From: Pedinophyceae sp. YPF-701 | Taxonomy: Eukaryota; Chlorophyta; Pedinophyceae | Length of the DNA stretch: 64,000 nt | Reading direction: 5' to 3' | NCBI GenBank assembly: GCA_916048055.1 | Contig: CAJZHL010000017.1 | Coordinates: 434,001-498,000 of the forward strand | Shown: positions 1 through 64,000 of the stretch, piece after piece | Position numbering within the stretch: the stretch's first letter is position 1 | Layout of the letters: each line of letters opens with the position of its first letter | Notes under the pieces: generated by a model | The model's input: the letters and a program-made list of their open reading frames with translations, nothing else | What the model was told of the DNA's origin: nothing | The model's database searches: none | Made by a program: the position numbers and the translations under genes

Positions 1-1415
1 TTCCCTCTGCCAGTCGAGGGCACCGAGACGCGCGTCAACGCGCAGCAGGAGGCGTACGAGTACATGGTGGGCTTCAAGGAGTCCTCGGAGCGCGTGGGGC
101 GGCGCGAGCAGGTCGTCGGGTGGTACCACAGCCACCCGGGGTACGGGTGTTGGCTGTCGGGCATCGACGTGAGCACGCAGCTGGAGCAGCAGGAGTACCA
201 GGACCCGTTCCTGGCCATCGTGGTGGACCCCGTGATGACGTCCGCGGCGGGAAAGGTCGAGATAGGGGCGTTCCGGTACGCCAGCGGCCCGGCACACGCG
301 TGCAGCAATGACTTGGTGGTCCTGCGCTGTTCGATGATTGATTTCCTTGTTTGTTTCACCGCGGTTTGTTCCTCGATGTCGTCGGGCGCTGCCCTTCCTC
401 GCGTCTGGTCGCCTCCCCGGGCTGTGGCGAGTCGACCGCGAGCCGCTAGCATCCTGGCGTGCCTTGAGTTGCGGCGCGTCAGAGGGCGCGTCGGCGGGCA
501 CCACCGCTGACGCAAGGCGCCTGCGTGCTCGCGCGATGTGCGACGACGGCGGCACGTTCTTCTTATCGTGTCGCCCGGGTTGGAGTGTCGCGAGGTCCAA
601 CACTCCAACAGCACTGGCTCGGGCGACACGACAAGAAGAACGTGCCGCCGTCGTCGCACATCGGAACACGGGCTGCGAGCGACGTTCCCCACTGCAATGT
701 CTGACTGACAAAGATAATGACTATATATGTATTTTTCGTTTCCCACTGGATCTCCTTTGGCGCACGTGGCCGCAGGACGTACCCGAAGGGCTACACGCCC
801 CCCGACGAGCCTCAGTCGGAGTACCAGTCCATTCCCCTGAGCAAGATCGAGGACTTCGGCGTCCACGCCAAGCATTACTACCCCCTGGAGGTGTCCTTCT
901 TCAAGTCCCCCCTCGACAAGCACATGCTCGAGGTGCTCTGGGGCAAGCACTGGGTGTCGACGCTCACCGCGAGCCCCGTGCTGGGCGCGGGCGGCGCGTC
1001 GAGCTTCGTCACGGCGCAGATCCGCGACGCGGCGCAGAAGGTGGAGCTGGCAGAGCAGGCCGCGGGGTCGCGCGGCGGCGTCGTGGGGCGCGGGAAGGAC
1101 GGCATGCTCGACAGGGCGGTCAAGGACGCCCGCAAGGTGCGAGCCCGCGGCTGTGCGTTGCTCTGCCGGGCGCTGCGTGCGCCTGCTGCGCGCGTGTGCG
1201 TGTGCGATCGCGCGAGAGGGACCGCGCCGAAGCCGCGGGCCGGTGTCTGGTCTGACCTGGGCTCCCACGACGTCACGTGCGAGGTTTCGTTCTGGTTTTG
1301 TGTTGCTGCGCAGATTGCGATCGAGTTCAGCAAGGCACAGAAGACGCAGGAGATCCGGCAACAGCTGTTCGGCAGCCTCCAGCCCTGCTCCGCGGGCCCC
1401 CAGGCCACGTCCTGA
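1..1415 (+). CDS. CSN5: COP9 signalosome subunit 5 (JAMM metalloprotease), 5' end cut by window
   Basis: Catalytic subunit of the COP9 signalosome, which removes NEDD8 from cullins. Exons by splice-site and frame fit are 1-275, 776-1136 and 1314-1415 (TGA stop). The frame is open at base 1, so about the first 90 residues of the usual N-terminus lie outside. The JAMM/MPN+ zinc site is complete: [14 protein letters not shown] (about 129-171) supplies the two His and the Asp of the HxH-x7-S-x2-D motif. The GAFR/TYPKGY junction across intron 1 and the C-terminal [20 protein letters not shown] helix are typical of CSN5. The second intron (177 nt) is a multiple of three without a stop, so retention would keep the frame. 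Intron 1 (276-775) holds a long hairpin, listed separately. Identification is secure; exact exon edges are inferred. Confidence 0.93.
534..663 (+). repeat. Long intronic hairpin in CSN5 intron 1 (44-bp inverted repeat)
   Basis: Bases 534-577 are the reverse complement of 620-663 over 44 nt with a single mismatch (A565 opposite C632). Inside, 579-588 pairs with 600-609 (GTTGGAGTGT / ACACTCCAAC), leaving an 11-nt terminal loop and a 10-nt bulge on the 3' side (610-619). The whole 130-nt structure lies within the intron in sense orientation. Long near-perfect foldbacks like this resemble green-algal miRNA/siRNA precursors, or a small inverted-repeat (MITE-like) element. The inverted repeat is directly visible; function is unproven. 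Confidence 0.9.
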
Positions 1416-1532
1416 CGCCTGGACTTGTTTGTGCGCATCAAGGCACTCGAAGACATGCATTCTCTTCTGTACATGAGCCACTGTCTGGTGGTCGCGCTCG
1501 CGCGGTGTGACGGGCGGCTGCGCGACGCTGCG

Positions 1533-2848
1533 TCACATGTGCTTCGCGAGGAACGCCTCGACCGCGCCCAGCCGCGGCTCCGTCGCAGACACCCCCACGA
1601 ACTCCACCGGGGACCTGCACGCTGCAAACGAAAACCCCCCCGCCTCCTGCTGACCCAGGTCCAGCTTGTCCGCCGCCCCCGCCTGCTCCAGCGCCTTCCT
1701 CGTCTGCGTGCACGTCGGCGCCACGCCGCGGCGTCACCAGCGCGCCTCGCACGCACAATGCAACACACAGAGCGAAGTCGCAGATTGTTGCTGTTTCGGC
1801 GTCGCGGGCGTCGGGGCGTCCGCACCTCGATCAGCCCCGTTATTTCCTTCTCCATGCGCTTCCGGATGAACTCGAGCGAGTGCGCCTTGAGCCCGAGGTC
1901 CTGCATGCTGCACGCCACCAGCACCGGCACCCTCCGCCGCGCCACCGCCGCGTGCCCCAGCACCGCCATCAGCGCCTCCGCCGTCTCCCGGGACACCTGC
2001 GCCGCGCCCGTGGCGCAGCAACCAGTTCGGACGGCGTTCAAAAAGCATCAAACTTGTCATGATATGTTATGGTGCGATGGGGCGGGATGCGCACCGGGAG
2101 GACGTGCGTGGAGTCGATGGCGAAGACGACCGCCCCCGCCGCCGGCGCGTGCGCGTCGAACGCCCTCGCGCGCAGCTTGTTGTGCCCTGGAACGTCGACC
2201 AAAAGCACCGACTTGGGCCCCACTTTGACCTCCCCCTGCGAGGTCAGGGTATGAGGCACTGAGTCGATTACTGTAACGAAGTTTGAGGTGTGTAGATGAG
2301 TTGGGAGTCGCGAAACGTCCGCTTAGTCGTCTGGAGGCGGCGTGGGAGGCGCGAAGGCACCGCGGTGAGCTGCGCACCTCGTTCGGCTCCAGGGACGGGA
2401 CGAACGCGACGGGCTGCGATTCCGATGTCAGCCTGAAGAACATGGCCGTCTTGCCCGTGCCCGAGGTGCCGACCAGCACCGCTCTCCGCCGCACGCGGCC
2501 GCTCCCGCCCCCTCCACTCCGCAGAGCGAGCCCCGCCGCGCACGCCACGAGCAGCGCCGCCGCTGCCAGCAGCACCAAAAGAAGCACCTCATCACTGATA
2601 GTAGACGACGCGTCCCCCGGAAGCCTCTCGTCCAGCAGCTTGCGCACCATCTGCAGCACAAAACCGCGGCGCCGTGCGGCAGTGCTCAAAAGGAGCGGAA
2701 TCTCCCCGGAAAGAGGCCCGCGTGCACCGAAAAGGCGCGGCTCCGCACGTGCAGGCATGCAGGGACCGTGCGGGCGCCGTACCTGGAACGCCCCCTCCGC
2801 AGCGGGCACGCGCCGGAGCGCAGCCCTCACTGCAGCTAGCCCCTCCAT
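1533..2848 (-). CDS. SRPRB: Signal recognition particle receptor subunit beta
   Basis: Small membrane-anchored GTPase that holds SRP receptor alpha at the ER. Exons in transcript order are 2848-2783, 2650-2378, 2235-2095, 1996-1826 and 1703-1533, giving 273 residues with every junction in frame. A hydrophobic anchor (LLLVLLAAAALLVACAAGLAL, about residues 43-65) precedes the G1 loop GTSGTGKT. The G3 motif is DVPGH, followed by NKLR as in the family. The G4 position reads CSMQD where other members have CNKQD. The C-terminus VEFVGVSATEP...VEAFLAKHM fits the family. The first intron (132 nt) is a stop-free multiple of three. The start at 2848 is chosen because it gives a clean CAG/GTACGG donor; ATG at 2650, opening exon 2, is the alternative. 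Confidence 0.9.
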
Positions 2849-3312
2849 CCCGCAGCGCCCAGAGCCTAACAATACAATGTTCCGCGGTCCTGAGGATCGC
2901 ACAGTGCTGCTGAAGCCCGGGAGCGGCCCGCTATGGCTCCGTGGGGATGCACAGCGGAGGCTGAGCCGCCTGAGGCAGTAAATGGCCCCAACCCCCCCTG
3001 AGACCCGTTTCGCGGCGCACCAGAACGTCGGGAGGCGCTTGCGGCGCCGCGGCGCATAGCCCAGTCGCTCATCTCGCCACCGACGTGATCGGCGCTGTTA
3101 GCACGGGCTCCAGGAGCTCGCAGAGCCGCGCGGAGGAGCTGCGGTTGGTTTCTAGGGTCACGCAGCGCGCGCCCCGCCCGCGTGAGCCGCCGAGAGGCAC
3201 GTGGCTGCGGTACTTAGCGCGTTATCGTGCGTCGCGCTGCTGGAGCGGCGCTGAAAGTGCCCTGAGTCAGAGCGCGCGCGTCCCTGCATAGTTCGAGTGC
3301 TGCAGCCCCGCC
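2849..3312. other. Divergent intergenic region, SRPRB / PP2-A10-like gene
   Basis: About 460 bases between the two start codons, which point away from each other, so it must hold both promoters and 5' UTRs. I see no TATA box, repeat or credible short coding region. Confidence 0.5.
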
Positions 3313-5207
3313 ATGTCGCCGCGGCGGAGGCGTTTCATCCTCACGGCGCTCGCCGTTGCCGGTGTGTACGGTGGCTACCAGTTCTTCCAGTCGGAGTACC
3401 TCAGGCGGCGCCTGCGCCAGGTGCAGCAGCAGGTGGAGGCTCTCTACTCCTCCGTTGGCCACGTTGCGGACGCGGCAGGCGCCGTTTCGGAGATTTGGAC
3501 GATCCTCTCGCAAGATATCGCGGACTTCCTCGTGTCGGGGCAGACGGACGTGCCCGGGACCCTGCGTCAGGCGTCGCGGCTGGTCCAGAGTCCAGAGGGC
3601 GTGGCGGGACTGGCCGCCATCGTGCAGGCGTTGATGCGCGCCTTCGAGGGCGCCGCGCAGGCCACGGACGAAGCTGCGACTAGCGCGGACGGCGGCGCTC
3701 AGCAGCCTGCAGGGGCCCCTCAGCCGCAGCGGTCGCCTGTGGAGGTACGGTCTGCGTTGTTGAGGACAACGCCACGTACCCGTCGCGCAACGCGCACACA
3801 CGCAAGGACACGCCGCGTTGTGCCTCGCTACGTGATGTTCCTCGAGGATGGCGCCTGAATCTGGAAGTTTCGCGTCTTGTTCGCCGCGAACGGCGACACT
3901 TCTTCCTTTTGCTCTTCTGCCCTCGCATTCCATCGAACGTCAGCCCGGCACGCTCTTTCGGCGATCACGGCTCGTGATGCTCACTCAGCACCCCGCTCGA
4001 TCGCCGCGCAGACCATACTGGACGCGCTGCTGTCCGACAGAGGCCGCACTATATTGGAGCTCGTGGTCAGTCGTGTAGCGCGGGAGAGTGCGCTCGTCAT
4101 GGCGCAGCAGATGGCCACGACCGAGTCCCCCGGCGTCGGCGAGGGCCTCGCGTCCTGCCTCGCGGCCATCGCGGACCCCGTCCACAAGGAGGCTATCAAG
4201 GAGGTGCGACGAACCCACACCCATCTTTTCCCAACTGCAAACTCGCGCCTTCCATCGGTCGCACCAGCGCCCCCTCGCACTGGACGCTCCGCGCCGTAGC
4301 CACCACGACCCGCGCCCGCAACCACAATAACACCCCCTCTGAACGCCAACACTCCCCCCCCTTCTTGCAGATTGTTTCGTCAGCGGCGGCCGCCGCCGTC
4401 GACGCGTACGTGCGGGCAGGCACCGCCCCGCCCGCGCACGTCGCGGCCGCCGCGTCCCCGGCCCGTCCGCCGGCGCACCATCCGGCGCGGTACGACGCCG
4501 CGACCCCCGCAGCCACCCACAACGCTGCACCTCCGACGCCGCAGCGCTCCCCAGCGACGCGCTTGGCGCCCCCGGCCGCGTGGACGACCCCGGCGCGGTA
4601 CGACGCCGCGGGCACGGCGGCGAGCGCGCCCTTCTTCGACGTCAACGCCGCCACGCGGTCGCCAACGGCGGACAGCGTGTGCGGGCCTGCCAGCGTGCCC
4701 GCAATGTCGCACTACGCCTCGCAGCGCACGCCCGGGGAGGCGTCGTCCTCCGGCGCCACGACCGCGACGCCCGGCGCCTCGCACACCCCCTGGCAGCCGC
4801 CGCCGCTCCCACAGCCGTACCACGACGCCACTGCTGCCGTGTCGCCAGCGCGGTGCCCCAGCAGCGAGGCGGAGAGCGTGCCGCCGGCGTCGCTGCAGCG
4901 CGCGGGCGGGAGCGAGGCGGCAGCCGCTGTTGCCGCTGGAGCGCAGGCTGCGAAGGGGGGTTGGGCGGCGTGGATGGAGGAGCTAGCGGTGCTGGCGCGG
5001 AGCCCGGAGGCGCGTGGGTTGGTGGTGGAGCTGGCGGGGTCGTGCACGCGGGAGGCGGTGGTGGCGGCGATGAGCACGGTGGGGCTGCGGTGGTGGCCGC
5101 GCGGGCGGGAGCGGCGGCCTGGCGCGTCGTGGTGGAGGGCGGCAGCGACGTCGGCGGGGCTGTGGGCGGGCAGCGCGGCGCTCGCTGGGTCGAAGGCGCG
5201 CGTGTGA
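3313..5207 (+). CDS. PHLOEM PROTEIN 2-LIKE A10-type membrane protein
   Basis: Exons 3313-3744, 4012-4203 and 4371-5207 (phase-0 junctions) encode 486 residues. The N-terminus has basic residues followed by one hydrophobic segment (FILTALAVAGVYGGYQFF, about 8-25) and a short helix rich in Arg and Gln. The layout of anchor, then WTILSQDIADFLVSG, a SLxQ-like stretch and ILDALLSDRGRTILELVVSRV resembles, from memory, the plant PP2-A10 family, whose role is unknown. A long Ala/Pro-rich spacer (residues about 215-420) separates a C-terminal helical part ending in a second weak hydrophobic stretch (TSAGLWAGSAALAG). It starts divergently from SRPRB. Family assignment is from memory and moderate; that it is a real spliced gene is well supported. 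Confidence 0.65.
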
Positions 5208-5511
5208 GTCTCAGGTGTGCTCGTGCATCGAGGGTCGGCGGTTGATGCCCGGGAGAGGGGGGGGTTGAGTAAAGATAAGGGGGGAGGAAAGTAGAAAGTA
5301 GGAACAGTCGATTGGTGTGGGATGTGCTGGGGTTCGCCGATGGTCGAGGTGACTGGGCAGCAGCGATGGCGCGCGCGCGAGCGGCGGCGACGACGTGCAG
5401 CCGGCTCACAGCTTCGATGGTCATCTGACCTGGCAGGTATGGAAACATGGTTGTTCAATGGTTGCAGTCTCTGACATGTACAGGCAACATGGCGCACGCA
5501 GGCGAAGCGCG
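5208..5511. other. Convergent 3' intergenic region
   Basis: About 300 bases between two stop codons facing each other. It contains a G-rich run near 5255-5290 and nothing else I can recognise. Confidence 0.5.
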
Positions 5512-7061
5512 TCAGCTGAGCCGGATGTTCTCCACAGGGGCGATTTCCGTCGACCCCCCCAGGCACCGAGAGAACTCCCCACTCCTCCATGCGCATGGAC
5601 TCATCGTCGATGTCGTACGGGTGGTGCAGCATGTCGTGCTTGCCCACGGGGAGGCTCATGATGCGGTAGACGTCCTCGCCGTTGATCGGGCCGCTCAGCG
5701 TCACCTCGCGCGCCACGGTCGCACCATGCACCAGCACCATCGACCGGTGCAGCCAGCTCACGTCGCGCCCGTCCGACTTCAGCTCGGGCTTCCCGTCGAT
5801 GCGCACCGGCTCGCCTGCACACCACCACCGCCACAATATTCGAACATGTAGATAAGTGTACGAAAAAAAAGATTCGAATCAACCTACTTCTCTGCGATAC
5901 GACACAGCAGCACCAGCGCGGGCGCGTGCGGCCGCCACTCACCTGTGTGCCGCCCCGACACGGCGTACTCCACGAGGCACCACCCGCTCGGGAGCACCTC
6001 GAGCTGCAGCGAGCCCACGTCCATGTGGAGGTCGGGCATGTACAGGAAAAGCTCCGCCCACGCCGTGAAGAGCTGGTCGCGGTCTCCGAGAAGCGATGGG
6101 TCCCGCGTGGCGCTCCACTCGAACGACGGATGCAGCGACTTGAGCGCCACCTCGCGTCCACGTGCATGCAGCTGCTGCTCTGCGCCCGCCAGGTTGAACC
6201 GCTCCATGCACGTGCGCACCACGTGCAGGTAGACGTCGTGCAGGGACCCGCCGAGCTTCTCGTAGATGCCCAGCTCCGTGCCCGACACAGGGTCCGACGC
6301 GATGGTCCACTCCGCAATCTTGCCCCCGCTGTCGATGTAGACCAGGCAGCAGGCGTCGTGCACGAGCGGCGTGTTGGCCGCGGGGATGGCCGGGAGGCCG
6401 AGGGCGCCCCCGAGCGGCGAGAAGGGCTCACCCGTGTGCGTTCCCTTTAGGCGCGTGGTCACGGGCGTCCACCCGTGCTCGTTCACGGACCCGTCGGTGT
6501 AGCAGTCGACGGTGAGGTCCGGGAAGGAGCGGACGAGGCTGTTCATGTTGGCGATGAAGGCGTCCGCGTGCAGGGGCTCGACCGAGCCGTCTGCGAGGTG
6601 CGGGCAGTTGGATCCTAGTAGGGAAAGCGTGCGGCGCTTGAGGGCGTTGAGACGCGCGTCGGTGCATCGAAACGCATCGGTCGAGCAGCAAAAATGCGTC
6701 GTGAGGGAAAATCACCGTCGTAGGAGGAGCCTGCGCGGAAGGAAGTGGAGAGGAGCTTTTCCCAAGTCTTGAGCGAGTCCTGAACGTTGCCGTGGAGCTG
6801 CCGGATCACCTTGAGGTTCTTCCTCTGCGGACGTAAGAAGTAAGGGTCCGTTGAGATGAGAAACCAGGCGCATCGGATCGTCCATGCGGCGTGGGAGTCA
6901 TCGATGCAACTGCAGAAGGCATCTTGCCGTTTGGGGCGTCTCACCCTCGTGTCCGTGTCGGTCGTGCCCGCCGGCCGGAAGCAGACGACCTTCATGGTCC
7001 GGCGGGAGCGCCTCGGCAGCTGAACGCGCCCCACACTGACGCTGGCGGCCCTGGTGAGCAT
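5512..7061 (-). CDS. Plastid-targeted SnoaL/NTF2-like protein, with an apparent 1-nt frameshift near its end
   Basis: Exons in transcript order are 7061-6945, 6824-6716, 6614-5943 and 5814-5512. The first exon (39 residues, MLTRAASVSVGRVQLPRRSR...) looks like a transit peptide. Two SnoaL-like (NTF2 fold) domains follow: one with FPDLTVDCYTDGSV, the second with a PDLHMDVGSLQLEV core. Substrate is unknown; family members include polyketide cyclases and non-enzymatic forms. The frame stays open past SVPGG with no stop for a long way. Shifting by one base at the C7 run 5554-5560 gives STEIAPVENIRLS and a TGA at 5514-5512, a natural-looking end. Either the assembly has one C too many or the allele is frame-broken. 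With the shift the protein is about 399 residues. Confidence 0.75.
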
Positions 7062-7327
7062 GGTCCGTTCGAGGTGGTAGTTGGGCGCGTAGCCACTCCT
7101 GTCGAAGGCAGGAACCGAGTTTCTCGATCGAACTTCGATCGAATCTGCACGTACATCGCCCTGAGCGGCAGCAACGACGCAGACCGACCCCACCCAAAGC
7201 GCGAACGCCGACTCGAGTTCAGACTGACTAGGATCACACAAGGTGGTGTGTCCCTACGGTACGTTCGGCAAAACAGCGTTTCGCTCCCTGTATCGACGAG
7301 CCTACCTTCTAGCTCCCAACAACCCAC

Positions 7328-9316
7328 CTATTCTGTCGCGCTTCGATCGGTCCCCGCCGCTGTCTCGGGCACCTGGATCCGCCGCAAACTGCCCTGCGTG
7401 GTTACCCGCCGGAGCTCGCGCGCGCTGTCCTCGGGGAGCCAATCGTTCTGCAGGTCGTCGCAGTCCCGCGCGAAGACGTCCCGGAGGTGGCGCATGCCCG
7501 GCGGCAGCCGCTGGAGCGCGCTAACGACGTTGGCGGCGGAGGTCGCAGGGAGCCACGTCGGCGCCAGGGACTTGCATCCGCTCACGTCGACTTCGCGGAG
7601 GACGTGCATGTCCGGCGGGAGCTGCGTCAGCCCGGACGCCGACGCGTTGAGAGTCTCGAGTGCCGCCGCGCTGGAGGGGGGCAAGAAGCGCTGTGCGGCC
7701 AGCGCCGGACAGAAGGCGACGACGAGGAGGCTCAGGCTGGCCATGCCCGGCGGCAGCCGCACGAGCGCGCTTCCTGCGCGCCAATCAACACGCCACGACT
7801 GTTCCCGGTGAGCTCGCAACATGCGCAGCAGGTCGCGATGGCACGCCGGGTATGTGTTGGCGAGGGACGTACCCGTGGCGATGAGGGTCTGCACGCTCGC
7901 GGCGGAGGAGCTGGGAAGGAAGTGCTCGGCCAGGCTGCGGCACCGCGACACGTCCAGCTCCCGCAGCACACGCATGGCTTCCGGGAGCTTCGCCAGCGCG
8001 CTGCCAGCGGCGTGGCACGTTTCCACCGCCTCCGCGGAAGACTCCGGCAGCCAGGACAGGCCGTCGAGGTGCGGGCAGTCCACGACCGACACGTGCGTCA
8101 GGTGCTCCATGTCCCCCGGGAGTCTCACCAGGCAGGACCCCCCCGCGTCGAGCCTGCGGAGTTTCCGCGCCGAGCTCCTCGGCAGCCACCCGTCCGGCGG
8201 GTCGCGCAGGAGGTTCTGGCACCGGCTGACGTCAAGCTCGGTCAGTTGAGTCAGTCCGTCTGGTACCTTGACGACCCCACTGCCCGCTGCTTTGAGCACC
8301 CGCAGGCGCCCGCCGTCCGGCAGCCACGGCGCCCCGCCGGGCCCGAGCTTGAAGCAGCCGCTCACGTCGAGCACCGCGAGGTTCGCGGTCCCCGGGGGGA
8401 CTGTCGTCAGGCCAGTGTGCTGCGCGCGCAGCTCCTCGACGCGCGCGGCGGCGTCCTCCGGCAGCCACGCGGGGTCCCTGCCCACGTACCGCGACTTCGC
8501 GCAGTTCAGCCGGCGCAGCGACGTCAGCCCGCGCGGCAGCACCTGCACCGCGCTGCCCGACACATCCAAGCGCTGCAGCGCCGGCGCCGCGTCCGCGCCG
8601 ATCCACTCGTCGGGCGAGAGACTGATGCAGTCCGACACGTCGACCTCGACCAGGTCCCGCATCGCCCCTCCGCGCGGCAGGCTTCGCAGCAGCGACCCCT
8701 TCGCGTGCACGCTCCGCAGTCGCGGGGCCGCGATCCACGACAGGTCGAGCCCGGGGATGCCGACGCCGCGCGGGAGGTCGCGCTCGACGTCGATGCGCTC
8801 GAGGTTGGGCAGTTCGAGGTGCTGCGTGTTCGCAGGCAGCGACACCAGCGGCTGATTGCGTATGCGCAAGAGCACGACGCGTGCGAGCGAGGCGGCGCCC
8901 CCCGGCGCGGCGGCGATGGCTCGGAGCGCGTGCGCCCAGGTGCGCGGCGGCGCGGCGTGCGCGTCCCCGCGGGCGCGCAGGGAGAGCAGCACGCGGGCGT
9001 CGCGCGCCGGGACTCCGATGCCGCGGCACAGGACGACGCTGGCGTGGGACGCGGCGCCGTGGCCGGGCTCGGGGCCGGGCGGGAGCCTGTCGCGGCTGGC
9101 GGCGAGGAGGGAGAGGAGGAGGCCGTCGGGGGCGGCGTCGAGGGTGCAACCGCGGTGCGTCAACGTGAGAATCAGGAGGTCGGAGGAGGAGGACGCGAGG
9201 TTGACGGCGGTGGAGGAGTGGAGGCGCGGGAAGAGGGCGGATCCTGCGGCCGAGGCTACGTCCAGGAATGTCGGATCCGGGTCATCGGAGCCACGGTCCG
9301 ATGGGGGAGCAGGCAT
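7328..9316 (-). CDS. Leucine-rich-repeat protein
   Basis: From ATG at 9316 to the stop at 7328. A variable N-terminal third is followed by roughly a dozen repeats with consensus L..L.A.GSAL..LPPGM..L..LDVSGC..L....WLP.SSA, a Cys/Asn-containing LRR type. The frame is open throughout, but one repeat is disrupted between LIATG and SALVRLPPG. The DNA there has a GTACGT donor and GCAG acceptor that define a 99-nt in-frame intron (7872-7774), and removing it restores a perfect repeat. The spliced protein is 629 residues. No signal peptide, kinase, NB-ARC or F-box is visible, so it is probably an intracellular binding protein. Partner and role are unknown. Confidence 0.8.
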   Translation of the reverse strand: MPAPPSDRGSDDPDPTFLDVASAAGSALFPRLHSSTAVNLASSSSDLLILTLTHRGCTLDAAPDGLLLSLLAASRDRLPPGPEPGHGAASHASVVLCRGIGVPARDARVLLSLRARGDAHAAPPRTWAHALRAIAAAPGGAASLARVVLLRIRNQPLVSLPANTQHLELPNLERIDVERDLPRGVGIPGLDLSWIAAPRLRSVHAKGSLLRSLPRGGAMRDLVEVDVSDCISLSPDEWIGADAAPALQRLDVSGSAVQVLPRGLTSLRRLNCAKSRYVGRDPAWLPEDAAARVEELRAQHTGLTTVPPGTANLAVLDVSGCFKLGPGGAPWLPDGGRLRVLKAAGSGVVKVPDGLTQLTELDVSRCQNLLRDPPDGWLPRSSARKLRRLDAGGSCLVRLPGDMEHLTHVSVVDCPHLDGLSWLPESSAEAVETCHAAGSALAKLPEAMRVLRELDVSRCRSLAEHFLPSSSAASVQTLIATGTSLANTYPACHRDLLRMLRAHREQSWRVDWRAGSALVRLPPGMASLSLLVVAFCPALAAQRFLPPSSAAALETLNASASGLTQLPPDMHVLREVDVSGCKSLAPTWLPATSAANVVSALQRLPPGMRHLRDVFARDCDDLQNDWLPEDSARELRRVTTQGSLRRIQVPETAAGTDRSATE

Positions 9317-9911
9317 TCCTCCTCCTGTACGGTCGGGCTGCGCGCGATTCCAGGAGGGTGCGTGCCGAGTTACTTAGATTGAAGGCAATCTCGTGGAAGA
9401 GGGCAATCTCGTTGAAGTTGGCTGAGCAGCGCCGGAGGGCGGTGGACCTACAAGGGGCTTGAGACGTGGCGCCGCAGTGCCAGCGTGGGGCGCCGAAATC
9501 ACTGCTAACTGCGTGCGGAGATACACGTGTCCTTGTTCTGCGCCGCTGAAATAGCGTTCCGGCTTGAGGTCTGCGCGAAGGCGCTAGGCGCGCAGTGCAA
9601 GGGCGGGGCTGTGCGCCCAGAAACAGCGGGCACCCAACACCGCGAGCAGCGGTGCGCCGCGCTCCATCCTACGTTGTCAGCGCACCACGATGTTCGCTTG
9701 CCGTGCGCTGCAGCCCACATCACGTCAAGCAGCATCTGGGGGGAGTCTGCATTCCACTCCCCCCCGTCAAAGACACACATGTTCCCGTCGTCGTGGACGA
9801 GCGTCGACATGGCGGTGCATGTCCAGGGACAGGCAAGACGACCTCGGTTGGGGAGCTGTAGCAAGCCATCGACCTTCTCATGCGCACTCATTAATTTATA
9901 ACATCATTTCT
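9317..9911. other. Gap between LRR gene and secreted-protein gene, with a weak orphan ORF
   Basis: About 600 bases between the LRR start codon and the stop of the next minus-strand gene. It contains a minus-strand frame 9891-9505 (128 codons) of less biased composition, with no family I recognise and no splice partner. I do not call it a gene. The end near 9885-9930 is AT-rich for this genome and probably belongs to the 3' UTR of the upstream gene. Confidence 0.4.
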
Positions 9912-11108
9912 TTACTCAAAGCTCTCTAACACGCTCCGAAGCACGTCGAAGAACAGCGACCGCACGTTCACCGCTGCCCGACCCTGTCCCGCGTCCCTCA
10001 CGACTTCCCACCCACCGTCAGTCGCGGGCGTCGCAGACAGCGTGGCACCAGAGCCGACGCCCCACACCTGCACCTCGCCGCCGGGCAGGAGCGACACGAC
10101 CCCCGCGCCCTGCCCGAGCATCTGACCGACCAGGTCGGCGCCCGCATCGTCGGACCACGCGTCCCCAACCACCTCCCCGTCACCTGCAAACGCCAAACAC
10201 TCAATCATTGTCGCACAAACCTATCCCATGCGTTCATCCCCCCCCATGCACGGCGCAGCCACCCGCCGCGACGCACCTCGTCCAACCCCCCGCGCCAGGA
10301 CGTACGCGCCGTCAAGACCCAGCAATGCTTGCACCTGATACGCGCCCCCCTCCAGACTCCCCGCCAGGCCGCCGCCGAGGCCCTCGAGGCCGCCACCTAA
10401 GGACCCGCTCCCCGCCGACTTAAAGACGACCCCCACACCGGGCTCGAATCCCACGAACTGGAGGAAATCCGCGTTGCCGCCAGACGGCACATACGGCGCT
10501 ATGCCGCTCGGCCCCGTGATGCCGTTGTTCACGGCAATCAGAAGGCCCGGGACGCGCAAAGCGTTCTCGACGTCGTCGGGCGGCGCGCTCTGCGCAGCCG
10601 CGAGCGGGACGGTGCTCCCGAAGCGCTGTGGGAGGTCGCGGAGGGCCTGAATCGTCGTGACGTCTCGCGCAGGGTCGATCCAGTCGCTCCCTTCGCCCCA
10701 GTCGCGGGTCCCGGATGCGCTGGCGAGGAAGCGGTCGTCCATGGCGCCCCCGACTGCGTCACCGGGCTGCGCGAGCTGCAATGCGATCGTGCGTTGCGCC
10801 AGGAGCGGGGCGGTGTTCGACCCGATCTGCGAAGTTGTCGCGACCTGCAGCGCCTGAAGTGCCCTACGCCCATGACGAAGCGCCGAAGACTGAGCGTCGC
10901 TGTCCGTTGCGTCGACGATGCTTTCAACGCCACGCATTGCAACATGGGGGTCTGTAGCGCCGCTGCAGAGCCCCACCAGCGCTAGCAGCACGACCAACAG
11001 ACCGCATACGCACTCTGCGTGCGCGCCGCAAACGTCCAGCCTGTTCCGACGCCAAAACATCCCCGCGTGCCGCGCTGACGTCACACACCGCGCTAGCCGA
11101 TGTGCCAA
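9912..11108 (-). CDS. Secreted or lumenal protein of unknown function
   Basis: Two exons, 11108-10277 and 10183-9912, join in phase 1 to give 367 residues and a TAA stop. The N-terminus is a signal peptide or anchor: basic residues then LLVVLLALVGLCSG (about residues 36-50); a second Met at residue 17 could also start it. The middle is Gly-rich and polar (GGGLEGLGGGLAGSLEGG). The C-terminal exon (GDGEVVGDAW...VLRSVLESFE) alternates Gly and hydrophobic residues, like a beta-rich fold. I recognise no domain. The splice (CGAG/GTGCGT, TTTGCAG/GT) matches the window's consensus, which supports a real gene. Confidence 0.65.
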
Positions 11109-11356
11109 GCAGGACGCTCAGGCGCCGATGCTCGATGCGCAGCGTCGCGATCACTGGCACAGAAGCTGAAAGTGACTCCTGCGAGCCACGAGGCGCCCCA
11201 GAATCCCTCTGCCACGCCGCCACGCGTCGCCGAAGCCCCCCATGACGTGTCATGCCACATGGGGCACAAACACCCCCCCCCCATCCTCGCGGCCCGCGAA
11301 GAAACCGCGTGCCGCGCCGCCGCCGGCTCCTGCCTCACCAGTGCGACCCCTCCTGC

Positions 11357-13667
11357 TCACGACGCGTCCTCCCACCCGCCCCAGTCGCGCAGGAACGGAA
11401 ACACCGCACCTATCGCTGCCTTGCGTTGGCCGCGCGGGTCGTCCCTCAGCACCCGCCGCGCCCTCGGATCCACGTACCGGTCGCCGTCCACGCTCCCCGC
11501 CGCGCTGTCGTACGCGCTGCTGTTCAGCGGCCCGCGCACGGCCTCGTCGACGGTCCGTCTGACGGACGCGAACAACGCCCCCATGTCGTTCGGCGTCATA
11601 CCCGGCGTGCTCGCTGGGTACCCCCCGGGCGGCATGTCGAAGCTACCTATCGGCGAGCTCGGCCAGGCCGTCGCGTCGTCAGCTGCCTTCGGCGGGCGCT
11701 GAGAGCCCTCGACGTCGTACACGCTCCCGCGCGGAGTTGTGGCGCGGAACGTCTGGGCTTCGGTTCGCAGCGACGGAGCGCCGGACACCCACCGCAGGAA
11801 AGAGTCGATCGCGCGGCCCGTGTAGTCCTGCGCGGGCGGCGGCGGCGGCGCTCCCGTCGCCCCCTCAGCTGCGTACACCTCCGGGGGGACTATTTCAGGT
11901 TCTACCACGTCCTGCGAGCCCCTCGCCGAGCCAACAGCGCTGCCACGCGCGGATTCGCCGCGCTGCGGCTGCCGACGCGCCCTCGCGCCCCTGTAACCGC
12001 CTCCTGACGACCTGCGTGCGCGGGTGGCTGCAGGGGCCCGCCGCCCCCCCAGAAAGTCCTCGCCCCGCGCCTCGGCCGCCGTAAGATCCTCGCGGAGCTC
12101 CTCGCGCCGCGGCGGCACGGCCCCGTCGATACGCCGCACACACCCCTCTCCGGCTGTGTCAGTGCCGCGCTCTTTGCCGCCCTCCTCGCCCGTGCCTGTG
12201 CTCGGGAGCGCGTCCTCCTCCAGCGCTGCTCCGCGCATTGCAGTGACGTCCTCCTGCACCGCCCGCGGCACGCGGGTCCGCACCGTCGCTGCCGCGCCGC
12301 TGCCGGGCGCTGCTGCTGTGGCTCTGGGCGGAGCCGCTTCCGTCCGCTCCGGGTCGCGACGGTCCCGGCTGTTCGCGTCCTTGGGGGACGCAGCCACTTC
12401 CTCGGCGTACTCGCCCTCGCCGTCATCGCGGTCCCAGCCCCCCCAGCCAAGCTCATACCACTCGCCACGTCTGAGACTCCCCCAGGACTCCCCCCCCTGC
12501 CCGTCGTCGTCCTCGGCGTCCCCCCACGTCTCTCCCCGCCTGTCCACCGCCTCGTCCCACCCTGCGCCGCGCAGCCTCGCCCTGTCCGTCACGACAGGCG
12601 CGGTGGGGTCCTCCGACCACGCCAGCACTCCCCCCCCCCTGATGTCACCCGAACGACCGCCTCGGACCCCGTCGGTGCCGCCCAGGAACACGGTGATCGC
12701 GTAGGCGACCGCCCGGAGCGTCCTGGCCGCCGCACGCCGCGCCACCGGGGACAGCAGTGCCAGCAACACCACCGCCAGCCTCAGGGGGTTGCGGAAGACC
12801 ACGGGGAGGGCGACGACGAGCAGCGGGAGGCCGATCGCCGCGATGACCTGTGGGGCAGCGAGCGGCAGGGCGGACGTGGGTGCGCGGCGCAGGGAGCGTG
12901 CTCGGATTTTGCGCCGCAGCGTTCGACCGCTGCTCGCGGGCGAGAGAGCCGGACGCGCTGCGCAGTCCGTGTCGGGGTACATCGCACGTGATGTATCTGG
13001 GCCGTCGCGAGCCGGGCGGCGCGCCAGGGCCGGGCACCGGCCGCAAACGCACACATGGTGGCAAAGGCTGTGGGCGCACCTCAGTTGCTCGATCCTCGGA
13101 GAGTCCTCTGGATCCGAGTCCCTGGGACGGTGGCCGGCGTCTCGGACTGCGCTGCCGCGGCTGGAGGCGCGGCTTTGGCGACGGCGGCGGCGCGCGGGAG
13201 GGCCACGACGTTGGCGACCGTTGCGGGGGGCTACGTTGCCACCACGGGGCGCTGCCCGCGGGGCGTCGGTCCTCTCGCTCCGCGTAGCTCTCTCGCCACG
13301 CGTCGAACCGCTCCGCGTGCCTTCGGACGGACGTGCGCGCCTGGCGCGCCGCGTGCGGCGCCCGTTGCTGTCGGAGCAGTGGGTTGCAGGGCTGTGCGCT
13401 CGCGCACGCGTGCGCTGCGAGCGTCATTGTCACGCCCGAGGAGAGGAGAGGGCAAAGATTCGGGAAACGTCTGTTTGGGAGGTCCAAGGGCGAAGCCGGG
13501 GTGCCAGAGCGCACATCCTCTACAGAGTGCAGGAACCAGCGCCGCCGGTGCGTTATCCAAGGCACGAACGCGGATACGATGATGCGCGTCCAGGCCCAGA
13601 GAATGCCGGCGAGGCTGCCGGCCCGGCCACAGAAGCCCAGCGCCCCGTGGCGCGTCAGACGGGCCAT
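11357..13667 (-). CDS. Unknown membrane protein with long acidic/Arg-rich tail; 5' exons uncertain
   Basis: The C-terminal exon 12847-11357 (497 codons) is solid. It begins with two hydrophobic segments (VIAAIGLPLLVVALPVVF and LRLAVVLLALLSPVA), then a low-complexity region rich in Glu, Asp, Arg, Gly and Trp, then a conserved-looking end with FLRWVSGAP and ASVRRTVDEAVRGPLNSSAYD. A plausible first exon is 13667-13515 (51 codons, hydrophobic AGILWAWTRIIVSAFVPWI, GAT/GTGCGC donor). One or more exons between 13514 and 12848 cannot be placed: two frames are open there and neither is clearly better. Probably an organelle or endomembrane protein. No family recognised. Confidence 0.55.
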
Positions 13668-13871
13668 TGACTCGAGCGTGCATAGCACCGGAGGACTAGA
13701 TGCCGCGAGCGCAGCGCAGCGTCGGCGGGAGCTTCGCGCAGCCCTCCGCACTGCGTCTGCTACCACCTGCGGTCCTGTAGTTCGTCGGTTTGACAGTCAT
13801 ATCGCGCACGTCGTGGCTGTCTGAAGTCCTCGTGTTGCTGCACACAGCATGATGATGGCAGCGCGACGCCG

Positions 13872-15497
13872 ATGACGCTCGCTGAGCCGCGCGCTATACC
13901 GGCGCGCGAGGGCCCGACGCTCGAGCTCTGCACCGTCGCGGTCGCAGACGTGAGGCCGCAGCAGGCTGGCGCGCTCATGCGGCGCCTGAGTGCGTGCGTC
14001 CCTCTTCCCTCGCTCGCGCACCTGAAGCGCGTGAGGAAGAGTTCCGACGGCGCATCCGTCTCCATCATTCTCTGTGAGCTCGCAGCGTCCACAGGCGCGC
14101 GCGGAGATGACGGCGCAGGCGGCCTGACCGTGGACGCCACTCCAGAGCCTGCACTGCAGCCGCGGGACCTGCCCGGTGGCGCTCAGGACGCACTGCGCGA
14201 CCTCGAGCTGATGGGCCTGTCCCGCCGCCGGGTCCCGCGGCTCGCGCCCGCCGACAAGGACCAGCTGCGGCGGTGGTGCGAGGTCTGGCCGACTGCGTGG
14301 AGGAAACCTGAGTCGAGTTTCGACCTTTTGGCGGAAAAGGTCCGCGCCCTTCTCCGAGCACGGCCGCAGCGATGCAGCCATGGCAGCAGCAGCCGTCCCG
14401 CCTCCTGAGCGCTCGTCCACGCCCGCACTTGGCCATCGAAGTCTCGAGTTGAACGTTTCCAGATAGACAGGACATGTAGTGAAGGGCGGGAAGGAGGGGT
14501 AGATGTTGTGCACGTGTTGAGATGTGGCTCAACCGTCTCCGGTTCTGGCCCGTCCCGCTCCATTCAGCCACATCTCAACACGTGCACAACATCTACCCCT
14601 CCTTCCCGCCCTTCACTACATGTCTTAGATCTCTGTTCTGGCATCTCGAGGGTCTTCCTCGGCCTCATCAACGCCGGTCTTACGATCGGCGGAGCAAGTA
14701 CATCCGTGAAACTCACATGGACAAGGGCAACGACGACGGGCACGCTTCAGACGGATAGCGTCGCGTTGATCACGCGTGGCGGGGCCAGAACGGCGCGCTG
14801 TCTCCGCCCGTGGCTCGCAGATCGACGAGGTGGAGGCGGCCGTCATGCGCGCGAACATGCAGCACGCGCTCGACCGCGCCTCGGCGCCGAGCGACGGCGG
14901 AGCAGCGACGAACTCGTGCGTGATTGTGGATCCGGGCTCCGGAGAGGTCGTGGCCTCGGCGCGCGACATGCGGCACGTCCACCCGCTGCACCACGCGGTG
15001 ATCCTCGCGGTCGACGCCGTCGCGCGGGCGCAGGCGGCGGAGCGGAGCGCTGGGGCGGCGACGCAGGAGGGGGGGTGTCAACATAAAAGACGCCGTGTCG
15101 AGGCGGACGAGGGCGCCGGGGCCGCGTCGGACGGGCCGTACCTGTGCACGGGATACGACGCGTACGTCGTGCGCGAGCCCTGCGCGATGTGCGCCATGGG
15201 TGAGCGCGCGGACCTCATGTTGTGCGCCGGCACCTCTGATCACGTCTGCTGCGTGGTTTCGGACAGCATCGTCTGGTGCAATCCATCGTCGCCGCGCGGA
15301 CGGACGCGAACGCCGCTCCGTGCCCGTGCCGCCGTGTCTCCGCAGCGCTCGTGCACTCCCGGGTCAGACGGGTGGTTTTTTGCGAAGAGGACCCCGGGGG
15401 AGTGCTGCGGGGCCCCGCGAGGCTGCACGGCCGCCCGGGCATCAACCACCGCTTCAGGGTGTTCCAGGTCCCACGCCGGCAAGACCCGCCGTCCTAG
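13872..15497 (+). CDS. TAD3: tRNA-specific adenosine deaminase, non-catalytic subunit
   Basis: Partner of TAD2 in the deaminase that makes inosine at tRNA position 34. Exons 13872-14339, 14821-15199 and 15346-15497 give 332 residues. The N-terminal region has the ADAT3 features: HLKRVRK after a two-strand start, then a WCEVWPT stretch. The deaminase fold follows with HPLHHAVILAVD, where the catalytic Glu of active deaminases is Val, the hallmark of the inactive TAD3 subunit. EPCAMCAM supplies the two zinc Cys and is split by intron 2, followed by ALVHSRVRRVVF. An insertion rich in Lys, Arg and Glu lies between the two zinc motifs. Intron 1 (14340-14820) contains a perfect 59-bp inverted repeat. 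Confidence 0.92.
14471..14624 (+). repeat. Perfect 59-bp inverted repeat (hairpin) in TAD3 intron 1
   Basis: Bases 14471-14529 are an exact reverse complement of 14566-14624, separated by a 36-nt loop that itself contains a 5-bp mini-stem (AACCG...CGGTT, 14531-14544). The outer ends are GACATG and CATGTC. I see no mismatch across 59 bp. The structure lies wholly within intron 1, in sense orientation. It resembles long perfect algal small-RNA precursors or a recent inverted duplication. Similarity to the CSN5 hairpin is only in form, not in sequence. Confidence 0.95.
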
Positions 15498-15701
15498 CAC
15501 ACGCACAGCGCTCCGTCAGCATCATCAAACCCCCCCCCCGCCGCTCCCTGCCCACAACCCTCTATAGTCCCCGCTCGCGTGACATCGCCTCGCGACCACG
15601 GCACGCGCACTTCCTGGACCGGGCCACGCTCCACGTCTCCGTTACGCGCCGCGCGTACCCGCCCGCCGTGCACGTAGTTACAGGTGCGAGGGCGCCTCGC
15701 G

Positions 15702-17087
15702 TCAGTTCTTCTTCTTCGGCTCGATGTCCGTCTTGCTGCAGCCGCGCACGGTGATCTTCGCCGGCTGTCGCGCGAGCTGCGAGTTGTGACCCTGTTGCCA
15801 GTCGTACCCCTCCGCAATGGCCAGCAGGCAGGGCCGCGCGTTGTTCGCGCACTCGTTGTACGCCGCGGTCGTGATCGGCTGCTGCTTCATGTGGCTCTGC
15901 GCGCGGCGGCCGGGGGCGGCGCGGAGCGGACGGTGAGCGTGCGCGTGCATGTGCGTGTGTGTTGGAAAGGGGTGTGACGTGCGGCGGGTGCGGGGCGCAC
16001 CGACAGCTTGGACTTGTTCTCCTTGTCCCAGAAGCTGACGCCTCCGTCGCCGCCGACGGTCACGAAGGTGCCGTAGTCCGGGTGGACGGACATGGCGTTC
16101 ACCGGGTAGCACTTGGGGACGCTGCCGCCCGTGGTGGACCGGTGGCACTTGAACGTGAACGTGAACTGCGGCGTCTTGTTCGGATGGACGTCCTGCGCGG
16201 TGCGGCGAGGAGGTCGGCGCCGTGGGGTGCGCGGACAGGCCGGGCTTCTCTGCTCTGCGCCTTGCGGCCGCGCGTGGTGCGCCGCTGCCGGGCATTCGGG
16301 GTGCGGTGCGGTGTCCCGAGCGACATATCATGCGAGGCAGCAACGAGGCGGGTCGTGTGGGTCGGGAGGCGCGCACCTGTAGCGAGTGCACCGCCACACG
16401 GCCCTCAATGGACCCGGCGAGGTACCCGGCGGAGTTGTGCCAGACCTCCACGCAGCGCATTTGGTGGCCGAGGTCCGAGGGGTCGGCCCGGTACAGCGTC
16501 TGCGGGTTGCTGATGTCGAAGATGAGCACTTTTCCCTTGTCAGGCTGCGCGCCCATCTGTGCCACCGCCGCGCCTGGCGCCGTGGCCGCGACCAGCAGCC
16601 GCCCGCGGAGCGCCATGCTGTAGATTCTCTCCTCGGCCTGGAACTTGCACGCCTCCCTCGGCTGCCGCGCGTCCCAGTACCGGATGGTTTTGTCCCACGA
16701 GCCCGCCACGACGCAGTTGAGCTCCGGGGCGTAGAAGATGCTCTTCACGGGCGCGTCGTGCTTCCCGATGACCATCGTCTGGTTCGTGCCGAGATCCCAC
16801 GCGTAGACCTGGTTGTCGCAGCCCGCAGCGAACGCCCGGAACTCTGTGTTGTGCCAGCACACCGCCAACACCGGCTGCGGCAGCGTCGTCATCGCGCGAG
16901 CCACGCCCTCGCGCTTCCCGACCCCCTGCGGTATCTCCCAGCACCTCACCGTCTTGTCCCAGGACCCCGCCACCAGGTAGTCGCCCTTTGGGCTCCAAGC
17001 CACGCTGCTCACCGTGTCCGAGGGAGGCTCGGGCAGAATCGACTCCCACGCGTCCCCCGCCACCGCTGCCATCGTCCCTAGCGCCAT
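15702..17087 (-). CDS. RAE1: mRNA export factor RAE1 (WD40 protein)
   Basis: Nuclear-pore WD40 protein that works with NUP98 in mRNA export and mitosis. Exons 17087-16377, 16192-16001 and 15896-15702 give 365 residues, the usual RAE1 length. Repeats are visible as VAGSWDKTVRCWE, AAGCDNQVYAWD, VAGSWDKTIRYWDAR, KVLIFDISN and VGGDGGVSFWDKEN. The stretch GSIEGRVAVHSLQ, FTFKCHR and YPVNAMSVHPDYGTF is diagnostic for RAE1, and the protein ends in a basic EPKKKN. ATG at 17072 is an alternative start five codons in. It converges on TAD3 with about 200 bases between stops. Confidence 0.94.
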   Translation of the reverse strand: MALGTMAAVAGDAWESILPEPPSDTVSSVAWSPKGDYLVAGSWDKTVRCWEIPQGVGKREGVARAMTTLPQPVLAVCWHNTEFRAFAAGCDNQVYAWDLGTNQTMVIGKHDAPVKSIFYAPELNCVVAGSWDKTIRYWDARQPREACKFQAEERIYSMALRGRLLVAATAPGAAVAQMGAQPDKGKVLIFDISNPQTLYRADPSDLGHQMRCVEVWHNSAGYLAGSIEGRVAVHSLQVRASRPTRPASLLPRMICRSGHRTAPRMPGSGAPRAAARRRAEKPGLSAHPTAPTSSPHRAGRPSEQDAAVHVHVQVPPVHHGRQRPQVLPGERHVRPPGLRHLRDRRRRRRRQLLGQGEQVQAVGAPRTRRTSHPFPTHTHMHAHAHRPLRAAPGRRAQSHMKQQPITTAAYNECANNARPCLLAIAEGYDWQQGHNSQLARQPAKITVRGCSKTDIEPKKKN

Positions 17088-17631
17088 TGCTCTCTACCTA
17101 TCCGGCACGGCCGCAGCCGCGCGGCCGGCGTCGACCAGCCACGGCGCGCGTACGAGCAGTCGTTTGCTGTGCGAGAAACACAGGCGACCAACACGCGCCG
17201 CGAACGCACCGCTGCGAGGTCCCCAGCTCCGCTGCCGCCGGCACAGTGACACGGCAGCGCGGCCGGGCAGCCACGAGGCGCCGGCCCGCGGGGCCGGGCG
17301 GCCCGGGACTTAATAGACCCCCGCGGTGCAAGACGTCACTGACAACGGGCGTGTGGCGGCACGTGCGTCTTCCGCCGCGTCCGGGACGCGCGCGCGGGCC
17401 AGGCCGGCGTCGCCCCTGCGGCCGGGCGCAGTCGTGCGCGTCGCGCGGGCCCGCAGTCGAGGCAGAGAGGTCTGCTTTGTTTCGATTCGAAGGCTTACAA
17501 ACATGCCAAGACATCTTCGGTGCTGGAAGCACTCTGTGGGTTGGAGCGAGGCAGGACGGGGCAGGGGAGGGGCAACGCACGAAAAATGACGGGGGCAGCG
17601 GGCCTGCACTGGCGCAGGCGCACGTGCATCC
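17088..17631. other. Intergenic region between GLYK and RAE1
   Basis: About 540 bases from the GLYK stop to the RAE1 start, both minus strand. It should hold the GLYK 3' UTR and RAE1 promoter. A TCACTGACA motif (17336-17344) lies about 250 bases upstream of the RAE1 start. No gene seen. Confidence 0.5.
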
Positions 17632-19444
17632 TCATGCACCGGTCTTCAGGACCGGCCCGGCGGGCTGGCTCGCGACGGGCCCGCGCTCGCTGTCCAGCGC
17701 AACCATGAGCACGCGCCCGGGCTGCGCCCCGACCGGCCCGTCGCGGTACAGCCCCGGCAGGTACGCCCTGTACGCCGGCATGTACTTGGCGACGAAGTCG
17801 CGCACCCCGGCCTCGTCCATCCCCGGCCGGCCCGCCGCGACCATCCGCTGCTCGGCCTCGAGCCTCCACTTGAACACCCACTCCGGGTCGTCCACCTGCA
17901 CGACGATCCACGCGTCCACGAGCGCGTCCCAGTTGCTGCCGTACTTGCGCAGCTGGCGGTCGATGGCGACCAGGCCCGGGTGCACGGCCGCGGCGGCCTC
18001 GTCGCCGACGGGCGCGAAGCCCGCCATCCACCCCTCGAACAGCACCACGTCGACCGGGCCCGCGATCGTCGGCCACGCGTCCTCGGGGAAGCGGTCGCCC
18101 TTGCCGCCGTGCGCCGACTTGTCGTACCGCGGGATCTTGACCGACTTGTCCGGGGAGGTGCACGTGCGGAGGGCCTCGAGCGTGCGCCGGCCGAGGTCGA
18201 GGTCGTGCGTGCCGGCGTTGCCGCGCACTTGCAGGAGGGGGTTGGAGGGGTCGGCCTCCGACACCGCCACCTGTTCGGCGCGCGTGAGGTAGAAGTCGTC
18301 GACGGAGACGGACGCGGCCTTCACGCCCGCGGACGCGAGGAGGAGCTCGAGCTGCTCCACGAGCGTGCTCTTGCCGCAGCCCTGCGAGGCGCGGGCGGGC
18401 GGGTGGCGCGCGTCGTCGTGACAGTTGCTGCGATGCCGGGCCGGCGCCGCGGTGGCTCGGGCTGCCGCGGCGCGTCGCGGGATGCGCAGGGGGAACATCG
18501 GCCAGGGGCGGCGGTTGCACGGCACTGCACCGCGTGGTGCGCGCGCGCAGCGCAGTGCTAGGCTCGGCGGGGCGCGGGTGGCAAGCGGCGCGGCGCGGCG
18601 GAGGCGCGCGCGCGTGGCCGGGGGCGCGCGCGGCGCGCAGGGGGCGGCGCGGGGGGGCAATCGCTGCGCGGCGCACCTGCGGGGCGGAGATGCCGATGAC
18701 GAGGGGCCGCCGCGCGCCCGTGGAGCGGTGACGGGAGATCTGTCCCACGCACCACATGTACACGGGGAGGTAGTACTGGAACACGCGGGAGCGCGCTTGT
18801 TCGGGCCAGGTGGAGGGGTCGCCGCTGAGCCCGAGCTGCTGCGTGATCTGCTCGGCCGTCGAGAGCCAGGTTCCCCAATCCTCGCGGATGTGGTCAGTGG
18901 TGAAGCCGCAGTTGCTCAGGAGCGGGCTCTCGCAGATCATGACGAGTCGCTTCTCGGCCTCGAGGGATACTGCGGGGAGGGGGCGGGGCCGGGGTGGCGT
19001 TTCGCGGCGGCGCGAGGGGCGGAGCCGCGCGTGGGATGGTGGAGGGGGCGGGCGCGGGCGCCGGGGGCGTGGGGGCGCGGGGGCGGGGCGCGGGGGCGCG
19101 GTGCTGGGGGCGAGAAAGAGAGAAGCGTGGTCGAGCGGCGAGGAGCGGCGTCGACGGCGCCACGAGGAGCAACGGCGCCGACCTAGGTCGCGGCAGGATG
19201 GCGCACCTGCGGACGATCCGTTGTCGGGTCCGGCGCGCGCGCACTGCTGGAGCGGGCGGCAGGAATTCGCGTCGCCCGCGAGTCCGCTCGGCACGGGCGT
19301 CCAAGTCTCCGTCCGCGCGGCGACCGGGGTTTTCGAGCGCGACGCAGAGCGGGCCCTGACCGCCGCGAGGTCGCCGGCGCTGCGCGCGGTTCTCACGCGG
19401 GAGCGCATCGAGACCTGAAAAGTACCGAACGTTGTGGGCGGCAT
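17632..19444 (-). CDS. GLYK: D-glycerate 3-kinase, plastid (photorespiration)
   Basis: Phosphorylates glycerate to 3-phosphoglycerate, the last step of the photorespiratory cycle, in the chloroplast. Exons 19444-19207, 18969-18677 and 18381-17632 give 426 residues. Exon 1 (about 79 codons, rich in Ser, Arg, Ala) is a likely transit peptide. The mature part starts near VSLEAEKRLVMICESPLL. The P-loop GISAPQ/GCGKSTL is cut by intron 2 exactly before GCGKS. SVDDFYLT, the NAGTHDLDLG region, KIPRYDKSAHGG, LFEGWMAGF and DPEWVFKWRLEAE follow in the plant order. The three exon phases (1, 0) agree, so the model is firm; the start codon is the first in frame and less certain. Confidence 0.93.
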
Positions 19445-19867
19445 GGTGCCCCGGCCAGCGTACGTAGGCGGCGGAACCGTCGGAGGTGGCCAGGTGCTCT
19501 GCCTCGCACTACCACGTAAGCCTCCGATGCGAGGTTACGAAGGTGCCAGTCCCCCCGCCTAGGCTACTGCCCGGGGCGCGCCCGTGGCGCCCGCCCAAGC
19601 CCGCACCGCCGCCCTCCTCGACGCGCGGGAGACTCTCCCCTGAGTCCTGTGGCGGCGCGCAGCGCCTTCCAAGGCCGCCTGGCAGCTGCACCGAGTTGAC
19701 TTGCGCCGGCGACGCGGCGCGGGGCGCGGCCAGGAGCAGCGGGGTCGCTGTGCTGGCGAGGAAAGGCCGGAAACGTCGAATTAGGGCCGGAGGATGCGCG
19801 CAGAGGGCTGGAGGAGAGGAGGTAGTTGCTGAGGGGCTCGAGGGGGAGGAGGGGGGAAGCGAGGAGG
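19445..19867. other. Divergent intergenic region, GLYK / 2OG oxygenase
   Basis: About 420 bases between two outward-facing starts. GC-rich throughout; I see no regulatory motif or gene. Confidence 0.45.
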
Positions 19868-21184
19868 ATGAGCTATTTGTCCAGAACGCACCGCAGGCTG
19901 CGGGACTGCAGCGTCGCGCATAGCGCGTCGAAGCGCAGGAAGCGGCGCGGGCGGAATCGCGAGGACGATCCAAGCACCCACGGCAGCGGACCGCTCACGC
20001 GCGGAGACGCGCCGAGCGACGGGGCTTTCGGCGCGTCGTCGTCGCTAAAAGCATCCGGGTACCTGTCCGCGCGGCTCACTGCACAGCAGTTCCGCGAGGT
20101 GTGTGCACGCGCCCCTTGTGCAGTGCGGAATGCACCCTCTGTCTCTCCGCTGCCTGCGACGTGGCTGCCGCGCCACAGGTACGCTTGCGTCCGCGTGCAT
20201 CCGGGACGTGCGCTCACGCGCAGCGCCGCGTGGTGCGCCGTGCAGGGAGTGCGGTGGCTGTCGTCGTACGCTGACGTGTCGCGCTGGGCGCGAAAGCTCG
20301 ACGTTCCCGCGCGCGTCGACGCGGCCCGCGGGATCCTGCACGTCCGGAACCTCCTCCCTGCGCACGTACGCCCGCGGCCCGACGCCGCCGCACCACCGCG
20401 CAACGTCTCGCGCCGCAGCAACGGCCGTCCGTGCGTGCCGCGGGGCTCGCAGGTTGCCTGGACGGCGCTGCGGATCCTCGAGGAGCTCCCCCGCGAGGCC
20501 TGGGTGCGCACGGCCGCGGCGTCGGACCTCGCGGCCAACAACATCGCTCATTGCTTCCGCTCTGCACGCGGGGGCTCGCAGCACCTCGACACCCTCCTCC
20601 GCGCGCTCGCCGCGCTCAACCCCACGCAGATCCCTTCCCTCTCGGCAGGTAGCCGCCCCGCCACGACACACCGGCAGCCCTGCCGGGCCCCGCGGTCGCG
20701 TGTGTCGCAAGACCCACACAAGCACCGCACCTGGTGCTGCCTCGCAGGGTGCTACACAGAGGGGCACCACATCGCGCCGCACGACGACCGTCAGTGCACG
20801 GACGTCGCGATGGACGACGGGACCGTGCAGCGCTGCTACCGGGACCTGACAGCAGTGTTCTACTTCACGCCCGCCTGGGAGCGCGCGTGGGGGGGTCTCT
20901 TCCGCGACCTCGAGCACGGCGCGCGCGCGGCGGACTCGAACCCGCGACGACGCAAGCGGGGGGGTCTCAGGGCGGTGTCCGACACGGTGCCCCCGCGCAC
21001 AGGCCCGACGGCGCGCGAAGTGGTCCCGGAGTTCAACAGCGCGGTGTTCTTCCGGGTGCCGCACTGGCACGAGGTGACGGCCGTGCGGGCGCCCGCGGGG
21101 ACCAAGCGGTTCAGCGTGTTCGGGTGGTGGCTGACGGAGGAGCGGCTGTACCATCTCAACCTGGGAGGCAGCACGTCGTACTAG
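19868..21184 (+). CDS. 2-oxoglutarate/Fe(II)-dependent oxygenase (prolyl-hydroxylase-like)
   Basis: Exons 19868-20098, 20246-20365, 20453-20648 and 20748-21184 give 327 residues. The basic N-terminus (KRRKRRGRNRE) could be a nuclear signal. The double-stranded beta-helix core has the iron ligands: HxD in IAPHDDRQ, and a distal His in FFRVPHWHEV. The 2OG-binding Arg is in KRFSVFGWW. PEFNSAVFF before the distal His resembles the Ofd1/Tpa1-type prolyl hydroxylases that act on ribosomal protein S23 or signalling proteins, but the substrate cannot be told here. An Arg-rich insertion (SNPRRRKRGG) sits between the two ligand motifs. The second intron (87 nt) is a stop-free multiple of three. ATG at 19826 is an upstream alternative start. 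Confidence 0.85.
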   Translation: MSYLSRTHRRLRDCSVAHSASKRRKRRGRNREDDPSTHGSGPLTRGDAPSDGAFGASSSLKASGYLSARLTAQQFREVCARAPCAVRNAPSVSPLPATWLPRHRYACVRVHPGRALTRSAAWCAVQGVRWLSSYADVSRWARKLDVPARVDAARGILHVRNLLPAHVRPRPDAAAPPRNVSRRSNGRPCVPRGSQVAWTALRILEELPREAWVRTAAASDLAANNIAHCFRSARGGSQHLDTLLRALAALNPTQIPSLSAGSRPATTHRQPCRAPRSRVSQDPHKHRTWCCLAGCYTEGHHIAPHDDRQCTDVAMDDGTVQRCYRDLTAVFYFTPAWERAWGGLFRDLEHGARAADSNPRRRKRGGLRAVSDTVPPRTGPTAREVVPEFNSAVFFRVPHWHEVTAVRAPAGTKRFSVFGWWLTEERLYHLNLGGSTSY

Positions 21185-21318
21185 CGCGACGCAAGGCGCG
21201 CGGTGTCGCGGCGATGTTCGGTGATTGTCGTCCGTGCTAGCGGTGCAAAACGGGGCGCATGAGACGAGGGGGGGGGTGTTGGGGTTGTCATTCACAAGGG
21301 TGGGCTCAAAGTGCGGGG

Positions 21319-22886
21319 TTAGGCGGCGGGGTTGCCGTACAGGATCTCGAACGAGTCGACGACCGTCTTGACCTTCTTCTGCATCTTCCCCCACCGCCGC
21401 TCGTTCGCGCCCGTCGACACGATGTAGAACTTCCCGTTGGACACCGTCACCACGCCCAGCGCTGCACACACGCGCACGCACGCAGCCCACGCGTCTCCGC
21501 ACCGCAACGCACTGCGCGGTCGGCACTTCTCCACGCAACGTGCCCCCACCAGCGCGGCAAGCAGGCGCGCGCGTTGTATCCAGTGCGTTGCTGAAACACG
21601 AAGCACGTTCGCGAGCGGGTGCGCACCGTGGCGGGTGTAGTTGGGCGCCTCCGCGAGGAACTCGAACTCGACGTACGGACGGCCTTGGCGCTCGACGCGC
21701 TTGGCGTCGAGCACCTTGGTCTTCTGGCGCTTGTTCGAGAGCGCGGTGGCCACGAGGGTGTCGGCAATCTCCAGCGGCGTGCCGAACTCATCGACGCTCT
21801 CCTTGTCCGTGAGCACCAGCGACACCGACACCGACTCCAGCGGCTCGATCACGTCCTTGTAGCACACGTCCAGCCCCTGCGTCACGCGGCGCGGACAGAG
21901 CGCGTCAGCCAATATGTCTCAAGACAAGGATTCCAGTCTCCCGGCGCGCCGCAGCCCAAGGTCCGGGCACGCACGTCGACGGAGACCTCCTGCCAGCCGA
22001 AGGGGTACAGGAACGTGTAGTTGTCGTTGTCGTCACGGCAGATGTTGTATCCCTTGGGCTTCTTGGCAGCGGCGGAGGCCGGACCGGCCGCGAGCGACGC
22101 AGCGAGGAGCGCCGCGCCCTGGAGGACCTCGCGGCGCGAGCCCTGCGGCACGGCGGAGTCGCTGGGGGCCGCGCGGCACACGGCGCCGGCGGCGCGCCGG
22201 GCGGGGGCCACGGAGGCGACCTGCACGGCAGAAGCCAATCGCGCACCCCGGCATGCAGTGAGGCTCCACCGACGCGCGTGCGTTGCTTCCAGCGCGCAAT
22301 TTACGACATGGGGGAGCGGGACAGATTGAGTAGGGGTCCGAGGAGGGAAGCGCGGGCCAGCGGGCCGGTGGGGCGGTCGGCGGGGCCGGGTGCAGCAGTG
22401 CGTGGGCGCGTGATGGCACACGGGCGCCCGGCGCGGCGTGGGGCGATGCGGGCTCGGCGCGACGCGGCGGCGCGCACGCGAGCGCGGGTGCGGTGAGGGG
22501 AGGCCGGGAGCGCGCGCAGGTCCGCGCTGGACGGGGCGGGCCCACTGCTGTCGTCCACCAAGCTTGCTCGGCGCGCGCTCGGTTTCGGTGGGCATAGGCG
22601 CGCGGCGATGCACGTCGCGATGCGACAGGTGGGATTGTTGAACGCGTCTGGGGCGGCCAGGCGTGGCTGGAAGGCCCACCGGGCGTAATGGCTGGGCGAG
22701 CGACACCCGAGCTACGCGCCAGGTGCGCCGGGAGCGTTGATGGCTGGGTGTCCGCGCAGCCGTTCGGGCCGTCTGCTTGTAAACTCACGGACGACGCGCG
22801 CGTGACATCGTCCCGGTCAAGCGCGAGAGAGCTTTTCGAGCTGCACGCACCTGGGGCGCGACAGCGCTGCGGGCCGCGAACGACAT
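21319..22886 (-). CDS. PPL1: PsbP-like protein 1, thylakoid lumen
   Basis: Lumenal PsbP-family protein linked to photosystem II repair. Exons 22886-22851, 22220-21975, 21876-21627 and 21461-21319 give 224 residues. A 12-codon first exon (MSFAARSAVAPQ) is joined across a 630-nt intron to the rest of the transit peptide. Then GSRREVLQGAALLAASLAAGPASA, with twin Arg, hydrophobic core and AxA, is a Tat-type thylakoid signal. The mature PsbP fold shows YTFLYPFGWQEV, VCYKDVIEPLESVSVSLV, FEFLAEAPNYTRHA and TGANERRW, which match PPL1 better than PsbP itself. All phases agree. The far upstream first exon is inferred from frame and splice sites. Confidence 0.9.
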
Positions 22887-23954
22887 GCTTCCTGCGATCT
22901 CCTTTCCACACAGACTGAGCAGCCACAACCTGCGCCGCCCTCCGCGCCGCCCCTCGCCATCAGCGGGCCACCAGCCTGCGCCCGGGCCGCGGCACACCCC
23001 CCCACGGCGACGCACTGCGCACGCAACCGCCACACTACGCCGCACGGTCGTCCCGAGCCCGGGACGCGCGCTGGGGACCGCCGCAGGCCGCCGCAAGCTC
23101 GCCGGGCGTCGCACGCGCCGCACCCCGCGTTTCCGGCGGCCAGCGAACGTTTGTCATGTCACATGTGTACATGCGCGCTGTTGTGCCTGGTTCCGCAGAA
23201 ACAGCCCCTTTCGACGCCGCCGCGGCCGTGCCACGCCCTCCCGCGTCTCGCCCCGCCGTCCGTCGCGGCCCCACCTCGGCGACCCACCGCCGCCAGCGCA
23301 CACTGCATGTACAGCCCACCTCCGCAGCGGGCCCCGCATCTCCACGCTCCTCCGTCTCCGCTCCACCCAAACCCCGCCTCACGCCTTCCTGGCCCGCTTT
23401 CCGCTGTCCCGCCCCACTGCACGTCCCCCCCCTCCGCGCTCTCCACGCAACCCTAGACCAGCCAGCTGGCGCCGCGCGTCGCGCGCACGAAGCGCCACCC
23501 GCCGCGGTGCCGCCCTCCCGACACGCGATCCGAACTGGGCATCCGCCCCGCGCCTCGCTGCGCCCATCGACCGCGGCCCCAGCGCGCCAGCCGCGGCACC
23601 CCATAGGGTCAAGACCGGCGCTCCACACCCCCCTCGCGGTATCCGCGCCATCCGGGCGCAAGGGCCCCCCGCGACGCCGCCCGCGGGCACTCGGCCGCGA
23701 TTGCCCCGGCTCCACGCTGGTCATCGATCGCGACAGCGTCGTTGGCCGCACGCGCTCCGCCCCTGGAGCATCTCGCCAGCAGCAGGCCGCAGCTCGCGTC
23801 GTGGCCGCCGGCGGGACGTTCTTGCGGCCCCAGCCGGTCGATCTCGGTCCCGGGCGCCCCGAAACGCGGCCGCACCCCTCACGCCCGGGCCTGGCGCGCT
23901 CGCAGCGCCGCTCGATCCCCACAGTGCCCCCACGCCGAGTGGTCGCCGGCAGCG
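22887..23954. other. Large divergent intergenic region, PPL1 / TCAIM-like
   Basis: About 1.07 kb between outward-facing starts, very rich in C on the plus strand. Open frames run through it on both strands, but they are Pro/Arg-rich, match no family and have no splice partners. Nothing else recognised apart from a small palindrome (ACATGTGTACATG, near 23161-23173). Confidence 0.45.
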
Positions 23955-26252
23955 ATGGGGGACGCCCGCAAGTACATCCGCCGGATCGTCCGGCAGGTCC
24001 ACCCCGATCTGTTCGCGGAGTTCCCGCACGCCCGGGCGGCCAACACCGAGGCTCTCAAGGCACGCGGCCCCCTGTGTCCCTCCTGTGCTCCTGCTGAGCG
24101 CCCGGCCGCTCCCCCGCGGCCCGCGCGGCCACCGGTGCTGCGCGCGGCGAATTTCGCGCGCTCACCTCCTCACGGAACGCCGGCGGCGCCCGCGGCGCCG
24201 CTGAGCGCGCTGCCGCTGCGCGCGGAGCGCCGTGTGTCGCTGCAGCCTCGAGACGTTGAGGGGCGGGGCTGAGCGCTGGCGTGCGTGCGTTTTTCGCGTC
24301 GCAGGAGCTCAACGCGTATCTGGCGTCCCTCGAGGACCCGGAGGGGCGCGCTATCAGCGGCCACGGCGCGTCGCGCGTTGAGTTTTGGGTCAAGGATGGA
24401 GCGGGTGGCGTGTCGCAGGTGCACGCGGAGCTCCCGGGCGGCCGGGGGTCGCTCGGCCCGCTTTTCCTGGCGTTCGGGCTCATCACCGAGGAGGAGATGG
24501 AGCGAGATTTCGCGGTCGGGCTCGAGGTGAGCGGCCGCGCCAAACCGCTGGCATGCTGCCCCTGCAGCAGAGCCGAGCCCGACGCACGCCGCCGCTTTCC
24601 CTGCCCGCTGGCGCCGCCCGGCGGTCGGCCTCGTGCCTGCGGCCCGCCGCGTCCGCCCAGGCGGCCACGTTTCCGCCGTGGTGCGCCGCGCTGCGCGCAG
24701 TCGTTATCCCGTCGCGCAGCACGTCACGCCCGCGCGTGACGCGCGCCCGCGGCCGCGCGCTCCGCAGGGACGGCCGGACCACAGCAACGTGAATCTCCTG
24801 CACTTCCTCCGCGAGACGGTCGCCGCCGCGGTGAAGCAGGCCGCCCAGCACGAGGTGCTCCGTGAACAGCTGCGGGGGCTCTCCGTGCAGGTGCGCACGC
24901 CCCGGGATGCCGCGCCCGGCGCCCGCGCCCGCTCAATCCACGCGTGCTCCGCGCGAACGCGCCCCTCCGCGGCCGCGGAGCCCCGCGGAAGAGCCCCCGC
25001 GCCGCCCCCCTGGCTGCGCAGGTGGAGCGCGAGCACGGCCTGCTCGTCGTGGAGGTCGCGTCGGACTACCTCGCGTCGCCGACCGAGCAGCTGCACCACA
25101 TCGAGGCCCTCGAGCTCCTCCGCGACTCCCTCGCCGACCTCAACGCGCGGTGCGGCCCTCCCGCCCCCCCTCGTTTCAACCACCCGCGTCGCCCGCGCGC
25201 CCCCCGCCGCCCCCAGCGCGCCGCGCCGCACCGCGCCGCCCCTGCAGGTCCCCGGGAGCCCTCTCGGGCCTCGCGATCCGCCTCTACCCGCCGGGCGCCC
25301 ACGCGGCGTCGAGCTACGTTGGCGACGACGGCACGCTGCATCTCGTGGCCGAGGACGGGCACCTGCAGGAGGTGCTCGAGTGCCTCGACCTCGAGAAGGC
25401 GCACCTGCTCACGAAGCTCAACATGTACTGGGCGCGGCGGGTGCGCGAGCTCGCGGTCCCCGCGGCGGCGAAGCTCGGCGTGCGGCAGGTGTGGTGCGAC
25501 TCGCGGTCGGAGCAGGGCGCGCAGCAGTTCTCGATCTGGGCCGGCCGCGTCCTCCAGCTCGACGAGGGGCAGTCCCCCGCGCCGTGCGAGTACCGCAGCC
25601 ACCCCGAGTCGGGTCTGACTGTGCTGGTGCACAACGACCCCACTAGCCCGCTCCTGGAGCACCTCCCGTCGTCGTCCGTGCTCCAGGTCCGCGCGGACTG
25701 CTCCGTCGAGGAGCTGACGAGCTTCCTGCAGTCCGACACGGGCATCCAGGCGTCGGACCGCGCGGCCGAGGTCGTCGACGAGCGCGCGGAGGAGGAGCGC
25801 CGGCTGCGCGAGTGCGGCAAGGCGCTCGGGTGCAAGCACCTCATCCGCATCGTGACGCTCGCGCAGCAGGACGAGATCTACGCGGCCATCGCGCGGCTGA
25901 GCGACTGCGCGGCGCGCCTGCGCGGCGCGGTGGACCTGTCGGGCGCGAGCATCGCCATCGACGACTGCTACGAGGTGTGGGGCACGGGGTTCATTTCGAT
26001 CCCGTACGACTTCAAGGTCGAGGACCTCGAGCCGCAGCTCGTGCGGCTGCTCGGCGCCGCCGACAGGGACAGCACCGTGGTCGGGGGGGACGCCCTGGCC
26101 GACAACAGCGCCAGCGACGACGACAGCGACTTCGGCGGCGGCGCCGGCGCGGGCGTCGCGGAGGAGGCGGCGGCCGTCGACGGCGACGCGGCCGTGCCCG
26201 AGGAGCAGACCGTGCAGCAGCGCGTCGACTTTGAGCACGCGCCGGAGGCGAA

Positions 26253-26291
<39 letters not shown>

Positions 26292-27621
26292 GCGCCCGAA
26301 GATCAAGCGGGTCAAGAAGGCTCCGGCGCGCAAGAAGAAGGCGAAGGCCGCTGCGGAGGTGGCGCCGCAGACCGTGATGGCGGCCGCGGCCGAGGTGGCG
26401 CCCGCTGCGAAGCCGGCGGCCGCGGAGCAGCCGGAGGCGGCGATGGCCGCGAGCGCGGAGACTGTCGAGGAGAAGGACGCCGCGAAGCCGGCGGTTGCGG
26501 AGGAGGCTGTCGCGGCGCAGCCGCAGATGGCGGCGCGCGCGGAGGCGGCGGAGGCCCCCGCGAAGCCGCAGGTCGTCGCCGCGGCCGCAGACGAGGAGGT
26601 GGCGGCGGCCGTGGCGGCCGAGGCGGCCGAGGCGCCCCCCCCGCCCCGCCAGCGCGCCGCGATCGCGTCGCTGGGCGCCGTGGGAGAGGAGCTGCTGGAG
26701 AAGCCCCGGCGGATCGTCGCCGCGAAGCTCGGGCAGGCGATGCAGCAGGCGCGGTCCGCGGCGGAGGAGCTCGCGCAGCCGGGTCGCGTGGCGGCGCCGA
26801 AGCCGGCCGACGATCAGCTGCTGATCAAGCCGCAGCGGATCAGCGCCAAGTCGCTGGAGCGGTCGCGGCTGAAGGCGGAGGCGCGCGCGGCGACGCTGAG
26901 GGCGGACGCGGAGCGGCTGCGCGCGGAGGCGAAGAAGGCGGACGCGGCGTGGCGGTCGGCGCAGGAGCAGGCGCTGGCGGACGCCAAGGAGCGGAGGCTC
27001 GCGGCGGCCGCGCAGGCGTCCGCGCAGGCGGAGCGCGCCGCGGAGCAGGCGAGCCGGCGCGCGGAGATGCTCGCGGAGGCGGAGGCGCTGCTGCACGCCA
27101 AGGGCGGGTCGGACGACGAGGCGCAAGTTCTACTGGACCTGACCAAGTCGTACTGGGACCTGTCCTCGGACTCGGACGACGAGGCGGTGGGCCTCGCGCC
27201 GCCCCCCGTGCGCCACGCCGCGGACTCGGGGCACGCCGCGCCGCCGGCTGCGGCGGGCCAGGACACGCAGGCGCGCACCAAGGTGCAAACGCAGGCCACG
27301 GCGCCGGCGAACCCCGGGTGGCGCGGGCTGGGCGCGCTGGTGGCGGTGCGCGTGACGATGGAGCGCGCGTTCCAGCAGGGGCTGCCGGCCCCGAAGTGGA
27401 TGGGGGAGGGAGTGCCGGAGCGCATGCGGGAGTCCCTGGGGGGTCTGTTGCGGCGCGGGGACCAGGCGCGGTCGAAGGCGTCCGGCGGGCTGACGGGGCG
27501 GCCGCCGCAGAGCAAGAGCGGCGGGTGGCTCGGCCTGCGGAAGCAGACGCGCTCGTCGGCGCCCCCGCGCGCGCACCTGGCCCCCGCCGCGCGTGCGGTG
27601 CGCAGCTTCGCCCTGCTCTGA
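23955..27621 (+). CDS. TCAIM-like protein (DUF4460 + DUF4461) with long Ala-rich, coiled-coil tail
   Basis: Exons 23955-24059, 24305-24526, 24768-24890, 25022-25149 and 25248-27621 give 983 residues. Residues 1-110 (MGDARKYIRRIVRQVHPDLF ... ELNAYLASLEDP) match the J-like DUF4460 domain. The region to about 470 matches DUF4461 of TCAIM, a mitochondrial protein in animals whose molecular role is unknown. The animal protein ends about there. Here a further half follows: an acidic stretch (SASDDDSDF), an Ala tract, a Lys/Ala region resembling linker histone tails, a charged coiled coil (about 720-810) and a basic end. Intron 1 has a GC rather than GT donor (AAG/GCACGC). No clear transit peptide is visible. 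Confidence 0.85.
26251..26290 (+). repeat. GCG/GGC trinucleotide repeat coding poly-alanine
   Basis: An almost pure run of GGC/GCG triplets around 26251-26290 inside the TCAIM-like gene encodes about 13 consecutive Ala. Such tracts are prone to length change by slippage. Confidence 0.9.
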
Positions 27622-27764
27622 AGGGACGCCGCGGAATCAGACATGGAGCGCCGCGGAAACGAAGAGTTGGCTGCATTGATGCCCTGAAAGTGCACGCGCT
27701 AGCATGTGACGTTACACGCGCAACTCAGGCGCCGCCGACGCGCGACACGCAGCGCGCCGCCCCG

Positions 27765-28491
27765 TCACTTCTCCCTCTCCCAGTCCTGCAGCACGCGCAC
27801 GAGGTCCTGCACGCAGTACCCGCTCATGGTGTCCAGCAGCGACACCTGCTTCCTCCCCCCCCCCAGCGACAGCGGCACCTTGGCCAGCACCGCCTCCACA
27901 TCGCGCTCGTCGACGCCGTCGCGGTCCACGCGCTGCCCGAGCTCGTTCGCGAGCGCCTGCGCCATCGTCCCGCCCCCGGCCTTGAGGTCCCGCAGGTACA
28001 AGTGCCACCCGTTGAAGTCGCAATACACCTCCCTCCCAATCTTGTCCTCGAGCAACTGGTACGCGCCCTTCCCGCTCCCGCCCCCGGACGTCACCAGCTT
28101 CGTGATGTCCAGCCAGGCGCCCGCCGCTGCGCGAGCCACCGGGGGACGGGCGGTGCTTGTGCGGTGGTTGGCCCAGCACGGGGCGGGAAACGGCCGACGC
28201 CGCGCTCCGTGGTTAGCGATGCGGCGGCGAGGATACCATGCTGTCATCGCGCTCGTTGGGGCGCCGGAATCGTGCCGCGCCAGCAGGTACGAGCCCGGGC
28301 AAGGTGCTGTGCGGGGGGAGGTGGCTCTGGAGCGGTGCGTCGTGCGGGGACTCACCGTCCTTCCCGAGGCCCCGCGTGACGGCGCTTCGCGCGCGGTGCG
28401 AGCGACTCGCCGGGGTCCGCGCGGCGAGCCCGGGCCGCGGGCGCACGCCCACCAGCGCCGAGGTGGTTGTCGCGCCTCGGAGCGCTTGCAT
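27765..28491 (-). CDS. Plastid protein resembling cyanobacterial DUF3181 family
   Basis: Exons 28491-28356 and 28126-27765 join in phase 1 to give 165 residues. The first 45 residues (MQALRGATTTSALVGVRPRP..., many Arg, Ser, Thr, no acids until the end) look like a chloroplast transit peptide. The mature part reads YQLLEDKIGREVYCDFNGWH, LYLRDLKAGGG, then LAKVPLSLGGGRKQVSLLD. The WHLYLRDLK core resembles, from memory, the DUF3181 family of cyanobacteria and plastids, of unknown role. The donor GACG/GTGAGT and acceptor GCGCAG fit the window consensus. It converges on the TCAIM-like gene, with 143 bases between stops. Confidence 0.72.
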
Positions 28492-29328
28492 CGTCTCACG
28501 GCTCGCAAGTCCGTACCTGCGTGCGGTGTGGCCGTCGGAAGCAGTGGAACAGTGCCTGGCGCGCGTTGATGGCCGTATTCCCGGTGTGCAGCGACAGGGG
28601 AGGGTGACTGGGTGCACGCGGGCGAATGGGGCGTGTAGATGGGGGGGCACGCAGGAGACGCGCGGAGCACGGAGGGACGGCGATCGTGATCGCCGCTCGA
28701 GGGCCCGTGTGGTGCTCCCCCGGCGCGGGCAGCGCGCTCCTCAGTGGGTGTTGGTGGACGAGCGCACCTACGCGAGGACAGTCCTTCGCAGCAGTCGTTT
28801 GATTCGCGCAGCGATACCGGACGAATCGTCTAGCTACGTGCCGCCGAGCCCCGCGACAATGAGCCGCCGAGCAGGCCGCGAGCAGGGGGCGCGGGACCTT
28901 CCGTGGGATGTCCCCGGAAGCACCGCCGACGCGCCTCCAACGGCGCTGCCGCGCGCCGCGGTTCGCCACTCTAGTTAAAGTACGCCGTACGGCGATATCG
29001 CGACGCTCCTGCAACCCGGCAGGTGCGGTAGCGCGCGGTGTTGAATACATAGGAACAAAACAGCCGCAGCTCTGCGGGCGCGCTTCTCGCGAACGAGGAA
29101 CCGGACCTCGGGAGATTCCTCGCGCGATCCTGCGTCTCTCCGCCGAGCCGCGCCGCGTCTGGCTGGCCACGCGGCACGGCGTCGCGAACACAGTGCCAAC
29201 GTCCTGCACATGCTCCTTGGGCTCGACGTTTCGCGAACTTGAGCTGCGCGGTGTCAGCCTGACCTTGCCCTCCGTATCGTCGTCGGTTGGAGGCGCCCCG
29301 ATCCCGGCAGGAGGGCGGCACAGCGGCG
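28492..29328. other. Divergent intergenic region, DUF3181-like / dynein heavy chain
   Basis: About 840 bases between outward-facing starts. The part around 28970-29060 is less GC-rich than its surroundings and may mark the dynein promoter. No gene or repeat seen. Confidence 0.45.
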
Positions 29329-32300
29329 ATGGAGAACGGGCACGTCGCGGGTGCTCCGCTCCCGGAGGCGAAGCAGCCGGACCCGTTCGAGAAGTCCCTC
29401 ACGACGGGCGAAGATGTCCTGCTGTGGCCCATCGATGACGTGGCGAAGAAGCCCATGAAGGTGCGCGCGGCGCGACGCGGGCGGCCCAAGCAGGCTCGCC
29501 GCACGAGGCGCCCCCTTCTCCCGTGGCCCGCACACCCGCGTCAGCGCCGCACTCGCCCTGACGCGGCGGGATCCGCTGCTGCTTCCTTCCTCGCGCGTCA
29601 AGAAACGCCGCGCGAGCGCATCCCTCAACGGTAGCGCCCAGGGTCTCCTCCGCCACTGCCATTTGCCGCGCTCGCGCGCACTGCGCCCCTGCGCGCCCCG
29701 CCGCGATCCCCCGCCCTCGCTCACGAACAGCCCCACGCGCAGGCACGCGTTTCGCGGCGCATTCCCGCCCCCGCGCGTCCCCCACCGCCTCCGCCTGCCC
29801 CACCAGGTTTCCAAATGGTTCGCCGCCGTGCGGCGCCCCGCGGCCCCCGCCCCGCGACTGCCGCGCCTCCCGCGCTGCTGGCGTCCTGTTTCACACCCGC
29901 AGCGCGCCGGACGTCCGCGCGGCCGCCCCAGCGCCCCGTTTCGGCGCCCAGCGCGTCGCCACATGTGCCGCATCGCGCGGCGTCCTGCCCGCGCCCCACG
30001 CGCGCGCCCCGCGCTCGCCAGCCCGCACGGGGCTTCCCGGCCCCGAATCTTCGCGCGTTCCGACCCCTGCGCTCCGTTTCGCCGCGCGGCATGCAGCTGG
30101 GCCCAGCGCGAGTGCAGCCGTCCTTCCCGCCGCCCGAGGACGGGCTCGTGGCGCTGCACAACGAGGCGGTGATGGCGAAGGAGGTCCTGCAGTCCCGGCG
30201 GAGGCTCCCGCCCATGGTGAACGACCAGTCGCTGTTCACGCTCGCGGCCACCTACGGCGACACCAATGACCCGTTTTACCACTCGCCGTCGACGCGCATC
30301 GGGTCCTCCCTGTCGATGCCCGCGTCGCTCGCGTCCGCAGCGCTCGTCGAGGAGTTCCCCCCGGACCCGCAGCAGCCCCAGAAGGCCGCGGGCGACCGCC
30401 AGGTGCGACGCAGGCCCCGCCTCCCACCCCAACTGCGCCGCGCAGCCGCGCCGCCGCGCGCCCGCCTCGCGGCCTCTGCCCGCCCCCGCCGCCCCCACCG
30501 GCCCCGTGGCCCCCCCTCCACGCCGCCCACGCGCCCACGCGCCCGCCGTGCCGCCCGCCGCGCGCCCCCACTCCCGCTGCCCCTCCGCGCGCCCGCCGCA
30601 GTTCAAGGCGCTCCGCGACCAGCACGTGATGCGGCAGACCAAGATCAACGCCATGGGGGGCACCACCCCCGGCACGCTCCACCTCACCGTCGGCCCCAAC
30701 GGCCTCCAGGACGCCGAGCCCGACCACCTCGTCATGGGCATCACGCTCCCGGGCGGCCGCGGGCCCGACGGGACCGTCCGCGGCATCGTCGTCGACTGGG
30801 GCCGCTCCGTGGAGATGGACCCGTGCGTCACGCTGCCCAAGGACATCAGCCCGGAGGAGAAGGAGGTGATCGCCGACGCCATCCTGCGGTACTGGTACTA
30901 CGTCGAGTACGGCGTGCCGGACCGCCACGTGGCGCCGTACCGCGAGGAGTGGGCCGCGAACGCGCTGGCGATGGTTCCGCAGCAGGCCCCGGCGAGCCTC
31001 CCCGAGGAGCGGTACTTTGCGCTGATCGAGGGGTCGCTGCAGGAGATCCACCGGGACTACGTGCGGTCGGCGTCGCGGAGCATCGTGGACTACGTGCTGC
31101 TGTCGCCGATGGAGCGCGAGCGGCTGAACCTCCAGGCGCTCGAGCGCGTGTGGCCGGAGTATGACTTGTGGCGGCGGTGGTGGCGCGGGGTGGTGTACCG
31201 GGAGCTGGACCCGGCGTGGCACGACCACGTCGCGCGCGCGACGCACAACCTCGCCTGGTCGCTGCAGACGCTCTCGCAGAACGCCGCGGAGCTCAACGGC
31301 GTCTGGCTCAGCCAGGGGTTCTCGCAGCGCCTCCTGGTGGAGGTCAAGGCGTCGTCGTTCGTGCGGCAGTGCCCCATGGCCGTGGAGAGCTTCCGCGCGC
31401 TGCAGGTGCAGCAGTGCGAGAAGGTCAAGAGCTCCCTGTGGTCGATCTGGGTCCCGAAGACGGCCGAGATCTTCCGGCGCCTCCCGCCGGTCTTCATCAA
31501 CAACGACGCCGCGGCGTACTACCGCTCGATCGCGACGCTGCAGAGCAACCACCTCCGCGGCCTCGTGCAGGCCAGCCTCGACGCGTTCGTCGCCTTCTTC
31601 CAGGCGCACAAGCGCACCGAGGAGGTCGACCCGCACGGCGACACGCTGATGTGGGCGCAGCCCGCGGCGTTCCACCTCGAGATGGTGCACGAGCCGACGG
31701 CGGGGATCGCGTTCCAGCCGGCGCGCGCGGACTTCAAGGACCAGCTGAACAGCATCATCGAGAGCGTGGTCAACGCGGTGATCGGCATCCCGCGCGCCGA
31801 GTCGATCAACCAGGTGGTGGGGTCGACGACGGGCATCGCGGACGTGGCGTCGGGGAGCCAGATGGTGCCGTGCATGCGGCTGGAGGAGGACCCTGTCGCG
31901 GAGGCGCGCCAGGCGGTGATGCGCGCCATCGACGACCACTTCGTCGCGCCGACCGAGCTCGCGGCGATGTTCGCGCCGTACGAGTTCCTGCTGTCGATCG
32001 ACGCCGGGGAGTACGCGGCCGCGTTCCAGGACAAGGACCCGTCGCTGGAGCAGTACGCCGAGGAGCTCGACCGCTTCCTGGGTGCGGCCGCGGCGGTCGA
32101 GGCGGCGTGCATGGGCAGCGTGCGGCTGGGCATGTTCGAGGTCTCGACGCACGGCATCAAGGCGGCGATGGTCGGCAAGGCGCGCGAGGTCGTCGCGCAG
32201 CTGCTGGACCAGATCCGCGCCGCCACCTTCGACTCGAACCAGCTCATCTGCGACACCTTCCAGGAGATGATGCAGGAGTTCTCCAAGGTCTCGAAGTCCG

Positions 32301-35300
32301 GCGAGGAGGTCCTGGCGCTGAAGAAGTACATTCAGAAGCGCACGGTCGACCAGGACAAGCTGCGCGACGACATTGCCTTCAACAAGGAGCGCGCGGAGTT
32401 CCTGGAGCGGTACCGCTTCGCGACGCCGGACGACGACTTCGCGCTCGCGATCCGCGCGTACGAGTGGCCGCGGCGCATGGTGGACATCCTCAAGGAGGCG
32501 GTCCAGAAGGCCAACAGCGAGCAGCGCGTGTTCGAGGACGAGCTCAAGAAGCAGCGCGCGGAGTTCCTCGAGCGCCTCGCGGAGTTCGAGGAGCAGGTCG
32601 AGGCGTTCGAGACGTACGGGGAGCTGGTGAAGCGCGACCAGCTGGCCGGGCAGGCGCAGGAGCTGATGGTGAAGCTGCGCGAGGCGCAGACGGTCGGCGA
32701 GGAGATCAACGCGCAGGAGCGCATGTTCAGCTGGGCGATGACGAAGTTCGCGGCGATCCCGCAGATGGTCGCGAAGCTGGACCCCTTTTTGTCGCTGTGG
32801 TCGACCACCGCCGAGTTCTACAACCGGTACCACGTCTGGATGAACGGGCCCTTCGCGAAGCTCGACCCCGAGCAGGTCGAGTCCGGCATCACGGAGGCGT
32901 ACCGGAAGATCTACAAGCTGTCGAAGGTGTTCGCGGGGTCGGGCGGGCAGACGCCGGAGCTGCCGGAGCCCCTCAAGGTGGCCGAGACGGTGAAGCAGCG
33001 CATCGAGGAGTTCAAGGGGTACCTCCCGCTGCTCTCCGCGATCTGCAACCCGGGCCTGCGCGACCGCCACTGGGCGTCGATCGCGAGCGTGCTGGGCTTC
33101 GAGGTGAAGCGCGACGAGGTGACGTCGCTCAAGCGGCTGCTCGACCAGGACGTCGGCGCGCACGTCGAGGGCATCGCGGCCATCTCGGACAACGCGTCGC
33201 GCGAGTGGTCGATCGAGAAGCAGCTCGACAAGATGCTGTCGGACTGGGAGGGGCTCTCGTTCGAGCTGGGCGAGTGGAAGGACACGGGGACCTACATCCT
33301 CAAGGGCGGGCCGGTCGACGAGGCGCAGACGCTGCTGGACGACCACATCGTGAAGACGCAGGCGATGTCGGCGTCGCCGTTCGCCGCGCCGTTCAAGCAG
33401 CGCCTCGGGCCGTGGGAGCGCAAGCTGGAGCGGCTGCAGAGCATCCTGGACGACTGGCTCAAGTGCCAGGGGCGGTGGCTGTACCTCGAGCCGATCTTCG
33501 GGTCGGAGGAGATCGTGCGGCAGATCCCGCGCGAGGGCACGGCCTTCCGGGAGATGGACGCCACGTGGCGGCGCACGATGCAGCGGGTGCGCGAGAGCCC
33601 CGCGGTGCTGAGCGTCGCGGACTTCGACAACCTGCTCGAGGACCTGACGCAGGCGAACGAGCAGCTGGACGTCGTGGAGAAGGGCCTGAACGACTTCTTG
33701 GAGACCAAGAAGCAGCAGTTCCCGCGCTTCTACTTTTTGTCGAACGACGAGCTGCTCGAGATCCTGTCCGAGGCCAAGGAGCCGCTCAACATCCAGAAGT
33801 TCACGAAGAAGATCTTCGAGGCCGTCAAGGAGTTCCAGTTCGAGGCCTCGGGGGACATCACCGGCATGACGAGTGTCGAGGGGGAGACGATTCCGTGGAT
33901 CGAGCCCGTGTCGCCGGCGAAGATCGGCGCGGTGGAGGCGTGGCTCCTCGAGTGCGAGAACGTCATCAAGCGCACGCTGCACAAGATCGCGCGCGACGCC
34001 ATCGAGGCCTATGCCGACACCGAGCGCTCCCGCTGGATCCTCAACTGGCCGGGGCAGCTGGTGCTCAACTGCTCCCAGGTGTACTGGACGTCCGACGTGA
34101 TGCAGGCCATCCAGAGCGCGGGCGCGGCCGGCCTCAAGGAGTACGCCGGGCAGTGCTCGGAGGAGCTCAACAAGATCGTCACCCTCGTGCGCGGCCAGCT
34201 GTCCAAGCTGGAGCGGGCGACGTGCGGCGCGCTCGTGGTCATCGACGTGCACGCGCGCGACGTCGTCGCGCAGATGGCCGAGGACGGCGTCGAGTCGGTC
34301 AAGGACTTCAAGTGGGAGGCGCAGATGCGCTACTACTGGGAGCACAACGAACACCCCCCCTCGAACGTGGACCCGACGGACACGATCGTCGTGCGCATGA
34401 TCAACGCGGAGGCGCTGTACGGCTACGAGTACCTCGGCAACTCGTCCCGCCTCGTCATCACGCCGCTGACGGACCGCTGCTACCGCACGCTCATGGGCGC
34501 CATCCACATGAACCTCGGCGGGGCGCCCGCGGGGCCCGCGGGGACGGGGAAGACGGAGACGACGAAGGACCTGTCGAAGGCGCTCGCGATCCAGTGCGTG
34601 GTGTTCAACTGCTCGGACGGCCTCGACTACAAGGCCATGGGCAAGTTCTTCAAGGGGCTGGCGTGCAGCGGCGCGTGGGCGTGCTTCGACGAGTTCAACC
34701 GCATCGAGCTCGAGGTGCTCAGCGTCGTCGCGCAGCAGGTCCTGACGATCCAGCGCGCCAAGGCCGTGCGCGCCAAGACGTTTGTCTTCGAGGGGACGGA
34801 GCTGAAGCTGGTGATGACGAACAACGTCTTCATCACGATGAACCCGGGGTACGCCGGGCGGTCGGAGCTCCCGGACAACCTCAAGGCGCTGTTCCGCGAC
34901 GTGGCGATGATGGTGCCGGACTACGCCATGATCGCCGAAATCATCCTGTACTCGTACGGGTACCTGGACGCGCGCGCCATGGCGCGGAAGCTCGTGCAGA
35001 CGTACCGGCTGTGCTCCGAGCAGCTCTCGAGCCAGTTCCACTACGACTACGGCATGCGCGCCGTCATTGCCGTGCTGCGCGCGGCGGGCAACCTCAAGCG
35101 CAAGTACGGCGACCAGGCCGAGGACGTGCTCATGCTGCGGGCGATCACCGACGTCAACCTGCCCAAGTTCCTCGACCAGGACGTGCCGCTCTTCGAGGGC
35201 ATCGTGTCGGACCTGTTCCCCGGCGTGGCGCTGCCGGAGATCGACTACAGCGACCTGCTGGCCGCGCTGCGGGAGAACAGCGTGAAGCGCAACCTGCAGC

Positions 35301-38300
35301 CGCTGGACAACTTCTTCACGAAGACGATCCAGCTGTACGAGATGATCATCGTCCGCCACGGCCTCATGCTGGTGGGGGAGTCGTACGGCATGAAGACGTG
35401 CTCGTACCAGGTGCTCGCCGCGGCGCTCGAGCAGCTGCACCAGAAGGGCCTGATGGGCGAGAACCCCGTGAAGACGTACGTGGTGAACCCGAAGAGCATC
35501 ACCATGGGGCAGCTGTACGGGCAGGAGGACGCCGTGTCCAAGGAGTGGACGGACGGCATCCTGGCGGTCAACTTCCGCAACGCCGCGCGCGACGAGTCGA
35601 ACGACCGCAAGTGGGTCATCCTGGACGGCCCCGTCGACGCGGTGTGGATCGAGAACATGAACACGGTGCTCGACGACAACAAGAAGCTCTGCCTCAACTC
35701 GGGCGAGATCATCGCCATGAACGCGCAGATGAACATGATCTTCGAGGTCGAGGACCTCAGCCAGGCGTCCCCGGCCACGGTCTCGCGCTGCGGCATGGTG
35801 TACATGCAGGCGCGCCTGCTCGGGTGGAAGCCCATCCTGCAGTCGTGGATCGACCAGCTGCCCGAGCAGATCGCGCCGGAGATCAAGGAGCAGATCCAGG
35901 CGCTCTTCGCGTGGCTCCTGCCCCCGATGCTGCGCGTGGCGACCAAGGAGGTCCGCCGGCCGGTGCCGATGCAGGACATCAACCTGGCGTCGTCGTGCAT
36001 GAGCCTCCTCGAGTGCCTCCTGGACGACTTCGCGCACAACCCGGAGGTGATGAGCATGAACATGAACCTCCAGGCGGTGTGGGTGCAGTCGCTGATGCTG
36101 TTCTCGCTCGTGTGGTCGGTCGGCGGGTGCACGGACGAGGAGGGCCGCTCGCGGTTCGACCAGGTCCTCCGGCGGCTCCTCGTGAACGACCCCCCGGCGG
36201 ACATCAAGCCGTACATGGAGGCGCCGGCGGTGCCGATCACGCAGGTCTACCCCGAGGGGCGGCTGGTGTACGACTTTGTGTTTGACAAGGCCAAGGCGAA
36301 GTGGGTGCCGTGGATGGACATCGTGGACTCCGGCCCGCTCGACGTCGAGCAGGAATACAACTCGATCATCGTGAAGACGCAGGACACCGTGCGCTACGGG
36401 TACCTGATCAGCCTGGCGGTGGCGCACTCGAAGCACATGCTGTACGTCGGGCCGACGGGGACGGGCAAGACGGCGTACATCAACCGCTTCTTGCAGACCG
36501 ACATGGACCTGAGTCAGTTCACGTGGAACCTGGTCAACTTCAGCGCGCAGACGTCGTGCAACATGACGCAGGACATGATCGACGCGCGCCTCGACCGCCC
36601 GCGCGGCCGCAAGGGCAAGAAGACCTACGCGCCGCCCAACGGCAAGAAGATGGTGGTCTTCGTCGACGACCTGAACATGCCGAAGAGGGAGATCTACGGC
36701 GCGCAGCCGCCCATCGAGCTGCTGCGGCAGTGGATGGACCACGGCGGGTGGTACGACCGCAAGGAGTACCACTTCCGGCACATCGCGGACATCCAGTTCG
36801 TGTCCGCGATGGGCCCGCCGGGCGGCGGGCGCAACAGCGTGACCAACCGGTACCTGCGCCACTTCCACGTGGTGTCGCTCACGCCGTTCGACCTCGACAC
36901 GAACTACCTGATCTTCTCGTCGCTGCTCGACTGGTTCTTCCGCAAGTACGAGTACGACCAGGCCTTCACGAAGCACCTCCGCGGCATCGTCATGTCCTCG
37001 ATCGACCTCTTCAAGACGGTGCAGCAGGAGCTCCTGCCGACGCCGACCAAGTCGCACTACACCTTCAACCTGCGCGACCTGTGCAAGGTCTTCCAGGGCA
37101 TCTCCGTCGCCGACAAGGCCGTGCAGGACCCCGCGCAGCTCGTGCGGCTGTGGTGCCACGAGATGCTGCGCGTGTTCTACGACCGTCTGGTGGCGGAGGA
37201 GGAGCGCGACTGGCTGCTCGACAAGATCGAGGCGGTCGCGGAGAAGCAGTTCAAGGAGAAGTTCAGCAAGCTGGCGGCGTCGCCGCACATGCGCGAGACC
37301 AAGGTCACGATGCGCGGGCTCAAGAGCAACATGTTCGGCGACTACATGGTCCCCGGCGCGGCCACGAAGCAGTACTCCGAGGTCCCCTCCATGGAGGCCT
37401 TCCTCAAGGTCGCCCAGGAGTACCTCAACGACTTCAACGCCACGTCCAAGAAGCCCATGCAGCTCGTGCTCTTCGACTTCGCGCTGGAGCACGTGTCGCG
37501 GATCTGCCGCATCATCAAGCAGCCCGGCGGGCACGCGCTGCTGGTCGGCATGGGCGGGTCCGGCCGGCAGTCGCTCACCCGGCTGGCGGCGTTCGTGGAG
37601 GAGTTCGAGGTGTATCAGATTGAGATCTCGAAGACGTACGGGATGGCGGACTGGTCGGACGACCTGCGCACGGTGCTGAAGATGGCGGGGGAGCAGAACA
37701 AGCCCGTGGTGTTCCTCTTCGCGGACACGCAGATCAAGGACGAGACGTTTGTGGAGAACATCTCGAACCTGATCAACACGTACGAGGTGCCCAACCTGCT
37801 GGGGTCCGGCGACATGGTGACGATCTACGAGAACATCAAGGGGCGCGCGAAGGCCGCGGGCCGCGACGGCAACCTGCACCAGTTCTTCCTGGACGAGCTG
37901 CGGCGCAACCTGCACGTGGTGCTGTCGTTCTCGCCCGTGGGCGACGCCTTCCGCGAGCGCCTGCGCAAGTTCCCGTCGCTGATCAACTGCACGACGTGCG
38001 ACTGGTTCACGCGCTGGCCCGAGCAGGCGCTCGCGTCCGTGGCGCAGGCCAACCTGCGCGACGTGGTGGGCATCGAGGACGACATGAAGGAGCACCTGCC
38101 GGCCATCTGCGTGCTGTTCCACAACTCGATGCACCAGATGACGGAGCGCTTCCTCGCCGAGCAGCGCCGGTACAACTACGTGACGCCCACGTCGTACCTG
38201 GAGCTGCTCGCGTCATACAAGGAGCTGCTGGGGCGCAAGCAGCAGGAGATCTCGACGATCAAGCGGCGGTACGAGGTCGGGCTGGACAAGCTCGAGGCCA

Positions 38301-41300
38301 CGGAGGCGTCCGTGGCGGGCATGCAGGAGGAGCTCATCGCGTTGCAGCCGCAGCTCGACGCGGCGGTGGTGGAGACGGACGCGGCGATGGAGGTGATCGC
38401 GAAGGAGAGCGAGGAGGCGGCCAAGGTCAAGGCGGTGGTCGAGGTGGACGAGGCGGCCGCGAGCAAGGAGGCCGCGGACGTGCAGGCCATCAAGGACGAC
38501 TGCCAGCGAGACCTCGACCGGGCGATGCCGCTGGTGTACGAGGCGCTCAAGGCGCTCGACACGCTCACGAAGAACGACATCACGGAGGTCAAGGGCATGA
38601 AGAGTCCGCCCGCGGGCGTCAAGCTCGTCATGGAGGCGGTGTGCATCCTCAAGGGCGTCAAGCCCAGCCGCATCAAGGACCCGAACAGCGGGAAGATGGT
38701 CGACGACTACTGGGACGCGGCGAAGAAGATGCTGAACGACTTCGCCTTCCTGGACTCGCTCAAGACGTACGACAAGGACAACATCCCCCCCAAGGTCATC
38801 GAGGGGATCAAGCCCTACCTGGAGCGGGACGAGTTCGACCCGGAGAAGATCAAGTCGGTCTCGAAGGCCGCGTTCGGGCTGTGCTGCTGGGTGCGCGCGA
38901 TGGGCGCGTACGACGAGGCCATGAAGGTCGTGCGGCCGAAGCAGGAGGCGCTGCACGAGGCCGAGTCCAAGCTGGGGACGGTCATGCAGGCGCTCGAGGG
39001 GAAGCGCGCGGAGCTCAAGGAGGTCATGGACAAGCTCGCGGCGCTCGACGCGGACCTGCAGGAGAAGAAGTCGCGCAAGGAGAAGCTCGAGCACGACGTG
39101 CACATGTGCACGGTGAAGCTGGACCGCGCGCAGAAGCTGATCGAGGGGCTGGGCGGCGAGAAGACGCGCTGGACGGCCGCGGCGGAGCGTCTCGGCGCGC
39201 AGCTGGAGCAGCTGGTCGGCGACGTGCTGCTCAGCGCCGGGCAGATCGCCTACCTGGGGCCCTTCACGTACCCCTACCGCAGCGCGGCGCTGCAGGAGTG
39301 GACCAAGGCGTGCAACGAGTACGCGGTGCCGTGCTCGGACCACTTCACGCTCTTGAACTGCCTGGGCGACCAGGTCAAGATCCGGCAGTGGAACATCCAG
39401 GGGCTGCCGCGCGACGACTTCTCGTCGGAGAACGCCATCAAGCTGGACCAGGGGCGCCGCTGGCCGCTGTGCATCGACCCGCAGGGGCTGGCCAACCGCT
39501 GGATCCGCAACATGGAGGAGGCGCGCAACATCAACGTCATCAAGCTCACGGACGCCAACTTCCTGCGCACCCTGGAGAACAGCATCCCGCTCGGGACGCC
39601 CGTGCTGCTGGAGAACGTCGGGGAATCGCTCGACGCGGCGCTGGAGCCGCTGCTGCAGAAGCAGCTGTTCAAGCAGGGCGGCGCGCTGTGCATCAAGCTG
39701 GGCGACGCGGTCGTGGAGTTTGACGCGCAGTTCAAGTTCTACATCACGACCAAGCTCCGGAACCCGCACTACCCGCCGGAGCTGTGCACGAAGGTCTCGC
39801 TGCTGAACTTCGTCACGACGGCGGAGGGTCTCGAGGACCAGCTGCTGGGCATCGTGGTGGCGAAGGAGCGGCCGGACCTGGAGGAGGAGAAGTCGAAGCT
39901 CATCATCCAGGGGGCGGAGAACAAGCGGAAGCTCAAGGAGATCGAGGACAAGATCCTCAAGGTGCTGTCGAGCTCCGAGGGCAACATCCTCGAGGACGAG
40001 GAGGCGGTGGACGTGCTGCAGAGCTCCAAGGTGCTGGCGGACGACATCAGCGAGAAGCAGAAGATCGCGGACGAGACGGAGGCGAAGATCGACGACGCGC
40101 GCGTGGGGTACAAGCCCGTCGCGCGCCACTCGTCGACGCTGTACTTCTCCGTCATGGACATGGGCCACATCGACCCCATGTACCAGTACTCGCTGGGGTG
40201 GTTCGTGGGGCTCTTCCTCAAGGCCATCTCCGAGTCCAAGCAGTCGGACGAGCTCGAGGAGCGCCTGCACCACCTCAACGACCACTTCACGTTCCTGCTC
40301 TACCAGAACGTGTGCCGCTCCCTGTTCGAGAAGGACAAGCTGCTCTTTGCGCTGGTGCTGGCCACCAAGCTCGGGATCAACCAGGGCACCGTCGACCCCG
40401 AGGAGCTCCGCTTCCTCCTCACCGGCGGCGTCGCCGTCGGCGACCTGGACGCGCCGAACCCCGCGCCGGGCTGGCTCTCGGACAAGTCGTGGGGCGAGAT
40501 GCACCGCGCGTCCACCACGCTGTCCGACGCCTTCAAGCCGCTCGCGGACCACGTCGCCGCGCACACCGCGCAGTGGGAGACCATCTACCTGTCGTCCGAG
40601 CCGCAGAACGAGGCCCTGCCGGAGCCGTTCTGCGCGTCGCTGACTCAGTTCCAGCAGCTCATCGTCCTGCGCACCGTGCGGCAGGACAAGCTCATCCCCG
40701 CGATCACCAAGTACGTCGCGGCCGCGCTCGGGCCGCGCTTCGTCGAGCCGATGCCGTTCGCGATCGAGCCGTCGTTCAACGACTCGAGCCCCACCATGCC
40801 GCTGGTGTTTGTCCTGTCGCCCGGGTCGGACCCGATGGCGGCGCTGCTGAAGTTCGCGGACGACCGCGGCATCCGCGTCGAGGCGGTCAGCCTCGGGCAG
40901 GGCCAGGGCCCCGTCGCGCAGCAGTGGATCGAGACGGGCATGAAGGAGGGCCTGTGGGTGGTGCTGCAGAACTGCCACCTGGCCAAGTCCTTCCTGCCGA
41001 CGCTGGAGCTCATCTGCGAGCAGCAGCTCGTGCCCGGGCGCGTGCACCGCGACTTCCGGCTGTGGCTCACGTCGTACCCGACGCCGATCTTCCCGATCAG
41101 CGTGCTGGAGAACTCGGTCAAGATGACGAACGAGCCGCCCAAGGGGCTCGCGGCGGGGCTGCTGCGGACCTACATGATGGACCCCTTCTGCGAGCACGAG
41201 TTCTTCGCGGGGTGCCAGAAGGACGCGCCGTTCCGCAAGCTCATGTTCGGCCTGGCCTTCTTCCACAGCGTGATTTACGAGCGGAAGAAGTTCGGGCCGA

Positions 41301-42583
41301 TCGGGTGGAACATCCCGTACGAGTTCAACGAGAACGACCTGCGCATCAGCATCCGGCAGCTGCGCATGTTCCTCGACGAGTACGCCGAGATCCCGTACGA
41401 CACCCTGCAGTACACGTGCGGCGAGTGCAACTACGGCGGGAAGGTCACGGACGGGCTCGACCGGCGCACGCTGATGACCATCCTCGACGACTTCTACACG
41501 CCGAAGATCCTCGAGGACACGTACAAGCTGTCGCCGTCGGGCACGTACTTTGCGCCGCCGTACGGCGACTACAACTCCTACCTGGAGTACATCCGGAAGC
41601 TCCCGCTCATCGCGTCGCCGGAGGTGTTCGGCCTGCACGAGAACGCGGACATCACGAAGGACCTCCAGGAGGTCGGGCTGCTGCTGAACAGCATGATGCT
41701 GACGCAGTCGCGCTCGACGAGCGGCGGGGGGAAGTCGGCGGAGGACATCATCGCCGAGGTGTCGGCGGGGATCCTCGCGCAGCTCCCGCCGGACTTCGAC
41801 CTCGAGAAGGTGCAGCGGAAGTACCCGCAGGCCTACGACAACAGCATGAACACCGTGCTCGTGCAGGAGCTCGAGCGGTGCAACCGGCTGCTGTCCGTGA
41901 TCCGCTCGATGCTGGTCAACCTCGGGAAGGCCGTCAAGGGCCTCGCGCTCATGAGCCCCGAGCTGGACGAGGTCGGCACGGCGCTGTATGTCGGCAAGGT
42001 GCCCGCGGTGTGGCTCAAGCACTCGTTCCCGAGCCTCAAGCCGCTGGGGCCGTACATCAAGGAGCTGCTCGACCGGTGCAAGTTCTTCCAGGACTGGATC
42101 GACCACGGGGCGCCCAAGGTGTTCTGGATCTCCGGGTTCTTCTTCACCCAGGCCTTCCTCACGGGGTCGAAGCAGAACTTCGCGCGCAAGTTCACCATCC
42201 CGATCGACGAGGTGGACTTCGACTTCGAGGTGATGGACCGCCCCGGGGACTGCGAGGAGCCCCCCGCGGACGGCGTCTACTGCGACGGGCTGTTCATCGA
42301 GGGCTGCCGGTGGGAGTTTGACAAGCACGTGCTGGCGGACTCGGAGCCCAAGGTGCTGTTCTCGAAGATGCCCATCATCTGGATGGTGCCGAAGAAGGTG
42401 ACGGACTTCAAGAAGTACCAGCACTTCGAGGCGCCGCTGTACAAGACCACGGAGCGGCGCGGGGTGCTGTCGACAACGGGCCACTCGACCAACTTCGTCA
42501 TGACCGTGCGCCTCCCGAGCGAGCACGACGCGTCCTTCTGGATCAAGCGCGGCGTGGCGCTCATGACCTCTCTCAACGACTAG
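29329..42583 (+). CDS. Axonemal inner-arm dynein heavy chain (DNAH3/7/12 type)
   Basis: Motor subunit of a flagellar inner-arm dynein. Exons 29329-29460, 30097-30402 and 30602-42583 give 4139 residues; the third exon is 11,982 bases without interruption. AAA1 near residue 1456 has GPAGTGKTETTKDL and Walker B ACFDEFNRIE. AAA2 near 1736 reads GESYGMKT, lacking the second Gly of Walker A. AAA3 near 2096 is GPTGTGKTAY with MVVFVDDLNMP. AAA4 near 2462 is GMGGSGRQSLTRLAAF, the usual Arg variant. The coiled-coil stalk and microtubule-binding tip lie at about 2685-3000. The C-terminus (NIPYEFNENDLRIS, TGECNYGG-like CGECNYGGKVTDG, STTGHSTNFVM) and short tail fit the single-headed DNAH3/7/12 clade. The first two exons rest on splice sites and frame. 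Confidence 0.95.
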
Positions 42584-42833
42584 ACGCCATAGGATGGCAA
42601 CAACGCAATCAACAATGCAACACGTAGTAATCTCACGCGCGAGATATTGGTGCGCGCGCACAGACGCCCTGTCTAGACCCACGCATAGCACGGGGACCAC
42701 AGCTGGCCCTCGCATCGCAACGATTGTGAACTGACCGTCGAAGAAACGCTGTCCTCACATGACGCGAGCCCACGTCGGAACGCCGTCGCCCCCGCGCCGT
42801 CACCCGCCCCACTCCGCGGCTCCTCGCGGCACG

Positions 42834-44618
42834 TCACGCCACGTCCGCGAGCCTCACCTTGACCCGCACGGGCGCCGGGGCCTTCTTGTCGTTCACGGTC
42901 AGCGTGCCGCCGTCGCTGCCCATCAGCTCCGCCATGCGCTGCCCGAGCTTCTCCTTGTACATGCCCTCCAGCGCGCCACGCATGTACAGGTTCTTCGAGC
43001 CCATCGAGATCGAGGGTTCCGTGATTCCCAGCTCCTTCAGGCGAGGGTTTGCCGTCAGCCGCTGCATGGCCTGCTCCAGCGTGCACGCGCGCGGCAGGTC
43101 GATCGCCACGACGCGCCCGCACACGGGACAGTTCGGGTCCCGCTCGTACGCCACGTCGTGCGAGTACACCCGCTCACCGCCTGCACCACCCGGAGGACGC
43201 TGCGCCTTGTCACATGAACACGTGCGGCGCGACGGGGGCGCCTTCCGGCGGGTGCGCGCACGCATCGTTCGGTTCGCGGTGCTCGCGGGGCCGCACCGGT
43301 GTACATGATGGAGTTCTTGCTCCCAGAGCTGCAGTTCGACACGATCTTGACCACCTCGAGGGTGCACGCGGCCGCGACGATCGCGTTCGTGGACGCCACG
43401 GCCGGAATGATGCTCTTGACGACGCCCTGCGTGTGCCGGTACGTCACGCCGGGGATGCCGTGCAGCTCGGCGCGCCGCAGCGCCTGCTCGTACACCCACT
43501 GCATGTGCGTTGGGTCGTCGGCGTCGAACTCGTCGTTCGGGCGCTCCGCCGGCCACTGGATGAGGTGCGCGTACTCGATGCAGTGCGCCGCGCTGCGCGG
43601 GGTCTCCGCGAGCGTGCAGAGCGGGAACTTCGTTTGCGGCGGGAAGAGCCACAGCGTGCACTCGAAGCACGGCGTGAGGCCCGGGTAGATGACGCGGACG
43701 TGGCCCTTGAGGCCCTCGCTGCCACCGTCGACGATCGGGAGCATCGTGGACTGCTTGACGGCGCCGTCGTCGTCGAACTCGAGCATCGAGCAAACCAGCG
43801 CATTCATGTACTGGCGCGCTTCGAGCGAGTCGAGGCCGAGGACGATGACGTGGAAGTTGCGGTAGAAAGAGAGGTCCTTGTCCTCGATGCGGCCCACGTG
43901 TGGTGTCACGTTCGCGCCCTCCACGCGCTGGTTTACCTTGCCTGCGCGCCGGTGACGCAAGTGTTTGTTCGGCCCGCACGCTTCGGCGCGACCCGCGTTC
44001 CGACCGCAGAGATGCTTGCGTGCGATGCAAGGAGGCCTGTGCTGCCGTGAGGGCTCTGCGATGCAGCCCGCGCGGATCCGAAACGATCACTTGCGTGTTT
44101 CATGTGCATGTACCTGCTGCCACGGTGGCCTTGGGCTTCCCGACGTCCTCGGGCTGGAAGAGGAACTGCCGGTTGAGGTTGGACAGCTCGATGGTGTCCA
44201 TGTCGATCACGTCGATGTTAATAAACCCCGACAGAGCCAGGTCCTTGAGCAGCTCGCACCCGAGGCCGCCAGCTCCGACGACGAGGATCCGGCAGTAGCC
44301 CTGGAAACGACCATCGAGGAGATAGACAGCGTGGTTCCGCCCTGAACCGTCGAAAGAAACTCGCACATCGCGCGCGCCGGGCGAGTATCAACCACCAGTG
44401 CACACGGCCTCTTGCAAGCGCGAGCGCCCTGGCGCGGAGCCACAGCGCGCGTGCAGGCTCCCGGGTCGACGGAGCACTCGTACCATGACCTCCTCCATCA
44501 GGTCCGCGTTAGCCTGGAATCCCGGCCCCACGAGGTTGCCTGGCCTGCTCAGCAGGTACTGCATATCGACCCATCGGTCCTGGTATCCCATCGTGCCCCA
44601 CGACCCCTCCACAGCCAC
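42834..44618 (-). CDS. UBA3: NEDD8-activating enzyme E1 catalytic subunit
   Basis: Adenylates NEDD8 and passes it to UBC12, with AXR1/APPBP1 as partner (ECR1 in plants). Exons 44618-44484, 44300-44114, 43941-43297 and 43180-42834 give 437 residues, close to other UBA3 proteins. [12 protein letters not shown] starts the protein, as in the family. The nucleotide site is [20 protein letters not shown] and [20 protein letters not shown] and CPVC are zinc ligands. The catalytic Cys is in [34 protein letters not shown] is conserved, and the C-terminal ubiquitin-fold domain ([16 protein letters not shown]...VRLADVA) is present. All splice phases agree. UBA2 was considered but the Cys region and C-terminus fit UBA3. 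Confidence 0.93.
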
Positions 44619-45158
44619 TCAGACGTCAGATTCCACCAAGCGCCGCGCCGTTGCGAGCGCACACGCGACTGCGGAGATGCCTAGGCGAGCCCACAGGACG
44701 CTGCTGCTACCGCGCGCTTGGGACGAGAACACGACGTTACGCGCCACATTCATTGCGTCTGTCGGCGTCGAGATCGACCGGGCGTATCGTAGCCGGCGAC
44801 CCTGGCGCAGACTGGGTCTGACTCCGTCGCACGGTGCTCCAGTCTGACACCACGACCCCCCGTCGCAGCCTCGAGCATGGCCGCCGCACCGCACCGCGGC
44901 CCACGCCGAGCGCATCCGGCCGCGAGCACGGTGCGCGCACAGATCTGGTTCCCACCCGTCGTCACAAAAATAATTGGCTCTCGCACACACCCTGGTGGCG
45001 TAGCCGCAGGTGCGAGGTGGCTCGCGCGCCGCCAGCGCGCCCACGCCACGCTGCGGCCACGTTGTGGCACGTGCCTGCGTGTTGGAGGTCACGGCACGGC
45101 CCAGCCGCCGCCAGGGTCGCGCAACGCACGCCAGTTGCAGCTCGCGCCCCACTGCAGC
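44619..45158. other. Intergenic region between FHA gene and UBA3
   Basis: About 540 bases between the FHA-protein stop and the UBA3 start, both minus strand. A minus-strand open frame runs across it to base 44619 but has no recognisable content; it probably covers the FHA 3' UTR and UBA3 promoter. Confidence 0.45.
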
Positions 45159-46366
45159 CTACTGCTTCGCCCGCCAGGCCTCGATCCACGCGCGCGCGTC
45201 CGCTGCGGACCCCTCCTCGTCCGCCGCGGGCGCCGCCTCCTCAGACTCGTACTCAATCAGCTGGTACCTGCACGCCCATGTCAGACCTGACTCAGCCGCT
45301 GAGCCACCGCCAAATCACCCCGGGGGACGCAGCGCGTCGTCGCCCCGCACGACGTGCGCGAGTCGGGCGCCAGGCGGGGGCCGTACCGCGCCAGGTGGCT
45401 GTCGGCGAAGGTGATGTAGCTCCCAGGCTGAATGCCGACGTCCTCCATGGGCTTGATCGCGATGTCGTTCACGAAGGTGCCGTTCGTGGAGCCGACGTCG
45501 CCGATGCGGACCATGCCGTCCTCTGCGCGCGGCGGCCGGGGCTGACGCGTGATGCCGGCGCGCGAGAGTTGGACGCGGGACGGGGTTGCGGGGCGGGGCG
45601 GGGGAACGGACGCACCGGCGAGGATGATGCAGTGCTGCCCGCTGACGGTGGAGACGGGGATGTGGATGTCGTTCCCCTCGGACCGCCCCACGGTCAGCTT
45701 GCTGGGCACCGGCAGCTCGAACTCCGTGGGGCCAGGGACGTCGGGCACCGCGAGGTGGTCGGACGTGCCGTCGCCGGCGAACTTGAGCTTGTACGCGTCG
45801 CACGCGACGCGGCGGGACGCGCCTGCGGGTGGTTCGGGCGGCACGGAGGCGCTGCATCTGCGCCGGCCGACGTCACTCACGCGCTAGAGTGCCCGCGGGG
45901 CGGAATCGAGGCCGCATGAACGCGGGCCCGGGGGCGCTGTGAACTGAGCATGGCAGGTTACTGCGCGGCGCGCGCCAGGAGCGTCGGAGGCGCGGCGGTG
46001 CGGCGGCCTCACTGGCGTTTCGGTTGCCGGCCAATGGCTGCAGCGGGGAGGGCGCCGCGCGCGACACGTGGCACCGGCCGCCATCCCGCGCCGGGAACGC
46101 CCTGTTTGGGATACAGGCTGGCTGTATGCGGCCCTGTGGGGCGGGGGGCGCGAGGACGACCGCCGGACGCGGGCGTGGCGGTGTTGGGCGCCTGTGCGGA
46201 GGGACGGGCGTTCTGGGCGTGCTGAGGGACAGCTGCGCACCGCGACGCACTGCGGCGGCTGCAGGGTGATCTCACCTTGGCTCGCGAGCGGGCGGATCGC
46301 TGAGAGAGCGGAGGCGCTGCCGTTGCGGGCGGCAGAGAGCAGGGGTGCGCGGACAGTGAGGCTCAT
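45159..46366 (-). CDS. Plastid FHA-domain protein
   Basis: Exons 46366-46276, 45822-45616, 45522-45387 and 45267-45159 (phases 1, 1, 2) give 180 residues. Exon 1 (MSLTVRAPLLSAARNGSASA...) is a typical transit peptide. The FHA domain, a phosphothreonine-binding fold, has the expected landmarks: VGRSEGNDIHIP with the key Arg, VSGQHCII with Ser/His, and GSTNGTFVN with the Asn. It ends in an acidic tail (IEYESEEAAPAADEE) closing with WRAKQ. This layout resembles plant chloroplast SMAD/FHA proteins of unknown partner. The second intron (93 nt) is a stop-free multiple of three. Exon 1 is placed by frame and by its CCAAG/GTGAGA donor. Confidence 0.82.
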
Positions 46367-46764
46367 GGTCGCTGAGGACGCTCGCGGAAGGATGGTGTGC
46401 GTGCTGCCGAACAAGGAGTCGCATGCGGCATCGCGTCGCGGCCGCTATGAGCCGCAAACGCCGCCGACGGACAGGGTCCGACCTCTCTCGCTTGTACCCC
46501 CCACAGCAAGCTCTGGGGACACCCCCCGACGGACACAGAGAGGGCAGGACCGACACCGCTCGCGGGCGGAGCGTACGCTGCGGCCGGATCAGAGCTCACA
46601 CCGGGCGCGTGCCAGAACCCGGCTTGCACTCTTTATGCAGTGTTTGCCCCAACATGGGCCGTTTGCGCGGGGCGGCGGGCGCCGGCGCCGCGCACGGGCC
46701 CGGACGTTGGCGTCGCGGGCGGGGCCGACGTGTGGGGGGCGGAGGAAGGGGCGCCGCGGCCGTC
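46367..46764. other. Intergenic region between EF-Ts polyprotein and FHA gene
   Basis: About 400 bases from the polyprotein stop to the FHA start (both minus strand). No gene, repeat or motif recognised. Confidence 0.45.
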
Positions 46765-49700
46765 TTACAGCTTCGCGGCCTCGGCAACCTCCGAGGCAAA
46801 GTCCTGCGTCTTCTTCTCGATGCCCTCGCCGAGGTTGTACTTGGTGAAGCGGCGCAGGACGATGTTCTCGCCGATCTCCGCGGTCGCGCCCTTGAGGACC
46901 TCCTCGACCGTCTTGTTCGTGTCCTTGATGTAGGCCTGGTTCAGCAGACACTTCTCGCCCAGCAGCTTCGCGACGCGGCCCTCGACGATCTTCGCGCGGA
47001 TGTCCTCCGGCTTGCTCTGGAGGTCCTCCTTGCCCATCTCGATCTCCTTCTCGCGCGCCTGCACCTCCGCGGGGATCTCGTCCACCGAGACGTACTCGAT
47101 GTCGGGGCACGCCGCGATCTGCATCGCCATGTCCGCCGCCAGCTCCTTGAACTTGTCGCCGCGCGCCACAAAGTCCGTCTCGCAGTTCAGCTCCGCGAGG
47201 ACGCCCAGGCGCGACCCGGCGTGGATGTACGTCACCACGAGGCCCTCGGCGGCCGCGCGGCCAGCCTTCTTGCCCGCCGACGCCAGGCCCTTCTTGCGCA
47301 GGTACTCGGAGGCCTTCTCGATGTCGTTGTCGCACTGCGCGAGCGCCTTCTTGCAGTCCATCATGCCGGCGCCGGACATCTCGCGGAGCTCCTTGACGGC
47401 CTTGGCCGACACCTGCACCGCGGGCTTCTCCTCCTCCTTGGGCGCCTCCTCCTTGGGCGCCTCGTCCTTCTTCTTCTCCGCGGCCTCCTTCATCGCCGCC
47501 GTCTGCTCCGCGATGTCCGCGCCCAGGTCCGAGGCCTTCTTCTCGATGCCCTCGCCGAGGTTGTACTTCTCAAAGCGGCGGATGCGGATGTTCTCGCCGA
47601 TCTCCGCGATCGACGACTTGATCAGCTCCTCGACCGTCATGTTGGTGTCCTTGATGTAGGCCTGGTTCAGCAGGCACTTCTCGCCCAGCAGCTTCGCGAC
47701 GCGGCCCTCGACGATCTTCTCCCGGATGTTCTCCGGCTTGCTCTGGAGGTCCTCCTTGCCCATCTCGATCTCCTTCTCGCGCGCCTGCACCTCCGCGGGG
47801 ATCTCGTCCACGGACACGAACTCGATGTCCGGGCACGCCGCGATCTGCATCGCCACGTCCGCCGCCAGCTCCTTGAACTTGTCGCCGCGCGCCACAAAGT
47901 CCGTCTCGCAGTTGAGCTCCACCATGACGCCCAGGCGCGACCCGGCGTGGATGTACGACGAGATCAGGCCCTCCGCGGCCACGCGGCCGGCCTTCTTGCC
48001 CGCCGACGCCAGCCCCTTCTTGCGCAGGTACTCGGAGGCCTTCTCAATGTCGCCGTCGCACTCCGACAGCGCCTTCTTGCAGTCCATCATGCCGGCGCCG
48101 GACATCTCGCGGAGCTCCTTGACGGCCTTGGCCGAGATGCCGCCGGCGGCAGCCGCCGTGGCCTTCTTCTGCAGCGACACGGGCGCGGAACGCGTCAGCG
48201 ATGGTCCCGCGCAGGCTGTGCACTCGCAGCGCGGCTCGCGCAGCACGGGCGGCCTGAGACCACGCGCCACGCGCGCTGCGCCGCTGCGGACCCCCTCGGA
48301 GTATATATTACACGTCGTGTCGGGTCCATGCAGGGCGGCGGGCGCAGTCGAGGCGGATCAACTCACCTCTGGCGCAGGCGGCGCAGGCGCGGCCTCGGCG
48401 GCGGGCGCGGGCGCAGCCTCGGCGGCGGGCGCGGGCGCGGCCTTCTCCGCGGGCGCGGCGTCCTCCTCGACGGGCCGCGACGGGAACATGTCGGGCGCGA
48501 TGCCCATGGCGCGCAGCGCGTACTCGAGCGCCGTCTGCACCTCCGACGGGTCGACCTCGGCGGCGCGCGACTTGAACGGCTGGCGCTCCTCCTCGGTCTT
48601 CTGCGTGAGGCTCACGCGCTGCCCGTCGACCTTGATCACGCGCACCTCCACCTCCTCGCCCTCCTTGAACATGGTGGCCAGGCGGGGCTCGAGCTCCGTG
48701 GACTTGACCTCGGACTGGTGGAGGAGGCCCTCGAAGCCCTCGGCGACGGTGACGAAGACGCCGAACGGCGCGACGCGCGCGACCGTGCCCTGGATGACGT
48801 CGCCCTTCTTGACGGGGGCGTCGCGCTTGGGCGCGTCGCGCTTCGGGGCGCGGCGGGCGACCTTGCCGGTGCGCTGCGCGCGGCCGGACTCGCCCTCGAC
48901 GACGGGGGACTTCATGGAGAGCGCGAACTTCTTGCCCTCGATCTTGATCACGCGCACCTCGACCTCCTGCCCCTCCTTGATAAACTCGGTGATGTCCGAC
49001 ACGAAGTCGTTCGACATCTCGCTGATGTGCAGCAGGCCGTCGCCGCCCTCCGCGTTGATGTCGACGAACGCGCCGTACGACTGGACGCCCTTCTGCGGGC
49101 CGGGGGCGCCGGGGCGGGCCGGGGTGGGGCGAGGCGGCGCGGGGAGCGCGGCGGCGGGCGGGCGGGGGGGCGGAGGGGCGGTGGGGGCGAGGGCGAGGAG
49201 CGGGGGAGGTGGGGGCGGGGGGAGGGGCGCGCGGGGGCGCGGGGGCGACGGCGTGGCGCGGGGAGCGGGGCCGGTCGTGGGAGGCCAAGGCAGGTGTGTG
49301 GAGGAGGCGCGCGACGCGTCTAGGTGGCGTGATGAGGGTTTTGACGCGGCGCGAAGGGGTACCGGGGACTGAGAGAAGGCGGTCCGGGGCAGGTGCGGAC
49401 TGTTCGTGCCCGAGACTGGTCGGAAAAGCGGGTGAGGCTGTGGCAGATGTACGAGGCGGATCGCGGGCGCGTGGGGGCGGTGCGGGGGGGTTCGAACGCA
49501 CCACTTTGCCCTTGTAAGTGTTTCCGACCACGAGGTCCGAAATGGGGATCTTGTCCGACGACGAGGCGCCCTCGGACGACGCCTCGGCTCCAGGCTCGGC
49601 CTCGACAGCGGCGGCACGGACTCGGTTGAGCGACGCGCGGCGCTGGGCGTGGGCATCGCGACGAATGCTGCATTGGCACAACGACGTCGCGCGCGGTCGA

Positions 49701-49878
49701 AATTCAGACGAGCAGCGTGCGCAGCCATCGAGGAGGTCGCCCTATCCTGCATCAACAGTGCGACTTGCGCGCATCAAGGGTGCTCATACCTGCGGGCGCT
49801 GATGCCGCCAGCACGGGCAGACCGGCGGACGGACCCGACGCGGGTAGCCTGCGGGCGATCGTGGGGGAGAGCGGGCAT
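46765..49878 (-). CDS. PETs: Plastid translation polyprotein: PSRP-7 (S1 domains) plus two EF-Ts domains
   Basis: Exons in transcript order are 49878-49790 (probable transit peptide), 49667-49502, 49092-48367 and 48168-46765, all in frame. Two S1 RNA-binding domains come first: [22 protein letters not shown], then [20 protein letters not shown]. An Ala/Pro linker ([14 protein letters not shown]) follows, then two EF-Ts domains, each with an EF-Tu-binding UBA-like start ([19 protein letters not shown]) and CETDFVARG. In Chlamydomonas the homologous protein is processed to ribosomal protein PSRP-7 and free EF-Ts; the same is inferred here. EF-Ts helps recycle EF-Tu in plastid translation. The start is uncertain: ATG at 50106 is in the same frame and would add 76 residues. 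Confidence 0.9.
46810..48150 (-). repeat. Tandem duplication of the EF-Ts coding domain
   Basis: The two EF-Ts domains (about 48150-47525 and 47405-46810) are nearly identical in protein, with blocks of over 30 residues unchanged, and also very similar in DNA. They are joined by a short Glu/Lys/Pro linker ([13 protein letters not shown]). Such closeness suggests a recent duplication or continuing gene conversion between the copies. Confidence 0.88.
48301..48310 (-). promoter_or_regulatory. TATA-like element inside the EF-Ts polyprotein intron
   Basis: The last intron (48366-48169) contains GTATATATTA on the plus strand (TAATATATAC on the coding strand), very AT-rich for this DNA. About 30 bases further along the coding strand, at 48270, is an ATG in frame with the EF-Ts exon and open through the rest of the intron. 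It would add 34 residues ([16 protein letters not shown]...). This could be an internal promoter for an EF-Ts-only form. Only the sequence is seen; activity is a guess. Confidence 0.35.
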
Positions 49879-50783
49879 CGCGGTGAGTGGCCTGGAGCAC
49901 CAGAGGGGCTTCCGCTGCGGGACGGGCTCGCCGCTCGGCCGCGGGCTCGCCGGCGGCGCTGCGACGGGAGAAATCGCGTCGCCGCCGTCGGGTGGCGCCG
50001 CGCATTCGCGGCGTCGCCGGCAGCCCGGCGAGCGACTCGTGGCTCGGGGCTGCGGACGGACCTGCTTGGCCGAGACGGCCAGCTTGGACACTTCGATCGC
50101 AATCATCGTGTTCCCCTTTCCAAACTGCGGAGGGAAGGCCGAGACAGGAGCGCTCGCCGCGGCAATGTGCGCCCGCCGAGCTTGCTGCCGCTGCAGGTCC
50201 CCTCTCACTCCTCCCGGCGAAGCGCCGCGCGGCGGATCGTCGCGGCGCCCGATGGCGCCCCGCGGCCACTTGCGCGCGACTGGGGCTGCCTTCTGAGCGA
50301 CAGCGGCCGGGAACTGTCAAGGTGCGGGCTCGCGACGCCTCCCTGGGCACCCGGGTCCAACCTGCGCGCCGCCCAGCGCGTGGCCGTCCCCGACGGCGAT
50401 GTCCAGCCGCTGTGACGCGCCCTCAGATGTTCGGAATGCGCGGGAGCCGCGGTCGAGCGTGCCTGATGCCGCCGGTGACGCGTCAGAGCCGCGGACAGCG
50501 CCTCGCTGCCTGAAGCGTGCGCGTGTCGCACGCATGCGAAGAGAAGAGGGAATGCGACGATGCACACCGCCCCTTGACATCCTGTCCTTGCAGGTCAACG
50601 CACCAGCGCAGACGGGCATCGTTCCTACCGCGCACTTCGAGCTCCGTTGGATCCCGCAACCTCGCAGCGCTGTCTCCGCGGCTCCCAGCTCCAGCCTGAT
50701 CTGGCGCCGCGTCCCCGCAGAGGAGAAGTGCTGAAGAAGCACCCCGCGGCCCCGTTCGGGACGCAGGCGCACGGGCAAGCGCG
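49879..50783. other. Divergent intergenic region, EF-Ts polyprotein / BAP31-like
   Basis: About 900 bases between outward-facing starts. The first 230 bases are open in frame with the polyprotein (ATG at 50106) and may be coding. No other gene or repeat seen. Confidence 0.4.
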
Positions 50784-51711
50784 ATGTCGTACTGGAAGCT
50801 CATTTCTGACCTATGTGCCCCGCCGGCCATCTTCTTCATCATCCTCCTGCAGATCCCGCGCCCGAGGCCGCTCCGGAGGGCGATCCTCCTGGTGCGCGAA
50901 CGCCCGCCCGCGCCACGCCCGCCACGCGGCCCCAGCACACCGTGTGCACCTCCGTGCCACCCCCCCACGCCCCCGCGTGTCGCCGTGGTGCCCGCAGACG
51001 GTGAAGACGTTCTTAGGGATCCCCGTCTTCGGCGTGCTCAAGCTCGTGCACCTCGTCATGGGCCTCACGTTCCTCTCCTGGGCGTTCCAGTCGAAGAAGC
51101 TGTACGAGGTCTACCAGTACTGGCAGCGCCGCGAAGACTACACCATCGACCAGCAGGTCCGCACCGCGCGGCCCAGCGGCGCCCGCGCAGCCTCCGACCG
51201 CCGCGGGACCGTCCTCCAACCCGCAGCCCGACCCCGCCGCCCCCCGCAGTGCAAGTCCACGCAGGCCGAGATCAAGGGGCGCAAGTGGCGCTTCGAACGC
51301 AACTGGTGGATCGCGCTCTTCATCTTCGTGGCCTGGGCCATGCTCGCGCGCTTCTACGCCATCACCGTCACCGCGTTCGAGCTCGAGGAGCACATCGGGC
51401 GCATGCAGGAGCAGCACGTGCGCCCCCGCCCGCACGCGCACGCAGCCAGAGGAGCGCGCGCGCCGTGCGCGTACCGCGTGGCTGCGTTGTGCGCGCGCCG
51501 CGGCGAGGAGCCGCGCGCGTCGTGATGTTGGTGGTGTGTGTTGTTCGGCGTGCAGAACGAGGAGCTGGCGGCGCTGCGGAAGCAGGTGCGGGCGCTGGGC
51601 GGGGAGGTGCCGGAGGGTGAGGGCGGGGAGGCGGGGGCGGAGGCCGAGGGGGCGGAGGAGGAGCCGGCGAAGGAGGAGCCGGCGTCTTCGGAACCAAAGA
51701 AGGACCGGTAG
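50784..51711 (+). CDS. BAP31-like ER membrane protein
   Basis: Exons 50784-50891, 50998-51156, 51250-51417 and 51556-51711, all phase 0, give 196 residues. Three hydrophobic segments (PPAIFFIILLQI; VFGVLKLVHLVMGLTFLSW; WWIALFIFVAWAMLARFYAIT) are followed by a short coiled coil (ELEEHIGRMQEQ, NEELAALRKQVRAL) and an acidic tail. KWRFERNWWIALF before the third segment matches the KLFRAQRN-type signature of BAP31 proteins, which help sort and export ER membrane proteins. The last four residues are KKDR, a dilysine KKxx ER-retrieval signal, which fits. The protein is shorter than animal BAP31. The second intron is a 93-nt stop-free multiple of three. Confidence 0.82.
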
Positions 51712-52265
51712 GGACGTACAGGGGGGGGCATTGTGTAATTCTTCATCGTGCTGTGTTTGATGGCGAGCAATGTGCGTCGCGGGTCGCTGCGACGATGAGT
51801 TGGGTTGTCAGAGCAGCAGGAGTGCTGCGCGTAAGTTGCGTGGCACGCGAGACAGCGAAGGACGCGAGGGCAGACTGCGGCGGTGCGGTACGGCACGGGT
51901 GGTCCTGCGCCCTGGCCGTTGCGGGGGCCCGAGGGACCGGAACGTCGACATGTCGTCGGTGCCGCGCAGACCCTGCAAGTTGTTTGCGTGGCGAAGCCAG
52001 GGCGAGGGGGCGCGCTCCGGAGCCGTGAGCACGCAGAGCGCCACGTCGCATCGCGACTGTCGGGGTCACAGAAGTACCAGTCAACTACGCGACAGTGCCT
52101 TGAGTTGTACCGCGCACACTAGCTGGGACCTACGCGCGCACCTGCGCGCACGCCGCGCCGCAGTTGCGCGCACGGGGACCACGGCGCCTGCGTCGGCATT
52201 CCATCGAGTCTGTGCGCCCACGCGACCGCGCCGCAGCGCCGCCGCGCAGCACACCCCCCCTTTGC
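51712..52265. other. Convergent 3' intergenic region
   Basis: About 550 bases between two facing stop codons. It should hold both 3' UTRs; no gene, repeat or motif recognised. Confidence 0.45.
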
Positions 52266-54435
52266 TCAGGCCTTGTACCCCGAGGTGGTGATCGAGTCCG
52301 CGGAGCCGCCGGGCCACACGGTGTGGAACCAGCCCTCCTGGCCGTCGTTGCGCTGGTACGTGTGCGAGCCGAAGTAGTCGCGCTGCGCCTGCACCAGGTT
52401 GGCCGGCAGCACGGCGCGGCGGTACTGGTCAAAGTACCCGAGCGAGGCCGTCATGCCCGGCAGCGACACGCCGTTCGCGACGGCGAGCGAGACCACGCGG
52501 CGCCACGCGGCCTGGCGCTCGGCGAGCTCGGCGGCGAAGTCGGCGTCCATGAGCAGCGAGGGCAGCGACGCGTCCTTGTCGTACGCCGCCTTGATGCGGT
52601 CGAGGAAGCTGGCGCGGATGATGCACCCGCCCTTCCAGATGCGCGCGCACTCGCCCAGCGTCACGTTCCACTCCTTCTGCAGCGACTTCTCGCGGATGAT
52701 GTTCATGCCCTGCGCGTAGGAGCAGATCTTGGACGAGTACAGCGCCTGGCGGACGTCGTCGACGAGCTGCTTCTTGTCCACGCCGGGCGGCGGCGTCGGC
52801 GGCATCACGCCGCGCACGCCGTAGAAGTCCTGCGCCGCGACGCGCTGCTCCTTGAGCCCCGACAGGAAGCGGCCGTCGAGGGCCGCCGCGATGGTCGGCG
52901 CGGGCACGGACAGCTCGGCGGCCTCCTGGACCGTCCACTTCCCCGTCCCCTTCATGCCCGTCTTGTCCAGGATCTTGTCCACCAGGTACCCGTCGCCCTT
53001 GTCGTCCTTCTGCTCAAAGATGTGCATGGTGATCTCGACGAGGAAGCTGGACAGCTCGCCCGCGTTCCACTCCTTGAACACCGCCTGGATCTCCTCGTTC
53101 GACAGCCCGCCGACCGTCTTGAGCATGTCGTACGCCTCCGCGATGAGCTGCATGTCGCCGTACTCGATGCCGTTGTGCACCATCTTGACGTAGTTGCCCG
53201 CGCCGCCGGGGCCGACGTGCGTGACGCACGGGCCGTCGACCTGCGCCGCGACCTTCTCGACCATCGGCTGGATCAGCCTGTAGCCCTCCGCGGGGCCGCC
53301 GGGCATCATCGAGGGGCCGTTGCGGGCGCCCTCCTCGCCGCCCGACACGCCCATGCCCATGTACAGCAGGCCCTTCTCCTCGACCTGCGGGGCGGGGGAA
53401 CGCGCGCGCGGGGGATGAACGGTGGGGTGCCGGCGCGCATGGGTGCGAGCATGGTGGTTGAGGACGCGGGGGCGCACCATCTTCATGCGGCGCTCCGTGT
53501 TGGTGTACCACTCGTTGCCGCCGTCGATGATGAGGTCGCCGGGCTCCATGAACTGCAGCAGCGCCTCGATGGTCGCGTCCACGGGCGCCCCGGCTTGCAC
53601 CAGAATGATCACCTTGCGCGGACGCTCCAGAGACTGCGCGGCGAGGACGGGGAACGGGCGGAGGGTGATGAGAACGACCGTGCGCGGGGTTCTGCGACGC
53701 CGACGCGGACAGCAGGGCACCGGAACGCGACCTGGCGGGCTCGCAGGGCCAGAACGCGCCGCTGCCGCGCGTCGCGCGTGCCCGCGATGCCTGGCGTTCC
53801 GGCGCGCGGCGCCGCGAGCTCTGTCGACTGGTGCCGCCGGAGCGCGCCGTCGCGGGGCCGCGCGGGCCCGGGAGCGGGCGCGGCGCGCGGTGCCCTTCTG
53901 GGCGCCGTGAGGCGGTGGGGAGGCAGCGGGCGCACCTTGACGAAGTCCTCGAGCTGCTCGAACCCGATGAGCTTGTCGCCGAGGTTCTCCTTCTTCGCGC
54001 GCGCGACGGCCATCTCCGTCTTCGCGTAGGTGCGGTTGTACACGGAGATGCTGAACCCCTTGGAAGCGACGTTCAGCGCGAGGTTCTGCGGACGTGCGAG
54101 GCGGGCGGCGCGCCGTGAGTCGCGAGAGCGGAAAGTGAGCGACGCGTCCGGGCGAGAGATCGAGCCGGAGCGGCCGGGAGGACGGCTTGTCGGAGGCCAA
54201 CGGCTTCGCCGCAGCTTGGGCCCCTCGCCGCGGGCCGCTCGGCGCGGTAGGGGCGTAATGCGCGACGGGCGTCGCGGGAACGGATCGAACGGTCGGCTGT
54301 GCGGGGGCGTCAGGGCGCGCGGCCGCGCGCGGCGCGCGGGGAACGGCACGAGGCCGAGTGGAGGTGCCGCCTCACCTGGCCCATCACCGCCAGGCCAACG
54401 AGGCCGACGAAGGACTTGCCATCAGCGTTCGTCAT
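52266..54435 (-). CDS. PGD: 6-phosphogluconate dehydrogenase, decarboxylating
   Basis: Oxidative pentose phosphate pathway enzyme making ribulose 5-phosphate, CO2 and NADPH. Exons 54435-54376, 54085-53936, 53633-53478 and 53384-52266 give 494 residues, normal length. The NADP site [14 protein letters not shown] is split by intron 1. [19 protein letters not shown], the substrate signature [20 protein letters not shown] and the catalytic Lys in [16 protein letters not shown] are intact, as is the C-terminal helix with ISASxx-type [13 protein letters not shown]. The protein starts [11 protein letters not shown] without a transit peptide, so a cytosolic form is likely. The third intron (93 nt) is a stop-free multiple of three. 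Confidence 0.95.
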
Positions 54436-55511
54436 TTGTCCGTTGCTGCAGGGGGGCGGGAATAAACGCGGTATGAGCACCTCGCGGCGGGGACGGCGGG
54501 CCAGCAACTGCCATGCGCGAGCGTCGAGTCACCCACCCGCTGGCCGAGCCGACGACGCCCGCCCTGGACCCAGCGGATTGCGAAAGACCGGGAATGGTCG
54601 CGAGCTGCCTGGCTGCGTGGCGCACGCGCACGCAGCTCGGGGAGAAGTTGCCCTGAGAGAGGCAACGGCGGGTGCTGCTGGCGAGCGAGGGGCGGACGCA
54701 GTTGACGCCGAGGGGAGACGCGATCATTGGGGCCTGGTGCTTGCACCGAGTGCGGCTGTACGCGGCGGCGCGGCCCTACAGAGCGTGGGGATGGCGAGGG
54801 GCCTCTGTTGACTGGCCCCTTGCGGTGCCGCGCGGCGTGACAAACGAAGCGCTGCGCGACGCGTCGACTGGATCGACGTAAACTCAGGGCCACCTGCGCC
54901 CGGCGAATTGGCGCGAGATTGACCGACCAGGGAGTTCGGGGCGGTTTTAGGTCGAAGTGCGATCGGGGGGCGAAACGCAGGGCGTTTGCGGCGAATCGTC
55001 GAGGAAAACCGAACGAGGTTCACGCGCTTCCTGCACGGGCCGCCCGATGTAACCCGTTGCCGCCGGAACGGGCCTGAGGAGACCCGGAGGTGTCCTCTTC
55101 AGAGGTGGCCCCTTGTAGGGGTCCCGTCAAGTCAACGTGATGAGTATAAAGACCTCCCCGGCCTTGCCATCGACAACGCTGCCCTCCACGCCGCACGGTG
55201 ACGCGCAACAGACCACGACGGCGCCTGGGAGTCGAGTCAACGGTGTCTGCACCCCGCCGTACAGGCCAGACGCCGCGGGGCCCACGTGCTGGCGGGGTGT
55301 CGGCCAACCCCGCCGCATTCCGCATGCACTACCGCAGCACTGCGCGGACGTCCTCCCCTCGGCCATCCCCCACACCCCCAGCGCCCTCTCGCGGGATCCA
55401 CCCCCTCCACATGTACACACGCACGCACCGTGCCACGCACGCACCTGCACCGGCCCGCCAGCTCAGCCCCTGATCTCCGCACGCGCACCGCCTCGTCCCG
55501 CCGTCTAGACG
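54436..55511. other. Large intergenic region between LIPB and PGD
   Basis: About 1.08 kb from the LIPB stop to the PGD start (both minus strand). Short open frames on both strands show no family likeness. Around 55090-55130 two small palindromes (CCTCTTCAGAGG; CCCCTTGTAGGGG) lie close together and could form adjacent short stems. Nothing else recognised. Confidence 0.4.
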
Positions 55512-56982
55512 TCACACCCCCCCCGCCATGTCAAGCAACATCCCCCTCAGCTCCTCAGCACGAGGGCGAGCGCTGTCCGCCGCCGCCCCGTTCCCCCGCG
55601 GTCCGTCCGCGCCCTCATGGCCCGCGTGCTCGGCCTGCGTCACCAGATCCACACCGAACTCCGCCGCCAGCGCCTCGGATATCGCAAAAGCATATTCCGC
55701 GATGAGCTCCTCCCTGCTCCCCGCGCCGGCGCCCAGCAGCCCCGCCACGGACCCCACCGGCCGGTCGTCGATCCCGCAGGGAACGATCTCCCGGAAGGGG
55801 CCGAGGTCCGGGTCCAGATTCACCGCCAGCCCGTGGTACGTCACCCATCGTTTCGCTCGCACGCCGACCGCGCACAGCTTCGCCCCGTCCACCCACACCC
55901 CTGCACCCACGCGCACGCAAACAGCCCGTCGCTCCCGTCAGCACGGCTGACGACGCGAGAGAGCCGGGGTGCCCCGACCAGCACGACGCAGCGCAGCGCA
56001 CCGCCACGTGTGGCGCGCGCGCCAGGGCCGTGCCGGCTCGCCACGGCGGCGCACCTGTGAGCCCTTCGATGCGCTCGCCCCGCAGCCCCGAAACGTCGGC
56101 CAGGGCGGCGATGACAGCCCCCTCCAGGGCCCGTAAGTAGTCGTGCAGGTCCTTCCTGCCGAGTCGGTCCAGGTCCAGCACCGGATACACCACGAGCTGC
56201 CCGGGGCCGTGGTACGTGACCTCGCCGCCGCGCTCCACGCGGTACAGCGGGTGCGGCGGCGCGGCGGGGTCGAACCGCAGGTGCGCCTCGGTCGCGCCCT
56301 GCCCGAGGGTGTACGTGGGGGGGTGCTGCAGCATGAGCACACGCCCGACGACGGACGCGTGTGTGCCCTGAGTGGGTGCGCGCTCGCCGGAGCGCTCGTC
56401 GGCCGCCGCGGAGAGACGGTCGTCCAGCGCGAGGTCGACGGCGGCGTGCATCCAGCGCTGGGCGGCCTGCGCGGGTGCGTGGCGTCGCGGGGGGTCGCGG
56501 CTGCGTGCGAGGAGGGCAGGTGCCGCGCGGGGCGAAGGGTGCGGCCGGAGCGCGGGAGCAGAGTGGCGGTGGTGGTCAATGTGGGGGAGTGATTTGGAGT
56601 CTCTGGGTGTGTGTTCGTGCGTGTTGCGCGCTGTGAGGACGCGCACCTTGTACGGAACGACGTGCTGGGAGTAGTCGTACACGACGCACACGTCGTTGGA
56701 CGGTCCAGAGGCTGCACGGGGGGACTCGGCGCACACAGGGGCTGCCCGGCGGCGTCTCGAACGCTGCGAGGAGCACAGCGTGCATATTATGGGGCTGAAG
56801 TCCTCATGCGACAGTCTGGCTGGTCGCCGCCGCAGCGGAGTGGCCCGCCAGTGGCAGGTGGTGCGCCTGTGCTGATGAGGGCCGGGCACGGCGCTGCAAG
56901 GCGCCTTGGGGGACGAGACTGCCCGCGTCTCCATCATCTGAGCCATTTCAACGGGACGAACTGTGACTAGCTGGCATGCCAC
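55512..56982 (-). CDS. LIPB: Octanoyl-[ACP]:protein N-octanoyltransferase (LipB)
   Basis: Transfers octanoyl from acyl carrier protein to lipoate-dependent enzymes, the first step of lipoate synthesis in mitochondria or plastids. Exons 56982-56647, 56466-56055 and 55900-55512 give 378 residues. About 95 N-terminal residues rich in Arg, Ser and Pro may be a targeting region; Met at 56946 or 56937 are alternative starts. The core has [28 protein letters not shown], the catalytic Lys in [20 protein letters not shown], and the catalytic Cys in IVPCGIDD. A long insertion ([17 protein letters not shown]) precedes the [10 protein letters not shown] strand. The C-terminal tail extends well past the fold. 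Intron 1 (180 nt) is a stop-free multiple of three. Confidence 0.9.
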
Positions 56983-57531
56983 GTCTCGGCTCGGCCGGGG
57001 GGGCCGGGGAGCTACCGCTCAGCCAAGGAGCCTCGAGAAACACGCGACGTGGTTGAGGAGGGATATCAGGGCCGTGAGAGCCTGGAGGCGTGCATTCGTC
57101 TGCACGTGCGCCGCTCACGGCTGCCTGAAAAGCATGACACGCGCCGCTGACGGTCACTGACAGTGTGGGGGGCGGAGACTCGTCCTGACCGCAGAGCTGC
57201 GCAGCGCCACCGGGGGCGGGGCTCGACGAGCCGCGGCTGGGGCCTGCGAGACCACTGCGTTCATGGGCATGCATCGTTAGCGCTTCGTGATTCACTATAC
57301 GCTGCATTCTCGCCGCTTGCCTCCATTTGCAAGTCCCTTGCGGCAGCCTGCACCTGGGTCAGCGATATACTCCCCCCGAAATTGGTGTACCGGCTAGAAG
57401 CAAACGCGTATCTGCGTCAACGCCGTTTCTTGCGACGTTTTGATCCAAGTCTGGCACGCGCGGCGCGACAGTTTCCCTGAGTGTTTGTGTCGTCCGTTTG
57501 CTGTCCGTGGCGCCCGCCCAACACAGCAATC
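56983..57531. other. Divergent intergenic region, LIPB / REEP-like
   Basis: About 550 bases between outward-facing starts. TCACTGACA occurs at 57154-57162, about 170 bases from the LIPB start and 370 from the other. No gene seen. Confidence 0.5.
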
Positions 57532-58572
57532 ATGGGCATAGAGGTAGATGTTGAGGAGGGGGGCATCGTCGAGCTGGCCGCGGCCGCCCTGATGCTCGCG
57601 GTCCCGGCATTCCTCGCGTACTATGTTCTCAAGTGCATGGTGCGCAACCTCACTGGCTTCTTCTCCACGATCTACCTCATCTACCGGTCCATGGTGTTCT
57701 TCATGGTGGTCACCGTCGGCATCCTCTACCCGCTGTTCCGCACCGCGGAGGCCCTGATGACCGAGGCGGTGCGTACCCTGCGCGGCGCTGGCCCTCCGCC
57801 CGCGCCCCACCACACGATGCCCAGACGGCAGCATCCGCCACGTTTACAGCATGCATCACGATCGTTCTACGTGCACGGGCCGAGATCAGGCCGGGTGAGC
57901 CCCGCCGCGGCCCACACCGTCGCTTGCAGACACACGACGACCACGTCATGCTCCACTACTGGTTCATGTTCGCCGGCATCACCCTCCTCGAGTCGATCCT
58001 GGAGAACTTCTTCGGCATCCGCAAGTACAGGCGAGCCCACAACCCCAAACCCCCCCGCCACCTCACTACAACCCCCACTTGGCACTGTTGCACACTCTCC
58101 CTGACAGCTGCGTCCCCTCGCCGCGGCCCGCAGCCTCTTCGGCTACAACGAGCTCAAGGTCCTCCTCCTCACGTGGATGGTCGCGCCGTGGTACGAGGGC
58201 GCCTCGGACGTGTACACGCAGGACATCAAGTCCACGGCGCAGGTGTGGGTGGAGGCCATCCGCCCGCACATCGTGTGGCTCGAGCTCCTCATGGGCCTCT
58301 CCCCCGCGGGCATCTTCTCGCTCCTCCGCGAGGGCCACCTCTTCACGGGGAGCGCCGTGTCGGAGGACGACGAGAAGCAGCGCGCCATCAACGTGGACAG
58401 GATCTTCGAGAAGACGCTGCGGCGGCTGTTCCACACGCTCGCGCGCCTCGAAAAGACGGGCCGCTTCTGGGAGTCGTACTCGGCCAAGTTTGGCGAGGGC
58501 GCCGCGGGCAGCCGCCGCGCGAGGGGCCCGCAGGAGGACGACTCGTGGATGCGCGACGAAGACTCGTTCTGA
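57532..58572 (+). CDS. REEP/HVA22-like (TB2/DP1) ER membrane-shaping protein
   Basis: Exons 57532-57768, 57930 to about 58030, and 58134-58572 give about 258 residues. Two hydrophobic stretches (LAAAALMLAVPAFLAYYVL; MVFFMVVTVGILYPL) precede the TB2/DP1 core: LHYWFMFAGITLLESILENFFGI, then YNELKVLLLTWMVAPWYEGASDVY. This family forms hairpins in the ER membrane and curves tubules. The C-terminal part is a long hydrophilic helix and a charged tail ending in DEDSF. The second donor is ambiguous: GT at 58025 (CGCAA/GTACAG) or GC at 58031 (TACAG/GCGAGC). Both keep frame; the GC choice gives IRKYSLFGYNELK, closer to the family. Confidence 0.82.
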
Positions 58573-58957
58573 GGCCCTGCGGTGCGCAGCCGCCGGCTCG
58601 TCACCGCGGGCCGAGGACGGGGCGTGCGGGCCGGCGCGCGTCTCGTCGGCGGCGTGGTCGCTCTGGCGCGGCAGCAGTGGTGGCGGGCGGCTGGGGGAAG
58701 CTCGCAGTGCTGGAGGGTCGAGCGTCGATGCTTCAGGCGCTGGTGCGGGCGCGAGGCAGTGGGTGCTGCGGAACGGGCGTGTGAAGGGGTCCAATTGACT
58801 CAGTCTGTCACTGACAGAAGAGGGACTCCCGTGACGAGTCAGTCGGGCCGAGGTGATGCGCCGAGGGCGGGGCTAGTACGCTGCGCGTCGGGCTCGCTTG
58901 CGCCACTCACTACGCGCGGCCCTGCGCGTCTCGCGGGCTGCCAGCTGTGCGTGAGCC
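58573..58957. other. Intergenic region upstream of the fidgetin-like gene
   Basis: About 385 bases between two plus-strand genes. TCACTGACA occurs at 58808-58816, 142 bases before the next start. No gene seen. Confidence 0.5.
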
Positions 58958-61329
58958 ATGGTGGAGGGGGGCGGGATGGACTCCGTGTGCGAGAGGTTCG
59001 CGGAGCGCACGGCTGAGCTGCGAAGTCGCTTGCCGTCGGGCGGAAACGACCTTTGCATGGCCGTCCTCGACCACGCGCTCCTGCACTCGGCTGCAGTGGC
59101 GCACCTGGGGCGCTCCGGCGCCCTGCCCGCGAACGTCCGGGCCACGACGTGCATCGCCGGGCGTCTCGTCGAGGAGTGCTACTCGAGGAGAGCAGCCGCG
59201 ATGGCGGAACGGCCGGAACGGGACGCGGAGGACGCCGCGCTTGAGTGGGCCATGAAGCAGAACAAACGAGGCCCGGATTTCCGTTTCTCGAACGCGAACG
59301 GGCAGCTCGACCTGTCCAAGCTCGAGGAACAGGACCGGTTCAAATCGCTGCTGCCGCGCGCGCCGCGTTCGTCGGCCGCAGCGGGCCCCGGAGCGTATCC
59401 CGCCCAGCAGGCTTTGCACGCTGAGCCAACAGGCGCGCCACACGACGCCATGGACGTCTCCCCGCCGGGAACGGCACGTGCATCGGGAGGTATGATACCG
59501 AGCAACGCGCAGTACCGGGATTTGAAGTCCCGGAGGCCCCACTCGGTGGATTTCCGGCCTCCAACGAAGCGACCACTCCAGGCCCCAGAGCCCGACGCCC
59601 CGTGCGCGAGGCAGAAACCACGCGCCGGCGACGGCAAATGGAGCAGACCGGCTCCGCATTCCACCCTCAAGCACCAGGCGAGCGCGCCCACCCTCTGCCC
59701 AGCTTCATCATGCAGCCTGCGCGACCCGCGCGGCTCACGGGCGCCGCTTCATCCGCCGCATCGCAGCCTGGCGATCAGCCGGAGTACCGGGAGAACGCGG
59801 GCGGCGGCGACGACGACGATCCGATCGAGAGAGTCAAGAACAACAACGCCGCGATGTTTCAGACCGCGACCAACGTGCTCATCCAGCAGGTGGAGCGCGA
59901 GGGCGGGCAGGTCGTCGACAGGCACGTACTAGGTCTGCTCGTGCGCGCGCCAGCCTCAGTCAAAGCGTCGCGCTCCGCGCGCAAATGACGGACGTGTGTG
60001 TGCGCATGTGTGTGGCTGCAGGGGGGCGAGGCGGCAGCAGGCGCCCGGTTCGGCGGGCGTGCGCGGGAGCTTCGTGCCGCCGTTCAAGCGCGACGGCGAG
60101 AACGGCAAGCCGCCGGCGCGCGCGGGCCCCGTCGGCGCCGCGATGCACCGTGCGGCGGGCAACGCCGCGCAGAAGCAGAAGGGCGGCGACGGGGGGGAGT
60201 CGCCGCTGTCGCCGCGGACCCTCGAGCTGCTGGGCTGCCCGGACGGCCCGCTGCCCGAGGAGCTCGCGCGGATCGCCCCGGCGATGGTCGAGACGGTGTG
60301 CAACGAGGTGCTGGACTGCGGGGGGAGTATTTCGTGGGACGACATCGCGGGGCAGGCGCACGCGAAGCAGCTCGTGCAGGAGACCGTCGTGTGGCCGATG
60401 CTCAACCCGCACCTCTTCACGGGCGCGCGGGCGCCCCCGAAAGGCATCCTGCTCTTCGGACCCCCCGGTGCGCAGCCAAAACACCCCTCCTGACCCCCAA
60501 CGCGCCCCCGACGCACCGGCGACGCGTGGCTGACCCGCAGGAGCGCGTGTCATCGATCGCAGGGACGGGAAAGACGCTGATCGGCAAGGCGGTGGCGGGG
60601 AACATCCGCGCGACGTTTTTCAACATCAGCGCGTCGTCGCTCATGTCCAAGTGGATCGGCGAGGGGGAGAAGATGGTCCGCGCGCTGTTCGCGGTCGCGG
60701 GCGTCGTGCAGCCCTCGGTGATCTTCATCGACGAGATCGACTCGATCCTGAGCGCGCGCAAGGCCGACGGGGAGAACGAGGCGTCCCGGCGGCTCAAGAC
60801 GGAGATGCTGGTGCAGATGGAGGGCTGCGACCCGTCGTCCGCGGCGCGCCGCGTGCTCCTGGTCGGCGCCACGAACCGCCCCGAGGAGCTCGACGAGGCG
60901 GCGCGGCGACGCATGCCAAAGCAGCTGTACATCCCGCTGCCGTGCGCGGAGGCGCGCGCGGCGATGGTGCGGCGCGGGCTGCGCGGGGTGCGCTCGAGCC
61001 TGTCGGACGGGAACGTCGCGAAGATCGTCGAGAAGACGGACGGGTACTCTGGGTCTGACATGCGGAACCTGATTCAGGAGGCGTGCCAGGGGCCCGTGCG
61101 GGATGCGGTCGCGTCGCACGGCGCGGACGTGGTCAACCTGAGCGAGGGCGACCTGCGCGCGGTCAACGTCAAGGACTTCCAGCTCGCGGCGCGCGCGCAG
61201 AAGGCGTCGGTCGCGCCCGAGGAGGTGACGCGGTACATCGAGTACAACGAGAAGCACGGGGCGCGGTTCCTGGGCGACGGTCTCGGCGGAGACGGCGAGG
61301 ACGCGATGGCGGACGAGGAGGACTGGTGA
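58958..61329 (+). CDS. FIGNL1: Fidgetin-like 1 AAA ATPase
   Basis: Meiotic clade AAA ATPase; FIGNL1 homologues limit RAD51/DMC1 strand exchange and also relate to microtubule-severing enzymes. Proposed exons are 58958-59489, 59615-59910, 60041-60467 and 60563-61329, about 673 residues. The unstructured N-terminal half is followed by [10 protein letters not shown], a FIGNL1 marker, then [13 protein letters not shown]. Walker A GPPG/GTGKT is split by the last intron. Walker B is [11 protein letters not shown], and the [19 protein letters not shown] motif with Arg fingers is typical. [10 protein letters not shown] (sensor 2) and a C-terminal VTRYIEYN helix are present. The AAA exons are firm. 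The first two introns are chosen from several possible sites, and ATG at 58976 is an alternative start. Confidence 0.88.
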
Positions 61330-61445
61330 GCGTCACAACAGTCTATAGTTCCATATGATGCGACGCACTTCAATCAGTGAGAGTAGAACCACGCACATGT
61401 GACGAGGCTTGGAGCGGTCACGTCGCGCCGCGTGAGCGAGGTGCG

Positions 61446-62875
61446 TCAGTACGCGTCGGGCTTGGCGAAGGCCGGGAAGCCCGCGCGGTACGGCACCCAC
61501 CACCGCGTGGCGTCGATCTGCGTGTCGCCGGTGTGCGTGAGCCCGGACGCGCCCTGCGTGTCGAGCATGACGCGGAACCCGAGCTCGCGCAGGCGGTCGC
61601 ACAGGATCCAGTCCTCCCCGATGTGCTCCCCGTGCCGCCCGATGGAGGACTCCACCCCGCGGATGTGGATGTGAAACACCCCCGGGAGGTGTCCGTGCAG
61701 CGGGTGCTCGAAGTCCATCGCCTTGTGCCGCTCCACGAGGGCCTCCACCGCCCTCCGCGAGATCATCAGGAACCCTGCGCACCCACACAGAGACACGCCA
61801 TGATTCGCGCATAAGCATCGGAGACGCCAAAAAAGGCCCCAAAGATACGTTCGGCGCAACGATTGCGCATCTGCGCGAAAACGTATGACATACCTGTGCC
61901 GGCGCGCGAGATGGGCAGGAACCCGTCGGGCTCGGGGTCGTTGAACGCCTTGAAGTACCCCGGGGGGAGTTTCATGAGTCGGTCGGGCCGGGTCTCCTCG
62001 AGCGGCTCGTAGTTCGCGTCGATGCACATCGCGCGAAGGTGCTCGACCGGGTGCTGCTCCTCGCGCGCGATCTGCACCACGCGCGGCCACACCCAGTGCT
62101 TCTTCGGGCACGCGCGCGTGACGACGTCGTGCCCGGACCGCGCGAGCCGCGTGATCACGTCCGCGTCGAACGAGATGTCGTTGTCCACGAACAGGATGTG
62201 CGTCGCGTCGGGCACCGCGAGGAACTTGCGCACCAGCACCGCGCGCGCCACCGCGATGTCTGCGATGCTGTCCACCTGCGGGGCGGGGACGAAAGCGGCG
62301 GTTGGACGCGTCCGCGAGCACGTGAGGACCGAGCCCGGGCTCTGTGGGGCCGGGCAGGGCGTGGCTGCGGCCGCTGGGGCCTCGGTGGCGTCTTGTGTGT
62401 TGCGCACCGTCAGCACTTTGAGCTTCAGGCCGGGGTGCTCGCGGTTGGTGTTGATGCGCTCCATGGCGCCCATGAGCGACGAGAAGAAGGAGTTGTCGAT
62501 CTCGCCGTTGTATAGCGGGGTCGCCAGCGCCACCACCGTGTCGCTTGTTGGTGGTGCGTCGCTCGCGGCGCCGCGACACGCAGCCGGACAGGCGTCCGCG
62601 TCACGCAACCGACTATCTAAGTCAGGCTCTGCGCCTGTGCCAACAAATCCCGACATCATGTCGTCCGCTCGGTCCTCGTTGCCGACCTCTTGCACACCCA
62701 GGCTGTCCTCGACGAGCCTCCCCCGCACGTACAGCGCTTGCGTCCCGCACAGCGCCGCGATGAAGATGACCACCAGGACGCCCAGCCGGCCGCCCGCGAG
62801 CCCTGCCATCCTGCCCAGGGCCCTCGGCGGGGCCGCAGATGGCTGCTCACAGCCTCCGACTGCTCCCAGAGCCAC
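61446..62875 (-). CDS. Type II membrane glycosyltransferase-like protein (GT-A-like)
   Basis: Exons 62875-62408, 62275-61894 and 61774-61446 give 392 residues. A short cytoplasmic part and one hydrophobic segment (LGVLVVIFIAALCGTQALYV, about 31-50) suggest a Golgi type II protein; Met at 62809 is an alternative start. The lumenal part begins VVALATPLYNGEID. It has an ARAVLVRKFL helix and THILFVDNDISFD, a DxD-like metal site, then VVTRACPKKH and GEDWILCDRLRELGF. This order is that of GT-A sugar transferases of the 'ARN...FIDADI' type, also found in bacteria and large DNA viruses. Donor and acceptor sugars are unknown. Intron 1 (132 nt) is a stop-free multiple of three. It converges on FIGNL1 with 116 bases between stops. 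Confidence 0.78.
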
Positions 62876-63254
62876 CCTCCGAGACCGCTGCAGGCCTTTG
62901 GTACAGGCAGAAAGATCCGAAACTACTCAGGGATCGAGCCGTGCTGTGTACGAGCGGCGTTACTGCTGGCAGCTCGGCCGGGCCTGCCTCGTGGCGGGAC
63001 GTCGCACACAACGTTGTTTCGGCGCTCTCAGTCACTGACACGACAGCACTGCTCCGCTCGCTCGTCCCTTCTGCAGGGCGCCGGCCATGCGCTGCGCCCA
63101 CGTGCGCCACCGCCGCTGCGCTTCGCCGCCAAAACACCGCGCGGTGTGTTCAGGACAGGGGACTCCCGCATTACGCCGCGTGCAGGCGCCTGATGCCTGC
63201 CTGGCCCGTGTGCCTCGCGCAGTTTGTCCCAGGGTATTCTGTTGGTAGTGTACG
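62876..63254. other. Divergent intergenic region, glycosyltransferase-like / plastid protein
   Basis: About 380 bases between outward-facing starts, with TCACTGACA at 63032-63040, roughly midway. No gene seen. Confidence 0.5.
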
Positions 63255-64000
63255 ATGCTCGCCGCACGTACCGTCGCTTGCAGCGCGCACGCCATCAGCA
63301 CGCCCAGCAGTGTGCGGGCCGCTGCGCTGCCCGCTCGCACCGCCCGCGTCGCGGTGCCTGCGCCCAAGATGACCGCGCAGAGGTACGTGCAGCGCCCGCG
63401 ACCGCGGGGTCTCGCGGAACCGCGTCGCGCGCTGCGCGGGGCCGCGCACCCTCTCACTGGCCAGCCCTAAACGAGGGCTTTTCATCCCCAGCACGCACTC
63501 TCGAGGCCACGAAAACACCCCTCCGGCACCTTACATCCATCAGGTTCTCGCGGGTGGCTCGTCCACCGCCTCGCGTCCCTCAGCGGCGCCTGCACGTGCT
63601 ACGAAGCTGGGCTGTGGCCGGTGTACGCTAGCGCACTGCGCTGCGCACCGCGGGCCGCCGACCCGCGCTCGCCCGCGAATCGCTCACTGCAACTGCGCAC
63701 GCCCCGGCGCCGGCCAGCCCAGCCCGCCCTCGCGCCCACGCACCGCTCCGCGGGCAACCAGCGCGCACTCCTCGCCCCCCCCTCTCCGTCGTCGACCCGC
63801 GACGCCGCCCGATCTCGCCGGCAACCGCTCTTCGTTGCTCATTTCTAGCCCCTCCGCTGTCTGCAGGCGCTCGCACGTCGCGAAGGCGGACGCCGCGGCC
63901 GGTGCTGCTCCCGCGGCCAAGATCGAGCAGCCCTTCGTGGAGGCCGCGGTGTGGAACAAGAACCTGGTCCGCGCCGTCGTGCTGCTCGCGGCGGGCGCCG
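63255..64000 (+). CDS. Probable plastid protein, N-terminal part only (cut by window end)
   Basis: Exon 1 63255-63382 and the start of exon 2 at 63867, joined in phase 2 across a 484-nt intron. The first 43 residues (MLAARTVACSAHAISTPSSV...) are a good chloroplast transit peptide. After the junction come an Ala-rich linker and KIEQPFVEAAVWNKNLVRAV, then a hydrophobic start VVLLAAGA at the window edge, perhaps a membrane segment. Too little is present to name it. Confidence 0.6.

Follow-up and report, generated by a model that had tools for sequence, protein, structure and literature searches.

A perfect 59-bp inverted repeat in a TAD3-like intron of Pedinophyceae sp. YPF-701, probably a young fold-back duplication, and four other intronic hairpins

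The window, by which we mean the whole 64,000-nucleotide stretch of Pedinophyceae sp. YPF-701 DNA that was analysed, has a GC content near 70% and belongs to an assembly of 27.9 Mb. On its forward strand lies a TAD3/ADAT3-like gene whose first intron is predicted to contain a long hairpin (Table 1). Because the spliced protein aligns through the junction that joins 14339 to 14821, with the solved ADAT3/TAD3 protein (7nz7 chain B, E 4e-35) as the counterpart, this predicted GT...AG intron is founded on homology. Exon 2 alone scores 25.0 bits against the Pfam deaminase cut-off of 25, and the longer frame scores 23.4. The intron extends for 131 nt and 196 nt on the two sides of the hairpin, and the homology across the junction supports the original prediction that the hairpin lies wholly inside a spliced intron on the sense strand. 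Neither known RNA families (at gathering score) nor tRNA genes were found in the window.

Table 1. Coordinates of the hairpins, their host introns and the RNAi-related loci. Positions refer to the window unless a locus or contig is named.
Feature	Position	Strand	Details
TAD3/ADAT3-like exon 1	13872..14339	+	homology
TAD3 intron 1, predicted hairpin host	14340..14820	+	481 nt; AAG/GTCCGC ... CGCAG/ATCG, phase 0; homology of spliced product
TAD3 hairpin, left arm	14471..14529	+	59 nt, perfect inverted repeat
TAD3 hairpin, loop	14530..14565	+	36 nt
TAD3 hairpin, right arm	14566..14624	+	exact reverse complement of left arm
TAD3/ADAT3-like exon 2, deaminase domain	14821..15199	+	homology
TAD3 intron 2	15200-15345	+	146 nt
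TAD3/ADAT3-like exon 3	15346..15497	+	homology
CSN5 intron with second hairpin	276..775	+	500 nt; homology and splice sites
Second hairpin, left arm	534..577	+	44 nt, 1 mismatch, X-family sequence
Second hairpin, right arm	620..663	+	44 nt
Hairpin L027	C11		arms 165 nt, 99.4%; loop 35 nt; intron of NTH1/endonuclease III-like gene
Hairpin L029	C13		arms 73 and 26 nt; intron of KLHDC4-like gene
Hairpin L039/L040	C9		arms 88 and 55 nt; intron of diacylglycerol-kinase-like (DGK-like) gene
RNAi-gene loci on C4	L019:5703-7894 and L020:4657-6868		Dicer-like RNase III pair and Argonaute

The two arms of the TAD3 hairpin are complementary at 59 of 59 positions, exactly as had been read from the letters. 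Folded as RNA, positions 14441-14650 reach -148.8 kcal/mol, whereas shuffled versions average -62.1 (z -21.7) and none of the 200 was as good. An inverted-repeat scan of 281,156 bases from 25 sources, one of which (L002) is contained in another (L020), gave top scores of 162, 64, 59, 41 and 26, the 59 being the TAD3 hairpin, followed by a next score of 18; the best score in three order-2 Markov copies of the scanned set was 19. The earlier judgement that such a stem is far beyond chance holds on both measures. The scores of 162, 64 and 26 belong to L027 and L029, two loci that were chosen through their match to the window's second hairpin, and no inverted repeat scored above 18 in the 193,202 bases outside the window, L027 and L029 (L002 being omitted as well).

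The stem stops abruptly at 59 bp. An ungapped extension to 73 nt at 92% identity, together with the RNA fold, hinted at a longer, decayed stem; this was rejected, since the flanks are at background level. Of 5000 random places, 29-68% equalled the flank similarity over 20 to 100 nt, as did 10-46% of 2000 shuffles, the similarity over 30 nt being the one that only 10% of shuffles equalled. The GC content of the arm (0.54) is near that of the neighbouring intron stretches (0.58 and 0.62), so composition by itself is no sign of foreign origin.

The hairpin appears to be single-copy. When the 154-nt hairpin and a 501-nt intron stretch were compared with the 27.9-Mb assembly, the best candidates, which were those scored, comprised only the locus itself and its own inverted arm. 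The two 24-mers at the arm ends, which together cover 48 of the 59 nt, matched both TAD3 arms and no other site genome-wide at up to three mismatches; the middle 11 nt of the arm were covered by the DNA search only. Exact searches for the 59-mer of the arm in genome contigs and for an arm 21-mer in viral contigs returned zero matches, and the search of plasmids gave 10 records at chance level (best E 0.4). The original prediction had proposed this genome search on the grounds that many copies with target-site duplications would mean an element and a single related gene a target or an origin; it returned neither, and the arm was traced to no single-copy source in the assembly.

Introners can carry inverted repeats, and the inverted-repeat form and intronic place of the TAD3 hairpin would suit a MITE, a foldback transposon or an introner. 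Such an element is nevertheless already largely refuted and is the least credible of the readings considered here. The searches turned up no second copy, and no target-site duplication was found: the longest word common to the two flanks is 4 nt, which 55% of random places match, and a duplication beyond chance was seen at none of the five hairpins described in this study. The 131 and 196 nt of flanking intron have no further copy in the genome, so the intron itself is not the element. The TAD3 case is like such introners in having an inverted repeat within an intron, and differs from those of PMC9860276 in its single copy, in intron flanks without other copies and in the lack of a target-site duplication. 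Of the two alternatives to a small-RNA gene that the original prediction had offered, the MITE is not supported, and a recent inverted duplication agrees with arms that differ at 0 of 59 positions, with abrupt ends and with the absence of a second copy from the searches.

The window holds a second hairpin (534-663), in an intron of a CSN5 gene whose spliced product aligns without gaps to solved CSN5 (E 8e-80), and this hairpin has relatives at three places, on C11, C13 and C9. Around the L027 hairpin, the NTH1-like join has homology support (E 1e-16). The host of the L029 hairpin, which we take to be KLHDC4-like, apparently has a GC-AG intron (L029:5043-5408, minus strand), picked among several frame-keeping GC sites, and the DGK-like host of L039/L040 was assigned from a domain match and a predicted splice join. 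All five of the long hairpins examined are intronic. The TAD3 hairpin shows no sequence relation to the others in blastn, and what it has in common with them is intronic place and form, not sequence.

Arm divergence in ungapped segments is 0/59 for the TAD3 hairpin, 1/44 for the CSN5 hairpin, 1/165 for L027, 3/73 with 0/26 for L029 and 2/88 with 3/55 for L039/L040, as expected of events of unequal age. Over all five hairpins, 10 of 510 arm pairs in these segments are mismatched, and one of the 10 would be a G:U pair on the host sense strand, the counts being small. Nothing in the arm mismatches points to selection for pairing. The original prediction had held that the TAD3 stem must be young or selected; youth is favoured by the absence of arm differences, and selection is disfavoured by sister-hairpin mismatches that lack a pairing bias.

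All four sister hairpins hold pieces of one coding-like sequence, which we call X. DNA searches with three of the four hairpins and searches with two protein pieces found X at these four places only, on both strands; because it lies on both strands at each place, X is present as inverted repeats, and as a target element, too, it was found solely in this form. No lone X gene was found in the genome among the best candidates, which were those scored, so a diverged lone copy could escape. The breakpoints of X vary from locus to locus. Ten ungapped matches between loci, which overlap and cannot be treated as independent, contain 78 differences, of which 62 concern the third codon position, 10 the first and 6 the second. 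Synonymous and non-synonymous codons stand at 6:1, 8:4, 3:1, 4:0 and 3:1 in X stretches picked by motif, a choice that biases toward synonymous change. The third-position excess would mean that X was once a functional gene that has been sampled several times, and together with the unlike breakpoints it suggests independent captures; X is probably a former functional gene captured more than once. Searches of X against Pfam, NCBIfam and PHROGs gave nothing over the cut-off (best Sigma70_r2, E 0.018, and an NCBIfam model, E 0.08), and PDB gave no match. Fifteen pattern matches in viral contigs yielded no confirmed case, and the single match in phages was at chance level (E 0.1). As judged from these searches, the broader result is that four intronic hairpins are built from a gene family not otherwise found in the genome. 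Among the matches listed for literature on intronic hairpins, template switching and EVE hairpins, nothing in the portions of text available resembled the X set.

L027 carries a trace of how it may have formed. At L027:5127-5204, the loop and the arm tip match the 5S rRNA genes of the same genome (Rfam RF00001), and the DNA search with L027 also matched four 5S genes through this 5S part. On the minus strand of L027, X is followed by 5S from about nucleotide 1 to about nucleotide 62. In the 5S gene, a short inverted repeat (ACGGCG/CGCCGT, 35 nt apart) borders the L027 loop where the arms begin; past CGCCGT, the hairpin sequence no longer follows 5S but runs back along its own arm. Self-priming at a short inverted repeat would be expected to produce this layout. 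The joining of X to the 5S 5′ end may reflect an RNA-templated step or an insertion at the Pol III start site. Two loci on C29 (L035 and L036) each have a 5S rRNA gene and a tRNA gene that point the same way and lie 2 nt apart.

By analogy with L027, where the 5S piece exposes the fold-back point, we infer that the TAD3 hairpin is a young inverted duplication that arose in intron 1 by fold-back, that is, template switching, and we give this reading a probability of about 0.6. Either the 3′ end of a DNA strand or a copied RNA would have folded back over about 36 nt and been extended on its own strand, leaving an exact reverse complement, after which synthesis or repair would have rejoined the TAD3 intron. 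The exact reverse-complement arms, the short spacer and the abrupt ends of the TAD3 hairpin are those of a fold-back product. A short priming inverted repeat was observed for the sister L027 against 5S; for the TAD3 arm no source was found. We deduce both the direction of the change and the points of switching from the present structure in this one genome.

Template switching is described as a source of perfect hairpins by Monttinen and Loytynoja (PMC8794818). The TAD3 hairpin resembles the template-switch-born RNA hairpins of that study in its perfect stem, short loop, sharp ends and lack of an element signature; it differs in that its stem is long and in that the event is deduced from a single genome, and the sequence of the sister hairpins has no source at their own sites. 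A difficulty for the fold-back reading is that the searches gave no single-copy source of the arm, although local template switching should copy adjacent sequence: either that source has been replaced, or the arm came from outside. Moreover, a mutational process blind to position would account for the intronic place of all five hairpins only if those arising in exons are purged. The hairpin set fits a picture in which foreign sequence was captured repeatedly by fold-back, possibly as an RNAi memory.

The genome appears equipped to process such stems. A profile search identified on contig C4 an Argonaute with PAZ, ArgoL1 and Piwi domains, in which the catalytic residues D, D and H are present as judged by eye. 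Some 7 kb from it, neighbouring frames encode a pair of RNase III domains belonging to a Dicer-like gene; together the two genes form a possible RNAi gene cluster. Two further frames beside the RNase III domains contained no Dicer helicase, PAZ or other Pfam domain, and a host RdRP (PF05183) gave no match in a search whose control was equally silent. Given the Argonaute and RNase III domains, a dsRNA of 59 bp could probably be diced. If transcribed, the hairpin in the TAD3 pre-mRNA is a likely Dicer substrate and a possible small-RNA precursor. We infer that transcription of the TAD3 pre-mRNA would copy the stem into 59 bp of perfect dsRNA, which a Dicer-like enzyme could process into siRNAs either ahead of splicing or independently of it.

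Those same RNAi domains would serve a hairpin-siRNA defence locus, in which an intronic inverted copy of a piece of an invader, a virus or transposon, gives rise to siRNAs that silence that invader, as proposed for Mu killer in maize. The sharing of X by the four other hairpins, its occurrence only as inverted repeats, and the third-position differences and unlike breakpoints that suggest independent captures all speak for this reading. The TAD3 arm, however, matches neither X nor, above chance, anything else searched, X itself matches no family and nothing above chance in viral contigs or phages, the mismatches show no G:U bias, and the frames beside the RNase III domains gave neither Dicer helicase nor PAZ. 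We regard a defence locus as unlikely, though it is the foremost of the alternatives. Mu killer is an inverted duplication of mudrA, and its siRNA model is debated in PMC3440606. The X hairpins are like it in being inverted copies of a coding-like fragment for which transcription with the host gene is proposed, and differ in being far shorter and in that searches of the genome gave no separate X gene as a target. A bolder and more doubtful version would make the hairpins in housekeeping-gene introns a heritable RNAi memory, consisting of independent fold-back copies of the RNA or DNA of otherwise absent invaders, which would be transcribed together with the host gene and then diced. The X-5S join in L027 would then be an RNA-templated step, in which a viral or retroelement polymerase jumped from X to 5S and snapped back, and the most recent entry would be the TAD3 hairpin, directed against an invader not yet known.

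An intronic miRNA gene that yields a single, precisely defined guide strand directed at a host mRNA is improbable. Its prerequisites, Dicer-like and Argonaute domains, are present in the host, the TAD3 foldback is strong, and in Chlamydomonas many miRNAs derive from introns, nine high-confidence miRNAs being intronic according to PMC4817775. The Chlamydomonas miRNA/siRNA precursors described there are likewise stem-loops in introns of coding genes; the TAD3 stem differs in being perfect and is known here from DNA alone. A perfect 59-bp stem would be expected to yield several siRNA duplexes, not one miRNA, and, as neither outer 24-mer of the arm matches any further genomic site at up to three mismatches, there is no near-perfect host target for those 48 of 59 nt. 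Less probable again is an inverted chimera produced in the library or the assembly. Amplification and single-molecule reads are both known to generate inverted chimeras, but here two joins would be required, since beyond the second arm the sequence resumes the TAD3 intron and then the exon, and five structures that are all intronic, with arm divergence from 0 to several percent, are unlike library chimeras.

As mere fold-back scars, the hairpins would show the birth and decay of long perfect stems, from which small-RNA genes can be built, and in L027 the 5S rRNA piece would mark the point at which one such event folded back. Were they maintained for defence, they would parallel EVE-based piRNA memory and Mu killer, as captured self-complementary pieces of an invader otherwise not found in the genome.

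Two further features of the window were observed. Positions 46780-47805 hold two 300-nt copies, 89% alike, within an ORF with a repeated EF-Ts domain and UBA/TS-N domains, and positions 30221-42580 form an open frame of 4120 codons with a strong GC excess at third positions.
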